DNA of 48,935 nt from Bacillota bacterium (GTDB taxonomy: Bacteria > Bacillota > Clostridia > Acetivibrionales > JAMNYG01), in assembly GCA_023622945.1 (NCBI GenBank), contig JAMNYG010000145.1, positions 1 to 48,935 on the forward strand, written 5' to 3'. Positions 1 through 48,935 of the stretch are shown here, piece by piece; position 1 is the first letter of the stretch; each line of letters begins with the position of its first letter. The position numbers were made by a program, and so were the translations under genes. A model generated the notes under the pieces. It was given only the letters and a program-made list of their open reading frames with translations. It searched no databases and was not told the origin of the DNA.

Positions 1-395
1 ACAAATGTGCTTATGGTTTTCTCCAGGAGATCCTTTCCCTGGAATATCCGTCGGAAGGATGAGTTATACCAGATGATGGTTCCGTTCAGCTCCAGAATCA
101 CCATAGGCATGGGAAAATTAAGCAGAGTGTCCCTTGTAGCGGTATCTATGTTGAAATTCAGGTTTTCTATATATTTGGTAAGCTCTTTTTGCCTTATGTA
201 ATTTGTCCTGTAATTGTAATATACCAGAAAAATCAGCAGGACATACCCCGGTATGGCTACCCAGAACTCCAATATTCCTATTACGATAACCAGTATGAAA
301 ATAATCCACAGGTAAAAACTTGCACGGGGTATGAAAATCCCTGAGAATTTCCTGTTGTCTTTATTATCAAATTTTTTGTTATCTGTACTGTCCAT
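1..395 (-). CDS. gdpP: GdpP/YybT-type c-di-AMP phosphodiesterase, 5' part
   Basis: The gene runs off the left edge; only about 131 N-terminal codons are present. The start is hydrophilic (MDSTDNKKFDNKDN), then come two membrane segments (about residues 27-45 and 46-62) and the beginning of a PAS-like domain with the stretch TRDTLLNFPMPMVILELNG, which is typical of the GdpP/YybT family. Known members are membrane proteins with a degenerate PAS, a degenerate GGDEF and a DHH/DHHA1 domain that hydrolyse cyclic di-AMP. The catalytic DHH part lies outside the window, so activity cannot be judged. The start is uncertain: an in-frame ATG at 410 abuts an AAAGGA box with no spacing, while the ATG at 395 lies 15 nt from it. 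Confidence 0.82.
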   Translation of the reverse strand, partial: MDSTDNKKFDNKDNRKFSGIFIPRASFYLWIIFILVIVIGILEFWVAIPGYVLLIFLVYYNYRTNYIRQKELTKYIENLNFNIDTATRDTLLNFPMPMVILELNGTIIWYNSSFRRIFQGKDLLEKTISTF

Positions 396-491
396 AAGAA
401 AGAATATCATTCCTTTGGATTTATTAAATTCTTATGAATTACCAATAATTAGCCAAAAAATTCAAATTCCTGTGATTCACCTGTAATTTAC

Positions 492-836
492 CTAAAAATT
501 CTTGATTTTGTTCCTTGAAGAATCAAGGTGCTTTGATAATTCCGACAAATCGCCGTAATGCTTCTCAACATCGTTTTCCTCGATCAGGCCGAGCTTTATC
601 TTGTTATGTATTTTAATTTCAATCAAATTATAGCTGATGCCCAGCCTCCTGCCCAGCAAATAGCATATCAGTATGATATTTGACAGCGTATCTGCCACGG
701 TATCATGCACTTCTTCCTTCATCCCGTTGACCAGTGCCTTGAAAAGATTGGCTATATCGGTAAGCAGCTCGCTTTTTAGCCACTCAATTATTTTTATGTT
801 TCTTGTGATGTCAATCTCTTTTTCAAACATGCCCAT
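492..836 (-). CDS. MazG-like family protein
   Basis: A 114-residue, largely helical protein with an ATG behind a good ribosome site (GAGGTGG, 4 nt spacing). It resembles the short MazG-like family of Firmicutes: an N-terminal region (DITRNIKIIEWLKSELLTDI) and a central segment with acidic residues (EEVHDTVADTLSNIILICYL). MazG-type proteins are all-alpha NTP pyrophosphohydrolases using an ExxE...D metal site. Here only part of that set (E-E-H-D around residues 41-45, then D49) can be picked out, so catalysis is unproven. It lies between pheA and gdpP, close to the rpsF-ssb-rpsR genes. Confidence 0.62.
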   Translation of the reverse strand: MGMFEKEIDITRNIKIIEWLKSELLTDIANLFKALVNGMKEEVHDTVADTLSNIILICYLLGRRLGISYNLIEIKIHNKIKLGLIEENDVEKHYGDLSELSKHLDSSRNKIKNF

Positions 837-946
837 AAAACCACCTCGTTAAATGGTTGACCGGTAACGCTATGCTATAATTATATATCAAAGCCCTATC
901 GTAAGGATTATTTCCCGTCAACCTGGCGGATTATTACTGTCCGGCG

Positions 947-1780
947 CTATTCCGGGTACCTGGGATAGGATCCCAGCAGTTTGAAAAAAGAAGTTTTCCT
1001 TTTCACCATTGTCAGCGCATCCCTTACCTGTTCATCATCCCTGTGACCCTCAATGTCGGTAAAAAATATGTACCTGCCCAGCTGACCCCTGGCGGGCCTG
1101 GACTCTATTCTTGTCATATTTATATCCCACAGGTTAAAAATCCCAAGGATCTTGTAAAGGCTTCCGGGTCTATCCTCAGTTGAGAATATTATGGACGTCT
1201 TGTCCTTGCCGGTGGGAGGCGCATCCGTTGTGGAAATCACCACGAACCGCGTCTGATTGTTATTTTCATCCTGTATATCCTTTTCCAGTACATCCAGTCC
1301 GTAAACTTCAGCAGCAGTTATGGAGCCTATAGCCGCTGAATCACCCTTTCCGCCTGCCACTTCAATGGCTGCAGCAGCCGTGCTGTAAACAAGGATCACC
1401 TCGGCCTGCGGAAAATTCTTTCTCAGGTATTCCCTGCACTGTCCTACGGGTTGAGTGTGGGATATTATGCGTTTAATATCTGCCTTTCCGGTACCCTTCT
1501 TTACTAGGAGGTTCTGCCTTATCGGTATGATGATCTCCCCCTTGATCTTCAAATCTATTTCAGGTGAAGACATCATGTCCAAGGTAGCATTTACAGCACC
1601 TTCAATGGAATTTTCAATAGGCATCACAGCCTCATCTATAATTCCGTTATGTACTGCAAGTATGATATCAGGTATGGAACTGAAATCGCAGCAGCAAAAG
1701 CCTTCCTTTCCGGAAATATATTTCTCTGCCGCCTCTTGCGAAAAAGTTCCCCTTGGTCCGAGGAACCCTACCCTTTTCAT
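947..1780 (-). CDS. pheA: Prephenate dehydratase
   Basis: Catalyses decarboxylation and dehydration of prephenate to phenylpyruvate, the committed step to phenylalanine. At 277 residues it has the usual length of a monofunctional enzyme. The N-terminus MKRVGFLGPRGTFSQEAA is the family signature, the catalytic TRF triad is at residues 177-179, and a C-terminal ACT domain carries the phenylalanine-binding ESRP motif at 226-229, so feedback inhibition by Phe is expected. The frame stays open to 1906, but the extra sequence is not family-like. A GGGAG box sits 11 nt before the ATG at 1780 and only 2 nt before an ATG at 1789, which is why 1780 was chosen. It is not chorismate-mutase fused. Confidence 0.93.
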   Translation of the reverse strand: MKRVGFLGPRGTFSQEAAEKYISGKEGFCCCDFSSIPDIILAVHNGIIDEAVMPIENSIEGAVNATLDMMSSPEIDLKIKGEIIIPIRQNLLVKKGTGKADIKRIISHTQPVGQCREYLRKNFPQAEVILVYSTAAAAIEVAGGKGDSAAIGSITAAEVYGLDVLEKDIQDENNNQTRFVVISTTDAPPTGKDKTSIIFSTEDRPGSLYKILGIFNLWDINMTRIESRPARGQLGRYIFFTDIEGHRDDEQVRDALTMVKRKTSFFKLLGSYPRYPE

Positions 1781-1974
1781 ATAGTTCATAACTCCCTGTA
1801 ATTTTTTATATTCCCTATGATAAATATTGACACGTCCCGCGGGAATTATTACAAACGATCCCCCGGGAAAACACCTTTCCTGAAACAGTAGTATATATAA
1901 TATCACTTTTTGACGTGATTTCCAAGATAAATATCATTAAGCACTCTGCCGTGCAACTTTAAAGGCGTTCAAAA

Positions 1975-2040
1975 AAGGGACACCATCTCAAGAAGGATAC
2001 CTGCCTTATCGGGTGTATCCCTCTTTGAAATATGTCCCCT
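1975..2040. repeat. Long imperfect inverted repeat between rpsR and pheA
   Basis: A nested hairpin: outer arms GGGACA/TGTCCC, then TCAA/TTGA, and an inner GGATAC/GTATCC stem. It follows rpsR and could end the rpsF operon, but no run of T follows the stem on the minus strand. The outer arms resemble the GGGACAC/GTGTCCC arms of the dispersed repeats elsewhere in the window, so it may be a decayed copy of that family. Confidence 0.45.
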
Positions 2041-2099
2041 CCGTTTTGTGCCAAGCTGTATCCTTAAGGGTCAGGTCTTTTTGCACAATCGCCGCACCA

Positions 2100-2378
2100 T
2101 TATTCAGCCGTGTACGGCAGCAGAGCGATATGCCTTGCCCTCTTGATGGCAACCGTCAGCTGACGCTGATGCTTTGCGCAATTTCCGGAAATCCTTCTGG
2201 GAAGTATCTTACCTCTTTCAGAAATATATTTTCTTAACCTTGCGACATCCTTGTAATCTATTCTTTCAACTTTATCAACACAGAATGCGCAGACCTTTTT
2301 TCTGCTTTTTCTTGTCTTTACCACTTTGGTTTCGTTCTTATCCGCACCGTCTTTCTTTTCCTTCTTGGTCCCCGACAT
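2100..2378 (-). CDS. rpsR: 30S ribosomal protein S18
   Basis: A 92-residue S18 with a charged N-terminal extension and the conserved core from KVCAFC through [13 protein letters not shown]. The CxxC and downstream Cys/His mark the zinc-binding form of the protein. It pairs with S6 on the small-subunit platform and ends the operon rpsF-ssb-rpsR, the standard order in Firmicutes. A GGAGGAG box precedes the ATG with 10 nt between. Confidence 0.97.
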
Positions 2379-2405
2379 ATCTATTTTTCTCCTCCTTTCC
2401 GCCGA

Positions 2406-2819
2406 CTAGAATGGCAAATCGTCGTCATCCTCAATGGGATAGAATCCGTCTATCTGATCTCCAGGAACATTTTCGGTCCTGTCAGGCATTCCTTCCGACT
2501 TCCTGCTTTCAACAAAATATGCTTCTTCAGCGATAACCTCAGTCACGTAATGCCTTCTTCCTTCGCTGTCATCCCAGGTTCTCGTCTGAATCCTTCCGAT
2601 TATCGCGAGCTTGGACCCTTTATTAAAATACCTGCATATAAATTCTGCAGTCTTGGACCATGCCTGGCAGTTGATAAAATCAGTCTGCCTTTCTTCGCCC
2701 TGCCTTGCAAACCTCCTGTCTACAGCAAGAGTAAAACTGCAGACGGCGGTATTGGTATTGCTGGTATAGCGAAGTTCAGGGTCTTTTGTAAGCCTTCCCA
2801 TTAAAACAACTTTATTCAT
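2406..2819 (-). CDS. ssb: Single-stranded DNA-binding protein
   Basis: A 137-residue OB-fold protein that coats single-stranded DNA during replication, repair and recombination. The start MNKVVLMGRLTKDPELRYT and the motif FINCQAWSKTAEFICRYF are typical. The acidic tail ends in DDDDLPF, the interaction tip that recruits partners such as PriA, RecO and exonuclease I. It lies 9 bp after rpsF and 27 bp before rpsR in the same transcript. Confidence 0.97.
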   Translation of the reverse strand: MNKVVLMGRLTKDPELRYTSNTNTAVCSFTLAVDRRFARQGEERQTDFINCQAWSKTAEFICRYFNKGSKLAIIGRIQTRTWDDSEGRRHYVTEVIAEEAYFVESRKSEGMPDRTENVPGDQIDGFYPIEDDDDLPF

Positions 2820-2828
2820 GGAATCACC

Positions 2829-3116
2829 CTATTTTTCCTTTTTAACAATCAGATATTTCATTATACCGTCGGTGATCTTAAAGATTCTTTCAAGCTCGCG
2901 TGGAAAATCTGATTCTGCGCTGAAATCGGCCAATACATAATAACCTTCGGTCTTGTCCTTTATCTTATATGCAAGCTTTCTTTTACCCCATTCATCGATG
3001 TTCTCCAACTGAGCCGAAGTTTCCAGCAGATTCCTGAATCTTTCAACCATTGCTGCTGTAGCTTCTTCATCCAGATCTGGGCTGATGATAAAAAGAGTTT
3101 CATACTTGTTCAACAT
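2829..3116 (-). CDS. rpsF: 30S ribosomal protein S6
   Basis: A 95-residue S6 of normal length with the ferredoxin-like fold, the start MLNKYETLFIISPDLDEE and the conserved GKRKLAYKI segment. It binds S18 on the platform of the 30S subunit. It is the first gene of the operon, with a GGAGGAGGTG ribosome site and a sigma-A promoter about 75 bp upstream. S6-S18 complexes often repress their own operon through the leader, and a candidate site is annotated separately. Confidence 0.97.
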   Translation of the reverse strand: MLNKYETLFIISPDLDEEATAAMVERFRNLLETSAQLENIDEWGKRKLAYKIKDKTEGYYVLADFSAESDFPRELERIFKITDGIMKYLIVKKEK

Positions 3117-3141
3117 TCGACTTCACCTCCTCCCGGACTAA

Positions 3142-3165
3142 CGGCCCTGCAACCAGAGTGCAGAG
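3142..3165 (-). promoter_or_regulatory. Possible S6:S18 autoregulatory hairpin in the rpsF leader
   Basis: On the minus strand the leader folds a short CTCTGCA/TGCAGGG hairpin followed at once by CCG, just upstream of the rpsF ribosome site. Known S6:S18 leaders present a CCG trinucleotide in a bulge that mimics the 16S rRNA site. The match is short and was judged by eye. Confidence 0.35.
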
Positions 3166-3189
3166 CAAGGATTACAATTATAATAATTT

Positions 3190-3218
3190 ATTGTAACATG
3201 AGGTAAAATTTTATGCAA
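3190..3218 (-). promoter_or_regulatory. Sigma-A promoter of rpsF-ssb-rpsR
   Basis: On the minus strand TTGCAT and TACAAT are separated by exactly 17 nt. Transcription would start near 3183, giving a leader of roughly 65 nt before rpsF. Confidence 0.7.
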
Positions 3219-3235
3219 GAAACATTTTAAAAAAA

Positions 3236-3306
3236 CCAGGGGTCAGGGAAAGATCCCGGGTCAGGATTGACCCCGCAGCAAAATTTGATCCGGACCTGAC
3301 CCCCGT
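3236..3306. repeat. GGGTCAGG inverted-repeat element upstream of manA
   Basis: Two GGGTCAGG words, an inner GACCCC and a final CCTGACCCCC build a foldable element of about 70 bp in the divergent region between rpsF and manA. A further single GGGTCAGG occurs at 2066. It has no coding potential and is not a clean terminator. It may be an intergenic repeat or a transcribed hairpin. Confidence 0.5.
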
Positions 3307-3432
3307 GATTTCCTGAAAGCGTTCACCCGGAATAATCGTTGCAAAAAGCCTTGTCTCTATAGTAAACTTTCCTTGTGAATATTATAGGATTAAATGATAA
3401 AATTTATCCACATTCTGACGGAGGCTGAACAT

Positions 3433-4482
3433 ATGTTATACCCACTGAAATTCATACCTGTGTATAAAGACTATCCCTGGGGCGGAAGGAATTTTGAAAA
3501 GTTCGGAAGAATCCTGCCTGACGGCATCATAGCCGAAAGCTGGGAAGTATCCTGTCATCCCAACGGTGTAAGCATAGTTTCGGAAGGGGAACTGGCCGGA
3601 ACAAGCCTTCCGGAGCTGGTTGAAAGATACGGCAGGAAGCTTATGGGGACTGCACTTCCCGAAAAGGACATAAAGAAATTCCCGCTTCTTGTAAAATTCA
3701 TAGATGCGGATAAAAACCTCTCTGTCCAGGTCCATCCCGATGATGCATATGCGCAGGCCAATGAAAACGGAGAATATGGAAAAAATGAAATGTGGTATAT
3801 CATATCGGCAAAACCGGGGGCAAGACTGGTGTACGATGTGAAACCGGGAATTGACAGGGAAGCCTTTTCCCAAGCCATAAAGGAAAACAGGGTTGAAAGC
3901 TGCCTTAATTACGTTGAAGTGTTTCCCGGTGACGTAATCAACATACCGGCAGGACTGGTTCATGCCATAGGAGAAGGTATTATGCTGGCAGAAATACAGC
4001 AGAATTCCGACGTCACTTACAGGGTTTACGATTACGGTCGCAAGGGACGCACCCTTCACATAAAGCAGGCCCTTGACGTCATCGACTTCAATTCCACGGG
4101 AAGAAAGCCCAAGACCACGGGTCTTAAGGTGCTCCATCCGTCGGGCTCATCCGTCACTTACCTTGTAGCCAATGGGTACTTCTCGGTGGAGCTTTATGAG
4201 ATATCCGGAAAAACGGATGAAAGGGCCGACGGAAGCCGCTTCTTCATATACACCTTTATAGAAGGAGAAGGAAATATAACCTGGGATTCCGGCACAACAA
4301 GCATAAAAGGTGGCGAAACCATTCTCATTCCTGCATGCCTCGGAGAATACTCAATTGCCGGACGGCTTAAGGCACTGAAATCCTATGTTCCTGACATTGA
4401 AGAAAATGTGATCAGGCCCTTAAAGCAGGCAGGTTATTCTGAGAACGAGATTTTTGAAAACGTTGCCGGACTGGCCAGGTAA
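3433..4482 (+). CDS. manA: Mannose-6-phosphate isomerase, class I
   Basis: A 349-residue zinc-dependent isomerase that interconverts mannose 6-phosphate and fructose 6-phosphate, linking mannose use and GDP-mannose supply to glycolysis. The cupin metal site is visible as VQVHPDD with a downstream Glu, and as GLVHAIGEG; the start MLYPLKFIPVYKDYPWGG is family-typical. The ATG at 3433 was chosen over one at 3394 because GGAGG lies 8 nt before it and similarity begins there. It stands alone on the plus strand and converges with the rhomboid-fold gene. Confidence 0.93.
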   Translation: MLYPLKFIPVYKDYPWGGRNFEKFGRILPDGIIAESWEVSCHPNGVSIVSEGELAGTSLPELVERYGRKLMGTALPEKDIKKFPLLVKFIDADKNLSVQVHPDDAYAQANENGEYGKNEMWYIISAKPGARLVYDVKPGIDREAFSQAIKENRVESCLNYVEVFPGDVINIPAGLVHAIGEGIMLAEIQQNSDVTYRVYDYGRKGRTLHIKQALDVIDFNSTGRKPKTTGLKVLHPSGSSVTYLVANGYFSVELYEISGKTDERADGSRFFIYTFIEGEGNITWDSGTTSIKGGETILIPACLGEYSIAGRLKALKSYVPDIEENVIRPLKQAGYSENEIFENVAGLAR

Positions 4483-4534
4483 GTATTGGGACGACGTATA
4501 TTTAAAATTGCCGTCGTAAAATACGCGCGTCACA

Positions 4535-4572
4535 CAGCCCTCTTTTTCAGGGGGCGTTTATTATTTTTATTC
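4535..4572. terminator. Weak terminator between convergent genes
   Basis: A GCCCT/AGGGGC hairpin with a T-rich loop, followed by GTTTATTATTTTTA on the plus strand just after manA. The stem is short, so the call is tentative; it sits where two genes converge. Confidence 0.4.
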
Positions 4573-5367
4573 CTTAATATGCTCATGTGTATGAAGATGC
4601 TCCATGCAGTATTCGTAGTTCCCCTTGCAATCCAGGCAATATCTGAATTCCATCTTCGGGTCATCTTTTTCGGTTATACCGCAAATACAGCATTTATGAA
4701 TTGTTGTTTTCTTCGGTATTTGAGACCGAAAGCGCTGCCCCTGGAGGTAAGCCTTTCTTCTGGTTTTGAGGCTTATCACAATGTCCTTTCCAAAAAATAT
4801 CATGTAATTTACTATCGAAACAACGGCAAAAATCTTGTATTCAAACGGAATATTCCAGTTTAACACGGTAAACGCCAGATATCCCCAGTTAAGCCATGCG
4901 AGATATTTTACCTTTACAGGCAATATGAAAAACAGTAAAAGCCTAAAATCGGGGTATATCCTTGCAAAGGCGAGAAACAGAGAAGTATTCAGATAAGTGG
5001 GCGTTGCAACCTGGCCCGTGATAAAAGAGGATATGGTGGTTAAAAGCATGCCTGTGAAATAATAAACGTTGAACTTAAAGCTTCCCCATTCATTCTCCAG
5101 GGCACTCCCTGCCAGGTAGTAGAAATACAGTGCAAATATGCCCAGAAAAGAAGTATCAGGCGGTATAAAGATATAAGTTACAATCCTCCATACCTGGCCT
5201 TTCAGCACCAGTTGCGGATCCAGGGCAATCTTCCGGAGGAAATTCCCTGACGGATCCACACGCATAAGCAGTAAAGTTAAGGCATTAAGGGCAACGATAT
5301 ATGTCATCAGGTTTCTTATGGCATATCGTCCGAATTTCCGTTCCAATTTGTCCAGCCAGCCCGCCAT
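4567..5367 (-). CDS. Rhomboid-fold membrane protein, probably inactive, with C-terminal Zn ribbon
   Basis: A 266-residue protein with about six membrane segments. The rhomboid L1 feature E-x-EWGSFKF is present after the first segments. The catalytic GxSG of rhomboid proteases is missing: the corresponding place reads YLNTSLFLAFA, and no catalytic His follows. It is therefore closer to derlin/UBAC2-like pseudoproteases. The cytosolic tail carries CCICG and CLDC followed by a C/H cluster (YCMEHLHTHEH) that looks like zinc binding. An ATG at 5367 with GAGAGGTG six nt upstream is preferred to a GTG at 5376 that overlaps that site. Substrate and role are unknown. Confidence 0.72.
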   Translation of the reverse strand: MAGWLDKLERKFGRYAIRNLMTYIVALNALTLLLMRVDPSGNFLRKIALDPQLVLKGQVWRIVTYIFIPPDTSFLGIFALYFYYLAGSALENEWGSFKFNVYYFTGMLLTTISSFITGQVATPTYLNTSLFLAFARIYPDFRLLLFFILPVKVKYLAWLNWGYLAFTVLNWNIPFEYKIFAVVSIVNYMIFFGKDIVISLKTRRKAYLQGQRFRSQIPKKTTIHKCCICGITEKDDPKMEFRYCLDCKGNYEYCMEHLHTHEHIKE

Positions 5368-5477
5368 CCGGTACACCTCTCACATCAAGATATAAAGGGT
5401 ATATAATGACTTTTAATTTAGCAATGTTATACTGTGATTATATCACGGATTGGAAACAAAGGATGATAAAATTTCCC

Positions 5478-5548
5478 CAAAAAACAAAAAGACAGGCAAA
5501 AGAGACGGGCTCAACCTCATACGGTTTTACAGCAACCCGTCTCCTGTC
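5478..5548 (-). terminator. Rho-independent terminator after the CBM protein gene
   Basis: On the minus strand GACAGGAGACGGG pairs with CCCGTCTC and CCTGTC across a loop of about 27 nt, followed by CTTTTTGTTTTTT. Placed 40 bp after the stop codon at 5589. Confidence 0.8.
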
Positions 5549-5588
5549 CGTCTTCACGAAAACAAGGAGGATTTCCCTTATTTAAGTT

Positions 5589-7088
5589 TTACTTCAGTGC
5601 AGCCGCCTGAAGTGTTATGTGGCCTGTATTGGCCTGGTATTCGCTGTCAAGAGTATATCTTATAATCAGCTTCTGCCCGTCCTTGGCTGCTCTGAAGCTC
5701 AGGGTTACCACGTTGGTGACTATATCGGAGGGAGAGTCTATATAGCAAGAGTAAACAGGTGCGCTGTTGTCGCTTAGCCGGGCTTCAAGCTTGCCTTTGG
5801 CCTTCCAGGCGCCGACATATAAGCTGAGGGTCTTTTGGTCAGTACCTGCCGGAACCGTTATTTCAAATCCATTTCCCTTTCCGGATGTAAATATGGCAGG
5901 AACAACACCTGCAGCGCTTTCAGTGGGCGTCCCGTCACTCCAGGAATAGGAAACAGAATTTTGCGAGATCCAGGTAACAGAACCGTTTCCTACCTTGGTA
6001 AAATTGCTGATTTGCCGGGTAACACCTTTTTTTCGGTTAAAACCTGATACATCCTTGTATCCCCAATGAACCCAGTCAAGAGCGCCCTGCCTGCTTAAAT
6101 TTACATTTCCCGATACGGTGGAGACACTGCCGGTCAGAATTCCGGGTGCAGACACGGTGATATTGTCGATGTTTACATTTCCCGTATCATTTCTATCATA
6201 AACATAAGTTATCACGTTTTTTCCTGCTTTAAGTTCAAGCCTTTCGTTTTTAACATCCCATTTGTTCCAGTCGGACAAATTCTTAAGAACGGTCTGCTTT
6301 ACCTTTTTTCCGTTTACCAGTATCGATAAAGTCCTGTCTTCTCCTGTTGCATTTGCGAATCTTAAGCTTACGTCATAGTAACCTGAATCGGGAACGTTTA
6401 CCGTGAATGCACAAGAGGCGCCTTTGTTCCAGTATCCGCTGACATATCCCGTGCCGGTGTATCCGCTGTATAATTTGCTGACGGATGCACCTCCTGAAAG
6501 CTCCGCTTTTTCCGCCTCATAGGTTACTGCCTCATAATTATTCTCTTCCTGGTCCAAATCCATTTCCAATGCTTCGGATATGAATTTCAACAGAACTATT
6601 GTGCCGTTCTTTTTATATACGGATGTTTTTCTCAAGTCCATTTCAATGTTATTGATCTTGGCCATGTGAGTGACAAAATTAATGGTTATAACTCTGTCGC
6701 CTTTTTTAATGGTGGCAATGCGGGCCTTGCTGTCCCACTCCACATCCGCTCCAAGGTTTTTCTCAACTGCATTTACCGGAATAAGCAGTCTGTTGTATTT
6801 TATCACCGATGAATTCTTTACTTTTACCTTCTTGCCGTTTACGTAATAGTGCTTATCGTCGTTTTTACTGCTGTCATTATAGTTCTTCAGGTATTCATCC
6901 AGCATCTTTATAACTTTCTCGACTACTTCATATCCTTTGTATTTGTTTTCATAATATTTCTTAAGCTGCTCAACGATTTTTTCAAGGGATTTTATGTTGT
7001 CCTTATCATCATCGCCCTTTGCATAAACAACGCTGAAGGACGACAGCAGTAAGATTACAGCAAGAATCAAACATACTATCCTTTTCAT
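5589..7088 (-). CDS. Secreted protein: copper amine oxidase N-like domain, CBM6/35-like module, unknown C-terminal domain
   Basis: A 499-residue exported protein. Residues 1-23 form a signal peptide ending VVYA. A lysine-rich helical stretch follows (25-70). Residues about 85-185 match the copper amine oxidase N-terminal-like domain common in clostridial surface proteins (YYVNGKKVKVKN, LLIPVNAVEKNLGADVEWD). Residues about 190-312 form a beta-sandwich carbohydrate-binding module of the CBM6/CBM35 type (YEAEKAELSGGA, YWNKGASCAFTVNVPDSGYY, NIDNITVS). The last 165 residues are beta-rich and not recognised. No catalytic domain is seen, so a binding, scaffolding or sensing role at the cell surface is likely. 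The ATG at 7088 follows GGGAGG by 7 nt. A SigI-type promoter lies upstream. Confidence 0.8.
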   Translation of the reverse strand: MKRIVCLILAVILLLSSFSVVYAKGDDDKDNIKSLEKIVEQLKKYYENKYKGYEVVEKVIKMLDEYLKNYNDSSKNDDKHYYVNGKKVKVKNSSVIKYNRLLIPVNAVEKNLGADVEWDSKARIATIKKGDRVITINFVTHMAKINNIEMDLRKTSVYKKNGTIVLLKFISEALEMDLDQEENNYEAVTYEAEKAELSGGASVSKLYSGYTGTGYVSGYWNKGASCAFTVNVPDSGYYDVSLRFANATGEDRTLSILVNGKKVKQTVLKNLSDWNKWDVKNERLELKAGKNVITYVYDRNDTGNVNIDNITVSAPGILTGSVSTVSGNVNLSRQGALDWVHWGYKDVSGFNRKKGVTRQISNFTKVGNGSVTWISQNSVSYSWSDGTPTESAAGVVPAIFTSGKGNGFEITVPAGTDQKTLSLYVGAWKAKGKLEARLSDNSAPVYSCYIDSPSDIVTNVVTLSFRAAKDGQKLIIRYTLDSEYQANTGHITLQAAALK

Positions 7089-7160
7089 CCAATTCCCTCC
7101 CAACCTTTTACACCTTTTTGATGATTTTTCACCTTGCTGCCGGCAGCTTTATGAATATAA

Positions 7161-7188
7161 TTCGTCATTTCCATGAGAAATATTGGGG
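7161..7188 (-). promoter_or_regulatory. SigI-type promoter of the CBM protein gene
   Basis: On the minus strand TACCCCA is followed, 20 nt after the CCCC, by CGAA. Spacing and both elements are the same as in the sigI promoter at 9477-9504. SigI promoters are known for a C-rich -35 and a CGWA-type -10. The start site would fall about 65-70 bp before the ATG. Confidence 0.68.
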
Positions 7189-7215
7189 TAAAATAAAAAT
7201 AATTCTATAAATGTA

Positions 7216-7247
7216 ACAAGCCACCTTTTCAGGTGGCTCTTGTGATT
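7216..7247 (-). terminator. Terminator-like hairpin after rsgI
   Basis: A GCCACCT/AGGTGGC stem with a TTTC loop, extended by ACAAG/CTTGT with a small bulge. On the minus strand an AT-rich but interrupted T tract follows. It separates sigI-rsgI from the CBM gene and its own promoter, so partial read-through is possible. Confidence 0.5.
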
Positions 7248-7357
7248 TTTCATGATTTTTCCTTTTTTCTTCTTAACTTACCGTTCTCTTGGTTTGTTTC
7301 TGCCCGTCATTCTTTTTTTATCCGGCGTTTCTGCTGTCATTATTCCTTCCGTCCGTC

Positions 7358-8665
7358 TTACCGGGATTTACCGGTATTTAAGGTTCTTGCCTGATTGCCG
7401 GCTGTCTTGCCTGGATTTGAAATTCTGATCTGACCTCCCCTGCTCTGTGTGCCGGTTTTATCATAGCTGTTATTGTTTTTGTCATTTTTGCCTTTAACGT
7501 CTTTATAGCTTTTATTGTCGTTTTTATTGCCTTTGTTATTTTTATCATATTTATTGTTATAATCTTTGTCGACTTTATTTCCTTTATTGTCTTTATCATC
7601 TTTATTGCCCTTACTGCTTCTGCTGTAATCACCCCTGCTGTTTTTGACGTATTTTTTGTCCCTGTCATCATTGTTCTTCTTTTCTTTCCGCTTCTCATCA
7701 TTATCTGTTTTATCCTTGCCGTTGCTGTTAATTGCAGTTTTCCAGGTATTTTTACCGTTGCTTTTGCTTATTTCTTTCCTTTCGCCTTTATCTTCCTCCT
7801 TATGGTTTTTGTTTTTATTCTCATTTTTCTTGTTATCTTTCTTATCCGCTTTCTTTGCTTCCTTACCTGCTACTTTCGGGTCTTTTCCTTCGTTCCCGGC
7901 ATTTTTCCTGTTAAAAGCGGTAAAAGCCACATTCTTGCCGCCTTTTTCAGCATCTTTTATGGATTTCATTATCTCTTCCATGGAGCGGTCCTTTATATCA
8001 TCAATCTTAACTTCAGGTTTCGCTTCCCTAAGTTTGTTGATAAGAAGCATTTTTGCCGGAGAAATTCCCTGTTCCATGGCATCATTGTGCTGCGAAGTCT
8101 GAAGCTTTTCCACCACCAGTTCGGTCTCGCTCTCCACTTTTTGAAGTTTCTGCTCTGCCGTGGTTTTTATTTCCTTTTGAATCCTCTCCACCGTCTGTTG
8201 GTTTTTCCCGGACAGGGCAAATACCACGGTGTTGGTCGGGCTGTTACTCAGGTAACCCTGCTCGTAGGCTGCTTGAAGTATAATTTCTACGCTTTCCCTT
8301 ATGGTTTTGTTCTTGTAGCTTTGGAGGGACAGCAGTCTGTTGCCTTCCTCATTCAATCCCTTTGCATCTATAATCCTGTTGTATATGTTTGCCGTAAACT
8401 CAATGCTGGGGTTGATGTAAACATTTATATAGCTGTACGGTATGTTGTAGCTGTAAGCCCCTGCTCCTATTCCCATTACCAGAAGGAATGCAGCTGCGAT
8501 TGAAAGCTTTTTCATGGCAGCAGCTCTGCAAAGCCAGGCTTTGCCGGGTATATCTATTTCACATCCCACTTCATAATGGGCTTTATTCCTTAATTTGATA
8601 AACTCACCCTTTTGACTCAGAGCTACTGCATGATTACCGACAATATCAACTATGACCGCTTTCAT
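7358..8665 (-). CDS. rsgI: RsgI-family anti-sigma-I factor with a long low-complexity extracellular tail
   Basis: A 435-residue single-pass membrane protein that would hold SigI inactive at the membrane. The cytosolic N-terminus (MKAVIVDIVGNHAVALSQKG) is the RsgI N domain; one membrane helix spans about 55-73; the extracellular part has the conserved INPSIEF motif (Asn85-Pro86), where studied RsgI proteins cleave themselves. Residues about 255-415 are almost entirely Lys, Asn, Asp and Gly. Cellulolytic clostridia often carry a CBM or hydrolase sensor here; none is seen. The second ATG (8665) is chosen: it overlaps the sigI stop as ATGA and has a G-rich ribosome site 6 nt upstream. Confidence 0.88.
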   Translation of the reverse strand: MKAVIVDIVGNHAVALSQKGEFIKLRNKAHYEVGCEIDIPGKAWLCRAAAMKKLSIAAAFLLVMGIGAGAYSYNIPYSYINVYINPSIEFTANIYNRIIDAKGLNEEGNRLLSLQSYKNKTIRESVEIILQAAYEQGYLSNSPTNTVVFALSGKNQQTVERIQKEIKTTAEQKLQKVESETELVVEKLQTSQHNDAMEQGISPAKMLLINKLREAKPEVKIDDIKDRSMEEIMKSIKDAEKGGKNVAFTAFNRKNAGNEGKDPKVAGKEAKKADKKDNKKNENKNKNHKEEDKGERKEISKSNGKNTWKTAINSNGKDKTDNDEKRKEKKNNDDRDKKYVKNSRGDYSRSSKGNKDDKDNKGNKVDKDYNNKYDKNNKGNKNDNKSYKDVKGKNDKNNNSYDKTGTQSRGGQIRISNPGKTAGNQARTLNTGKSR

Positions 8666-9375
8666 CTGCATCCCCCCCAATCTACATATTCTCTGATGTA
8701 CCTGTAATCTCCTGTAACTATGGTTATCACAGTTATTATATATTTTCGCGCCCTCTCCAGAGTTTTTCGAGGCACACCTGTATTCCTCTCAATTTCAGCC
8801 ATCGGAAGATATCTTTTGCTCTTGATTTCATCTATAAGATCCGGCCTTGACAGCAAAAACCTTATTGCTTTACCATATGCCTTTCTGGTTCGGTCGTGTT
8901 TGGGAGAAACCTTTACAAGTTCCATAAAGGTGATCCCCCAAAGGCCCAACTCTTCTTTAAGCTCCTGTATCTCCAGCCTCCTGTATTCATTAAGCATGTC
9001 GTCGGAATACTTTTGAATGGATTTGTTTATGCTAAGGTCTTTTTCTTCGCTTTCATCGCTTCCGTAATAATCGGTTAATGGAACAACCTTTCCGTGTTTT
9101 TTCTCTTTCCTGTAATAATCAATCACACGTCTTTTGATAACATTCCGGGCAAAGGAAAGAAAATTGCCCCTGAAGATATTGTACGACTTTACAGCCTCCA
9201 CAAAGGCAATAAGCCCGATGCTGAGCTCATCATCTTCACCGTAATTTACATAGCGGCCTGCAACCCTTTCAACGCATGAAGCAATAAAAGGCTTGTATTC
9301 TTCAACAAGCTTGTTTATTTCTTCCTCGTTATCTTTAATTTTTTTTACTCTTTCGTTAATGGCAAAAAATTGCAT
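8662..9375 (-). CDS. sigI: RNA polymerase sigma factor SigI
   Basis: A 237-residue sigma-70-family factor. The region-2-like part has DELSIGLIAFVEAVKSYN and FLSFARNVIKRRVIDYYRK, and a C-terminal helix-turn-helix (LPMAEIERNTGVPRKTLERA) replaces a standard region 4, as in the SigI family. Homologues in cellulolytic clostridia switch on cellulosome and hydrolase genes when the RsgI partner senses polysaccharide. It is the first gene of the sigI-rsgI pair, with a 4 bp stop/start overlap that couples translation. GGAGG lies 5 nt before the ATG. A SigI-type promoter upstream suggests positive autoregulation. Confidence 0.93.
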   Translation of the reverse strand: MQFFAINERVKKIKDNEEEINKLVEEYKPFIASCVERVAGRYVNYGEDDELSIGLIAFVEAVKSYNIFRGNFLSFARNVIKRRVIDYYRKEKKHGKVVPLTDYYGSDESEEKDLSINKSIQKYSDDMLNEYRRLEIQELKEELGLWGITFMELVKVSPKHDRTRKAYGKAIRFLLSRPDLIDEIKSKRYLPMAEIERNTGVPRKTLERARKYIITVITIVTGDYRYIREYVDWGGCR

Positions 9376-9476
9376 GAAGTCCTCCCGGCTGCAGTACTTT
9401 ACCAGAATTATAGCACTAATTGTATTTCAATGATGTTACAATTTATTCCAGTCTCCAGCGGGTTTGTTTATATTTT

Positions 9477-9504
9477 TTCGAAACACATCCCGAAAAAAAT
9501 GGGG
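9477..9504 (-). promoter_or_regulatory. SigI-type promoter upstream of sigI
   Basis: On the minus strand TACCCCAT with a T tract is followed, 20 nt after CCCC, by CGAA; the leader would be about 95 nt. A separate TATAAT closer to the gene (near 9413) could be the -10 of a vegetative promoter, though no good -35 was found for it. Confidence 0.68.
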
Positions 9505-9792
9505 TATTTTATGCCTGAAGATAAAATTAATGGGTTGAATCAGCACAGGATGGCGGAAGCGATATACAGGAGTAACAGTCCCTTCACCAGGAAACCGGTC
9601 CAAAGTTTGCTCCAATGTTATTCCGTAGCATATCGTTTCCTGACAGCCAACACAACGCGCAAAATCAGTTTCTAAATAAAGCATTAATTTGCCGGCAAAG
9701 ACGTGTATGATAAAAACAGGTAATAATACGGTTTTGCATCGAAAAATCACGTGACAAGGCTGCAAAGAATTTATCGAAATGGAGGAATGGGT
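9505..9792 (+). repeat. Intergenic region with a degenerate copy of the dispersed repeat (about 9536-9610)
   Basis: The stretch GATATACAGGAGTAACAG, then TCCCTTCACCAGGAAACCGG, matches the left part of the repeats at 20415 and 48690. The hairpin half (GGGGACACTTCT) is missing, so this is an old or truncated copy. The rest, up to the mttB ribosome site, shows no gene; no convincing promoter was found for mttB. Confidence 0.5.
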
Positions 9793-11298
9793 ATGGGTAA
9801 GGCAAGCGGGCTGATTAAATTTTTGAGCCAGGAGGAAATGGAAAAACTTCACCTCAGTGCGCTTCGTATACTTGAAGAAGTGGGAATGATGATCGATCAT
9901 CCCGAAGCGCTTGACTACCTTGAAAAAAGCGGATGCATTGTTGACAGAAACACCAACCTGGTGAAATTCCCTCAAAAAGTTGTGGAAAATGCTGTGAATA
10001 AAATGCGTAAGGACTATACCCTTACAGACCGCAGCGGTATAGTGCCTCCCATGAGATATACGGAAATGTATCTTACCACTATACCAAAAGGCATAAGGCA
10101 TGATTTCACGGTAAATGCAGGCGGATTTCCTTCATATGTACTGGACCTGGACGGAAAAAGACGCCCCGCTACAATGCAGGATGTAATAGATTCCATAAGG
10201 CTTGCGGATGCACTGGAGAATATTGATTTAATCGGGCTTCCCTGTTCCGCGCAGGAAATCCCTCCCCGTATGAGGCCTGTTGTGATGACGGCCGTGTTGA
10301 TAAAAAACACTTCCAAGCCGGGAGGCATCGAAGCCTGGGATAAAACAGACATAAAATACATAACCGAAATGGCCCTGGTGCTGCGCGGAGGCATGAAAGA
10401 ATTAAAAAAGAAGCCTTTCCTCATCGGTTACGGAGAAGTCAGAAGCCCCTTATGCATGGATTACAATATGTGCGATGTCTTCATTGAATATGTAAAAATG
10501 GGCTTGCCCCAGAGCTTTGATACCATGCCCGGTGCAGGTTCCACGGCACCTGCATCAACGGCAGGCACCCTGGCCCTGGGGCTGGCTGAAACCCTCTTCG
10601 GACTGGTGCTGGGATATGCTATCGATGAGAATGCATGGGTCAGCATTGACATGAATCCAAGCCTGACTGATATGAGAACCATGGTATTCCCATATGCGGG
10701 AGCTGACAGAATACCCATGATAGCAGCTGCCAACCAGATGTTGAGGGATTATTACGGGAGACCCGGAGGGTGCCATGCATGTAAAACCGATGCCTGCCAC
10801 CCCGGGGTTCAGGCAGGTTTTGAGAAAGCCCTCACCACCATTTTCCCTGTATTGACCGGTGCAACCGGTGTCGGTACACTGGGTCAGCTTGAAGGCGGAG
10901 TTACTTTTTCCTTTGTGCAGCTGGTAATAGATAATGAAATAATAGGTTATATAAAACGGGCTCTCAGGGGATTTGAAGTAAACGATGACACCCTGGCACT
11001 GGACGTGATAAAGGAAGTGGGACCGGGAGGAAACTTCATTCAGCATGAGCACACCGCTATGAACTTCAGAAAGGAATTCTACCTGTCAGACCTTTTGGAA
11101 AGGATGCCCTGGTCCTTATGGGAAAGCCAGGATATTAAAGGACTTGAAGAAAAAGCCAGGGAAAAAGCCAGAAAAATCTTAAGGGAACACAATCCGAAAC
11201 CTCTTTCGGAGGATAAGGTAAAGGAAATAGATGCCATTGTCAGAAGGGCGTACAGGGAAATAGGAAAATCTGAGCAGCACTTTTTGTATTTTTTTTAG
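9793..11298 (+). CDS. Trimethylamine methyltransferase (MttB) family protein, non-pyrrolysine type
   Basis: A 501-residue TIM-barrel methyltransferase of the MttB superfamily. Members move a methyl group from a quaternary or tertiary amine (trimethylamine, glycine betaine, carnitine, proline betaine) to a corrinoid protein. Family landmarks include AGGFPSYVLDLDGKRRPAT, MPGAGSTAPASTAGTLAL and VQAGFEKALT. The frame is read through without any TAG. Where true trimethylamine methyltransferases carry pyrrolysine, the sequence is CHACKTDAC (residues 327-335), with Lys331 at the apparent position. The substrate is unknown. No corrinoid protein or reactivase gene lies next to it. The ATG at 9793 follows GGAGG by 7 nt. 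Confidence 0.85.
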   Translation: MGKASGLIKFLSQEEMEKLHLSALRILEEVGMMIDHPEALDYLEKSGCIVDRNTNLVKFPQKVVENAVNKMRKDYTLTDRSGIVPPMRYTEMYLTTIPKGIRHDFTVNAGGFPSYVLDLDGKRRPATMQDVIDSIRLADALENIDLIGLPCSAQEIPPRMRPVVMTAVLIKNTSKPGGIEAWDKTDIKYITEMALVLRGGMKELKKKPFLIGYGEVRSPLCMDYNMCDVFIEYVKMGLPQSFDTMPGAGSTAPASTAGTLALGLAETLFGLVLGYAIDENAWVSIDMNPSLTDMRTMVFPYAGADRIPMIAAANQMLRDYYGRPGGCHACKTDACHPGVQAGFEKALTTIFPVLTGATGVGTLGQLEGGVTFSFVQLVIDNEIIGYIKRALRGFEVNDDTLALDVIKEVGPGGNFIQHEHTAMNFRKEFYLSDLLERMPWSLWESQDIKGLEEKAREKARKILREHNPKPLSEDKVKEIDAIVRRAYREIGKSEQHFLYFF

Positions 11299-11302
11299 AA
11301 TT

Positions 11303-11332
11303 TTGCAAAACATTTGATTAGTTAAGTATAAA
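11303..11332 (+). promoter_or_regulatory. Candidate sigma-A promoter for the ndh2 operon
   Basis: TTGCAA and TATAAA with an 18 nt spacer, directly after the mttB stop. It would give a leader of about 200 nt that contains two imperfect copies of a 30-35 bp repeat (11391-11420 and 11483-11519). Confidence 0.4.
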
Positions 11333-11390
11333 ATGGGTAAATATCTATGGCTATATTGCAGCAAACTTTCGTCAAATGCGCTTTTTGCAA

Positions 11391-11519
11391 TGCTTAGACA
11401 TTTATTTAACAATCGTTGTATGTTGTATGGTTTTTTGGTATTATTGTTTACGTTTAAATTCGAATAATATTATTAAGTTTTTATGCTTAGCCAAAACATT
11501 TTTTTAACAATCTTTAGCA
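11391..11519 (+). repeat. Two imperfect direct repeats in the ndh2 leader
   Basis: TGCTTAGACATTTATTTAAC then AATCGTT, and TGCTTAGCCAAAACATTTTT then TTAACAATCTT, 92 bp apart, sharing TGCTTAG, CATTT and TTTAACAATC. They could be paired regulator sites. The function is unknown. Confidence 0.4.
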
Positions 11520-11537
11520 TGGTGGGAGATAAGTCAA

Positions 11538-13454
11538 ATGAAAAAAAGAGTTGTAATTATCGGAGCCGGCTATGCCGGAATTGAAGCTGCCCTCACCCTC
11601 AATAAGGCAAGACGGAAAAATGATCTTGAAATCACGCTCATAGACAAGAACAGCTACCATACCCTTCTTACGGAGCTCCATGAAGTAGCCGGGAACCGCG
11701 TTTCTGAGGAAGCGGTAATCATTCCTCTCAACCGGATATTTAAGTTTACCGGTGTCAATGTTGTATGTGACGAAATTACATCCTTTGATTTCGAAAACAA
11801 TACCGTTTCATCGGAAACCCGCCAGTACAGTTATGACTATCTCATACTGGCCATGGGAAGCACTCCCAATTTCTTCGATGTTCCGGGATTAAAGGAACAC
11901 ACCTTCACCCTCTGGTCACTGGAAGATGCCATAAAAATCAGGGAACATATCAGGAAGTGCTTCATTATGGCTTCCCAGGAGAAGGATGAGGATAAACGCA
12001 GGCAGCTTCTGACATTTACAGTGGGCGGAGCAGGATATACAGGCGTGGAAATGATAGGTGAACTGGCCCACTGGAGCAAGGATCTTGCAAGGGAATATGG
12101 AATTGACCGAAAAGAAGTTCGCCTGATTATTGTCGATATGCTTCCGCGGATTTTAAGCACCCTTGATGAGAAAAATTCCCGCATTGCCCATAGATACATG
12201 GAGAAAAAGCTTGGAATTGAAATAATGCTCAACACACCTATAAAAGAAGTCACGGCAGAAGGTTTTTATGCCGGCGATGTCTTTGTCAAAACCAAAACTC
12301 TCATTTGGGCTGCCGGAGTCCGGGCTTCCAGAGATGTGGACAAAATGGACATAGAAAAGGCAGGCCGTACCAAGAGGCTAACTGTCGACCAGTATTGCAG
12401 GACACAATATGAAAATGTCTATGCCGTAGGCGACATCAGCGCACTTTTGGACAGCGACGGCCATCCTTATCCTGCCATGGTGGAAACGGCACTTCAGACC
12501 GCCCATGGTGCGGCTAAGAATATAATAAACTCAATTAACAACAGGCAACCGGAAAAGGTGGAAGTTAAACTGCATGGCACCATGGTCAGCGTGGGCAACT
12601 ACTTTACCGTATCTGAAATCATGGGAAGGATACTCCCCGTATGGCTTTCCATGATTATGAAATATCTGGTCAATGCGCACTATCTCTGGGAAATCACAGG
12701 TTTCTGGGGAGTTGCAAGGTATTTTTATCATGAAGTGCTTGAACGACGTCAAAGGAAGCTGTTCCTTGAAAAGCATTGGTCAACCAGGATTCAGACCTGG
12801 TGGCTTACACCTTTAAGAGTCTTCCTGGGCATAATATGGCTCATTGAAGGCGTAAACAAGGTAAAGGAAGGATGGCTTATATCACCCAAACTGGCATCTT
12901 TCCTGGGCTATGCTACCGATACCGCTTCCTCGGCAACGTCTTCAGGAGCATTTGTCACAAGATTGGACGATGTATTTAAGCTGAATCTTGGTATAGTAAA
13001 TTTCCTGATCGGAAACGAGAGCAGAATGGTGGAGGGTTCGGTTATTTCATCCCAGCTTTTCGCAAAGCTTGACATACTGCGCATAGGAAATTTCAACCTG
13101 GTTCCGTGGTTCCTTGAGAATATTGTACTTGCCAATGATGCAGTATCCATGTTCTTCCAGGTGTTGGTGGTAATATTGGAAATCGGCATAGGTCTCATGC
13201 TGATAGGTGGTGCTTTCACCTTCATAGGGTCGGTAATATCTGTAGGGCTTATGATGATGTTCCTTACCTCAACAGGGGTCTACGAAAAAACATGGTGGAT
13301 GCTGCCGGCTTCCATTGCCACCATGGGAGGAGCCGGACGGGCATTTGGACTTGATTATTACATCGTTCCCTACCTCAACAATGTATGGGAATACTTCTGG
13401 AAAAACAGGAAGCTAAGGCTGTTTTTCAAAGGCAGCTTAACCAGACCCGAATAG
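11538..13454 (+). CDS. ndh2: Type II NADH dehydrogenase with C-terminal membrane domain
   Basis: A 638-residue flavoprotein. Residues 1 to about 400 form an NDH-2/disulfide-reductase fold: GAGYAG at 9-14 binds FAD, GGAGYTG at 163-169 binds NAD(P)H, and the FAD-binding VYAVGDIS lies near residue 295. About 200 further residues add several membrane helices (from about 430) that look DoxX-like. Ordinary NDH-2 enzymes have about 400 residues. The longer form is that of the Ndh2 devoted to extracellular electron transfer in Listeria, which passes electrons from NADH to a membrane quinone. The next genes (lipoprotein, ApbE) fit that setting. Start: ATG after GGTGGGAG. Confidence 0.85.
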   Translation: MKKRVVIIGAGYAGIEAALTLNKARRKNDLEITLIDKNSYHTLLTELHEVAGNRVSEEAVIIPLNRIFKFTGVNVVCDEITSFDFENNTVSSETRQYSYDYLILAMGSTPNFFDVPGLKEHTFTLWSLEDAIKIREHIRKCFIMASQEKDEDKRRQLLTFTVGGAGYTGVEMIGELAHWSKDLAREYGIDRKEVRLIIVDMLPRILSTLDEKNSRIAHRYMEKKLGIEIMLNTPIKEVTAEGFYAGDVFVKTKTLIWAAGVRASRDVDKMDIEKAGRTKRLTVDQYCRTQYENVYAVGDISALLDSDGHPYPAMVETALQTAHGAAKNIINSINNRQPEKVEVKLHGTMVSVGNYFTVSEIMGRILPVWLSMIMKYLVNAHYLWEITGFWGVARYFYHEVLERRQRKLFLEKHWSTRIQTWWLTPLRVFLGIIWLIEGVNKVKEGWLISPKLASFLGYATDTASSATSSGAFVTRLDDVFKLNLGIVNFLIGNESRMVEGSVISSQLFAKLDILRIGNFNLVPWFLENIVLANDAVSMFFQVLVVILEIGIGLMLIGGAFTFIGSVISVGLMMMFLTSTGVYEKTWWMLPASIATMGGAGRAFGLDYYIVPYLNNVWEYFWKNRKLRLFFKGSLTRPE

Positions 13455-13537
13455 TTTACCTCGGCAAGTTCAATCTGTATTTAGTAATCCTTAAACAAGG
13501 ATTTACAGTATAAAATTCAATAGGAGGAGAATTAGTG

Positions 13538-14071
13538 ATGAAAAAAATAATTGCTGTTACTCTATGCATTCTTCTGCTGGCAGGTTGCGGTGCTACGGCA
13601 TCAGTTAAAACCGGTTTGGGGCACACCACCTCCATTAAAAAGTCAACCGATGCAACAGCTGACAAAGAAGGGATCGCTCAAGTAGATACAGTTATGGCTG
13701 CAGTAACTTTTGACTCAAACGGAAAGATTCTTAAAGTGACAATTGACTCGGCTCAGACGCGGGTCAACTTCGATGCGTCAGGTAAAATTACAAGCGATCT
13801 CGACGCGCCTCAAGAAACAAAGGTCGAGCTCGGCGCACGCTACGGCATGATTAAGAATTCATCCATCGGCAGAGAATGGTATGAGCAGATTGCCGAGCTG
13901 GAAAAGTGGATGATAGGCAAAACCGTTGACCAGGTTAAGGCCATGAAGGTTAAGGAGGTTGACGAAAACCACAAGAACGTGCCCGACGAGCCGGATCTGA
14001 CATCCAAAGTAACAATTACGGTTGAGGATTACATTTTCGCAGTTGAAGAAGCTTTCAAGAACGCAAAATAA
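13538..14071 (+). CDS. PplA-like lipoprotein, candidate flavin carrier
   Basis: A 177-residue lipoprotein: signal peptide with lipobox LLAGC (Cys near residue 18), a linker, then one globular domain with VMAAVTFDSNGKILKVTIDS, ELGARYGMIKNSSIGREWYE and ATIVGKT-like MIGKTVDQVKAM. From memory this domain recurs in lipoproteins of the Listeria PplA type encoded next to long Ndh2 proteins. Those are modified by ApbE-type enzymes and act as flavin electron carriers outside the membrane. No canonical S/T-G-A-T flavin attachment motif is visible here, so flavinylation is open. AGGAGG lies 10 nt before the ATG; a GTG one codon earlier (13535) is equally possible. Confidence 0.72.
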   Translation: MKKIIAVTLCILLLAGCGATASVKTGLGHTTSIKKSTDATADKEGIAQVDTVMAAVTFDSNGKILKVTIDSAQTRVNFDASGKITSDLDAPQETKVELGARYGMIKNSSIGREWYEQIAELEKWMIGKTVDQVKAMKVKEVDENHKNVPDEPDLTSKVTITVEDYIFAVEEAFKNAK

Positions 14072-14105
14072 ATCCTTATCAAAAAAGTAATCGACTTACA
14101 TGATT

Positions 14106-14134
14106 AAACCCCCTGCTTTTTCGGGGGTTTTTTT
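14106..14134 (+). terminator. Rho-independent terminator after the lipoprotein gene
   Basis: AAACCCCC and GGGGGTTT pair across a 9 nt loop and are followed by a run of seven T. It lies between the lipoprotein gene and apbE. The latter therefore needs read-through or its own promoter, and the lipoprotein may be made in excess. Confidence 0.85.
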
Positions 14135-14179
14135 AACTCCTTTAGATGCCGGGCAATCATTGCAATGAGGTGATTTTAA

Positions 14180-15301
14180 TTGAAACCTGTTACAGGAAGC
14201 TTCCTGAAACCTGATTTAACAAGTTTGAAATCAGTCACAGCCATTATTATAGCCGTTCTTGTCGCGCTATCCGGCTGTACCTCCAAAAACAGCGGTTACA
14301 GAAAATACAGCTATGAATTTTTCGGTACCTTTGATACCATGGTCCAGGTTATGGGATACGCAAAGGACGAAAATCAGTTTGAAGAAATGGCCATGAAAGT
14401 ACAGTCCAGATTTGAAGAGCTGAACAAGCTTTTCGATATATATAACGATTATGAGGATATTAACAACATAAAAACCATTAATGATAATGCCGGGATAAGA
14501 CCTGTTGAGGTAAGGCAGGAAATAATAGATCTGATATTGTTTTCCATGGACTGGTATGAAAAAACCGGAGGCGTGGTCAACATCGCCTTAGGTCCCGTAC
14601 TTTCCATATGGCATCAGTACCGCGAAGAAGGTAAAGCCAATCCCTCCTCCGCTCGCTTACCTGAACGTAAACTACTGTTAGATGCAGCAAAGAAGACGGA
14701 TATCACAAAAATAGAAGTGGACACCTCAAAAAATACCGTATTTCTTAAGGAACCCGGAATGAGCCTCGATGTCGGAGCCGTGGCTAAAGGATTTGCAACC
14801 GAAATTGTTGCAGGGGAACTGGTTGAAGCAGGGTATACCTCCTTTATTATTAACAGCGGCGGCAATGTGCGGGTGGTTGGAGAGCCCAGGGACGGCGTTC
14901 GTAAAAAATGGGGCATCGGTTTGCAGGACCCCGATGCCAATCCAGATCCCTACAGAGATGAGTATTTTGATGTTGTTTATGTTACGGATGCATCGGTGGT
15001 TACCAGTGGCGACTACCAAAGATATTATGTTGTGGACGGTCAAAGGATACACCACCTGATAGACCCTGAAACATTAATGCCTGCCCGCTATTACAGGGCA
15101 GTGACGGTTTTGACAGAGGATTCAGCAATTGCCGACTTTCTTTCCACAGCGGCATTTATTCTTCCGTATGAAAAAAGCCGCCGGCTCATAGAAAGCCTGG
15201 ACGGCGTCGAAGCGCTCTGGGTTATGCCTGATGGCAGCATAAAGGCTACAGACGGCATGGTCACCGTATCAAGAAATCTTGGCAACGCATCAGGCAAGTG
15301 A
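14180..15301 (+). CDS. apbE: ApbE-family FAD:protein FMN transferase, lipoprotein
   Basis: A 373-residue exported enzyme that attaches FMN from FAD to Ser/Thr of target proteins outside the membrane. The N-terminus has a signal with lipobox ALSGC. Family motifs are all present: FFGTFDTMVQVMGY, LDVGAVAKGFATE, INSGGNVRVVG, TSGDYQRYY and HHLIDPETLMPA, with the metal-binding Asp/Thr near AIADFLSTAAF. The start is TTG at 14180, supported by GAGGTG 7 nt upstream and the signal peptide that follows. Likely substrates in the window are RnfG and RnfD, and possibly the neighbouring lipoprotein. Confidence 0.92.
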   Translation: MKPVTGSFLKPDLTSLKSVTAIIIAVLVALSGCTSKNSGYRKYSYEFFGTFDTMVQVMGYAKDENQFEEMAMKVQSRFEELNKLFDIYNDYEDINNIKTINDNAGIRPVEVRQEIIDLILFSMDWYEKTGGVVNIALGPVLSIWHQYREEGKANPSSARLPERKLLLDAAKKTDITKIEVDTSKNTVFLKEPGMSLDVGAVAKGFATEIVAGELVEAGYTSFIINSGGNVRVVGEPRDGVRKKWGIGLQDPDANPDPYRDEYFDVVYVTDASVVTSGDYQRYYVVDGQRIHHLIDPETLMPARYYRAVTVLTEDSAIADFLSTAAFILPYEKSRRLIESLDGVEALWVMPDGSIKATDGMVTVSRNLGNASGK

Positions 15302-15404
15302 GGCTGAAGCTTTAGAAGGCCTTGCCTGATGTATGAAGAGTTTGCCTGATTTATGGATAATACAGGTACGGACAGCACAGGTGAAAACTGAATGGGGGGG
15401 TAGC

Positions 15405-15770
15405 ATGAAAACGGTTTTTAAAAGGCTTATCAACATAAAAATGGATAAGGGATGGATGTGGCTTTTATATCTCGATATACTCCTTCCGTCTGTTCTGTTC
15501 TTCCTTGCCCTTGCGGCGGGCAGGTTGGGGAAAGGTGGTCCGTTTTCTGCCCTTTTTCATTCATACAATCTTTATATTATAAATCCCATCCCTAATTTCA
15601 ACAGCTTTACAGGTATACCCGGACTGGGTATCCATATAGGAGCCGTGGCATATGCGCTGAAAAGGAAAGACCGTAAGGATATGGTGCTCTGCCTGGCTTT
15701 TCTTATACTGGCTTTTATATATAACTACTTTGAGATTAACTATATGCTTTCATATATGCTGGATTTCTGA
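15405..15770 (+). CDS. Small membrane protein of unknown function
   Basis: A 121-residue protein not recognised as a known family. Three membrane helices are visible (about 19-40, 70-87 and 93-115), joined by a loop rich in Asn, Pro and Gly (NLYIINPIPNFNSFTGIPG). No metal or flavin motif was seen. It follows apbE in the same direction, with a G-rich ribosome site (GGGGGGG) 4 nt before the ATG. Position suggests a role with the Ndh2/ApbE set, such as a membrane partner, but this is only inferred from the context. Confidence 0.65.
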   Translation: MKTVFKRLINIKMDKGWMWLLYLDILLPSVLFFLALAAGRLGKGGPFSALFHSYNLYIINPIPNFNSFTGIPGLGIHIGAVAYALKRKDRKDMVLCLAFLILAFIYNYFEINYMLSYMLDF

Positions 15771-15899
15771 TATTTGCCGGGTTCTTGATACACGCCGGAT
15801 TTTTGACTTAAGTTTTACTTACGGCTCCGGCTTTTAAACTGCTGCCCGTGTCGTATTTTTAACTTACGTAACTTGCGTCTCATGCCCGATTCTTTTAAC

Positions 15900-16205
15900 T
15901 TATGGCTGGAGTTTAATTTCAAGCCTGTCAAACCATATTTTCTCCATAAACTGTTCGGCATCAAAGGAAGTCTTCCTGAACCTTGCCAGCTCGGATGTAT
16001 TCTTTTTAAGCCACAGAGGCACCGAAACATCAAGTTTCTTGCATAAGCCGATCAAACATTCTTCCAGCGCATCCCTGAAACTTATGTCATCGTTGTTTTC
16101 AACGGTGGCTTCCATTATTATGTTGTTTTCCTTTATCAACCTGCCTGTAAGCTTCAAAACCGCTTCTTCCTTTCCCCTGTAAAATATCCGTTCCGTCCCC
16201 GCCAA
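15900..16205 (-). CDS. Conserved hypothetical protein
   Basis: About 101 residues, mixed alpha/beta, without signal peptide or membrane segment. It is not assigned to a named family, but the segments CLIGLCKKLDVSVPLWLKKN and FMEKIWFDRLEIKL look like a folded, conserved domain. A TTG at 16205 with AAAGGGAG about 6 nt upstream is the best start; the frame opens at a TTG at 16256 that has no good ribosome site. It lies 130 bp after the TRAP permease gene, on the same strand. Confidence 0.6.
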   Translation of the reverse strand: MAGTERIFYRGKEEAVLKLTGRLIKENNIIMEATVENNDDISFRDALEECLIGLCKKLDVSVPLWLKKNTSELARFRKTSFDAEQFMEKIWFDRLEIKLQP

Positions 16206-16337
16206 ATGCCGTCTCCCTTTATCCTGCTGCAATTGTCTGTACTCTTCATTCCGCAATAAGCTAAATTATCCTGTTTTAAGTTTTTATGTTAAAAACTCAT
16301 GTTTTTACTTGATGGTTTATGTTTTAGTCTTTAGGCT

Positions 16338-18281
16338 TCAGACATCAAGTGCTGTTGGTGATTTTTCCTTCAGTACATACTGCTGCAGGCAAACAAGTGC
16401 TATAACCACGATTCCTGCCATATCGGTCATAAGATTTGGATCGATCATGCAAAGTCCTCCTGCTACGCACAAAATCCTCTGCCACCACATCAGTTTCCTT
16501 TTCATGAAGCCTTCCAGGCCTGCTGAAATGGCAAACATCCCGATCAAAGAGGTGATTGCTATCTGAACGACCTGTAAAGGAGAAGCATTGATCAGAAGCA
16601 TGGAAGGATTCAGCACAAACATGTACGGAATGATAAACGCGGCGATTGCCAGCCTGGTAGCAATAACTCCCGCTCTGAGAGGATTGCCTCCCGATATGGC
16701 GGAACCTGCATAGGCAGCCAGCGCCACCGGCGGTGTTATATCCGCCACTATGCCAAAGTAGAAGACAAACATGTGAGCGGCAAGTACAGGAGTTTCAGGT
16801 ATAAGCTTTAATATGATAGGCGCTGTAATGGTGGCCATAATAACGTAATTTGCAGTTGTAGGCACACCCATTCCCAATATGATGCATGCTATCATGGTCA
16901 AAAACAATGCAATGATATCTATACCCCCGGACAGCATAAGAAGGCCGTCAGCAAGCTTAAGTCCGATTCCGGTCAGTGAAACTATGCCTACTATTATCCC
17001 TGCTATGGCGCATGCAGCCGCAACACCAATGGTGTTTTTGGCCCCGGTTTCCATGGCTTCAACAAATGCTTTTGGTGTCAAACGGGTATCCTTACGGAAC
17101 ATGCTGACTATGATGGCAGCCAATATGGCAAGGCAGGCAGCACGGGAAGTGGTATAACCAATGGACATGGTCACTACGAGAACAATTATGGGTATGAACA
17201 GGTAGCCCTTGGTAAACAACAGCTTAAAGAAGCTGGGCAGTGTTTCCCTGGGAAGCCCCTTTAACCCCAGTTTCTTTGCTTCAAAATGCACCATCATAAA
17301 AATCCCTGAGAAATACAGCACTGCAGGCAATATAGCTGCGACTGCAATGAGGGAATATGGAGTTTCAGTCATTTCAGCCATGAGAAATGCCGCAGCACCC
17401 ATAATGGGAGGCATTATCTGTCCCCCTGTGGAAGCCGCTGCCTCCACGGCTGCCGCGAAGTCCTTATCATATCCTGTTTTTTTCATGATGGGAATGGTGA
17501 CGCTTCCTGAACCGACGGTATTGGCAACCGAGCTGCCTGAATACATCCCTTCAAGAGCACTGGAAATAACGGCAACCTTGGCAGGTCCTCCGCTGGCAAA
17601 ACCGGCAACCGAGTTGGCTATATCTATAAAAAATGTGCCAATGTTGGTTTTTTCCAGGAAAGCCCCTAAAATGATAAACAATACGATAAAAGTGGAGCAC
17701 ACTCCTATAGGAGTTCCGATTACGCCGTCAAGGGTGTAAAACAATGTGTAAACAATCCTGTTCAGGGAATATCCTGCGGCAAAGGCATAAATGACAAAAG
17801 CCGAAGCCACAACCAGTATGGGAATACCCACAACTCTTCTGCATACCTCTGCAATAATCAATATCCCAATGGCGCCCACAATGATATCAAACCTGGATAC
17901 ACGGGTAGCCTTCTGGGCCAGGCTGGAAAAATTCAAGGTATAGTAGAAGAAACAAGCGGTACCTGCAACTCCGAGAACAATGTCATACCAGGGTACATAG
18001 TTTATATTCTTTGCAGATTTTTTTCTCGCAGGATAGAGCATGAAGGCCATAAAGATGATCAAGCCTACAAAGGATGTCCTGCGTATCTGTTCCGGCCAGG
18101 CGCTTATAAGGTTCATGTAAAATACGTATACTGAAAATCCTGCCAGCATATAGCGCACTATTTCTCTTGGTACTCCTTTATAATGCCTTGTATTGGATTC
18201 ACGATCAAATTCAGCCATTACTTCATCAATATTTACCTGTTCAATATCACCCACCGGGGTTTTAATTGTGGGTTCAGACAT
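16338..18281 (-). CDS. TRAP transporter fused 4TM/12TM permease (TAXI type)
   Basis: A 647-residue integral membrane protein with both TRAP permease parts in one chain: an N-terminal small-subunit-like region and the long DctM-type part. It works with the TAXI binding protein encoded just upstream, using an ion gradient to import an organic acid or amino acid; the substrate is unknown. Typical segments are GMYSGSSVANTVGSGSVTIP, GGQIMPPIMGAAAFLMAEMT, GMGVPTTANYVIMATITAP and DITPPVALAAYAGSAI. An ATG at 18281 with GGAGG 7 nt upstream is preferred over a TTG at 18287. Confidence 0.92.
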   Translation of the reverse strand: MSEPTIKTPVGDIEQVNIDEVMAEFDRESNTRHYKGVPREIVRYMLAGFSVYVFYMNLISAWPEQIRRTSFVGLIIFMAFMLYPARKKSAKNINYVPWYDIVLGVAGTACFFYYTLNFSSLAQKATRVSRFDIIVGAIGILIIAEVCRRVVGIPILVVASAFVIYAFAAGYSLNRIVYTLFYTLDGVIGTPIGVCSTFIVLFIILGAFLEKTNIGTFFIDIANSVAGFASGGPAKVAVISSALEGMYSGSSVANTVGSGSVTIPIMKKTGYDKDFAAAVEAAASTGGQIMPPIMGAAAFLMAEMTETPYSLIAVAAILPAVLYFSGIFMMVHFEAKKLGLKGLPRETLPSFFKLLFTKGYLFIPIIVLVVTMSIGYTTSRAACLAILAAIIVSMFRKDTRLTPKAFVEAMETGAKNTIGVAAACAIAGIIVGIVSLTGIGLKLADGLLMLSGGIDIIALFLTMIACIILGMGVPTTANYVIMATITAPIILKLIPETPVLAAHMFVFYFGIVADITPPVALAAYAGSAISGGNPLRAGVIATRLAIAAFIIPYMFVLNPSMLLINASPLQVVQIAITSLIGMFAISAGLEGFMKRKLMWWQRILCVAGGLCMIDPNLMTDMAGIVVIALVCLQQYVLKEKSPTALDV

Positions 18282-18579
18282 CAGCAAACCTCCTTTGGTG
18301 ACTAATTTATGATATTTGCTCAGGATTGAAAATCAAAAACCAGGTGACAAGCAATGTTATAACGACTTATTTTATGATACCTGTTCAAGGCTAAAAAATC
18401 AAAACTCGAATAACATACGACATTCTTGAAATATTTTTAAGATATTTTAAGATATTTCTAATATATTTAAAAAAGTGCAAATCATGTCCTGAATTAGAAA
18501 ACTTAATTATACCTCTTTGATTTCATAAATTTATTTATATCTCTATGATTTCATAGATTTAAATTATGGCTCTATGACT
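18282..18579. other. AT-rich intergenic region with short degenerate repeats
   Basis: There is no gene. At about 18511-18580 three imperfect copies of a unit like CTCTATGATTTCATAGATTT occur. The region separates the DUF1850 gene from the permease gene, so the two may not always be co-transcribed. Confidence 0.4.
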
Positions 18580-19080
18580 TCAGCATAGTCCATAAAATAT
18601 CACAAAAAGCTTCGGCCTGCAAGTAAATTTCACGGTGGCATTCCGGCCGCACAGCTCACGCAGGCTGACTTTTTCACCGCCAATTTCAAGAACATGGTCA
18701 GAAACGGTACCTACGATATAGGACAGGTTTTGCATCTCCCGTTCAAACCCGCTGATGATCATGGAACCGTCTTCACCGTATTCAAGGGTCTGTCCTTCTT
18801 CTATCTGTGTCTGTACCCCGGCGCCGAATGAATAATAGATGGTTTTTATTACAAAAATACCATAGCCCCGGATCTCGTATATGTCTGTTACCGGAGTGTT
18901 ATTGACCGAATGAATAAATGTTATGGAAAAACCATCTCCGTCTTTCACAGGATAAGCAGCTATAATCTTTCCTGTATCGCCGTTCCGCAATATGAGGTAA
19001 GGATCAAAAAGGATATTATAAACAAAAACGGAGGTAGCGATTATGACCACAATCGCGGCCCCCGTTATGAATCGCTTCAT
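18580..19080 (-). CDS. DUF1850 protein, TAXI-TRAP accessory
   Basis: A 166-residue protein with one N-terminal membrane helix or uncleaved signal (about residues 5-23) and a small beta-rich outer domain. The sequence FSITFIHSVNNTPVTDIYEI is the hallmark of DUF1850. This family is found almost only beside TAXI-type TRAP transporters; its exact role is unknown. The ATG at 19080 is 7 bp after the TAXI gene stop and has a weak ribosome site, so translation is probably coupled to the upstream gene. Confidence 0.82.
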   Translation of the reverse strand: MKRFITGAAIVVIIATSVFVYNILFDPYLILRNGDTGKIIAAYPVKDGDGFSITFIHSVNNTPVTDIYEIRGYGIFVIKTIYYSFGAGVQTQIEEGQTLEYGEDGSMIISGFEREMQNLSYIVGTVSDHVLEIGGEKVSLRELCGRNATVKFTCRPKLFVIFYGLC

Positions 19081-19087
19081 TGCAACT

Positions 19088-20035
19088 TCAGAGAAGACCA
19101 AGCTCTTTATAATATTTCATCGCCCCTGGATGCAAGGGAATAGAAATACTGGATACCGAATAAGCAGGATCAAGTTCAGCTCCTTTCGGATGGGCTTTTT
19201 TAATCTCTTCGGCATTTTCAAAAAGGGCCTTGGTCATTTTGTACACCAGATCTTCGCTAAGATCATCCGAAACAATGAAGGTAGCAACAACTGCCACGGT
19301 CTGCACGTCCTTGTCCAGACCCTTATAAGTTCCGGCAGGAACATTATACTTGGTATAGAAAGGATAGTTCTGGCTAAGCTTTTCGGCATGCTCGTCGTCT
19401 ATTTCCAGCAGCTTAATGTTATTTGTAGTGGCAAGCTCTACGATGGCTGTTGTAGGAGCACCTGCAACGCAGAAAAACGCATCTATCTTGTCGTCCTTAA
19501 GTGCTGTGGCACTGTCATTAAAGCTCAGGTTGTTAACCACGATATCGTCAAAAGTCATGCCGTATGCTTCAAGTATCTGGCGTGCATTGAATTCGCAGCC
19601 CGAACCGATATCTCCTACCGAAACACGCTTTCCTCTCAAATCTTCGATAGAGTTGATATCGCTTTTACTTACAATCTGTACCACTTCAGCATAGCAGCCG
19701 GCCATAGCGGAAAAACCTGTGACCACTTCACCGTTAAAAAGGTCTATTCCTTTATGGGCGTAATACATAACATCGTTCTGAACTATGGCTATATCTGCTT
19801 CTTTATCGGCAACAAGATAAATATTCGCTTTGGAAGCCCCTGTAGACTGAACATCAAAGTTTAAATTATTGATTTTCTGGGAAAGTACCTGAGAAACAGC
19901 GCCGCCGAAAGCGTAATATGTACCTGTTGTACCTCCTGTCGCCATCTTCAGAGTTGTTTTCCCGCCGCATCCTGAAAACATCATGGCAATAGCCACCAGA
20001 ATGGTAAGACAGATGATTAATCTTTTCCTTTTCAA
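19088..20035 (-). CDS. TAXI-family TRAP transporter solute-binding lipoprotein
   Basis: A 315-residue periplasmic-binding-type protein anchored as a lipoprotein (lipobox FSGC). It has the TAXI features KMATGGTTGTYYAFGGAVSQ, VQSTGASKANIYLVADKEAD and DIGSGCEFNARQILEAYG. It delivers a substrate to the fused permease downstream; glutamate or other small organic acids are typical for the family, but the ligand cannot be read from sequence. The start is a TTG at 20035 with a GGGGGGG ribosome site 8 nt upstream. Confidence 0.92.
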   Translation of the reverse strand: MKRKRLIICLTILVAIAMMFSGCGGKTTLKMATGGTTGTYYAFGGAVSQVLSQKINNLNFDVQSTGASKANIYLVADKEADIAIVQNDVMYYAHKGIDLFNGEVVTGFSAMAGCYAEVVQIVSKSDINSIEDLRGKRVSVGDIGSGCEFNARQILEAYGMTFDDIVVNNLSFNDSATALKDDKIDAFFCVAGAPTTAIVELATTNNIKLLEIDDEHAEKLSQNYPFYTKYNVPAGTYKGLDKDVQTVAVVATFIVSDDLSEDLVYKMTKALFENAEEIKKAHPKGAELDPAYSVSSISIPLHPGAMKYYKELGLL

Positions 20036-20320
20036 AAATCTAACCCCCCCACGTTATTTAAATTTTCATAAGGCAGTTCAATTTAATACTTCAATACGTC
20101 ATAAGTTTATACTAACAAAACCTATTTTTCAATACTTAAATAATTACAGCCGCATTTCTGCCGCCGGCTTCGGCATTCTTTATTGCATTCTTTATGGCAT
20201 TCTTTCCTTTTATTATATTCTTTTATTGTCGGCGGGAAAAACTGCACATAAAAAGGATATCATCTTCTGCATAAAATGGGCAGAGTTTTACATGAAATAA
20301 AAGGGCAGCATTTTCACACA

Positions 20321-20354
20321 ATAAAAAGGGCAGTTTTTTCGATTAAAACTGCCC
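20321..20354 (-). terminator. Rho-independent terminator of the ilv-leu operon
   Basis: On the minus strand GGGCAGTTTT and AAAACTGCCC form a 10 bp stem followed by TTTTTATT. It lies 230 bp beyond the leuA stop, with a dispersed repeat between stop and terminator. Confidence 0.75.
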
Positions 20355-20414
20355 CGTAAGTGCATGATGCCCTTTCCGATGCATAAGCCATGCGTTAACA
20401 GAACGCGTTGTAAT

Positions 20415-20535
20415 ATAGAATGGCGGGAATGATATGCAGGAATAACAGTCGCTTCACCAAGAGACTGGCTAAGGAACGGGGACACTTCTCTTGCTGCGGA
20501 GAAGTGCTTCGTAGTTTGAGAAGTGTCCCCATACC
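20415..20535. repeat. REP-like dispersed repeat, copy after leuA
   Basis: The left part reads AATGATATGCAGGAATAAC, then CTTCACCAAGAGACTGG. The right part is a perfect 13 bp inverted repeat GGGGACACTTCTC (20478-20490) / GAGAAGTGTCCCC (20518-20530). The same arrangement occurs at 48690-48851, and shorter forms occur at 22220 and 9536. There is no gene within. Confidence 0.7.
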
Positions 20536-20584
20536 GCTGCAATGCTATCCGGCATATCCTGATATTACCGTGTGTAGGTTCCGT

Positions 20585-22153
20585 TTACTGGTCATTTCCT
20601 CCTGCAACATTGTCCAGCAATATCTTGTTTATGCCATTTATATAGGCCACTGCACTTGCTTTGATTATATCCGTGTCTATTGCCCTGGCGGAGTAGATTT
20701 TGCCCTCGTGCTCTATCCTTATGCTGGCTCTTCCGAGGGCTTCCTTGCCCTGGGAAATGCTGTTGACCTTATACTCCAACAGCTTTATATCCAATCCCAC
20801 AACATTTTTTATGGCACTGTAGATGGCATCAACGGGACCATCACCGTTGGCGCTTTGTACATATGTTTCTTCGCCCTTTTTAATCTTAACCGAAGCCGTA
20901 GGGAAAATATCATTGCTTATTACCTGGAAGCTGACAATTTCATACGGAGTAAATCCTCCGTTTCCCTTAAGCGATCCGTTAACCAGTCCGCACTCTTTGA
21001 GAAGCTGGTATACATGGTGATGGTATACTTCTTTCTGCCTGTCGGCAAGCTCCAGGAATCTTTCATGAAGCCTTGCAAAGGCTTCTTCGTCGGTTATGGT
21101 ACAGCCAAGTTCCTGTACCACATTTCTTAGAGCATGCTTGCCGGATCTTGCCGTGAGCACAAGCTCCATTTCTTCCACTCCTACATCCTGGGGGCGGATG
21201 ATTTCATATACATCCCTGGACTTCAAAAGGCCGTCCTGGTGTATTCCCGAGGAATGGGCAAAAGCATTGTCTCCCACGATAGCCTTGTTGACCTGTACGT
21301 CAAGACCCATGAGGTTGCTTACCAGCCTGGAAGTTTTCTTAAGCTCGCGGGTTACAATATTTGTGTATGCGTCAAAATAATCGGCTCTGGATTTTATTGC
21401 CATTACTATTTCTTCCAATGCAGCATTGCCGGCCCGTTCACCTATTCCGTTTATAGTGCATTCAACCTTGTCAGCCCCGTTTTTCACGGCTGCCAGCGTG
21501 TTGGAAGTTGCAAGGCCAAGGTCATTGTGGCAATGGACGCTCAAAATTACATCTGGATTAAGGTTCCTGAGCCTGTAATTTATCCTGCTTATAAGGTTGC
21601 CAAACTCTTCAGGAATTGCATATCCTACCGTATCCGGTATGTTTATTATGGTGGCACCGGCTTTTACAACCGCCTCAATGGTCCGCCACAGGTATTCAAA
21701 ATCGGCTCTTGATGCATCTTCAGTAGAATATTGTACATCGGGCAACAGGGTCTTTGCATATTTGACCGCTTCAACACCCATTTCTAGTATCTCTTCCTTG
21801 GACTTGTTGAACTTCTTTTCAACATGGACGTTTGAAGCACCCAATACAATGTGAATTAAAGGCCTTTCAGCGTGTTTTATGCTGTTGTATACCGCATCTA
21901 TGTCGCTTTTAACCGCTCTTGCAAGAGAGGTGATGACGGGAGGGTTGTCTCCTCTTCCAACTTCTTTTGCAATGGCTTCTACAGCCTTAAAATCTCCCAA
22001 TGAAGATGCGGAAAAACCCGCTTCAATATAATCAACCTTAAGAGCCTTAAGCTGTCTGGCCACTTCCAGCTTTTCCTTCAGTCCAAGCTTGGCTCCGGGT
22101 ACCTGTTCTCCGTCACGAAGTGTAGTGTCAAATATCTTAATCTGTCTGGCCAT
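20585..22153 (-). CDS. leuA: 2-isopropylmalate synthase
   Basis: A 522-residue enzyme that condenses acetyl-CoA with 2-oxoisovalerate, the first step of leucine synthesis. The DRE-TIM barrel is clear: [15 protein letters not shown] at the start, the metal-binding [19 protein letters not shown], and [19 protein letters not shown]. The C-terminal domain (from about residue 390), with [20 protein letters not shown], is the leucine-binding regulatory domain. The length is normal. It is last in ilvB-ilvN-ilvC-leuA, 192 bp after ilvC. GGAGG lies 10 nt before the ATG. Confidence 0.96.
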
Positions 22154-22219
22154 TTTCCATCATCCTCCAGTACGAAATCTTATATTCATAAATATCTAAT
22201 GTCCCCTATGACTTATCTG

Positions 22220-22325
22220 TTTAACTACCAGTTAGGGAAAATGACATGCTGCGGAATAACATTTGAGCTAACTTCAGAAACCGGTCCAGGGTGCGGGGAC
22301 ACTTCTTTGCCAGAAATGTCCCCAA
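22220..22325. repeat. REP-like dispersed repeat, copy between ilvC and leuA
   Basis: TGCTGCGGAATAAC and AACCGGTCCAGGGTGCGGGG are followed by a shorter hairpin, GGGGACACTTCT/AGAAATGTCCCC (22295-22323), with one mismatch and a 5 nt loop. It lies inside the ilv-leu transcript, just after ilvC, where it could stabilise the upstream mRNA or partly stop transcription. Confidence 0.6.
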
Positions 22326-22345
22326 CAGAGTTATATCTTTCAGCT

Positions 22346-23856
<1,511 letters not shown>

Positions 23857-23961
23857 CAATATCCCCCTTTCTTTTGATTTCATGATTTCAACTTAAGCCC
23901 TTTCCTGAAAACATGTATTTTACAAAGACATTATTTTCCGGTAAATCACAGGGCAGGCTCT

Positions 23962-25590
23962 TCATAACGTAGGTTCTTCAGGGTCAACTATGCACTCAAG
24001 AATGTATGGGCTGTCATCTGCCAGCATCCTTTCCAGGGCCTCTCTTACCTCGGAGTTGCAGGTTATGCGTTCCCCCCTGAACCCGTAAGCTTCAGCCAGC
24101 CTGACAAAATCAGGATTATTCTCCATGGACACCTGGTAATATCTTCTCCGGTATTTGTTTTTCTGGAGTTCCCTTACCATTCCAAGCCCGGAGTTGTTAA
24201 GTATCACTATTTTGATTCCCAGGTTGTTCTGCCTCATGGTACCAAGTTCCTGCATGGACATCTGGAAGCTACCGTCTCCGCTGATGGTTATTACCGTTGA
24301 ATGGGGACTTGCTATCTTTGCACCGACGGCAGCCGGAAGACCGTATCCCATGGTACCCATGCCTCCTGAAGTAAAGAACTTCCTGGGATGCTTTACTTTA
24401 TAGTAGTTGGCTGCCCATATCTGGTTCTGGCCTACTTCTGTTGTTACAATGGCATCATCTCCTGCCATTTCCGAAAGAGTGGATATAAGGTACTGGGGTT
24501 TTACCGTTTCGCTGTCGGTATAATCGGCATGCTTTAAGGGGTGTTCTCTTTTTACTCTTTCAAGAGTTTCTATCCATCGGTCAACATCGCCTCTTGTCAC
24601 CAGATCCAGCAGTTCTCTCAAAATCAGGCCTACATCCCCGACAACGGGTATACTGACCTCAACGTTCTTGCCTATTTCAGCCGGATCAATGTCGATGTGG
24701 ATGATATCCGCCTTTTCAGCAATTTTGCTGGCAGTCCCCATGGCCCTGTCCCCTACCCTGGCACCCATGATCACCACCAGGTCTGCATGATGAATGGCGT
24801 AGTTTGCGGCAAAAACTCCATGGGAACCCAGCATTCCCAGATTCAGAGGATGTGAGGACGGAATACAACCTATTCCCATGAGGGTAGTGGTAACAGGAAT
24901 GCTGCACTTTTCCGCCAGCATTACCAAATCTTCCGATGCATTGGCGTTTATTATCCCTCCCCCGGCGCAAATAACCGGAGCTTTTGCCTTTCTCAATGCC
25001 TCCGCAATTTTTCTGATCTGTATGGGGTGTCCTTTATAATTGGGCTTATAGCCCTGAATATCAACGGTATCAGGATAGTTGAACTTTATTTTTCTGGTCT
25101 GTACGTCTATCGGCACGTCTATCAGGACAGGTCCCGGCCTTCCTGTGGAAGCTATATGGAAAGCCTCCCTGACTATCCTGGGAAGCTCCTCAGCCTGCTT
25201 CACCAGGTAATTATGTTTGCAGAAAGGTGCCGTTGCCCCGGTTATATCGGCCTCCTGAAAAACATCCTTTCCTATCTGTTCGGTGGAAACCTGACCCGTT
25301 ATTACTACGACGGGTATTGAATCCATATATGCCGTAGCTATACCGGTTATCGTATTGGTTGCTCCCGGTCCGGATGTAGCAACGCAAACTCCCGTAGTTC
25401 CCGTCACACGAGCATACCCGTTTGCTGCATGAACAGCCCCCTGTTCATGCCTTGTAAGCACATGCTTTATATTTGAATCCATAAGAGCATCATAAAACGG
25501 GCAGATGGCAGCTCCCGGATACCCGAATATGACTTTCACGTTTTCCATTTCCAATGCTTTTACAATAGCCTGCGCCCCTGTCAGCTCCAT
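23962..25590 (-). CDS. ilvB: Acetolactate synthase large subunit
   Basis: A 542-residue ThDP enzyme. It joins two pyruvates, or pyruvate and 2-oxobutyrate, as the first common step to branched-chain amino acids. The catalytic Glu lies in TRHEQGAVHAANGYARVTG, the ThDP/Mg motif is GDGSFQMSMQELGTMRQNN, and the central FAD-binding domain is present. It is the first gene after a T-box leader, so it is controlled by charging of a branched-chain tRNA. The ATG at 25590 is favoured over a GTG at 25599 by similarity. Confidence 0.96.
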   Translation of the reverse strand: MELTGAQAIVKALEMENVKVIFGYPGAAICPFYDALMDSNIKHVLTRHEQGAVHAANGYARVTGTTGVCVATSGPGATNTITGIATAYMDSIPVVVITGQVSTEQIGKDVFQEADITGATAPFCKHNYLVKQAEELPRIVREAFHIASTGRPGPVLIDVPIDVQTRKIKFNYPDTVDIQGYKPNYKGHPIQIRKIAEALRKAKAPVICAGGGIINANASEDLVMLAEKCSIPVTTTLMGIGCIPSSHPLNLGMLGSHGVFAANYAIHHADLVVIMGARVGDRAMGTASKIAEKADIIHIDIDPAEIGKNVEVSIPVVGDVGLILRELLDLVTRGDVDRWIETLERVKREHPLKHADYTDSETVKPQYLISTLSEMAGDDAIVTTEVGQNQIWAANYYKVKHPRKFFTSGGMGTMGYGLPAAVGAKIASPHSTVITISGDGSFQMSMQELGTMRQNNLGIKIVILNNSGLGMVRELQKNKYRRRYYQVSMENNPDFVRLAEAYGFRGERITCNSEVREALERMLADDSPYILECIVDPEEPTL

Positions 25591-25654
25591 TCTTATCACC
25601 CTTATTTATCCATGTTGTATGCTTCATATACAAAGCATAATTTTGCTTCCAGGT

Positions 25655-25995
25655 ATAAATAAAAATCCCTTCGTCCCTGCAAAACAGATTTTTGCAGGGA
25701 CGAAGGGATAAGGTCCGTTCGCGGTACCACCCTGATTCGATACACCATCGCTGGTGCATCCTCGATAAGTACGGGAACAATGCCCTATCAAGCCTTCGGC
25801 AGGATTGGCCTCAAGGTGTAAGCACATGTTCCGATACTCTGACTCTAACGTGGTCACCGTTATTACCTACTGAAACTTTCGGCAATAAAGCTCAGGAAGG
25901 AGCTATACATGCATCTTCAGCACCGGTTCACACCAACCACCGGCTCTCTTGAGCATTCCAATGCATCTTTTCTTCCATCATCGCTTGTCGCATGT
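25655..25995 (-). promoter_or_regulatory. T-box riboswitch leader of ilvB with terminator
   Basis: The minus strand has the T-box core CAGGGTGGTACCGCGAA (25718-25734). Upstream is a stem I whose tip reads CCGGTGGTTGGTGTGAACCGG split by its loop, with the AGAGAGC bulge motif. Downstream is a perfect 16 bp terminator stem (25665-25680 with 25694-25709) followed by TTTTTATTT. Binding of uncharged tRNA to the core would form the antiterminator and turn on the operon. The specifier region lies near 25890-25905; the exact codon (Leu, Ile or Val) could not be fixed by eye. Confidence 0.93.
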
Positions 25996-26038
25996 CAAGT
26001 ATGATTGTAATAATCATATTAAGGTATAATTGGTTAAT

Positions 26039-26067
26039 ATTCTATCAGCGGTTGGTGTGTGTGTCAA
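26039..26067 (-). promoter_or_regulatory. Sigma-A promoter of the ilv-leu operon
   Basis: On the minus strand a perfect TTGACA and TAGAAT are 17 nt apart, directly upstream of the T-box leader. The stretch from 26068 to 26186 holds no further feature. Confidence 0.85.
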
Positions 26068-26186
26068 CATGTTTTTTTCTTTCTGAAAAAATTTTTCTTA
26101 ATGTTTTTTGCTGCCGTCAAAATCTAAAAATGAATTTTTGTCTTTGCAAAGGTTTTCTTAAATAAGTGGAATTATTTAATGAATAA

Positions 26187-26480
26187 TCAAAGAAATACCT
26201 TGTTATTTGACTTTCCTTCAAATTTTCCTATGCTGTATCCATAACAGAATGCCTGATACATGCTTGACATTATCAGTGCACCCAGATACTCCCTTTCATT
26301 CTTGTCAAGTCCTCTGTCCATTGTCTTTATGAAATTTCTGGTTTTGTCCCTTGCAATAAGCCTTATTGCCTCTCTGGTACCCACCAGGTCCTTTTCCAGC
26401 TTCTCTCTCCCTTGTTTTATATATTCTTTTATAGTGACTTCAAAACTGTTAAGATCATTTCTTTCTTCTGCGCCACCCAT
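26187..26480 (-). CDS. Conserved hypothetical protein
   Basis: A 97-residue soluble, helix-rich protein of unknown function with many charged residues (GREKLEKDLVGTREAIRLIA, DKTRNFIKTMDRGLDKNERE). The C-terminal half has SSMYQAFCYGYSIGKFEG. No known domain was recognised. The ATG at 26480 follows GGAGG by 8 nt. It lies 70 bp after the HtrA protease gene, possibly co-transcribed with it. Confidence 0.65.
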   Translation of the reverse strand: MGGAEERNDLNSFEVTIKEYIKQGREKLEKDLVGTREAIRLIARDKTRNFIKTMDRGLDKNEREYLGALIMSSMYQAFCYGYSIGKFEGKSNNKVFL

Positions 26481-26550
26481 GACACAATCCTCCAAATGTT
26501 TTGTTTTAACTAAGTATTGCCAATTATTGTGCCATATTATTCAAAATCAT

Positions 26551-27726
26551 CTACCTGGTGACCAGACCATCCCTGTTTTTTTCAGCGAGTGTAATTTGGA
26601 CCACTTCCGGCTTTCCTTCTGATAAATGCGTTATTTCTATTGTATCTCCGGGCTTCTTGGTATAAATATATGTCCTGAGCTGCATCATGGTATTGACGGG
26701 AATTCTATCCACATGAGTTATTATGCAGCCCAGACGTATGCCGCTTTTGTAAGCAGGTCCTTTTTCATCCACATTTACCACATAAATACCGTTTTCTATT
26801 TTCAGGTTGCCGTCAATGTATGGTATCACCTCTTTGTCGTAGGCAAATATCCCCATGTAAGGTTCTTTAAATTCTCCTTCCTTAACAAACCTTTCAACGA
26901 TGGGAACAACTATGTTAACAGGTATTGCAAAACCAATGGCTTCCGCACCTGTTACCTTGACGGTATTGATGCCTATTACTTCTCCCCTTGAATTCAGCAG
27001 GGGGCCTCCGCTGTTTCCCGGGTTTATGCTGGCATCGGTCTGTATAAGGTCCTCCATATAGTTGGAACCTTCCTCAGTATCGATTTTTATTGTCCTGTTC
27101 AATGCACTGATGATTCCCTGGGTAACGCTTCTCTGGAACTGCAGTCCCAGGGGATTTCCTATTGCTATGGCGGTTTCACCTACCTCAAGCAAATCGGAAT
27201 TGCCTAAAGGAACGGTAGGAAGATCGGTCAGATCTATTTTTACAATGGCAAGGTCCAGCACCGGATCTGACCATTTTGTCACACCGTCAACGTTGCGTCC
27301 GTCAGAAAGTGAAACAACAATCCTTTTGTTTTTTCCTCCGGCCACGTGGTGATTTGTGATTATATAACCATCAGGACTGACTATTACGCCTGAGCCCACT
27401 CCCCATTTTTCCGCAGCATTGCTGTCAAAAAACGAGTCCCGCTCTACCCTGAGGACAGAAATACCTACCACCGCAGGTGATGCAGCTTTGGCAACCGCCG
27501 TTGCAACAGGGACAGGTTTTCCTTCGGTCTCCTGGGCTATCTGTTGGGGCAGAGGTATGTCATTCCTGCCTTGTGCCGGAGGATTCAGATAATCCCGAAC
27601 GTCTTCAATATTCGTTTGTTTTCTTGTATCGAAAAAGAACAACAAAGCGGCTGTAAGAAGAGATGTAAGCAGTATTGTAAGAAAGGTCTTTCCAATTCCT
27701 CTGTAGCTCTCCCGATTGATCATCAT
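26551..27726 (-). CDS. htrA: HtrA/DegP-type membrane-anchored serine protease
   Basis: A 391-residue protein: a short cytosolic start, one membrane helix (about 13-31), a trypsin-like domain and one PDZ domain. The catalytic triad is visible: His127 in ITNHHVAGG, Asp158 in PVLDLAIVKID and Ser239 in INPGNSGGPLL. Such enzymes degrade or refold damaged exported proteins on the outer face of the membrane. The PDZ domain (about 290-375) has the GPAYKSGIRLGCIITHVD core. Two adjacent ATGs (27726 and 27723) follow AAAGGA; either may be used. Confidence 0.94.
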   Translation of the reverse strand: MMINRESYRGIGKTFLTILLTSLLTAALLFFFDTRKQTNIEDVRDYLNPPAQGRNDIPLPQQIAQETEGKPVPVATAVAKAASPAVVGISVLRVERDSFFDSNAAEKWGVGSGVIVSPDGYIITNHHVAGGKNKRIVVSLSDGRNVDGVTKWSDPVLDLAIVKIDLTDLPTVPLGNSDLLEVGETAIAIGNPLGLQFQRSVTQGIISALNRTIKIDTEEGSNYMEDLIQTDASINPGNSGGPLLNSRGEVIGINTVKVTGAEAIGFAIPVNIVVPIVERFVKEGEFKEPYMGIFAYDKEVIPYIDGNLKIENGIYVVNVDEKGPAYKSGIRLGCIITHVDRIPVNTMMQLRTYIYTKKPGDTIEITHLSEGKPEVVQITLAEKNRDGLVTR

Positions 27727-27798
27727 ATCATCCTTTTCTTTTTTATTTATTATTGCAAATAAAAAAGAAAAGAATGCAAACGGAGGCTGCTTTTGAGG

Positions 27799-28047
27799 CT
27801 ACTTACTGTCGTCAAATATGGGTTTTATAATTTTCTTGACGCTTTTTTCAAACTTAGGTCTGGGAAGCATGACCTGGTGCTGGCAGCCAAGGCATTTTAT
27901 TCTGAAATCCGCTCCCGTCCTTGTAATCTCCCATTGCTTGCTTCCGCACGGATGCTCCTTTTTCAGTTCAACAATATCACCGATTTTAAACTTGTCAGGC
28001 AAACCCATCATCTCCTTTGCTGCTGAATATTTAGAGTCCTTCAACAT
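27799..28047 (-). CDS. DUF951 family protein
   Basis: An 82-residue protein with the DUF951 core KIGDIVELKKEHPCGSKQWE, TRTGADFRIKCLGCQHQVML and RPKFEKSVKKII. It is conserved in Firmicutes; the Cys residues (PCGS, CLGC) suggest zinc, and a nucleic-acid role is often assumed but not shown. The first ATG overlaps the end of the amidotransferase gene by 7 bp. An ATG at 28008 (MGLPDKFKIGD) would match the family start more closely, though AAAGGAG sits only 3 nt before it. Confidence 0.83.
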   Translation of the reverse strand: MLKDSKYSAAKEMMGLPDKFKIGDIVELKKEHPCGSKQWEITRTGADFRIKCLGCQHQVMLPRPKFEKSVKKIIKPIFDDSK

Positions 28048-28766
28048 CCTTGTTTGCAGGAATCAACAAACATCCTGAAAAGTTCCAGATAAATGCCGTC
28101 ATTTTTCCACATGTGCTCGGGATGCCACTGAACCCCTACCACAAATCTGTCAGTCTCATGTTCTATCGATTCTATAATGCCGTCCGGCGCCCTGGAGGAA
28201 ACCTTGAATCCAGGGGCTACGTCTTTTACGGCCTGATGATGGAATGAATTTACTGCTGCCTTTTCGCTTCCAAAGGCAGACCAAACCTTTGAGCCTTTTT
28301 CTATTATGATTTCATGGGTAGGATACCACCTGGGGGCGCTTTGGGAGTGTTTTATCATGTCCTTTCTGTTGGACTGGGCATAAATATCCTGATAAAGAGT
28401 TCCCCCAAATGTTACGTTTATGACCTGTATGCCCCTGCATATGCCCAGAATAGGTTTTCCGCCTTCAAATGCCGTTCTTATGGCATATATCTCCATTTCA
28501 TCCCTTAACGGCGATATCTCCCCGTTAAACTGATAATTCTGTTCGCCGTAAAGCCTTGCGTCAAGATCGGGTCCTCCGGTTACCATTAATCCGTCACACT
28601 TTTTTATTATAATATCAATCACATGGTGGTCCACGGTCAGAGGCATCAGTATAGGTACCCCGCCTGCTTCCATTATCCCGTCGCAATATCCCGTGTTGAT
28701 GCAGGAAATTCCCTTTTCGCTGTCATACGCAGGTGTTACGGCTATAACCGGGCGATATCTTCCCAC
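28041..28766 (-). CDS. Class I glutamine amidotransferase, gamma-glutamyl-GABA hydrolase family
   Basis: A 241-residue peptidase C26-type hydrolase. The nucleophile is Cys110 in LGICRGIQVIN, and the catalytic His and Glu are in VGVQWHPEHMW. The oxyanion region GLMVTGGPDLD is typical of PuuD-like enzymes, which cleave gamma-glutamyl bonds in putrescine or polyamine breakdown. No polyamine gene lies nearby, so the substrate is open. The start is GTG at 28766 with AGGGGTG 6 nt upstream. It is the first gene of a pair with the DUF951 gene. Confidence 0.88.
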   Translation of the reverse strand: MGRYRPVIAVTPAYDSEKGISCINTGYCDGIMEAGGVPILMPLTVDHHVIDIIIKKCDGLMVTGGPDLDARLYGEQNYQFNGEISPLRDEMEIYAIRTAFEGGKPILGICRGIQVINVTFGGTLYQDIYAQSNRKDMIKHSQSAPRWYPTHEIIIEKGSKVWSAFGSEKAAVNSFHHQAVKDVAPGFKVSSRAPDGIIESIEHETDRFVVGVQWHPEHMWKNDGIYLELFRMFVDSCKQGC

Positions 28767-28797
28767 AGTCTACACCCCTTACTATAGGATAAATAAA

Positions 28798-28826
28798 ATT
28801 ATATGACATAATATAATCCTTTACAA
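28798..28826 (-). promoter_or_regulatory. Sigma-A promoter of the amidotransferase-DUF951 pair
   Basis: On the minus strand TTGTAA and TATAAT are 17 nt apart, about 32 bp before the GTG start. From 28827 to 29049 no gene is seen. Confidence 0.65.
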
Positions 28827-29049
28827 TCCCTTTGAGTACACCTTATGTACAGACTTGGCATGTTATAACTTTTTTTAGGAGTATCCTGCCTTTACTGCAT
28901 TATACTGTTTGAATTCAGCCGGACCCTGCGCGGCCTGATTGCCTTTACTGTTTTTATGGCTTAGTTTCTTTCACTGCTTTATATGACTTAAATCCGGTCC
29001 TTTCAGTGAATAACTCTATGAAAACAAGTGAATTGATTTGCCGGAACAT

Positions 29050-29093
29050 AAGAAAGAAGCTCCGCCTTGGCTTATATGCCATTACAGAGCTTC
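29050..29093 (-). terminator. Terminator-like hairpin after rubredoxin
   Basis: On the minus strand GAAGCTC and GAGCTTC enclose an inner TGGC/GCCA hairpin and are followed by TTTCTT. It lies 18 bp after the rubredoxin stop. Confidence 0.6.
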
Positions 29094-29110
29094 TTTCCCA
29101 AATTCATCCC

Positions 29111-29272
29111 TCATTCTTCTTTTTCAAACATGTCCTTTCCTGCCCCGCACAGAGGGCATACCCAATCATCGGGCAAATCTTCAAAAGGCGTTCCCGGAGC
29201 TACACCGTTATCGGGATCTCCTTCCGCAGGATCATAAACATAGCCGCATGCCGTACATACATACTTGTCCAT
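29111..29272 (-). CDS. Rubredoxin
   Basis: A 53-residue rubredoxin starting [19 protein letters not shown] and ending in a short acidic tail. The two knuckles CTACGY and CPLCGA give four cysteines for a single iron, and [19 protein letters not shown] is the usual middle. Rubredoxins are small cytosolic one-electron carriers, used in anaerobes for oxygen and peroxide reduction and other redox steps. AAGGAG lies 10 nt before the ATG. It stands alone between terminator-like sequences. Confidence 0.95.
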
Positions 29273-29367
29273 ACCAATGCATCTCCTTCAAATAATTTGT
29301 TATTATTCTTACCCCAAAAGCTGAACTTTTAACAAAATTCACGCTTTCGGTCATATCCTCCTGTTCA

Positions 29368-29419
29368 GTACTTAAGGATTATTGATATCCCCTGTACTTA
29401 AGAATTATTGATACCCCGC
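29368..29419. repeat. 26 bp tandem duplication at the end of a membrane protein gene
   Basis: Two adjacent 26 bp copies (GTACTTAAGGATTATTGATA... and GTACTTAAGAATTATTGATA...) differ at a few positions. The second covers the last codons of the gene starting at 29903; the first lies mostly beyond its stop and is read in another frame. Confidence 0.75.
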
Positions 29420-29903
29420 AGGCTATAAGGATTACCGGCACGAATACCTGTCCTATGTTAATTCTGAAAAGGGGCCTTAATGATACCGACATAAAAAAGA
29501 TTGCGGATGTTGCAGAAAGTATGGTTACAGGTATAAGAAGCCCCCTGTCCCTGGTGCCGAAAAGATAGAGCTCAAACAGCCCTATTGCCACTGCCAGTAT
29601 CAGGCCGGGCCATAAAAGATGCATAATTCTGAAACTTCTTGCAAGCTGGAAGATGATACCCGTGGTCAGCAGAATCCCTGCAGGCACCAATATCCCTGCA
29701 TCCCTGTTTCTGCCGGAAAAGAATGCCGAATGCATGGCAATACCGGGGAGAATCAGAAACAGCGAAGGCCAATATCTTGAAATTATATAACCGATATCAA
29801 ATATATCGAAATGTATCCTCATAACACCCAGGTTGTTCATCAGAAACAACAGGCCGGTCACTATGAAAATCAGTCCCAGGAACATATTTCCTCTTCTGTT
29901 CAT
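29379..29903 (-). CDS. Membrane protein, LiaF-transmembrane/DUF5668-like
   Basis: A 174-residue protein that is almost all membrane helices (five or six), beginning MNRRGNMFLGLIFIVTGLLF. Short loops carry positive residues (SGRNRDAG, GTRDRG). The pattern resembles the membrane part of LiaF-like and DUF5668 proteins, often linked to envelope stress systems, but the outer LiaF domain is absent. The ATG at 29903 follows GGGAGGGG; longer versions lack a ribosome site. No two-component genes lie nearby, so the role is unknown. Confidence 0.7.
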   Translation of the reverse strand: MNRRGNMFLGLIFIVTGLLFLMNNLGVMRIHFDIFDIGYIISRYWPSLFLILPGIAMHSAFFSGRNRDAGILVPAGILLTTGIIFQLARSFRIMHLLWPGLILAVAIGLFELYLFGTRDRGLLIPVTILSATSAIFFMSVSLRPLFRINIGQVFVPVILIACGVSIILKYRGYQ

Positions 29904-30084
29904 GAAACCCCTCCCAGCATGTATAATTCTCAAAATCATGAATCATAAGCTACATTAACAATGGTCTGTCATTAACTTCATCAGCAGACATCTGTCATCA
30001 TCTTAATTAACAGCATTGAAAACTAATTGCTTTATGTCTGAAGAAGGAGATAAAAAAAAGAAGGGGTTAGAATAAGCGCATTAA

Positions 30085-30681
30085 TTATCCATTCAGAAGC
30101 GCAAGAAGTTCGGCATCGGAATTTATATTTTTAAGCACATATTTTATTCCGTCCGAGATCAGATCGGCCATTTTCATCACGGTGCTTAACCGCGTGTTCT
30201 GGAGGACCAGGAATTCCATAAAGCCTCCGAAATTTACAATTCCTGTTATATGCATGTTTCCCACAGGTTCAAGGTCTTTGTTTACACCTGAACCCGGTTT
30301 GATGGCTCCTTCACCTATTGTTATAAAACCCACATGTTCCATTTTTCCAAGGCATGCATCGATGGCGATAATGAAAGGGTTTGTGTATTTTGAATAGATA
30401 TTGTACATTACTTCCTTAAGGTTCTTTGCGTGAACCGGATAATCAAGGTTTCCGTAAACAAAAATGTTTTTATAATTTATGTCCTTTATCTTGTACCCAA
30501 TTAAAGGACCCAGGCTGTCACCGGTTGACCTGTCGGTCCCGATGCATAAAAACACTATGCTCTTGTGACCGTTTCTTATGCCCTTGCAAATATGCCTGTG
30601 CAGGGCACCGGTAAAACATTTAAAAGCCAGTTCGCTTTCTATGTTAATGTATAGCTGCTCAGCTGAAGTTCTCAAAAGCAT
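30085..30681 (-). CDS. yyaC: YyaC-family sporulation protein
   Basis: A 198-residue protein of the YyaC family, which shares the fold of hydrogenase-maturation and germination proteases. Family features are IVFLCIGTDRSTGDSLGPLI, VYGNLDYPVHAKNL, FIIAIDACLGKMEHVG and KPGSGVNKDLEPVG, with acidic residues in the places that bind metal in relatives. YyaC is made during sporulation in Bacillus; its target is not known. AGGAG lies 7 nt before the ATG. It is divergent from the phosphatase gene at 30888. Confidence 0.92.
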   Translation of the reverse strand: MLLRTSAEQLYINIESELAFKCFTGALHRHICKGIRNGHKSIVFLCIGTDRSTGDSLGPLIGYKIKDINYKNIFVYGNLDYPVHAKNLKEVMYNIYSKYTNPFIIAIDACLGKMEHVGFITIGEGAIKPGSGVNKDLEPVGNMHITGIVNFGGFMEFLVLQNTRLSTVMKMADLISDGIKYVLKNINSDAELLALLNG

Positions 30682-30727
30682 GGCAGTCTCCTGGAAGATG
30701 TTCTACTATAATATTATTTCCTTAGTA

Positions 30728-30831
30728 TTGACTTTTATTACAGCATTGGTAATATTACCTATCCCAATAATCTTGATAAATTTGATAGGGTTTGTTAATA
30801 TAAAAATACTTCGTCGGAAGGTATTGGGATA
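30728..30831 (+). promoter_or_regulatory. Promoter and palindromes before the PAS-PP2C gene
   Basis: TTGACT and TAATAT with a 16 nt spacer (30728-30755). A perfect palindrome GGTAATATTACC overlaps the -10, and a 10 bp inverted repeat TATCCCAATA/TATTGGGATA (30760-30769 and 30822-30831) brackets the leader. An operator and a leader hairpin are plausible. Confidence 0.5.
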
Positions 30832-30887
30832 CTTATCCTGAAGAAATGCTGCCGAACGTTCCCAATAAAAAAGGGGGTATGCAGAAC

Positions 30888-31991
30888 ATGGATTCCTTAA
30901 AGCAGAACATGCGCTTTGTGGAAGAAATAATTAACGGTATGAGCGATTGGGTCAGGGTAATCGACAGAGACGACAACATGATTTTTGTAAATAAGGCCAT
31001 GGCAGAAGCCCTGGACTCTGATCCAATCGGAAAGAAATGTTATCAAGTATTAGGCAGGAGCGCCCCCTGTGAAAACTGTATATCGCGTAAAGCCGTATTT
31101 GAGGGTATTTCCCAGGAAAAAGAAGAATATATAGGAAACAGGGTATTTTCTGTGATGAGCTCACCCGTAAGGGACGAAAATGGTAATATTATCGCAGTTG
31201 TGGAAGTTCTCAGGGATATAACCCATATGAAGGAGCTGCAGCAAAAAATCATTGAACAAAACAAAAAATTGAGCGCAGAACTCAGGATTGCCAAGAATCT
31301 TCAATGCAACCTCCTCCCAAAAAAGTTGCCGGAGGATAAAATAAGGTTCTCCTTTATTTATAAACCCTGCGAAGACCTGGGAGGAGATTTTCTGGATATC
31401 TATATGATAGATGATTCCCATACTGCAGTATACATTGCGGATGTGTCCGGACATGGAGTGCCGGCATCCATGCTGACGGTTTTTCTGAGATCCTCCATAA
31501 ATAAAAAACTTTTGTCGCCTGCCCAGGTCCTCAGTGAACTGTACAGGGACTTTAACAACAGCGGTTTGGACCCATTCCTTTATATAACCGTATTTCTGGC
31601 CATAATCGACCACCATACCAACACCATGACCTATTCCAATGCCGGTCTGAATGTTTCCCCCATAGTCTTCGGGAAAGACAGGTTTGAACTGCTGTGGGTT
31701 CCGGGCATACCAATAAGTACCTGGGTAGATGAACCGGATTATAAAGAAAAAACCTTACAACTTAACAAAAATGACAGAATTTTCTTTTACACCGACGGAA
31801 TTATAGAGCTGAAAAATTCACGGGATGAACAGTTCGGCGAAAAGCGCCTCCTGGAAGTACTTCTTCAGGAGGAACCTGATCTTGACATTTTGCTGGACAG
31901 GATTTTGAGCCATGCATCTGAGTTTGCAGGAACCAGGGACTATTCAGATATTTGTGATGATATCACCATAGCGCTTGTGGAAATAAGGTAA
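30888..31991 (+). CDS. PAS domain-PP2C (SpoIIE/RsbU-type) serine phosphatase
   Basis: A 367-residue cytosolic signalling protein. An N-terminal PAS domain (about 10-125: SDWVRVIDRDDNMIFVNKAM) has the cysteine pair PCENC, suggesting metal or redox sensing. A short coiled coil (about 125-150) leads to the SpoIIE/PP2C domain. The metal-binding Asp residues are visible in EDLGGDFLDIYMID, YIADVSGHGVPASML, FFYTDGIIELKN and DICDDITIAL. Relatives dephosphorylate anti-anti-sigma factors; no such partner is encoded in the window. The ATG at 30888 lies 10 nt after AGGGGG; the frame opens at 30846. Confidence 0.88.
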   Translation: MDSLKQNMRFVEEIINGMSDWVRVIDRDDNMIFVNKAMAEALDSDPIGKKCYQVLGRSAPCENCISRKAVFEGISQEKEEYIGNRVFSVMSSPVRDENGNIIAVVEVLRDITHMKELQQKIIEQNKKLSAELRIAKNLQCNLLPKKLPEDKIRFSFIYKPCEDLGGDFLDIYMIDDSHTAVYIADVSGHGVPASMLTVFLRSSINKKLLSPAQVLSELYRDFNNSGLDPFLYITVFLAIIDHHTNTMTYSNAGLNVSPIVFGKDRFELLWVPGIPISTWVDEPDYKEKTLQLNKNDRIFFYTDGIIELKNSRDEQFGEKRLLEVLLQEEPDLDILLDRILSHASEFAGTRDYSDICDDITIALVEIR

Positions 31992-32029
31992 AAGCAGTAA
32001 GAACCGGTTGCAAATTCCGGGGTTTTGAC

Positions 32030-32143
32030 AGCATTAAAGCAACGAGTGTTCGTAACATAGAACCTCAGAGTGCTGGTGGCATAAAAACACAGAGTACTCA
32101 TAACGTTAAAGCGCAGATTGCCCATAACATTAAAAAAGCTCAT
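32030..32143. repeat. Degenerate 24 bp minisatellite, four full units and one partial
   Basis: Units begin at 32030, 32054, 32078, 32102 and 32126, with a consensus like AACATTAAAGCACAGAGTGC followed by TCAT. It is intergenic, between the phosphatase stop and its terminator. A minus-strand frame through it gives an eight-residue periodic peptide, which reflects the repeat rather than a gene. Confidence 0.65.
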
Positions 32144-32190
32144 CCTGTTGTCAGGGATGAGCTTCTTATTATGGATGAGCTTCTTATTAT
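32137..32190 (+). terminator. Terminator after the phosphatase gene with duplicated 3' arm
   Basis: AAGCTCATCC pairs with GGATGAGCTT across a 7-8 nt loop, followed by CTTATTAT. The 18 bp unit GGATGAGCTTCTTATTAT (32155-32172) is repeated exactly at 32173-32190, so either copy can pair with the same 5' arm. Confidence 0.7.
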
Positions 32191-32250
32191 GCTAAGGATA
32201 AGCTTTACAGGCAAAGCTATTTTTATAAAAGAAGTTCTTCTTTTTCAATT

Positions 32251-33072
32251 CTAAAGGACATTGGCAACTGCATCTTCACATCTGATCCAGCTTATGGCAT
32301 TGGTAGGGCAGACCTTTATGCATTCTCCGCAATTTTCGCATTTATACGGATCTATTCTGGCCAGGTTATTTTCAAGAGTAATGGCTGATTTGGGACAAAC
32401 CTTCACGCACCTTCCGCAGCCAATACAGCCCACATCGCAGTTTTTCCTGGTAATATTGCCCCTGTCCAGGCTGGAACAGGTGACAGAGTACTGGCTGCTT
32501 TTGGGCACAAGCTTTATTATTTTCTTGGGACAAGCCGCCACGCACTTGCCGCATGCCGTACACCTGGACTCGGCAACCCATGCAAGGCCGTTTACTATTA
32601 CAATTGCATCGAAGGCACATGCTCTCACGCAGTTTCCCATTCCAACGCATCCGTACGTGCAGGCGTTGGGACCTCCGTACAGACCGGCAGCCGCTGCACA
32701 GTCTTCTATACCATTATACTCAAACTTGGTCCTGGAAACGGTTCTGCTTCCCCGGCACATCACCCGGGCGGTCTGAGGACTAACCTCTTCTGCTTCCACC
32801 CCAAGTATCTCTGCTATCTTGTCTGCCACTTCCTGTCCTCCAACAGGGCAACCGTTTACCTTGCAATTGCCTGCAGCGACACTTTCTGCGAATTCATCGC
32901 ATCCTGCCTGGCCGCATGCTCCGCAATTGGCTCCAGGGAGAACTTCTCTTATGCGTGCTACGGTTTCGTCAACCTTTACTTCAAACTTTTTTGAGGCATA
33001 AGCCAGCCCAACTCCAAATATTATCCCCAAACCTCCTACCACGGCAGCAGGCATTATTATTTCCTGTATCAC
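32251..33072 (-). CDS. rnfB: Rnf complex iron-sulfur subunit RnfB
   Basis: A 273-residue subunit that takes electrons from reduced ferredoxin. One N-terminal membrane helix is followed by a Cys cluster ([13 protein letters not shown]...GCPVGG) and several ferredoxin-type motifs: [37 protein letters not shown] and [12 protein letters not shown]. Four ferredoxin-like motifs is the long form of RnfB found in many anaerobes. It is last in rnfC-D-G-E-A-B, 31 bp after rnfA. Confidence 0.96.
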
Positions 33073-33103
33073 TTATGATCAACCTCCATGTATTCGTGTA
33101 TTG

Positions 33104-33697
33104 CTACTGAAACAGTCCCTGGAAGCCAAAGAAGGAAACCGATACAAGCGCTGCAGCAATCAGTGTAATCGGAAGACCCTTCAAAGATTCCGGTATATCG
33201 CACAGTTCAATTCTTTCTCTTACGCCGGAAAACAGTATCATGGCTAAAGTAAAGCCCACTCCGGCTCCAAAACCGTATACCGTAGACTTTGCAAGGTTAT
33301 ACTCCAGCTGAATGTTAAGAAGAGCCACTCCGAGAACAGCGCAGTTGGTTGTAATGAGAGGCAGGTAAATTCCCAGTGCTTTGTATAGCGGAGGGATAAC
33401 CTTTTTAAGCACCGTCTCAACAAACTGCACAAGGGATGCGATCACCAGTATAAATGCCACAGTCTGCAGGTATTCAAGTCCGAACCTGACCAGCAGAAAC
33501 TTATTTACAACCCATGTAGCAGCCGATGCAATGGTCATTACAAATATTACTGCGCCGCCCATGCCCAGGGACGTGGACAATTTCTTGGATACTCCAAGGA
33601 AGGGGCAAATACCGAGAAACTTGGTAAGTACGAAGTTCTCGACCAATATTGCTCCCATTATGATTACAATCATTTCTCTAACAGCATTCCCTGTCAT
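33104..33697 (-). CDS. rnfA: Rnf complex membrane subunit RnfA
   Basis: A 197-residue protein with six membrane helices. It has the family start IIMGAILVENFVLTKFLGIC with a conserved Cys, and TTNCAVLGVALLN near the middle; these Cys residues hold an iron-sulfur centre together with RnfE. Its start overlaps the rnfE stop by 4 bp. It is part of the ion-pumping ferredoxin:NAD+ oxidoreductase. Confidence 0.96.
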   Translation of the reverse strand: MTGNAVREMIVIIMGAILVENFVLTKFLGICPFLGVSKKLSTSLGMGGAVIFVMTIASAATWVVNKFLLVRFGLEYLQTVAFILVIASLVQFVETVLKKVIPPLYKALGIYLPLITTNCAVLGVALLNIQLEYNLAKSTVYGFGAGVGFTLAMILFSGVRERIELCDIPESLKGLPITLIAAALVSVSFFGFQGLFQ

Positions 33698-34356
33698 GCG
33701 CCTACCTCCTTGCCTTCAGCATGCATGCCGCACTTGAGTCCGCAGGTCTGACAGTTATGCTGCTGAATTTTAATTTTTGAAACCTTGTTTAAAATCCCCA
33801 CTACCGCTCCAAATGTCAGGAATCCACCCGGAGGGAGTATCATAATAATGGCAGGGTTAAAAAGGTTTGCAGTAACTGTTATACCGAAAATGGTACCATT
33901 GCCCAGGAATTCCCTGATTGATCCCATGATCAGCAGTGCCAGGGTAAACCCTATTCCCATTCCCAAGCCATCCAGGGCTGAATAGAACACATTGTTCTTG
34001 CTTGCAAACATTTCTGCTCTTGCCAGGATTATACAGTTAACAACGATCAGGGGAATAAATATCCCAAGAGCCCTGTCTATTTCAGGCAGGTAGGCCTTAA
34101 GCAGAAGCTGAACTATTGTCACAAACCCGGCAATAATGGTTATAAATGCAGGAATTCTCACCTTGTCGGGAATAAGCTTCCTGGTAAGGGAAATAACAAC
34201 ATTCGAGCAAATAAGCACCACTGTCGCCGACAATCCCATACCTATCCCGTTAATGGCTGAAGTGGTCACCGCCAGAGTAGGACAAGTTCCAAGCACCAGC
34301 CTTAATGTAGGATTTTCCTTAAATATACCGTTTGTAATTACTTTCAATGCTTTCAC
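33694..34356 (-). CDS. rnfE: Rnf complex membrane subunit RnfE
   Basis: A 220-residue, six-helix subunit similar to RnfA, with ENPTLRLVLGTCPTLAVTTS and VVNCIILARAEMFASKN carrying the conserved Cys. The C-terminal tail after the last helix (QQHNCQTCGLKCGMHAEGKE) holds four cysteines and two histidines, suggesting an extra metal site. The start overlaps the rnfG stop by 4 bp and its own stop overlaps the rnfA start by 4 bp. Confidence 0.96.
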   Translation of the reverse strand: MKALKVITNGIFKENPTLRLVLGTCPTLAVTTSAINGIGMGLSATVVLICSNVVISLTRKLIPDKVRIPAFITIIAGFVTIVQLLLKAYLPEIDRALGIFIPLIVVNCIILARAEMFASKNNVFYSALDGLGMGIGFTLALLIMGSIREFLGNGTIFGITVTANLFNPAIIMILPPGGFLTFGAVVGILNKVSKIKIQQHNCQTCGLKCGMHAEGKEVGA

Positions 34357-34940
34357 TGTTCCTGCGCCTCCTTGTTCCGCAATTCCTCAGAAGCGTCTAT
34401 GGCTGCCTGTACGGCATTTACGACAGCCCTTGAGGTTATGGTAGCGCCGCTTATGGCATCGATTTCTTCCGGACTGTTCTTTACACCCTTAACTACTTTT
34501 AAAGGCTTGCCCGGAGCAAATCCTGAAAGCTGGGATATAAAAGGCTCCTCTGACGCTCTTGACCCAAGACCCGGAGTTTCGCTGTTCTGACCGATTTTAA
34601 CTCCCGAAATCATCCCGGACTTTTCTATTCCTACGGTTACTTTCATTTCTCCTCCGTAACCTTTTGTTACCACCGAAAAAACATACCCTGCAACAGAATC
34701 GCCGCTAAACCCGATATATGCATCTTCAATTGACGCAGGTCCGGAAATTTTCTGAAAGACGCTTTTGTCTTTCTCAACAGGTTCAAAGTATTCTGCTGCC
34801 TTAAGCACTTCTTTCCGGGCAATTTCTGCATCCATGGCTTCTCTTTCGGCTATCCTGTCTTTAGTGATATTGTTGGTAAATCCAAGCAACATTGAAACAA
34901 CGACACAAATCAGAAATAACGTAATTGAAGGTTTCAACAT
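34353..34940 (-). CDS. rnfG: Rnf complex FMN-carrying subunit RnfG
   Basis: A 195-residue subunit with one N-terminal membrane helix and an outer FMN-binding domain. ETPGLGSRA and DAISGATITSRAV are the family motifs; the Thr in SGAT carries covalent FMN added by ApbE. The start is uncertain: a GTG at 34961 abuts GGAGG with no spacing, a TTG at 34949 is 11 nt from it, and an ATG at 34940 comes right after the rnfD stop (TGACATG) and fits coupled re-initiation. The last is used here. Confidence 0.92.
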   Translation of the reverse strand: MLKPSITLFLICVVVSMLLGFTNNITKDRIAEREAMDAEIARKEVLKAAEYFEPVEKDKSVFQKISGPASIEDAYIGFSGDSVAGYVFSVVTKGYGGEMKVTVGIEKSGMISGVKIGQNSETPGLGSRASEEPFISQLSGFAPGKPLKVVKGVKNSPEEIDAISGATITSRAVVNAVQAAIDASEELRNKEAQEQ

Positions 34941-34941
34941 G

Positions 34942-35895
34942 TCACGCAACTTTCTTTTCACCTCCGAAGCTCCTGGGAATCGTGAAACGGTCTATCAGAG
35001 GAGTGGCAACATTCATCAGAAGAATGGAGAATGAAACTCCTTCAGGATAGCTGGCATAAAGCCTTATTACCGCCGTTATCAGACCGCAGCCTATACCCAT
35101 TATCAGTCTGCCTTTCCTGGTAACAGGAGAAGAGGAATAATCAGTAGCCATAAAAAAGGCTCCCAGTATAAGGCCTCCCGAAAGGACGTGGTATACAAAG
35201 TCACCGCTGAATATCCGGTCTCCACCGAAAATAAAGGTTATCAAAGCAACCGTTCCGATAAACGCCGCCGGGATCTCAACGGTAATAACCCTGCGGTATA
35301 TAAGATAAGCAGCTCCTATCAGAAGGGCAAGTTTGGATGTTTCTCCTATACATCCTGCCACATTTCCAATAAAGAGGTCCAAATATCCCGGAAGGGTTCC
35401 TTCAGCAGCTTCCATGCCACCCTTTATCAATGCAAGGGGAGTGGCAGTGGAAACAGTATCAGGAAAGGTCCACCTGGTCATCTGTACCGGCCAGGATACC
35501 GTAAGGAAAACCCTGGCAGCCAGCGCCGGGTTCATAAAATTCTGGCCTATTCCGCCGAACAACTGCTTAACTATCACAATGGCCACAACCCCGCCTACGG
35601 CAGCAATCCACAGCGGAATTTCAGGGGGCAGGTTCATGCCCAGCAGCATACCGGTAACAACAGCGCTGAGATCCGATATGGTTATATTTCTTTTCAGTAC
35701 TCTGCAGTAAACATACTCAGATGCCACGCAGGTAAAAACCGTGGTTACCAGCACCAATAAAGCCCTGAATCCGAAAAACCAGACACCTGCGGCCGCAGCA
35801 GGTATCAAGGCTATAATCACATCCAGCATTATCCGGCTTGTGCTGTCCTTATCCCTCAGATGAGGGGAGGATGACATTATCAACGTATTCTCCAA
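34942..35895 (-). CDS. rnfD: Rnf complex FMN-carrying membrane subunit RnfD
   Basis: A 317-residue membrane protein of the NqrB/RnfD family with about nine or ten helices. The covalent FMN site appears as DTVSTATPLALIK, where the Thr before PLAL is the expected attachment residue. GGIGQNFMNPALAARVFL and FGGDRIFSGDFVYHVLSGG are also typical. The start is TTG at 35895 with GGGAGGT 7 nt upstream, 1 bp after the rnfC stop. Confidence 0.95.
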   Translation of the reverse strand: MENTLIMSSSPHLRDKDSTSRIMLDVIIALIPAAAAGVWFFGFRALLVLVTTVFTCVASEYVYCRVLKRNITISDLSAVVTGMLLGMNLPPEIPLWIAAVGGVVAIVIVKQLFGGIGQNFMNPALAARVFLTVSWPVQMTRWTFPDTVSTATPLALIKGGMEAAEGTLPGYLDLFIGNVAGCIGETSKLALLIGAAYLIYRRVITVEIPAAFIGTVALITFIFGGDRIFSGDFVYHVLSGGLILGAFFMATDYSSSPVTRKGRLIMGIGCGLITAVIRLYASYPEGVSFSILLMNVATPLIDRFTIPRSFGGEKKVA

Positions 35896-35896
35896 A

Positions 35897-37222
35897 TTAT
35901 TTACCTCCCTTCGAAGAAGCTGCCTGCCTCAGCTGCACCTTAGCAAGCCTTATGGACTGTACGAGATGTCTTTTTGCGGGACATACATATGAGCAGCAGC
36001 CGCACTCTATACAGTCATTTACATTGTACCTTTCCAGTTCATCAAACCGGCCTTTGACGGTGTACTGATTTATGGCAAGGGGAACCAGGTTCATGGGACA
36101 TGCGTCAACACACCTGCCGCACCTTATGCACGGGCTTTCCGGAGGCAGTTTAGCCGTCCCGGGGTCAAAAGCCAGAAGAGCATTGGTATGCTTTACTACG
36201 GAAGTCTCCAGGGAATACTGGGAAATTCCCATCATAGGGCCTCCCATAAGCACCTTCGCAGGTTCGGATCTGAATCCTCCGCAGAACTGGAATACATCAG
36301 ACAGCTGCGTTCCGATAAGCACCTCCACATTTGACGGCCTGGCCACTGCCGGACCGTCTACGGTAACCCTCCTTTTAATGAGGGGCATACCTGTTTTAAC
36401 ATACTCTGAAATGAAAGACACGCTGTTTACATTCATGACCACAACGCCCACGTCCAGAGGCAGCTTCCCGGGAGGCACCTTTTTCCCGGTCAGTGCATAA
36501 ATCAGCATTTTCTCGGCTCCCTGGGGATACCTTGTCTTCAATTTCACTACTTCGATATTGTCATGGTTGTCAGCCATGTCGGACAGGATTTTTATGGCTT
36601 CCGGCTTATTGTCCTCAATTCCGATAAATACTTTTTTAAAGTTCATGTATTCCATGAGAATCTCAATTCCGCACATTATGTGCCATGAGTTCTCCATGAT
36701 TTCCCTGTAGTCTGATGTAATATACGGTTCACACTCGGCGCCGTTGATGATAAGAGTGTCCACATTTTTATCAGGAGGAAATGACAGCTTGACATGGGTG
36801 GGAAAACCTGCTCCTCCAAGCCCCACCAATCCTGACTGCCTTATGGCGCTGATGAACTCTTCCCTGTTTGAGATCACGGGTGGTTTGATTTCTTCAGATA
36901 TCTCCTGCTCACCGTCAGTTTCGATCTCTACGGACATAACCTGCGTCCCTCCGGGGTAGAGCATGGGAGCGATGTTCTTGACTACCCCTGAAACGCTGGA
37001 ATGAATCGGGGCAGAGACAAATTTGTCTGATGTTCCTATTACCTGTCCTACCTTGACCTTTTCTCCCTTTGAGACCACCGGAGTACAGGGCGCCCCTATA
37101 TGTTGAAGCATAGGTATTACGACTTTTGCAGGAACATCCATTTTCACCGTTTCAACTTCAGCGGTGTTCTTGTAGTGAGGAACATTTGCTCCTCCCTTAA
37201 ACCTGGCTTTTTTAAACAACAT
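35897..37222 (-). CDS. rnfC: Rnf complex NADH-side subunit RnfC
   Basis: A 441-residue peripheral subunit that passes electrons to NAD+. An N-terminal barrel-sandwich part precedes the flavin/NADH region GLVGLGGAGFPTHVKLS and NGAECEPYITSDYR, and two 4Fe-4S motifs follow, CIRCGRCVDACPMNL and CIECGCCSYVCPAKR. It is the first gene of the operon. The ATG at 37222 follows GGAG by 8 nt; the frame is open six codons further. The whole complex couples ferredoxin oxidation to Na+ or H+ export. Confidence 0.96.
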   Translation of the reverse strand: MLFKKARFKGGANVPHYKNTAEVETVKMDVPAKVVIPMLQHIGAPCTPVVSKGEKVKVGQVIGTSDKFVSAPIHSSVSGVVKNIAPMLYPGGTQVMSVEIETDGEQEISEEIKPPVISNREEFISAIRQSGLVGLGGAGFPTHVKLSFPPDKNVDTLIINGAECEPYITSDYREIMENSWHIMCGIEILMEYMNFKKVFIGIEDNKPEAIKILSDMADNHDNIEVVKLKTRYPQGAEKMLIYALTGKKVPPGKLPLDVGVVVMNVNSVSFISEYVKTGMPLIKRRVTVDGPAVARPSNVEVLIGTQLSDVFQFCGGFRSEPAKVLMGGPMMGISQYSLETSVVKHTNALLAFDPGTAKLPPESPCIRCGRCVDACPMNLVPLAINQYTVKGRFDELERYNVNDCIECGCCSYVCPAKRHLVQSIRLAKVQLRQAASSKGGK

Positions 37223-37283
37223 ACACACTACTCCATTCAAAAAAATTAAATATTAAATAAATTACACATTGTATTTTGAATAC

Positions 37284-37312
37284 ATTATACATAGCAATAA
37301 GCCACGTCTCCA
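37284..37312 (-). promoter_or_regulatory. Candidate promoter of the rnf operon
   Basis: On the minus strand TGGAGA (4/6 match) and a perfect TATAAT are 17 nt apart. The leader would be about 55 nt. Confidence 0.5.
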
Positions 37313-37717
37313 GTAACCCAAGAAAAAGATTGAGCTGTTTACCTTGCGTGAACCGGATGAAGCATTTAAATGGCATAAATAAAGAATTCAAGGAGCTAAT
37401 CCCAAGATGAATTCCAAGTAAATTACATAATTTTAAGTCAATTATATTTATTACCAGGTAATAAGTCAAATGAACAATGTATACAAATTTGCCCTGCTGA
37501 ACGGTTTATATCTCTTTTTCTCTTGCTTTATTACTTTTTGTGGCTTTTTTATATCGCCCCAATCTCTTAAATGCCCATGAATAGCGGGTTTGACAAATTT
37601 CTGATGAACTTTGTATACAATTTTAACAATCTTCTCTGAAAACCCCATAAATCAATGGACAGCCCTTTTGATACTTATAAATTTTCAGGAGCTGTCCACC
37701 GATATGTACTGAAAATG
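37313..37717. other. Intergenic region between the esterase gene and the rnf operon
   Basis: No convincing gene. Two palindromic TTGTATACAA-like sites (around 37473-37483 and 37611-37621) lie 138 bp apart, and a GGACAGC/GCTGTCC inverted repeat (37658-37698) follows the esterase stop but lacks a T run. The palindromes resemble GntR-family operators. Confidence 0.4.
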
Positions 37718-38497
37718 TTACTTCTTGTTTTTAAGAGGAAGCCAGCTTAGTATGCTCTGAATTTTCTTGTCAAAATATGCCCAGTTATGGTCTCCCGGCT
37801 CTTCCTCGTATGTCAGGTCAAGAGAAAGTTTTCTGCAGAAATCCCTGAATTTAAGGTTGTCTTCATACAGGAAATCTTCGGTTCCGCAGCACTGGAACAG
37901 CTTTGGTTTGGGGCCGCTAGACTCTGCAACCCTTTTCGCCAGGTGGAACAAATCGTTTTCGGTTCCTGCTATGTCAGCCCCTTTACCGAATATATTATCC
38001 AGCTCGTCCCTGGGGTTGTCCCTGACATACCTTGCAAGATCCACCACGCCTGAAATGCTTGCACCGGCGGCAAATTTGTCGGGATGGCTTAACACCATCT
38101 TTAAAGCTCCGTATCCTCCCATGGAAAGGCCTGCTACAAAATTGTCCTCCCTTTTATCCGACAGTCTGAAAAAGTATCTCGCCAAAGCCGGTACCTCTTC
38201 GGACACAAAGGTCCAATATTTGTATCCATGTACCATGTCTGCGTAGAAACTGCGGTTTACAGCCGGCATTACCACGGCCAGGCCATATTCTCCTGCATAA
38301 CGCTCGATGGAGGACCATCTCACCCAGGCAGTATAATCATCCGACAAGCCGTGAAGAAGATACAGGGTCTGGTGGAGATTTTCTCCTGCAACCGAATGAA
38401 TTCCGTACTGGGACCTGGTGGTTTGTGGAAGAACCACATACATTGCCGTGGATATGCCTAAAACCTCGGAAAAGAAATTGCAGTGGATTAAAGCCAT
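37718..38497 (-). CDS. Esterase D-type alpha/beta hydrolase
   Basis: A 259-residue cytosolic esterase of the S-formylglutathione hydrolase/feruloyl-acetyl esterase group (tributyrin esterase-like). The nucleophile Ser125 lies in VAGLSMGGYGALK; the oxyanion LYLLHGLSDDYTAW, an Asp (CCGTEDFLYEDN) and a final His (GDHNWAYFD) complete the site. No signal peptide is present, so it would act on small esters inside the cell, perhaps acetylated or feruloylated sugars. The ATG at 38497 has GGAGG 7 nt upstream; the open frame upstream is not family-like. Confidence 0.88.
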   Translation of the reverse strand: MALIHCNFFSEVLGISTAMYVVLPQTTRSQYGIHSVAGENLHQTLYLLHGLSDDYTAWVRWSSIERYAGEYGLAVVMPAVNRSFYADMVHGYKYWTFVSEEVPALARYFFRLSDKREDNFVAGLSMGGYGALKMVLSHPDKFAAGASISGVVDLARYVRDNPRDELDNIFGKGADIAGTENDLFHLAKRVAESSGPKPKLFQCCGTEDFLYEDNLKFRDFCRKLSLDLTYEEEPGDHNWAYFDKKIQSILSWLPLKNKK

Positions 38498-38599
38498 TTC
38501 ATAACCTCCTTTACATTCTTTATCTGCCTGATTTTTTATCATTCTGTCCTTATGTCTGTCCAATGCTTGTAATTGCATTTGTTGAATCCAACATTTGGC

Positions 38600-39529
38600 T
38601 CAGGGCGCCATTCCCGTCACAACCCTCTCAATTCCTGCCAGGTCCCTGAATATCCTTATATCTGTGTAACCCTCCCGCCTCATAATGTCGGCCACTCCTC
38701 TAGCCTGATCAAACCCCGTTTCAAATGCCAGCAACCCGCCGGGTTTCAGATAAGAAAGGGCATCTTTCGTTATCCTTTTATAAAAAACAAGTCCGTCCTT
38801 CCCTCCGTCCAGAGCCTCTATGGGCTCATGATGTCTTACCTCGTCCTTTAGCTCATTTATTTGGCAGGTGGGAATATACGGAGGATTTGACACTATCACA
38901 TCAAATTTCTCATAATCTTTTATAGATGCGAAAAGGTCACTTTTGACGAATTTTATCCTGGAATCCACTCCGTTTATTTTTGCATTGTATAAGGCCGTTT
39001 CAATAGCTTTTTCAGATATGTCCACAGCAATAATTTCAACATCATCCAGGTAATACGCAAGGCTTACGGCTATGCAGCCCGAACCCGTTCCCATGTCCAG
39101 AATGCGGATTTTACGGCTGCCCGCACAGTTATTCGGGTCTCTTCTTTCCCTGCACAAGCCGAGTTCATATCTTTCCCTGCACAAGCAAAGGTCCCTTCTT
39201 TCCCTGCACCAGCTGATCACCGTTTCTACCAGGATCTCGGTATCATGCCTTGGAATCAGCACATGGTTGTTTACAAAAAAGTCAAGAGACATAAACTCCT
39301 GATGTCCGGTTATATACTGAAGAGGTGTTCCTTCTGCCCTCTTTGCAACCAGTGCAAAAAACTTCTTCTCATCCGTCTCAGAAAGTTCTTCATCATCATG
39401 AGAATACAAAAAAGCCTTGTCACTTTTTATGACAAAGCAAAGTATTATACCCGATTCCCTTATGGCAGATTCAATCCCTGCCGCTTTAAGCTTTTCGGCT
39501 CCCCGTCTTACAGCATCACGTATGGTCAT
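38600..39529 (-). CDS. prmC: Release factor glutamine methyltransferase with a nine-residue repeat insert
   Basis: A 309-residue enzyme that methylates the Gln of the GGQ motif in peptide release factors. The helical N-terminal domain is followed by a SAM-binding domain with ILDMGTGSGCIAVSLAYYL and the catalytic NPPY in VIVSNPPYIPT. Between the domains, residues 108-134 are three tandem nonapeptides, CRERRDLCL, CRERYELGL and CRERRDPNN, which relatives lack. They are encoded by 27 bp repeats. The length is about 25 residues over the usual 280-285. GGGAGA lies 5 nt before the ATG. Confidence 0.94.
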   Translation of the reverse strand: MTIRDAVRRGAEKLKAAGIESAIRESGIILCFVIKSDKAFLYSHDDEELSETDEKKFFALVAKRAEGTPLQYITGHQEFMSLDFFVNNHVLIPRHDTEILVETVISWCRERRDLCLCRERYELGLCRERRDPNNCAGSRKIRILDMGTGSGCIAVSLAYYLDDVEIIAVDISEKAIETALYNAKINGVDSRIKFVKSDLFASIKDYEKFDVIVSNPPYIPTCQINELKDEVRHHEPIEALDGGKDGLVFYKRITKDALSYLKPGGLLAFETGFDQARGVADIMRREGYTDIRIFRDLAGIERVVTGMAP

Positions 39530-39569
39530 GGCATCTCCCGATGTTTTTATCCCTATATTTCCCTTCTAC

Positions 39570-40556
39570 TTACCATTTATCGGCATCCTTGTCCTTGGAC
39601 ATGGCGTGCTTGAATGCTTCTATTGCAACTTCTATCTGGTCGTCATCAGGTTCCCTGGTTGTGAAATACTGAAGAAACAGCCCCGGCGCATTCAGTATCT
39701 TTACCGGTCTGGCATCGCATCTTCCGGCGAATTTCAGCAGTTCATACGAGATTCCGGCAATCAGCGGGACAAGCAAAAGCCTGATCAGTATGTTAACCCA
39801 TATAACATGCCATCCTACAAAAGAAAAAACAATAATGCTGACTATCATTACCATGAATAGGTACGATGTACCGCAGCGAGGATGTTTTGTTGAGAATTTC
39901 CTTACGTTTTCTACCGTCAGCTCCTCTTCGTGTTCATAGCAGTGAATTGTCTTATGCTCTGCTCCATGATATTGCCAGACCCTTCTCATTTCCTTAAGTC
40001 TTGAAGTAAATGCAAGATAAACAAAGAACAGAGTTACCCGAATAATCCCCTCAAAGAGGTTATAATACAGAACGCCCACCCTGGTTGACTTATCAAAACG
40101 CAAAAGGCTTGCCAGGAAATTGGGAAGAAGGATAAACAACCCTATACTGAACCCGATTGCCACAACTACTGTTATATATATAAGGATGTCCGGAATTTTG
40201 TTCCCAAGTTTTTTTTCAATAAATTCATCGATCTTTTCGGAAAGTTTCCTTCCCCGTGACTTACCATGAACCTCTTCGGCATTTGAGAATTCCTGGCGGG
40301 TGTCATTCCCGTTCTCTTCAGCCTCCACAAACTCGGCTGAATATATAAGGGCTCTCACTCCAAGAACCATTTGCCGGAGAAAACCTATGACTCCACGCAC
40401 CACGGGCAGTTTCTGCAGGATATTTTTTCTCGGAAGAGGTTTTTTATTAAGAACTATTTCTCCATTGGGTTTTCTGATTGCTATTGCGGCGCTGTCCGGC
40501 CCTATCATCATCAGTCCCTCAATAAGAGCCATACCGCCTATCGTTGTTTTTTTCAT
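39570..40556 (-). CDS. DUF1385 membrane protein
   Basis: A 328-residue protein with four or five membrane helices and the DUF1385 signatures IGGMALIEGLMMIGPDSAAI, YHGAEHKTIHCYEHEEELTV and HPRCGTSYLFMVMI. The conserved His/Cys/Glu residues suggest metal binding. Function is unknown, although the family is widely conserved next to rpmE and prmC in Firmicutes, as here. AGGAG precedes the ATG with 6 nt between. Confidence 0.9.
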   Translation of the reverse strand: MKKTTIGGMALIEGLMMIGPDSAAIAIRKPNGEIVLNKKPLPRKNILQKLPVVRGVIGFLRQMVLGVRALIYSAEFVEAEENGNDTRQEFSNAEEVHGKSRGRKLSEKIDEFIEKKLGNKIPDILIYITVVVAIGFSIGLFILLPNFLASLLRFDKSTRVGVLYYNLFEGIIRVTLFFVYLAFTSRLKEMRRVWQYHGAEHKTIHCYEHEEELTVENVRKFSTKHPRCGTSYLFMVMIVSIIVFSFVGWHVIWVNILIRLLLVPLIAGISYELLKFAGRCDARPVKILNAPGLFLQYFTTREPDDDQIEVAIEAFKHAMSKDKDADKW

Positions 40557-40569
40557 ATTTGACTCCTCA

Positions 40570-40601
40570 TAAAAATTAAAGGCTGAAATCTTTCAGCCTT
40601 T
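40570..40601 (-). terminator. Rho-independent terminator after rpmE
   Basis: On the minus strand AAAGGCTGAAA pairs with TTTCAGCCTTT, followed by AATTTTTATG. It lies 37 bp after the rpmE stop and just before the DUF1385 gene ribosome site, so it may act as an attenuator for the downstream genes. Confidence 0.75.
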
Positions 40602-40637
40602 AGTTTAACATTTTTGCTATAGGTTTTCAATTACATA

Positions 40638-40847
40638 TTACTGCTCCTGGCTCCAGCCATACTTCTTCTTGAACCTGTCAACACGTCCGCCTGTGTCAAC
40701 AAGTTTCTGCTTTCCTGTAAAGAAAGGATGGCACTTGGAGCATATTTCCACACGAAGCTCCTTTTTGGTGGACCCTGTGACAAAAGTCTCTCCGCAGGCA
40801 CACCTTACTACTGCTTCACCATATTTGGGATGAATACCTTCCTTCAT
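40638..40847 (-). CDS. rpmE: 50S ribosomal protein L31
   Basis: A 69-residue L31 starting [20 protein letters not shown]. It keeps all four zinc-binding cysteines (CAC and CSKC), so it is the zinc-containing form rather than the zinc-free paralogue used in starvation. The second possible start is used: AAGGTG lies 6 nt before it and the family begins there. It has its own promoter after rho. Confidence 0.96.
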
Positions 40848-40937
40848 TCTTTTCACCTTCTTTCAGATCGAAAACTGTATCCGCTTACATTTGCAATATA
40901 TAAAAAGACGGATTTACACGTTTTAGACACAGAGACA

Positions 40938-40966
40938 ATTCTAGCATAAAATCCCGCCATCTGCAA
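40938..40966 (-). promoter_or_regulatory. Sigma-A promoter of rpmE
   Basis: On the minus strand TTGCAG and TAGAAT are 17 nt apart, in the short gap between rho and rpmE; the leader would be about 85 nt. Confidence 0.65.
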
Positions 40967-40975
40967 CCCTTATTT

Positions 40976-42763
40976 TTATAGCAAAGGTTTTTCACCGAAA
41001 TTCACATTAATGCTCTTTACAAATTCCTCATTGCTCTTGGTCTGCATAAGCCTGTTTATGATCATCTCGGTAACTTCAGCGGTACCCATGTTACTCATGG
41101 CCCTTCTTATAGCCCACATGCTCTCAAGTTCCCTTGGGGTAAGAAGCAGTTCCTCCCGCCTTGTTCCCGAGCGGTTGATATCTATTGCAGGGAAAATTCT
41201 TTTCTCCGACAGCTTCCTGTCAAGGTGCAGCTCCATGTTACCCGTACCCTTGAATTCTTCATATATAACGTCATCCATTCTGCTTCCGGTTTCAATAAGG
41301 GCGGTGGCAATGACGGTAAGGCTTCCGCCGTTTTCAATATTCCTTGCTGCTCCAAAGAATTTTTTCGGTTTATACAGGGCTCCCGGATCAAGTCCTCCCG
41401 TAAGGGTTCTTCCGGTAGGGGGAATTGTCTGGTTATAAGCCCTTGCAAGCCTTGTTATGCTGTCAAGTAAAATTACCACGTCTCTCTTCTGCTCAACCAG
41501 CCTTTGGGCTCTTTCAAGCACCATTTCGGCAACCTTGACATGATGCTCCGGCATCTCATCGAAAGTGGAATACAGCACTTCCCCTTTAACCGAACGCTGC
41601 ATATCGGTTACTTCCTCGGGCCGTTCATCTATCAGCAACACTATGAGTTCTATTTCAGGATAGTTTGTAGTTATCGCATTGGCAATCTTCTTAAGAAGCA
41701 CGGTTTTACCTGCCTTTGGAGGTGAAACAATCATGCCTCGCTGTCCTTTTCCGATAGGCGCTATCAAGTCTATGAGCCTTGTGGCAAGCTCTTTAGGGTG
41801 TGTTTCCATGGTGATTCTTTCATTGGGGAATATAGGTGTAAGATTTTCAAAAGGAATCCTCTTTGCCGCGACCTCAGGAGGATCACCGTTAACAGACTGT
41901 ACATACAACAGCGCCTGGAACTTCTCTCCCTGTTGGGGTATTCTTCCTATTCCTCTGATTAAATCACCTGTTTTTAAATTGAATCGCCTGATTTGTGAAG
42001 GGGATACATAGACATCCTTACTGCCTGACAGGTAATTTTCGCTTCTTAAAAACCCATATCCGTCAGGAAGTACTTCCAGTACTCCTTCAACAGGACTGTC
42101 GCTTTCAATTCTCTCTATATAAATGGAAGGATAGGTGTTTTCAGATTCTCTCTTTACCTCCTGAATTTTGGCAGGAGCTTTTTCTTCAACCTTTGCCTCT
42201 TCTTCCCTGGCTTGCTGAGTTGATTTGCTTTCCGTATCCTCAACAGGTTCTTTTTCTGCTTTCTGTGTTTCTGCCGGTTTCTTCTCAGCTGCTTCTCCAG
42301 AAGGCTCTTCAACCTTTTGTCCATCTTCTTCGGTTTTGTTACTTTCTTTTTCTTCTTTTCTTTCGGTGCTTAATGACTGAGATGATTCATTTATATCAAC
42401 AGCAGCCGCTTTTGCAGCCTTGCTCGGTCTTCCCCGTCTTGGCTTTTTAATTGCTGCAGGCTGTTCTTCTGCAGGCTGTGCGTCCTTTTTATCAGCCTGC
42501 TCAGAAGCATCTGCAGCGCTCCCTTTCTCCTCTTCCTTTTTAGCTTTTTCTTCTGCTTCCTCCGTCAAGCCAGTTTCCTTTTCATCCGGCTGCTCATCCT
42601 GCTGTGACAGACTTGTCTTTTCTGACTTTGCTTCATTGGCTGCTTCGTATATTTTATTTATCAGTTCATCTTTTCTGTACTTCGTGACGCTTTTTATGCC
42701 CATCATTTTAGCAATATAGCGCAAGTCTGCCAGCGTCTTGGCTTTAAGATCAATTTCTTCCAT
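40976..42763 (-). CDS. rho: Transcription termination factor Rho with a long acidic insertion
   Basis: A 595-residue hexameric RNA helicase that ends transcription. The Rho N-terminal helical domain covers about 1-45, an inserted region about 46-215, the cold-shock-like RNA-binding domain about 220-300 ([19 protein letters not shown]), and the ATPase part follows with the P-loop [14 protein letters not shown], Walker [19 protein letters not shown] and the Q/R loops. Typical Rho has about 420 residues. The insert is rich in Glu, Lys, Ala, Gln and Pro and contains the AT-hook-like [13 protein letters not shown]. Such inserts can bind nucleic acid or form assemblies in some bacteria. Confidence 0.96.
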
Positions 42764-42987
42764 AATCCACCACCTTTATAAAAAATCAAGTACTTATCAG
42801 CACTTTATTGGGAATACATTCAATCAGAAAACAAGAATAAAGGCATACAAATGAGAAATTCAATGCTTTAAGGAAGACAAGTGAACATTCAAGGTATGAA
42901 CCCTTAAGAAAAAGGGCTTAATTCACATACCCATGTACGCCCGGCACTAAAATCAAAATCAAATTCAGATCCTGACCGCCTTAGTGA
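42764..42987 (-). promoter_or_regulatory. Long leader of rho
   Basis: About 215 nt lie between the rho promoter and its ATG, with no open reading frame of note. A small hairpin (AAGCCC...AAGGG near 42900-42930) is visible. A long leader fits the autogenous control by Rho known in other bacteria, but no specific site could be identified. Confidence 0.45.
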
Positions 42988-43016
42988 ATTATATCATCGG
43001 AGATAAACTTTGTCAA
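42988..43016 (-). promoter_or_regulatory. Consensus sigma-A promoter of rho
   Basis: On the minus strand a perfect TTGACA and a perfect TATAAT are 17 nt apart. This is the best vegetative promoter in the window. Confidence 0.85.
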
Positions 43017-43088
43017 CGAGGCTGTTCACAAGACTGATAAACTCTGCATTTTTCAGTTATTTCTCATAAATATAGCCGTATTTTTCAG

Positions 43089-43727
43089 TTATTTTTCATA
43101 AATAAAACTGTCACGACCATTGCCTATCAGTTGGATTTGCTGCATTAAAAGTATATTTTTCAGGTCCTGGTTGCTGGCTGCGTAAATAACCGTACTTCCG
43201 GAACAATTCTTGCATTTCAGGTGTATCCTGTCGGAAAGCAGAGTAAGATCTACATCGCTGCTGCCACAGCTGCAATAAAGGTTGCCCTGCTCAGCCAAAT
43301 CGTGGATCCTGTTCAATGCATCCAGCATGACGCTGGTGTTTTTAAAATAACTGTCATAGCCGAACATGTCAATGAGCTCATCCATTTTCTTTTCGAGAAT
43401 GTCCACTTTACTTCTGACATCCACGTCCCTGCCTATATAACATATCTCCAAACCGGTTTGGGGGCAGACAAACACCAATGTCTCATTTCCAAACATTCTC
43501 TTTCTTTGAACTAGAACAGAATGGTTTCCTCCACAGCTTATACATGGAATGGTCAGCTTAAGCTTACCGGCTGTTTCACTGCAGATTGTAATGCTTGATT
43601 TTTTACAACGGCAGGTGAAATAATGTTCTTTCTTACGGATAAGCTTAAAACCTGATAAACTGAAAAAGCTGAAGGTCCCACAGGCAGAGCATTTATACGC
43701 AATGGTTATGCCAGTATCTATTATCAT
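43089..43727 (-). CDS. Zinc-ribbon protein of unknown function
   Basis: A 212-residue soluble protein with at least three Cys pairs that look like zinc ribbons: YKCSACGTF with CRC, then PCISCGG with CPQTGLEICY, and near the end YCSCGS with CKNC. A helical segment between them (DVRSKVDILEKKMDELIDMF) could be a coiled coil. No known enzymatic motif was recognised. GGTGT precedes the ATG. It sits upstream of rho on the same strand, separated by the rho promoter. A nucleic-acid or protein-binding role is possible but not shown. Confidence 0.75.
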   Translation of the reverse strand: MIIDTGITIAYKCSACGTFSFFSLSGFKLIRKKEHYFTCRCKKSSITICSETAGKLKLTIPCISCGGNHSVLVQRKRMFGNETLVFVCPQTGLEICYIGRDVDVRSKVDILEKKMDELIDMFGYDSYFKNTSVMLDALNRIHDLAEQGNLYCSCGSSDVDLTLLSDRIHLKCKNCSGSTVIYAASNQDLKNILLMQQIQLIGNGRDSFIYEK

Positions 43728-44054
43728 TTGTTACACCTCATTGTAAATAATTATTCGCCGACTCCTTGAAAAATCCTCCTTTCAGAAGAGTTTTTTGCCT
43801 GGAGGAATGTGGAAATTTATAAAAACACCTCTGCACTAATAAAATATATCCCAAAAGCGATAAATTTAAACATATTGCATGACAGGAAACGAAAAAATTC
43901 TGTATATATGGTAAAGTATATGAAAAACAATATATAAAAAACGCAGAAAAACAGGTAACTGAAAATCAAAATATAAAGGTAATCAAAATATACAGATATC
44001 AAAGTATATAGAAAAATTAAAATGCGCAGAAACTCAAAATGTATAATAATCAAG
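43728..44054. other. AT-rich intergenic region
   Basis: No gene is supported. About 43900-44040 is rich in short AT repeats (ATATAAAGGTAATCAAAATA and similar), giving a spurious hydrophobic frame on the minus strand. Confidence 0.4.
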
Positions 44055-44078
44055 AAGCTCCGGTGTTACCGGAGCCTC
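44055..44078 (-). terminator. Terminator of the ABC importer operon
   Basis: GCTCCGGT and ACCGGAGC form an 8 bp GC-rich stem with a 3 nt loop, followed on the minus strand by TTCTTGATTATTATAC. It lies 8 bp after the binding-protein gene. Confidence 0.65.
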
Positions 44079-44082
44079 TGGC

Positions 44083-45087
44083 TTATTTTTTAACCTGCTG
44101 GATGGCTCTTTGGGCAAATTCTGTCGTCACTATCTTTTCATATGGAGCTTCCTGTTTGAGTTCTCCTGCAGTTTTCATAACCTCCTGGAGCCGGTCCAAG
44201 GCTTCCTTTTTCATTATGGGATCCTTGTTCCAGGTATCCTGTTCCTTGTATCGCTTTGCTACGGCTATGAGAATTTCTTCATCCGTATCCGGGAAAGAAG
44301 GTTTTATGCTCTTGGCTATTTCCTCGGGAGTATGGCTTTCTACCCATAGCTGTCCCTTATATATGGCATTTGTAAATTTCTGAATGATCTCCGGATTCTT
44401 TTCTATGTAGCTCTTTTTGGCAAAGTAGGCAGTGTAGGGTATTTCACCGCTTTCCTTTCCAATGGAAGCTACAACATAACCTTTGCCTTCCCTCTCCAGC
44501 ATTGATGCCGTAGGCTCAAACAGTGCCACATAATCTCCCAGACCTCCGGTAAAGGCACCTGCCATGAGCGCAAACTGCACGCTTGTATCTACTTCGGCAT
44601 CTACACCCGGAATAACGCCGTGGTTTTTCATGACATACTCAAGTGTCATCAGCGGCACTCCGCCTTTTCTTCCGCCTATGATGTACTTGCCTTTCAGGTC
44701 GGTCCATTTAAAGTCTGGCTCCGGCTGTCGTCCCACCAGGAAAGATCCGTCACGTTTGGTGAGCTGTGCAAATACTACGGCATAGTCTTCTTTTCCCTCA
44801 TTATAAACGTATATTGCAGCTTCAGGTCCCGCAAAGCCTATTTCCGCCTGGCCTGCCAGGACTGCCGTCATTACCTTGTCGGCTCCTGCACCGTTTATTA
44901 GTTCAATTTCCAGACCTTCTTCCCTGAAAAAGCCCTCGTTAAGTGCTACATATTGAGGTGCATAGAAAACCGAGTGGGTTACCTCATTAAGGCGTATCTT
45001 GATCAGTTCCTTTTTCCCGCAGCCGCCGAGCAGCAATGCAGCTATTAAAAAGACAACGACAAGTAAGAATAAAGCGTATCTTTTCAC
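44083..45087 (-). CDS. ABC transporter substrate-binding lipoprotein, NitT/TauT (NMT1-like) family
   Basis: A 334-residue lipoprotein (lipobox LLGGC) of the SsuA/THI5-like binding-protein family: VFYAPQYVALNEGFFREEGL, AVLAGQAEIGFAGPEAAIYV, and PDIIQ-like KNPEIIQKFTNAI. It captures a small ligand for import. The family takes up sulfonates, nitrate, taurine or pyrimidine precursors of thiamin; nothing here fixes the ligand. It is the last of three genes, after ATPase and permease. Confidence 0.9.
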   Translation of the reverse strand: MKRYALFLLVVVFLIAALLLGGCGKKELIKIRLNEVTHSVFYAPQYVALNEGFFREEGLEIELINGAGADKVMTAVLAGQAEIGFAGPEAAIYVYNEGKEDYAVVFAQLTKRDGSFLVGRQPEPDFKWTDLKGKYIIGGRKGGVPLMTLEYVMKNHGVIPGVDAEVDTSVQFALMAGAFTGGLGDYVALFEPTASMLEREGKGYVVASIGKESGEIPYTAYFAKKSYIEKNPEIIQKFTNAIYKGQLWVESHTPEEIAKSIKPSFPDTDEEILIAVAKRYKEQDTWNKDPIMKKEALDRLQEVMKTAGELKQEAPYEKIVTTEFAQRAIQQVKK

Positions 45088-45145
45088 AGATCATACCTCC
45101 TTTTCAAGTTCAAGATAGTTTTCTTTTAAGATTCCAGATATCAGG

Positions 45146-45967
45146 TTATTTATGGAAGCTGCTTCTCATTATCAACTTCTCCAGGTAGACAACTCCCTGA
45201 TACATCAGGGCAGCTGCAACTGCCAGAATAATAACGCTTGTCATAACAAGATCCAGCTGGAAAACCTGGCCCCCGTATACAATCAGGTATCCGAGGCCGG
45301 CTTTGGAAACCAGAAACTCGCCTACAATAACTCCTACCCATGACAGACCTACATTGATTTTCAATGCGCTTATTATGGTGGGAAATGCGGAAGGAAGCAC
45401 AACCTTGGTCAGGATCTGCCATTTCTTCGCCCCAAAGGTTTTAACAAGCTTTATTTTATCGGGATCTACCGATATAAACCCATTCCACACTTCCAGTATT
45501 GTAACTATTACTGACACTGCAATGGCCATCACGATGATTGATAAGGGACCGGCCCCGATCCAAACTATGAAAATAGGGCCTAAGGCAATCTTGGGCAAGC
45601 TGTTCAGTATAACAAGATGAGGTTCCAGAACACGGGCCAGGAAATCAGACCACCAAAGAATGATGGCGATTATGGTCCCTGCCAGTGTCCCCAGGATAAA
45701 ACCTGTTACGGTTTCCGCACATGTAATGAAAATGTGTCTGAACAGCTGTCCTTCCCGGTATAAATTTGCCAAAGTTCTTGCTATTCTTGAGGGCTGGCTT
45801 GTAATAAAGGAATCTATTATTTTAAGCCGTCCTGCAATTTCCCACAGTATAAACAGCACTACCACCAGCAGTACCTGCGTTATATGAATCATAGTTTTTC
45901 TGATTTTCACTTTTCTTAAGTATTCTGCATGTTCCTTTGAAATGGTCTGCAATTGTGTATCAGACAT
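45146..45967 (-). CDS. ABC transporter permease, NitT/TauT family
   Basis: A 273-residue permease with about six membrane helices. The EAA loop that contacts the ATPase is visible as VKTFGAKKWQILTKVVLPSA. AGTIIAIILWWSDFLARVLE and LPKIALGPIFIVWIGAGPLS are typical of SsuC/TauC-like permeases. The ATG at 45967 overlaps the ATPase gene by 8 bp, with AAGGAG 10 nt upstream; an ATG two codons earlier is also possible. The longer open frame is not family-like. Confidence 0.9.
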   Translation of the reverse strand: MSDTQLQTISKEHAEYLRKVKIRKTMIHITQVLLVVVLFILWEIAGRLKIIDSFITSQPSRIARTLANLYREGQLFRHIFITCAETVTGFILGTLAGTIIAIILWWSDFLARVLEPHLVILNSLPKIALGPIFIVWIGAGPLSIIVMAIAVSVIVTILEVWNGFISVDPDKIKLVKTFGAKKWQILTKVVLPSAFPTIISALKINVGLSWVGVIVGEFLVSKAGLGYLIVYGGQVFQLDLVMTSVIILAVAAALMYQGVVYLEKLIMRSSFHK

Positions 45968-46736
45968 GTACATCCAGCTCCTTCCATATCTTGTTGAAGT
46001 AATAGCGAAATTCGGGTGCATCTCTGCATGACAGGGGCGTCCTGTTTTCACAGCTCAGCTTAATTTCATAGATGTTTTTTATGGTGCCCGGCCTTCTAGA
46101 CAGCACCACCACCCTGTCAGCCATGCTTATGCTTTCGGCAATATCATGGGTCACCAGTATTGCGGTCTTTTTTTCCTTCTTTATTATTGAATATATATCC
46201 TCGGACACAGCCAGCCTGGTCTGATAATCAAGAGCTGAAAAAGCTTCGTCCAGAAGCAGAATATCAGGCTTTGTTGCCAGTGTCCTGATAAGAGCAACCC
46301 TCTGCCTCATACCTCCCGACAGCTGGTTTGGATATTTATCCTTGAACTCATACAGTCCATAGGTTTTGAGAAGTTCAACAACATACTGCTTGCTTTCTTC
46401 GTTAAGACTGTTTCTTATCTCAAGGCCTAACAATGCATTTCCGAGTATGTTCCTCCAGTCAAACAAATGGTCCCTTTGCAGCATGTATCCCACTTCATTG
46501 GACGTGCCCGTCACCATTTTGCCGTTTAAGAGTATTTTTCCGCTTGTAGGTAAAATGAGGCCGGCTATCAGGGATAAAAGAGTTGACTTCCCACAGCCGC
46601 TTGGTCCGACAATGCTGATGAACTCACCCTTTTTAACATGGAGGTTGATGTTTTCCAGTGCAGTTATTTCTCCGTTTAATGATTGATATTTCATTCCTAC
46701 ATTATGTAGCTCAAGTAAGTAACTCAGTCTGATCAC
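45960..46736 (-). CDS. ABC transporter ATPase, NitT/TauT family
   Basis: A 258-residue nucleotide-binding subunit. Walker A is GPSGCGKSTLLSLIAGL, the signature is LSGGMRQRVALIRTLA, Walker B is DILLLDEAFSALDYQTR, and the switch His lies in ILVTHDIAESISMADRV. It powers import through the permease and binding protein downstream. The start is a GTG at 46736 with AAGGCG close before it, so the exact start is uncertain. It is first of the three genes. Confidence 0.92.
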   Translation of the reverse strand: MIRLSYLLELHNVGMKYQSLNGEITALENINLHVKKGEFISIVGPSGCGKSTLLSLIAGLILPTSGKILLNGKMVTGTSNEVGYMLQRDHLFDWRNILGNALLGLEIRNSLNEESKQYVVELLKTYGLYEFKDKYPNQLSGGMRQRVALIRTLATKPDILLLDEAFSALDYQTRLAVSEDIYSIIKKEKKTAILVTHDIAESISMADRVVVLSRRPGTIKNIYEIKLSCENRTPLSCRDAPEFRYYFNKIWKELDVHV

Positions 46737-46812
46737 CGCCTTACGGGATTCGCCTTCATCTTCGTTAACAGTATATTCTCATGGTCTTTAAAGGGTACCA
46801 GGGACAGAAAAG

Positions 46813-46890
46813 ATAACTCCCGGGTTCCGATGGGGATAATTCCCGGGTACTGATGTCAACCAAAATCCATGTGTCAGCCAAAACCCGAGG
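46813..46890. repeat. Two short tandem direct repeats in a divergent intergenic region
   Basis: GATAACTCCCGGGTTCCGAT and GATAATTCCCGGGTACTGAT are 23 bp apart. TGTCAACCAAAATCCATG and TGTCAGCCAAAACCCGAG follow, 18 bp apart. They lie between the ABC operon and the MutS-like gene, and could be operator pairs or relics of repeats. Confidence 0.5.
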
Positions 46891-46930
46891 CACATTTTGT
46901 CCGTTTTCCTTTTCAGGAATTCTGCTCCGA

Positions 46931-46960
46931 TTGAAAAGGATGATACGCCTAAAGTATAAT
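46931..46960 (+). promoter_or_regulatory. Sigma-A promoter of the MutS-like gene
   Basis: TTGAAA and a perfect TATAAT with an 18 nt spacer, 36 bp before the ATG. Confidence 0.65.
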
Positions 46961-46996
46961 TAGATAATAAACTTAAAACATCAGGAGAATAATATT

Positions 46997-48673
46997 ATGG
47001 GAAACGCTTTTGGATTTGTCCTGCTTGTTCTGTTGCTTGTCTCGGCAGTAATTGTTTATACAATTGTCAACAGCAAAAGAAACAAGGCAAGGCTGGAAAG
47101 GAAAATCAGGGAAAGCTGGGGCAAGGTACCCAAACCCGAAAAAAAAGCATCAGAGTGCTCGAATTATTTCAAACAATATAAGGAAGAAGTCAAAGACAGA
47201 TTTTTAATAGATGATATTACATGGAATGACCTGGACATGGATGAGGTATTTGCCAGGCTGAACAGCTGCTGGTCCACAGTGGGTGAGGAATACCTGTACT
47301 CGCTTCTCAGGGAACCTCTGTTTGATGAAAATGCATTGAAGGAAAGGGGCAGGCTCATAGATTTTTTCATGAGCAATCCCAGGGAGCGTGCTCAACTGCA
47401 GTATTTGCTGGCACGGCTCGGAAAAGTCAAATCGGTTGACATACCTTTTTATATTTATAATAAAAAAGGTGAGACTTCAAAACGGGGATTGTATTACAAA
47501 TTGCTTGCAGCTGTTCCTGTATTGTCGTTAGCAGGAATGATCATCAATTTCCCGGCCGGATTGATGTTTTTCATCCTCTCCATGACCTTAAACAGCACTA
47601 TATATTATAAAACCAAGAACGAAATCGCATCCCAGCTGGAAGCTCTGAGCTATATCGTTGCCCTGATCTTCTGCGGAGAAAAGGCTTCTTTCCTCAATAT
47701 CGAAGAGATAAAGGAGTATCGCCGGATTCTTTCCGAATCGGTGCGTAAGGTGAGGGGAATCGGTAAAAAGTCTTTCTATGTGCTCTACAAGACTGAAGAT
47801 CCTTTAATAGAATATGTAAAAGTGGTGCTTTTGGGAGAGCTCATCGCTTTTGAAAGCATATCCTCCATTATTTCAAAATACAGCGACGATATAATCAGGA
47901 TATATAAAACCCTGGGCTTTCTTGAAAGCATGATATCCATAGCTTCGTACAGGGAAAGCATTAAATATTATTCCACACCGCAGTTAAGCCGGTCCGATGG
48001 AAAGACCGGTTTACAGCTTTATTTTAAGGACATATATCACCCCCTCATAAAAGAACCCGTGCCCAACTCCCTGCATGCAGAAAAACCGGTGCTCATTACC
48101 GGCTCAAACGCATCGGGGAAATCCACTTTCCTGAAAACTGTGGCCATCAACGCCATCTTTGCCCAGACCATATATACCTGCCTTGCTGCAGAGTATTCAT
48201 CGAACTATTTCATGATATTTACGTCCATGGCCCTGAAAGACAATCTGTCAAACAATGAAAGCTATTTTATAGCGGAAATCAAGTCCCTGAAGAGGATCAT
48301 TGACAGCTTAAACAGTGGCATTCCCTGTCTTTGCTTCATAGATGAGGTGCTGAGAGGTACAAACACTGTGGAAAGGATTGCGGCTTCTTCCCAGGTCCTT
48401 CGTTACCTGGGCTCAAGTAACTGCCTGTGTTTTGCAGCCACCCATGACATTGAACTTACATCCATCCTTGAAGGGTACTTTGAGAACTATCATTTCAGGG
48501 AAAGCTTTAGCGACAATGAAATAACCTTCGACTACAGGCTGTATCCCGGAAGATCAAATACCAGGAATGCCATAAAGCTGTTAAGGTTCATGGGCTATCC
48601 TGATAGCATCGTCCAGGACGCCGAGAACAGGGCAAACAGCTTCCTTGCAGAAGGAAGCTGGAAAAGGGTATAA
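46997..48673 (+). CDS. Membrane-anchored MutS-like ATPase
   Basis: A 558-residue protein. One membrane helix lies at about 5-24 and a second hydrophobic pair at about 168-200. The C-terminal third is a MutS domain V ATPase: Walker A TGSNASGKSTFLKTVA (near 367), Walker B CLCFIDEVLRGTNTVER and the switch FAATHDIELTSIL. The mismatch-recognition domain I and the Smr nuclease of MutS2 are absent. Such membrane MutS-like proteins are found in many Bacteroidetes and Firmicutes, with no proven role; mismatch repair is unlikely. It has GGAG 9 nt before the ATG and stands alone. Confidence 0.85.
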   Translation: MGNAFGFVLLVLLLVSAVIVYTIVNSKRNKARLERKIRESWGKVPKPEKKASECSNYFKQYKEEVKDRFLIDDITWNDLDMDEVFARLNSCWSTVGEEYLYSLLREPLFDENALKERGRLIDFFMSNPRERAQLQYLLARLGKVKSVDIPFYIYNKKGETSKRGLYYKLLAAVPVLSLAGMIINFPAGLMFFILSMTLNSTIYYKTKNEIASQLEALSYIVALIFCGEKASFLNIEEIKEYRRILSESVRKVRGIGKKSFYVLYKTEDPLIEYVKVVLLGELIAFESISSIISKYSDDIIRIYKTLGFLESMISIASYRESIKYYSTPQLSRSDGKTGLQLYFKDIYHPLIKEPVPNSLHAEKPVLITGSNASGKSTFLKTVAINAIFAQTIYTCLAAEYSSNYFMIFTSMALKDNLSNNESYFIAEIKSLKRIIDSLNSGIPCLCFIDEVLRGTNTVERIAASSQVLRYLGSSNCLCFAATHDIELTSILEGYFENYHFRESFSDNEITFDYRLYPGRSNTRNAIKLLRFMGYPDSIVQDAENRANSFLAEGSWKRV

Positions 48674-48689
48674 AACACCTATCCTGACA

Positions 48690-48925
48690 AAGGAAATGAT
48701 ATGCGGGAATAACTTCCGCTTTACCAAGAGACTGGTCCAGGGTAAGGGGACACTTCTATGCTTCAAGGCACGGGGTCACTTCTCAAACACAGCAGTACAG
48801 GGACACTTCTCTTGCTTCGAAGTATTACTTCGTAGTTTGAGAAGTGTCCCTGTCCCTTGAGAAGTGTTCCTGGTTCGCTTACCGGAAGTGTCCCCGTTCC
48901 TTTTGCTCCTCGCCCTTACTTCCAG
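48690..48925. repeat. REP-like dispersed repeat, long compound copy
   Basis: It starts with AATGATATGCGGGAATAAC, then TTTACCAAGAGACTGGTCCA, as at 20415. Several GGGACACTTCT-like words follow in both directions, including a perfect 13 bp inverted repeat AGGGACACTTCTC (48799-48811) / GAGAAGTGTCCCT (48839-48851), and more GAAGTGT words up to 48900. It appears to be several units stacked after the MutS-like gene. Frames through it are not genes. Confidence 0.7.
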
Positions 48926-48935
48926 TACCTGTTTA

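Follow-up and report, generated by a model that had tools for sequence, protein, structure and literature searches.

Gene order of the locus

The window (the whole stretch of DNA that was analysed, 48,935 nucleotides) contains the following features, which were read from the open reading frames unless stated otherwise:

11538..13454, plus strand: ndh2, 638 aa; type II NADH dehydrogenase in residues ~1-392, with a membrane extension in ~408-638
13535..14071, plus strand: lipoprotein with one FMN-bind2-like domain; a putative FMN carrier with Thr160 in DLTSKVT as putative acceptor
~14008..14017, plus strand: predicted variant flavinylation site, the codons of S-K-V-T (residues 157-160), with coordinates computed from the lipoprotein frame
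14110..14127, plus strand: terminator-like hairpin followed by a T-run, between the lipoprotein gene and apbE, from a consensus scan only
14180..15301, plus strand: apbE, 373 aa; an exported lipoprotein FAD:protein FMN transferase
15333..15770, plus strand: small membrane protein with three helices; 121 aa from its probable start, ATG 15405

The first-pass annotation had placed a long Ndh2 ahead of a lipoprotein, an exported ApbE and a small membrane protein, all on the plus strand; the open reading frames bear this order out, with two starts in need of trimming. Translation of the lipoprotein probably begins at ATG 13538, just downstream of an AGGAGG, which yields a protein of 177 aa with the lipobox LLAGC and agrees with its relatives, while close relatives of the small membrane protein are 113-128 aa long and fit a start at ATG 15405. 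Judged by its sequence, the hairpin could serve to keep lipoprotein expression above that of ApbE.

Ndh2 and ApbE

Ndh2 matched the Pfam family Pyr_redox_2 with 152 bits and its residues 2-392 matched solved NDH-2 structures, whereas the C-terminus is weakly similar to the MauE/DoxD/DoxX families and falls short of a match (MauE 26.5 bits, Pfam cut-off 27). The published operational definition of extracellular electron transfer (EET) is an NDH-2 with a transmembrane helix within a flavinylation-associated gene cluster (PMC8238504), and the cluster in the window contains such an NDH-2, as is characteristic of Gram-positive flavin-based EET. Since relatives also carry a full EET set around the same lipoprotein, the earlier assignment of these genes to an EET-type module stands. 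Residues 315-320 of Ndh2 (window positions 12480-12510) cover a quinone motif that reads V-E-[NTA]-x-x-Q in EET-type proteins and A-Q-x-A-x-Q in respiratory NDH-2. All 35 EET-type Ndh2 homologues compared have E where canonical AQxAxQ has its first Q, and the same E occurs in the Ndh2 that adjoins a TGAT-type PplA relative in another Clostridia genome (L135).

ApbE matched PF02424 with 226 bits, bears the lipobox LSGC as read from its sequence, and is the only ApbE that a profile search found in its own genome. It aligns with Listeria FmnB (chain 7esa_A, 135 bits) such that Ser276, His292 and Asp319 fall on Ser257, His273 and Asp301, the catalytic triad of FmnB (PMC8906456, PMC12052999). An exported ApbE/FmnB with a catalytic Ser-His-Asp, as is looked for in an EET system, is hence encoded at the locus.

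A system split over two loci

The first-pass annotation had taken the module for a reduced version of the Listeria system, and this did not hold. In the host genome (2.67 Mb, 86% complete), a profile search found eetA, eetB and a polyprenyl synthase gene adjacent and in this order on contig C136 (EetA, PF07009, 114 bits; EetB, PF07456, 166 bits; polyprenyl synthase, PF00348, 240 bits). Rather than being reduced, the system is therefore divided between two loci. Of the genes that the same annotation had noted as lacking from the window, eetA and eetB are present on C136; of those for demethylmenaquinone synthesis, the polyprenyl synthase was found and UbiA was not, in a genome that is 86% complete.

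Of 58 genomes from the same order, 25 contain homologues of the lipoprotein, and the genes recurring around these were ndh2, polyprenyl synthase, UbiA, NusG_II-like EetA, PF07456-type EetB and apbE, with UbiA often part of the EET cluster. In the closest relatives, eetA-eetB-ndh2-polyprenyl synthase-lipoprotein-apbE-small membrane protein form a single run. Lipoproteins with a single domain had EET genes within 6 ORFs upstream in all 22 loci with readable upstream context, which amount to ~17 distinct loci once duplicate contigs and one partly masked tandem copy are subtracted. Such constancy of gene order far exceeds what chance would give. Across the whole family, apbE is the next gene downstream of the lipoprotein gene in 82 of 95 loci, the rest being partly contig ends.

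Lipoproteins with tandem domains showed a different pattern: apbE adjoins 60 of the 70, but EET genes are nearby in only 14. Taken together, these counts indicate that the family is a general partner of ApbE and that its single-domain form is tied to EET in this sample. They also bear on an alternative in which lipoprotein and ApbE are a general envelope redox or FMN-carrier pair that reaches no external acceptors, with ndh2 as a neighbour for ordinary NADH recycling. The 56 of 70 tandem relatives that sit beside apbE without EET genes nearby speak for it and imply that the lipoprotein family has other uses; nevertheless, the constant EET context of the single-domain form and the retention of eetA and eetB in the host's own genome make this alternative unlikely for the locus studied here. 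The 56 relatives (among loci L063-L130), which include Paenibacillus, Alkaliphilus and Anaerosolibacter, have no obvious membrane electron donor nearby either.

A probable flavin domain of another type than in PplA

The lipoprotein had been described as PplA-like, which could not be upheld: the NCBIfam PplA model NF041941 matched neither any protein of the host's own genome nor the lipoprotein and five tandem relatives, the canonical flavinylation motif is missing, and a different type of flavin domain occupies the same position. FMN_bind (PF04205) scored 13.3 bits in the genome search and 12.4 bits with the protein alone, below the gathering cut-off of 22 bits. What the lipoprotein shares with PplA is its position, its presumed role, its nature as a surface lipoprotein and a distant domain relationship, while the domain measures ~155 residues instead of the ~115 of PplA and lacks [ST]GA[ST]. 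A search of the class with NF041941 found PplA-like proteins with TGAT or SGAT sites in other Clostridia, one of them adjoining an Ndh2; this is the two-domain TGAT relative in L135, whose neighbouring Ndh2 has the same C-terminal extension, and it confirms that one type of lipoprotein can stand in for the other.

Homologous domains were found in 95 ORFs, with 1, 2 or 4 copies per protein. Very probably they are of the published FMN-bind2 type, to which they were likened by size, repeats and apbE neighbourhood. In that study, FMN-bind2 domains are ~160 aa long, longer than FMN_bind1, and associated with apbE (Huang et al., 2024, PMC11334425), and the relatives described here likewise have 2 or 4 repeats; the lipoprotein itself differs in being single-copy, as even numbers are given there as typical. 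As read here, that paper gives no motif for FMN-bind2.

A distant link to FMN_bind was nevertheless detected. The hhalign score with 2KZX, itself a member of PF04205, was 38.5, compared to at most 22.2 in 200 shuffles and 11.8 for the reversed sequence, and the motif-bearing tails align. An apparent match of the lipoprotein family to PplA-type domains (hhalign, E 1.8e-7) was inflated by signal peptides and discarded, as trimming brought it to 18.6 against 18.8 for shuffles; the FMN_bind relationship consequently rests on the 2KZX link. An AlphaFold2 model of the lipoprotein (pLDDT 91.5) places the SKVT site just before the C-terminal helix, where the flavinylation site of NqrC also lies (PMC8238504). 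As Foldseek found no significant match for this model in the PDB, membership of the fold is suggested by sequence comparison. A protein of Sedimentibacter hydroxybenzoicus (L087:6585-8942), encoded beside apbE, joins a canonical FMN_bind domain (AGAT) to four FMN-bind2-like domains (S-[ST]-V-T) and is a natural construct with both motifs in one protein.

A putative variant flavinylation site

The canonical ApbE site is D-x-x-[ST]-G-A-[ST] (PMC12052999). In its place, the lipoprotein family has a near-invariant [DE]-L-x-S-x-V-T, which reads DLTSKVT in the protein studied here. Over 167 domains, the V column holds V in 163 and the T column holds T in 165, with Ser in the other 2, and Thr160 is the sole invariant Thr among 60 diverse domains. 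In a model substrate, changing G to A or A to V each cut flavinylation to about half (PMC12052999). I found no description of flavinylation at S-x-V-T in the literature examined, and both points weigh against a modification here.

The window also encodes two Rnf subunits with flavinylation sites: RnfG has the canonical DAISGAT, and in RnfD (34942-35895, minus strand), STAT stands where SGAT would be expected. Going by these sites, the same ApbE must presumably serve RnfG and RnfD as well. It could be argued that it serves nothing else, and that the lipoprotein is never flavinylated and keeps the variant motif as a structural remnant; the single ApbE of the genome, the canonical site of RnfG and the missing G-A of the lipoprotein would all be in keeping with this. 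However, a role confined to Rnf sits poorly with the placement of apbE directly behind the lipoprotein gene in most of the family and with the near-invariance of Thr160, and the STAT of RnfD gives a hint of some tolerance at the G position. Such a restriction of ApbE to Rnf is decidedly unlikely, and Thr160 is preferred as the putative FMN acceptor.

The small membrane protein and the supply of quinone

As a partner, the small membrane protein is confined to one lineage: it was found in 9 of 391 genomes of the class, all of which except the host's own belong to a single genus, and in each of the nine it directly follows lipoprotein-apbE. Set beside cytochromes of the DUF4405/FezC type, it has two invariant His but matched no Pfam family, and a Foldseek search of the PDB yielded nothing significant. 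Conserved among eleven aligned homologues are His76 and His101 (window numbering), an Asp of the first helix and Asn-Tyr near the end. As a best guess, it may provide a docking point on the outer side of the membrane for the lipoprotein or for quinol; a role as heme relay is less likely. In close relatives (L054, 10146-10886, with equivalents in L058, L059 and L065), the small membrane protein is followed by a protein of the metallo-beta-lactamase fold (Lactamase_B_3), which is not the case in the window.

UbiA (PF01040) gave no match in the 86%-complete host genome but turned up in each of 19 further genomes; most simply, its absence reflects an assembly gap and, less probably, a true loss. 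MenD (PF16582) and MqnA/D (PF02621) were absent from all 12 genomes searched, with positive controls; the 12 were the host's own and 11 others, ten with the EET locus seen and two with PplA-like proteins. The first-pass annotation had made its reading depend in part on some quinone pathway in the genome, and the outcome is divided, as the polyprenyl synthase is there whereas UbiA, MenD and MqnA/D were not found. With no de novo head-group pathway in the 12 genomes, import of a naphthoquinone is likely, and by analogy with Lactiplantibacillus plantarum it is probably neighbouring organisms that supply the head group. EET with exogenous quinones has a precedent in that species, which like the host combines EET genes with an incomplete quinone pathway and differs in having PplA and prenylation genes, UbiA of the host not being found in an incomplete genome (PMC10746273).

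The lack of UbiA, MenD and MqnA/D matches in the own genome could alternatively point to a quinone-free variant, in which the small membrane protein, with its two invariant His and perhaps heme, would relay electrons from Ndh2 to the lipoprotein. Conservation of His76 and His101 would suit such a relay, and small membrane cytochromes go with flavinylation elsewhere (PMC10979944). Against this, no fold or family match suggests heme binding, the positive-inside rule would put both His towards the outer side, and the genome is only 86% complete. EET without quinone is further weakened because a UbiA homologue is present wherever else the small membrane protein occurs, i.e. in all eight of the class survey and in G049, and this variant is regarded as extremely improbable. 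Very unlikely, too, is a lineage-wide form of EET without membrane quinone, in which electrons would pass from Ndh2 to a cofactor on the two His of the small membrane protein and on to a single-FMN lipoprotein modified by ApbE at a new code, [DE]-L-x-S-x-V-T.

Proposed electron path and comparison with Listeria

The preferred reading, which I hold with a probability of roughly 80%, is EET of the kind known from Gram-positive bacteria, with the locus as one of the two halves of a flavin-based system of the Listeria type. Ndh2 would oxidise NADH at the inner face and reduce a membrane naphthoquinone; the quinol would then pass electrons to the surface lipoprotein carrying one covalent FMN, and from there to an extracellular acceptor. 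ApbE would attach the FMN at Thr160 of DLTSKVT, drawing on FAD whose export EetB assists; the gene for EetB lies elsewhere, together with those for EetA and the polyprenyl synthase. The FMN-bind2-type lipoprotein would occupy the place of Listeria PplA, with the small membrane protein as an accessory that perhaps docks the lipoprotein or quinol.

In Listeria monocytogenes, the EET locus comprises Ndh2, PplA, FmnB, FmnA, EetA, EetB, DmkA and DmkB. FmnA is the ECF-T subunit of the FAD exporter, and ECF-T subunits are widespread. Both organisms have a long Ndh2 with membrane extension, an exported ApbE, an exported lipoprotein, EetA, EetB and a polyprenyl synthase. The host differs in using two loci instead of one, in its extra small membrane protein, in having one FMN-bind2-like domain with S-x-V-T where Listeria PplA has two FMN_bind domains, and in having no head-group synthesis, with UbiA not found in its incomplete genome. 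The system is best regarded as a real variant of a known EET system rather than a new one, in a fermenting Clostridia-type bacterium. What is new is the combination: a single-domain FMN-bind2-like lipoprotein whose site lacks G-A takes the position of PplA, a membrane partner specific to the lineage is added, and the locus is split in a host without head-group synthesis.

If this reading is correct, the EET machinery would be modular, with the same core of Ndh2, EetA, EetB and ApbE served by unrelated-looking flavolipoproteins. ApbE would accept a site without G-A, and surveys by Pfam FMN_bind or by [ST]GA[ST] would miss a class of substrates. Polymer-fermenting Clostridia that do not synthesise quinones may then dump electrons outside via the quinones of their neighbours.

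Flanking genes

Directly upstream of ndh2 lies a gene for an MTTB-family methyltransferase (9751-11298, plus strand, 257 bits), which by this reading is not of the pyrrolysine type, as its ORF has no in-frame stop. A SigI-type sigma factor (8662-9375, minus strand) scored 313 bits, above the NF006178 cut-off. Convergent with the EET genes, the minus strand encodes a TRAP transporter fused permease, a DUF1850 protein and a TAXI-family binding protein (16338-20035).
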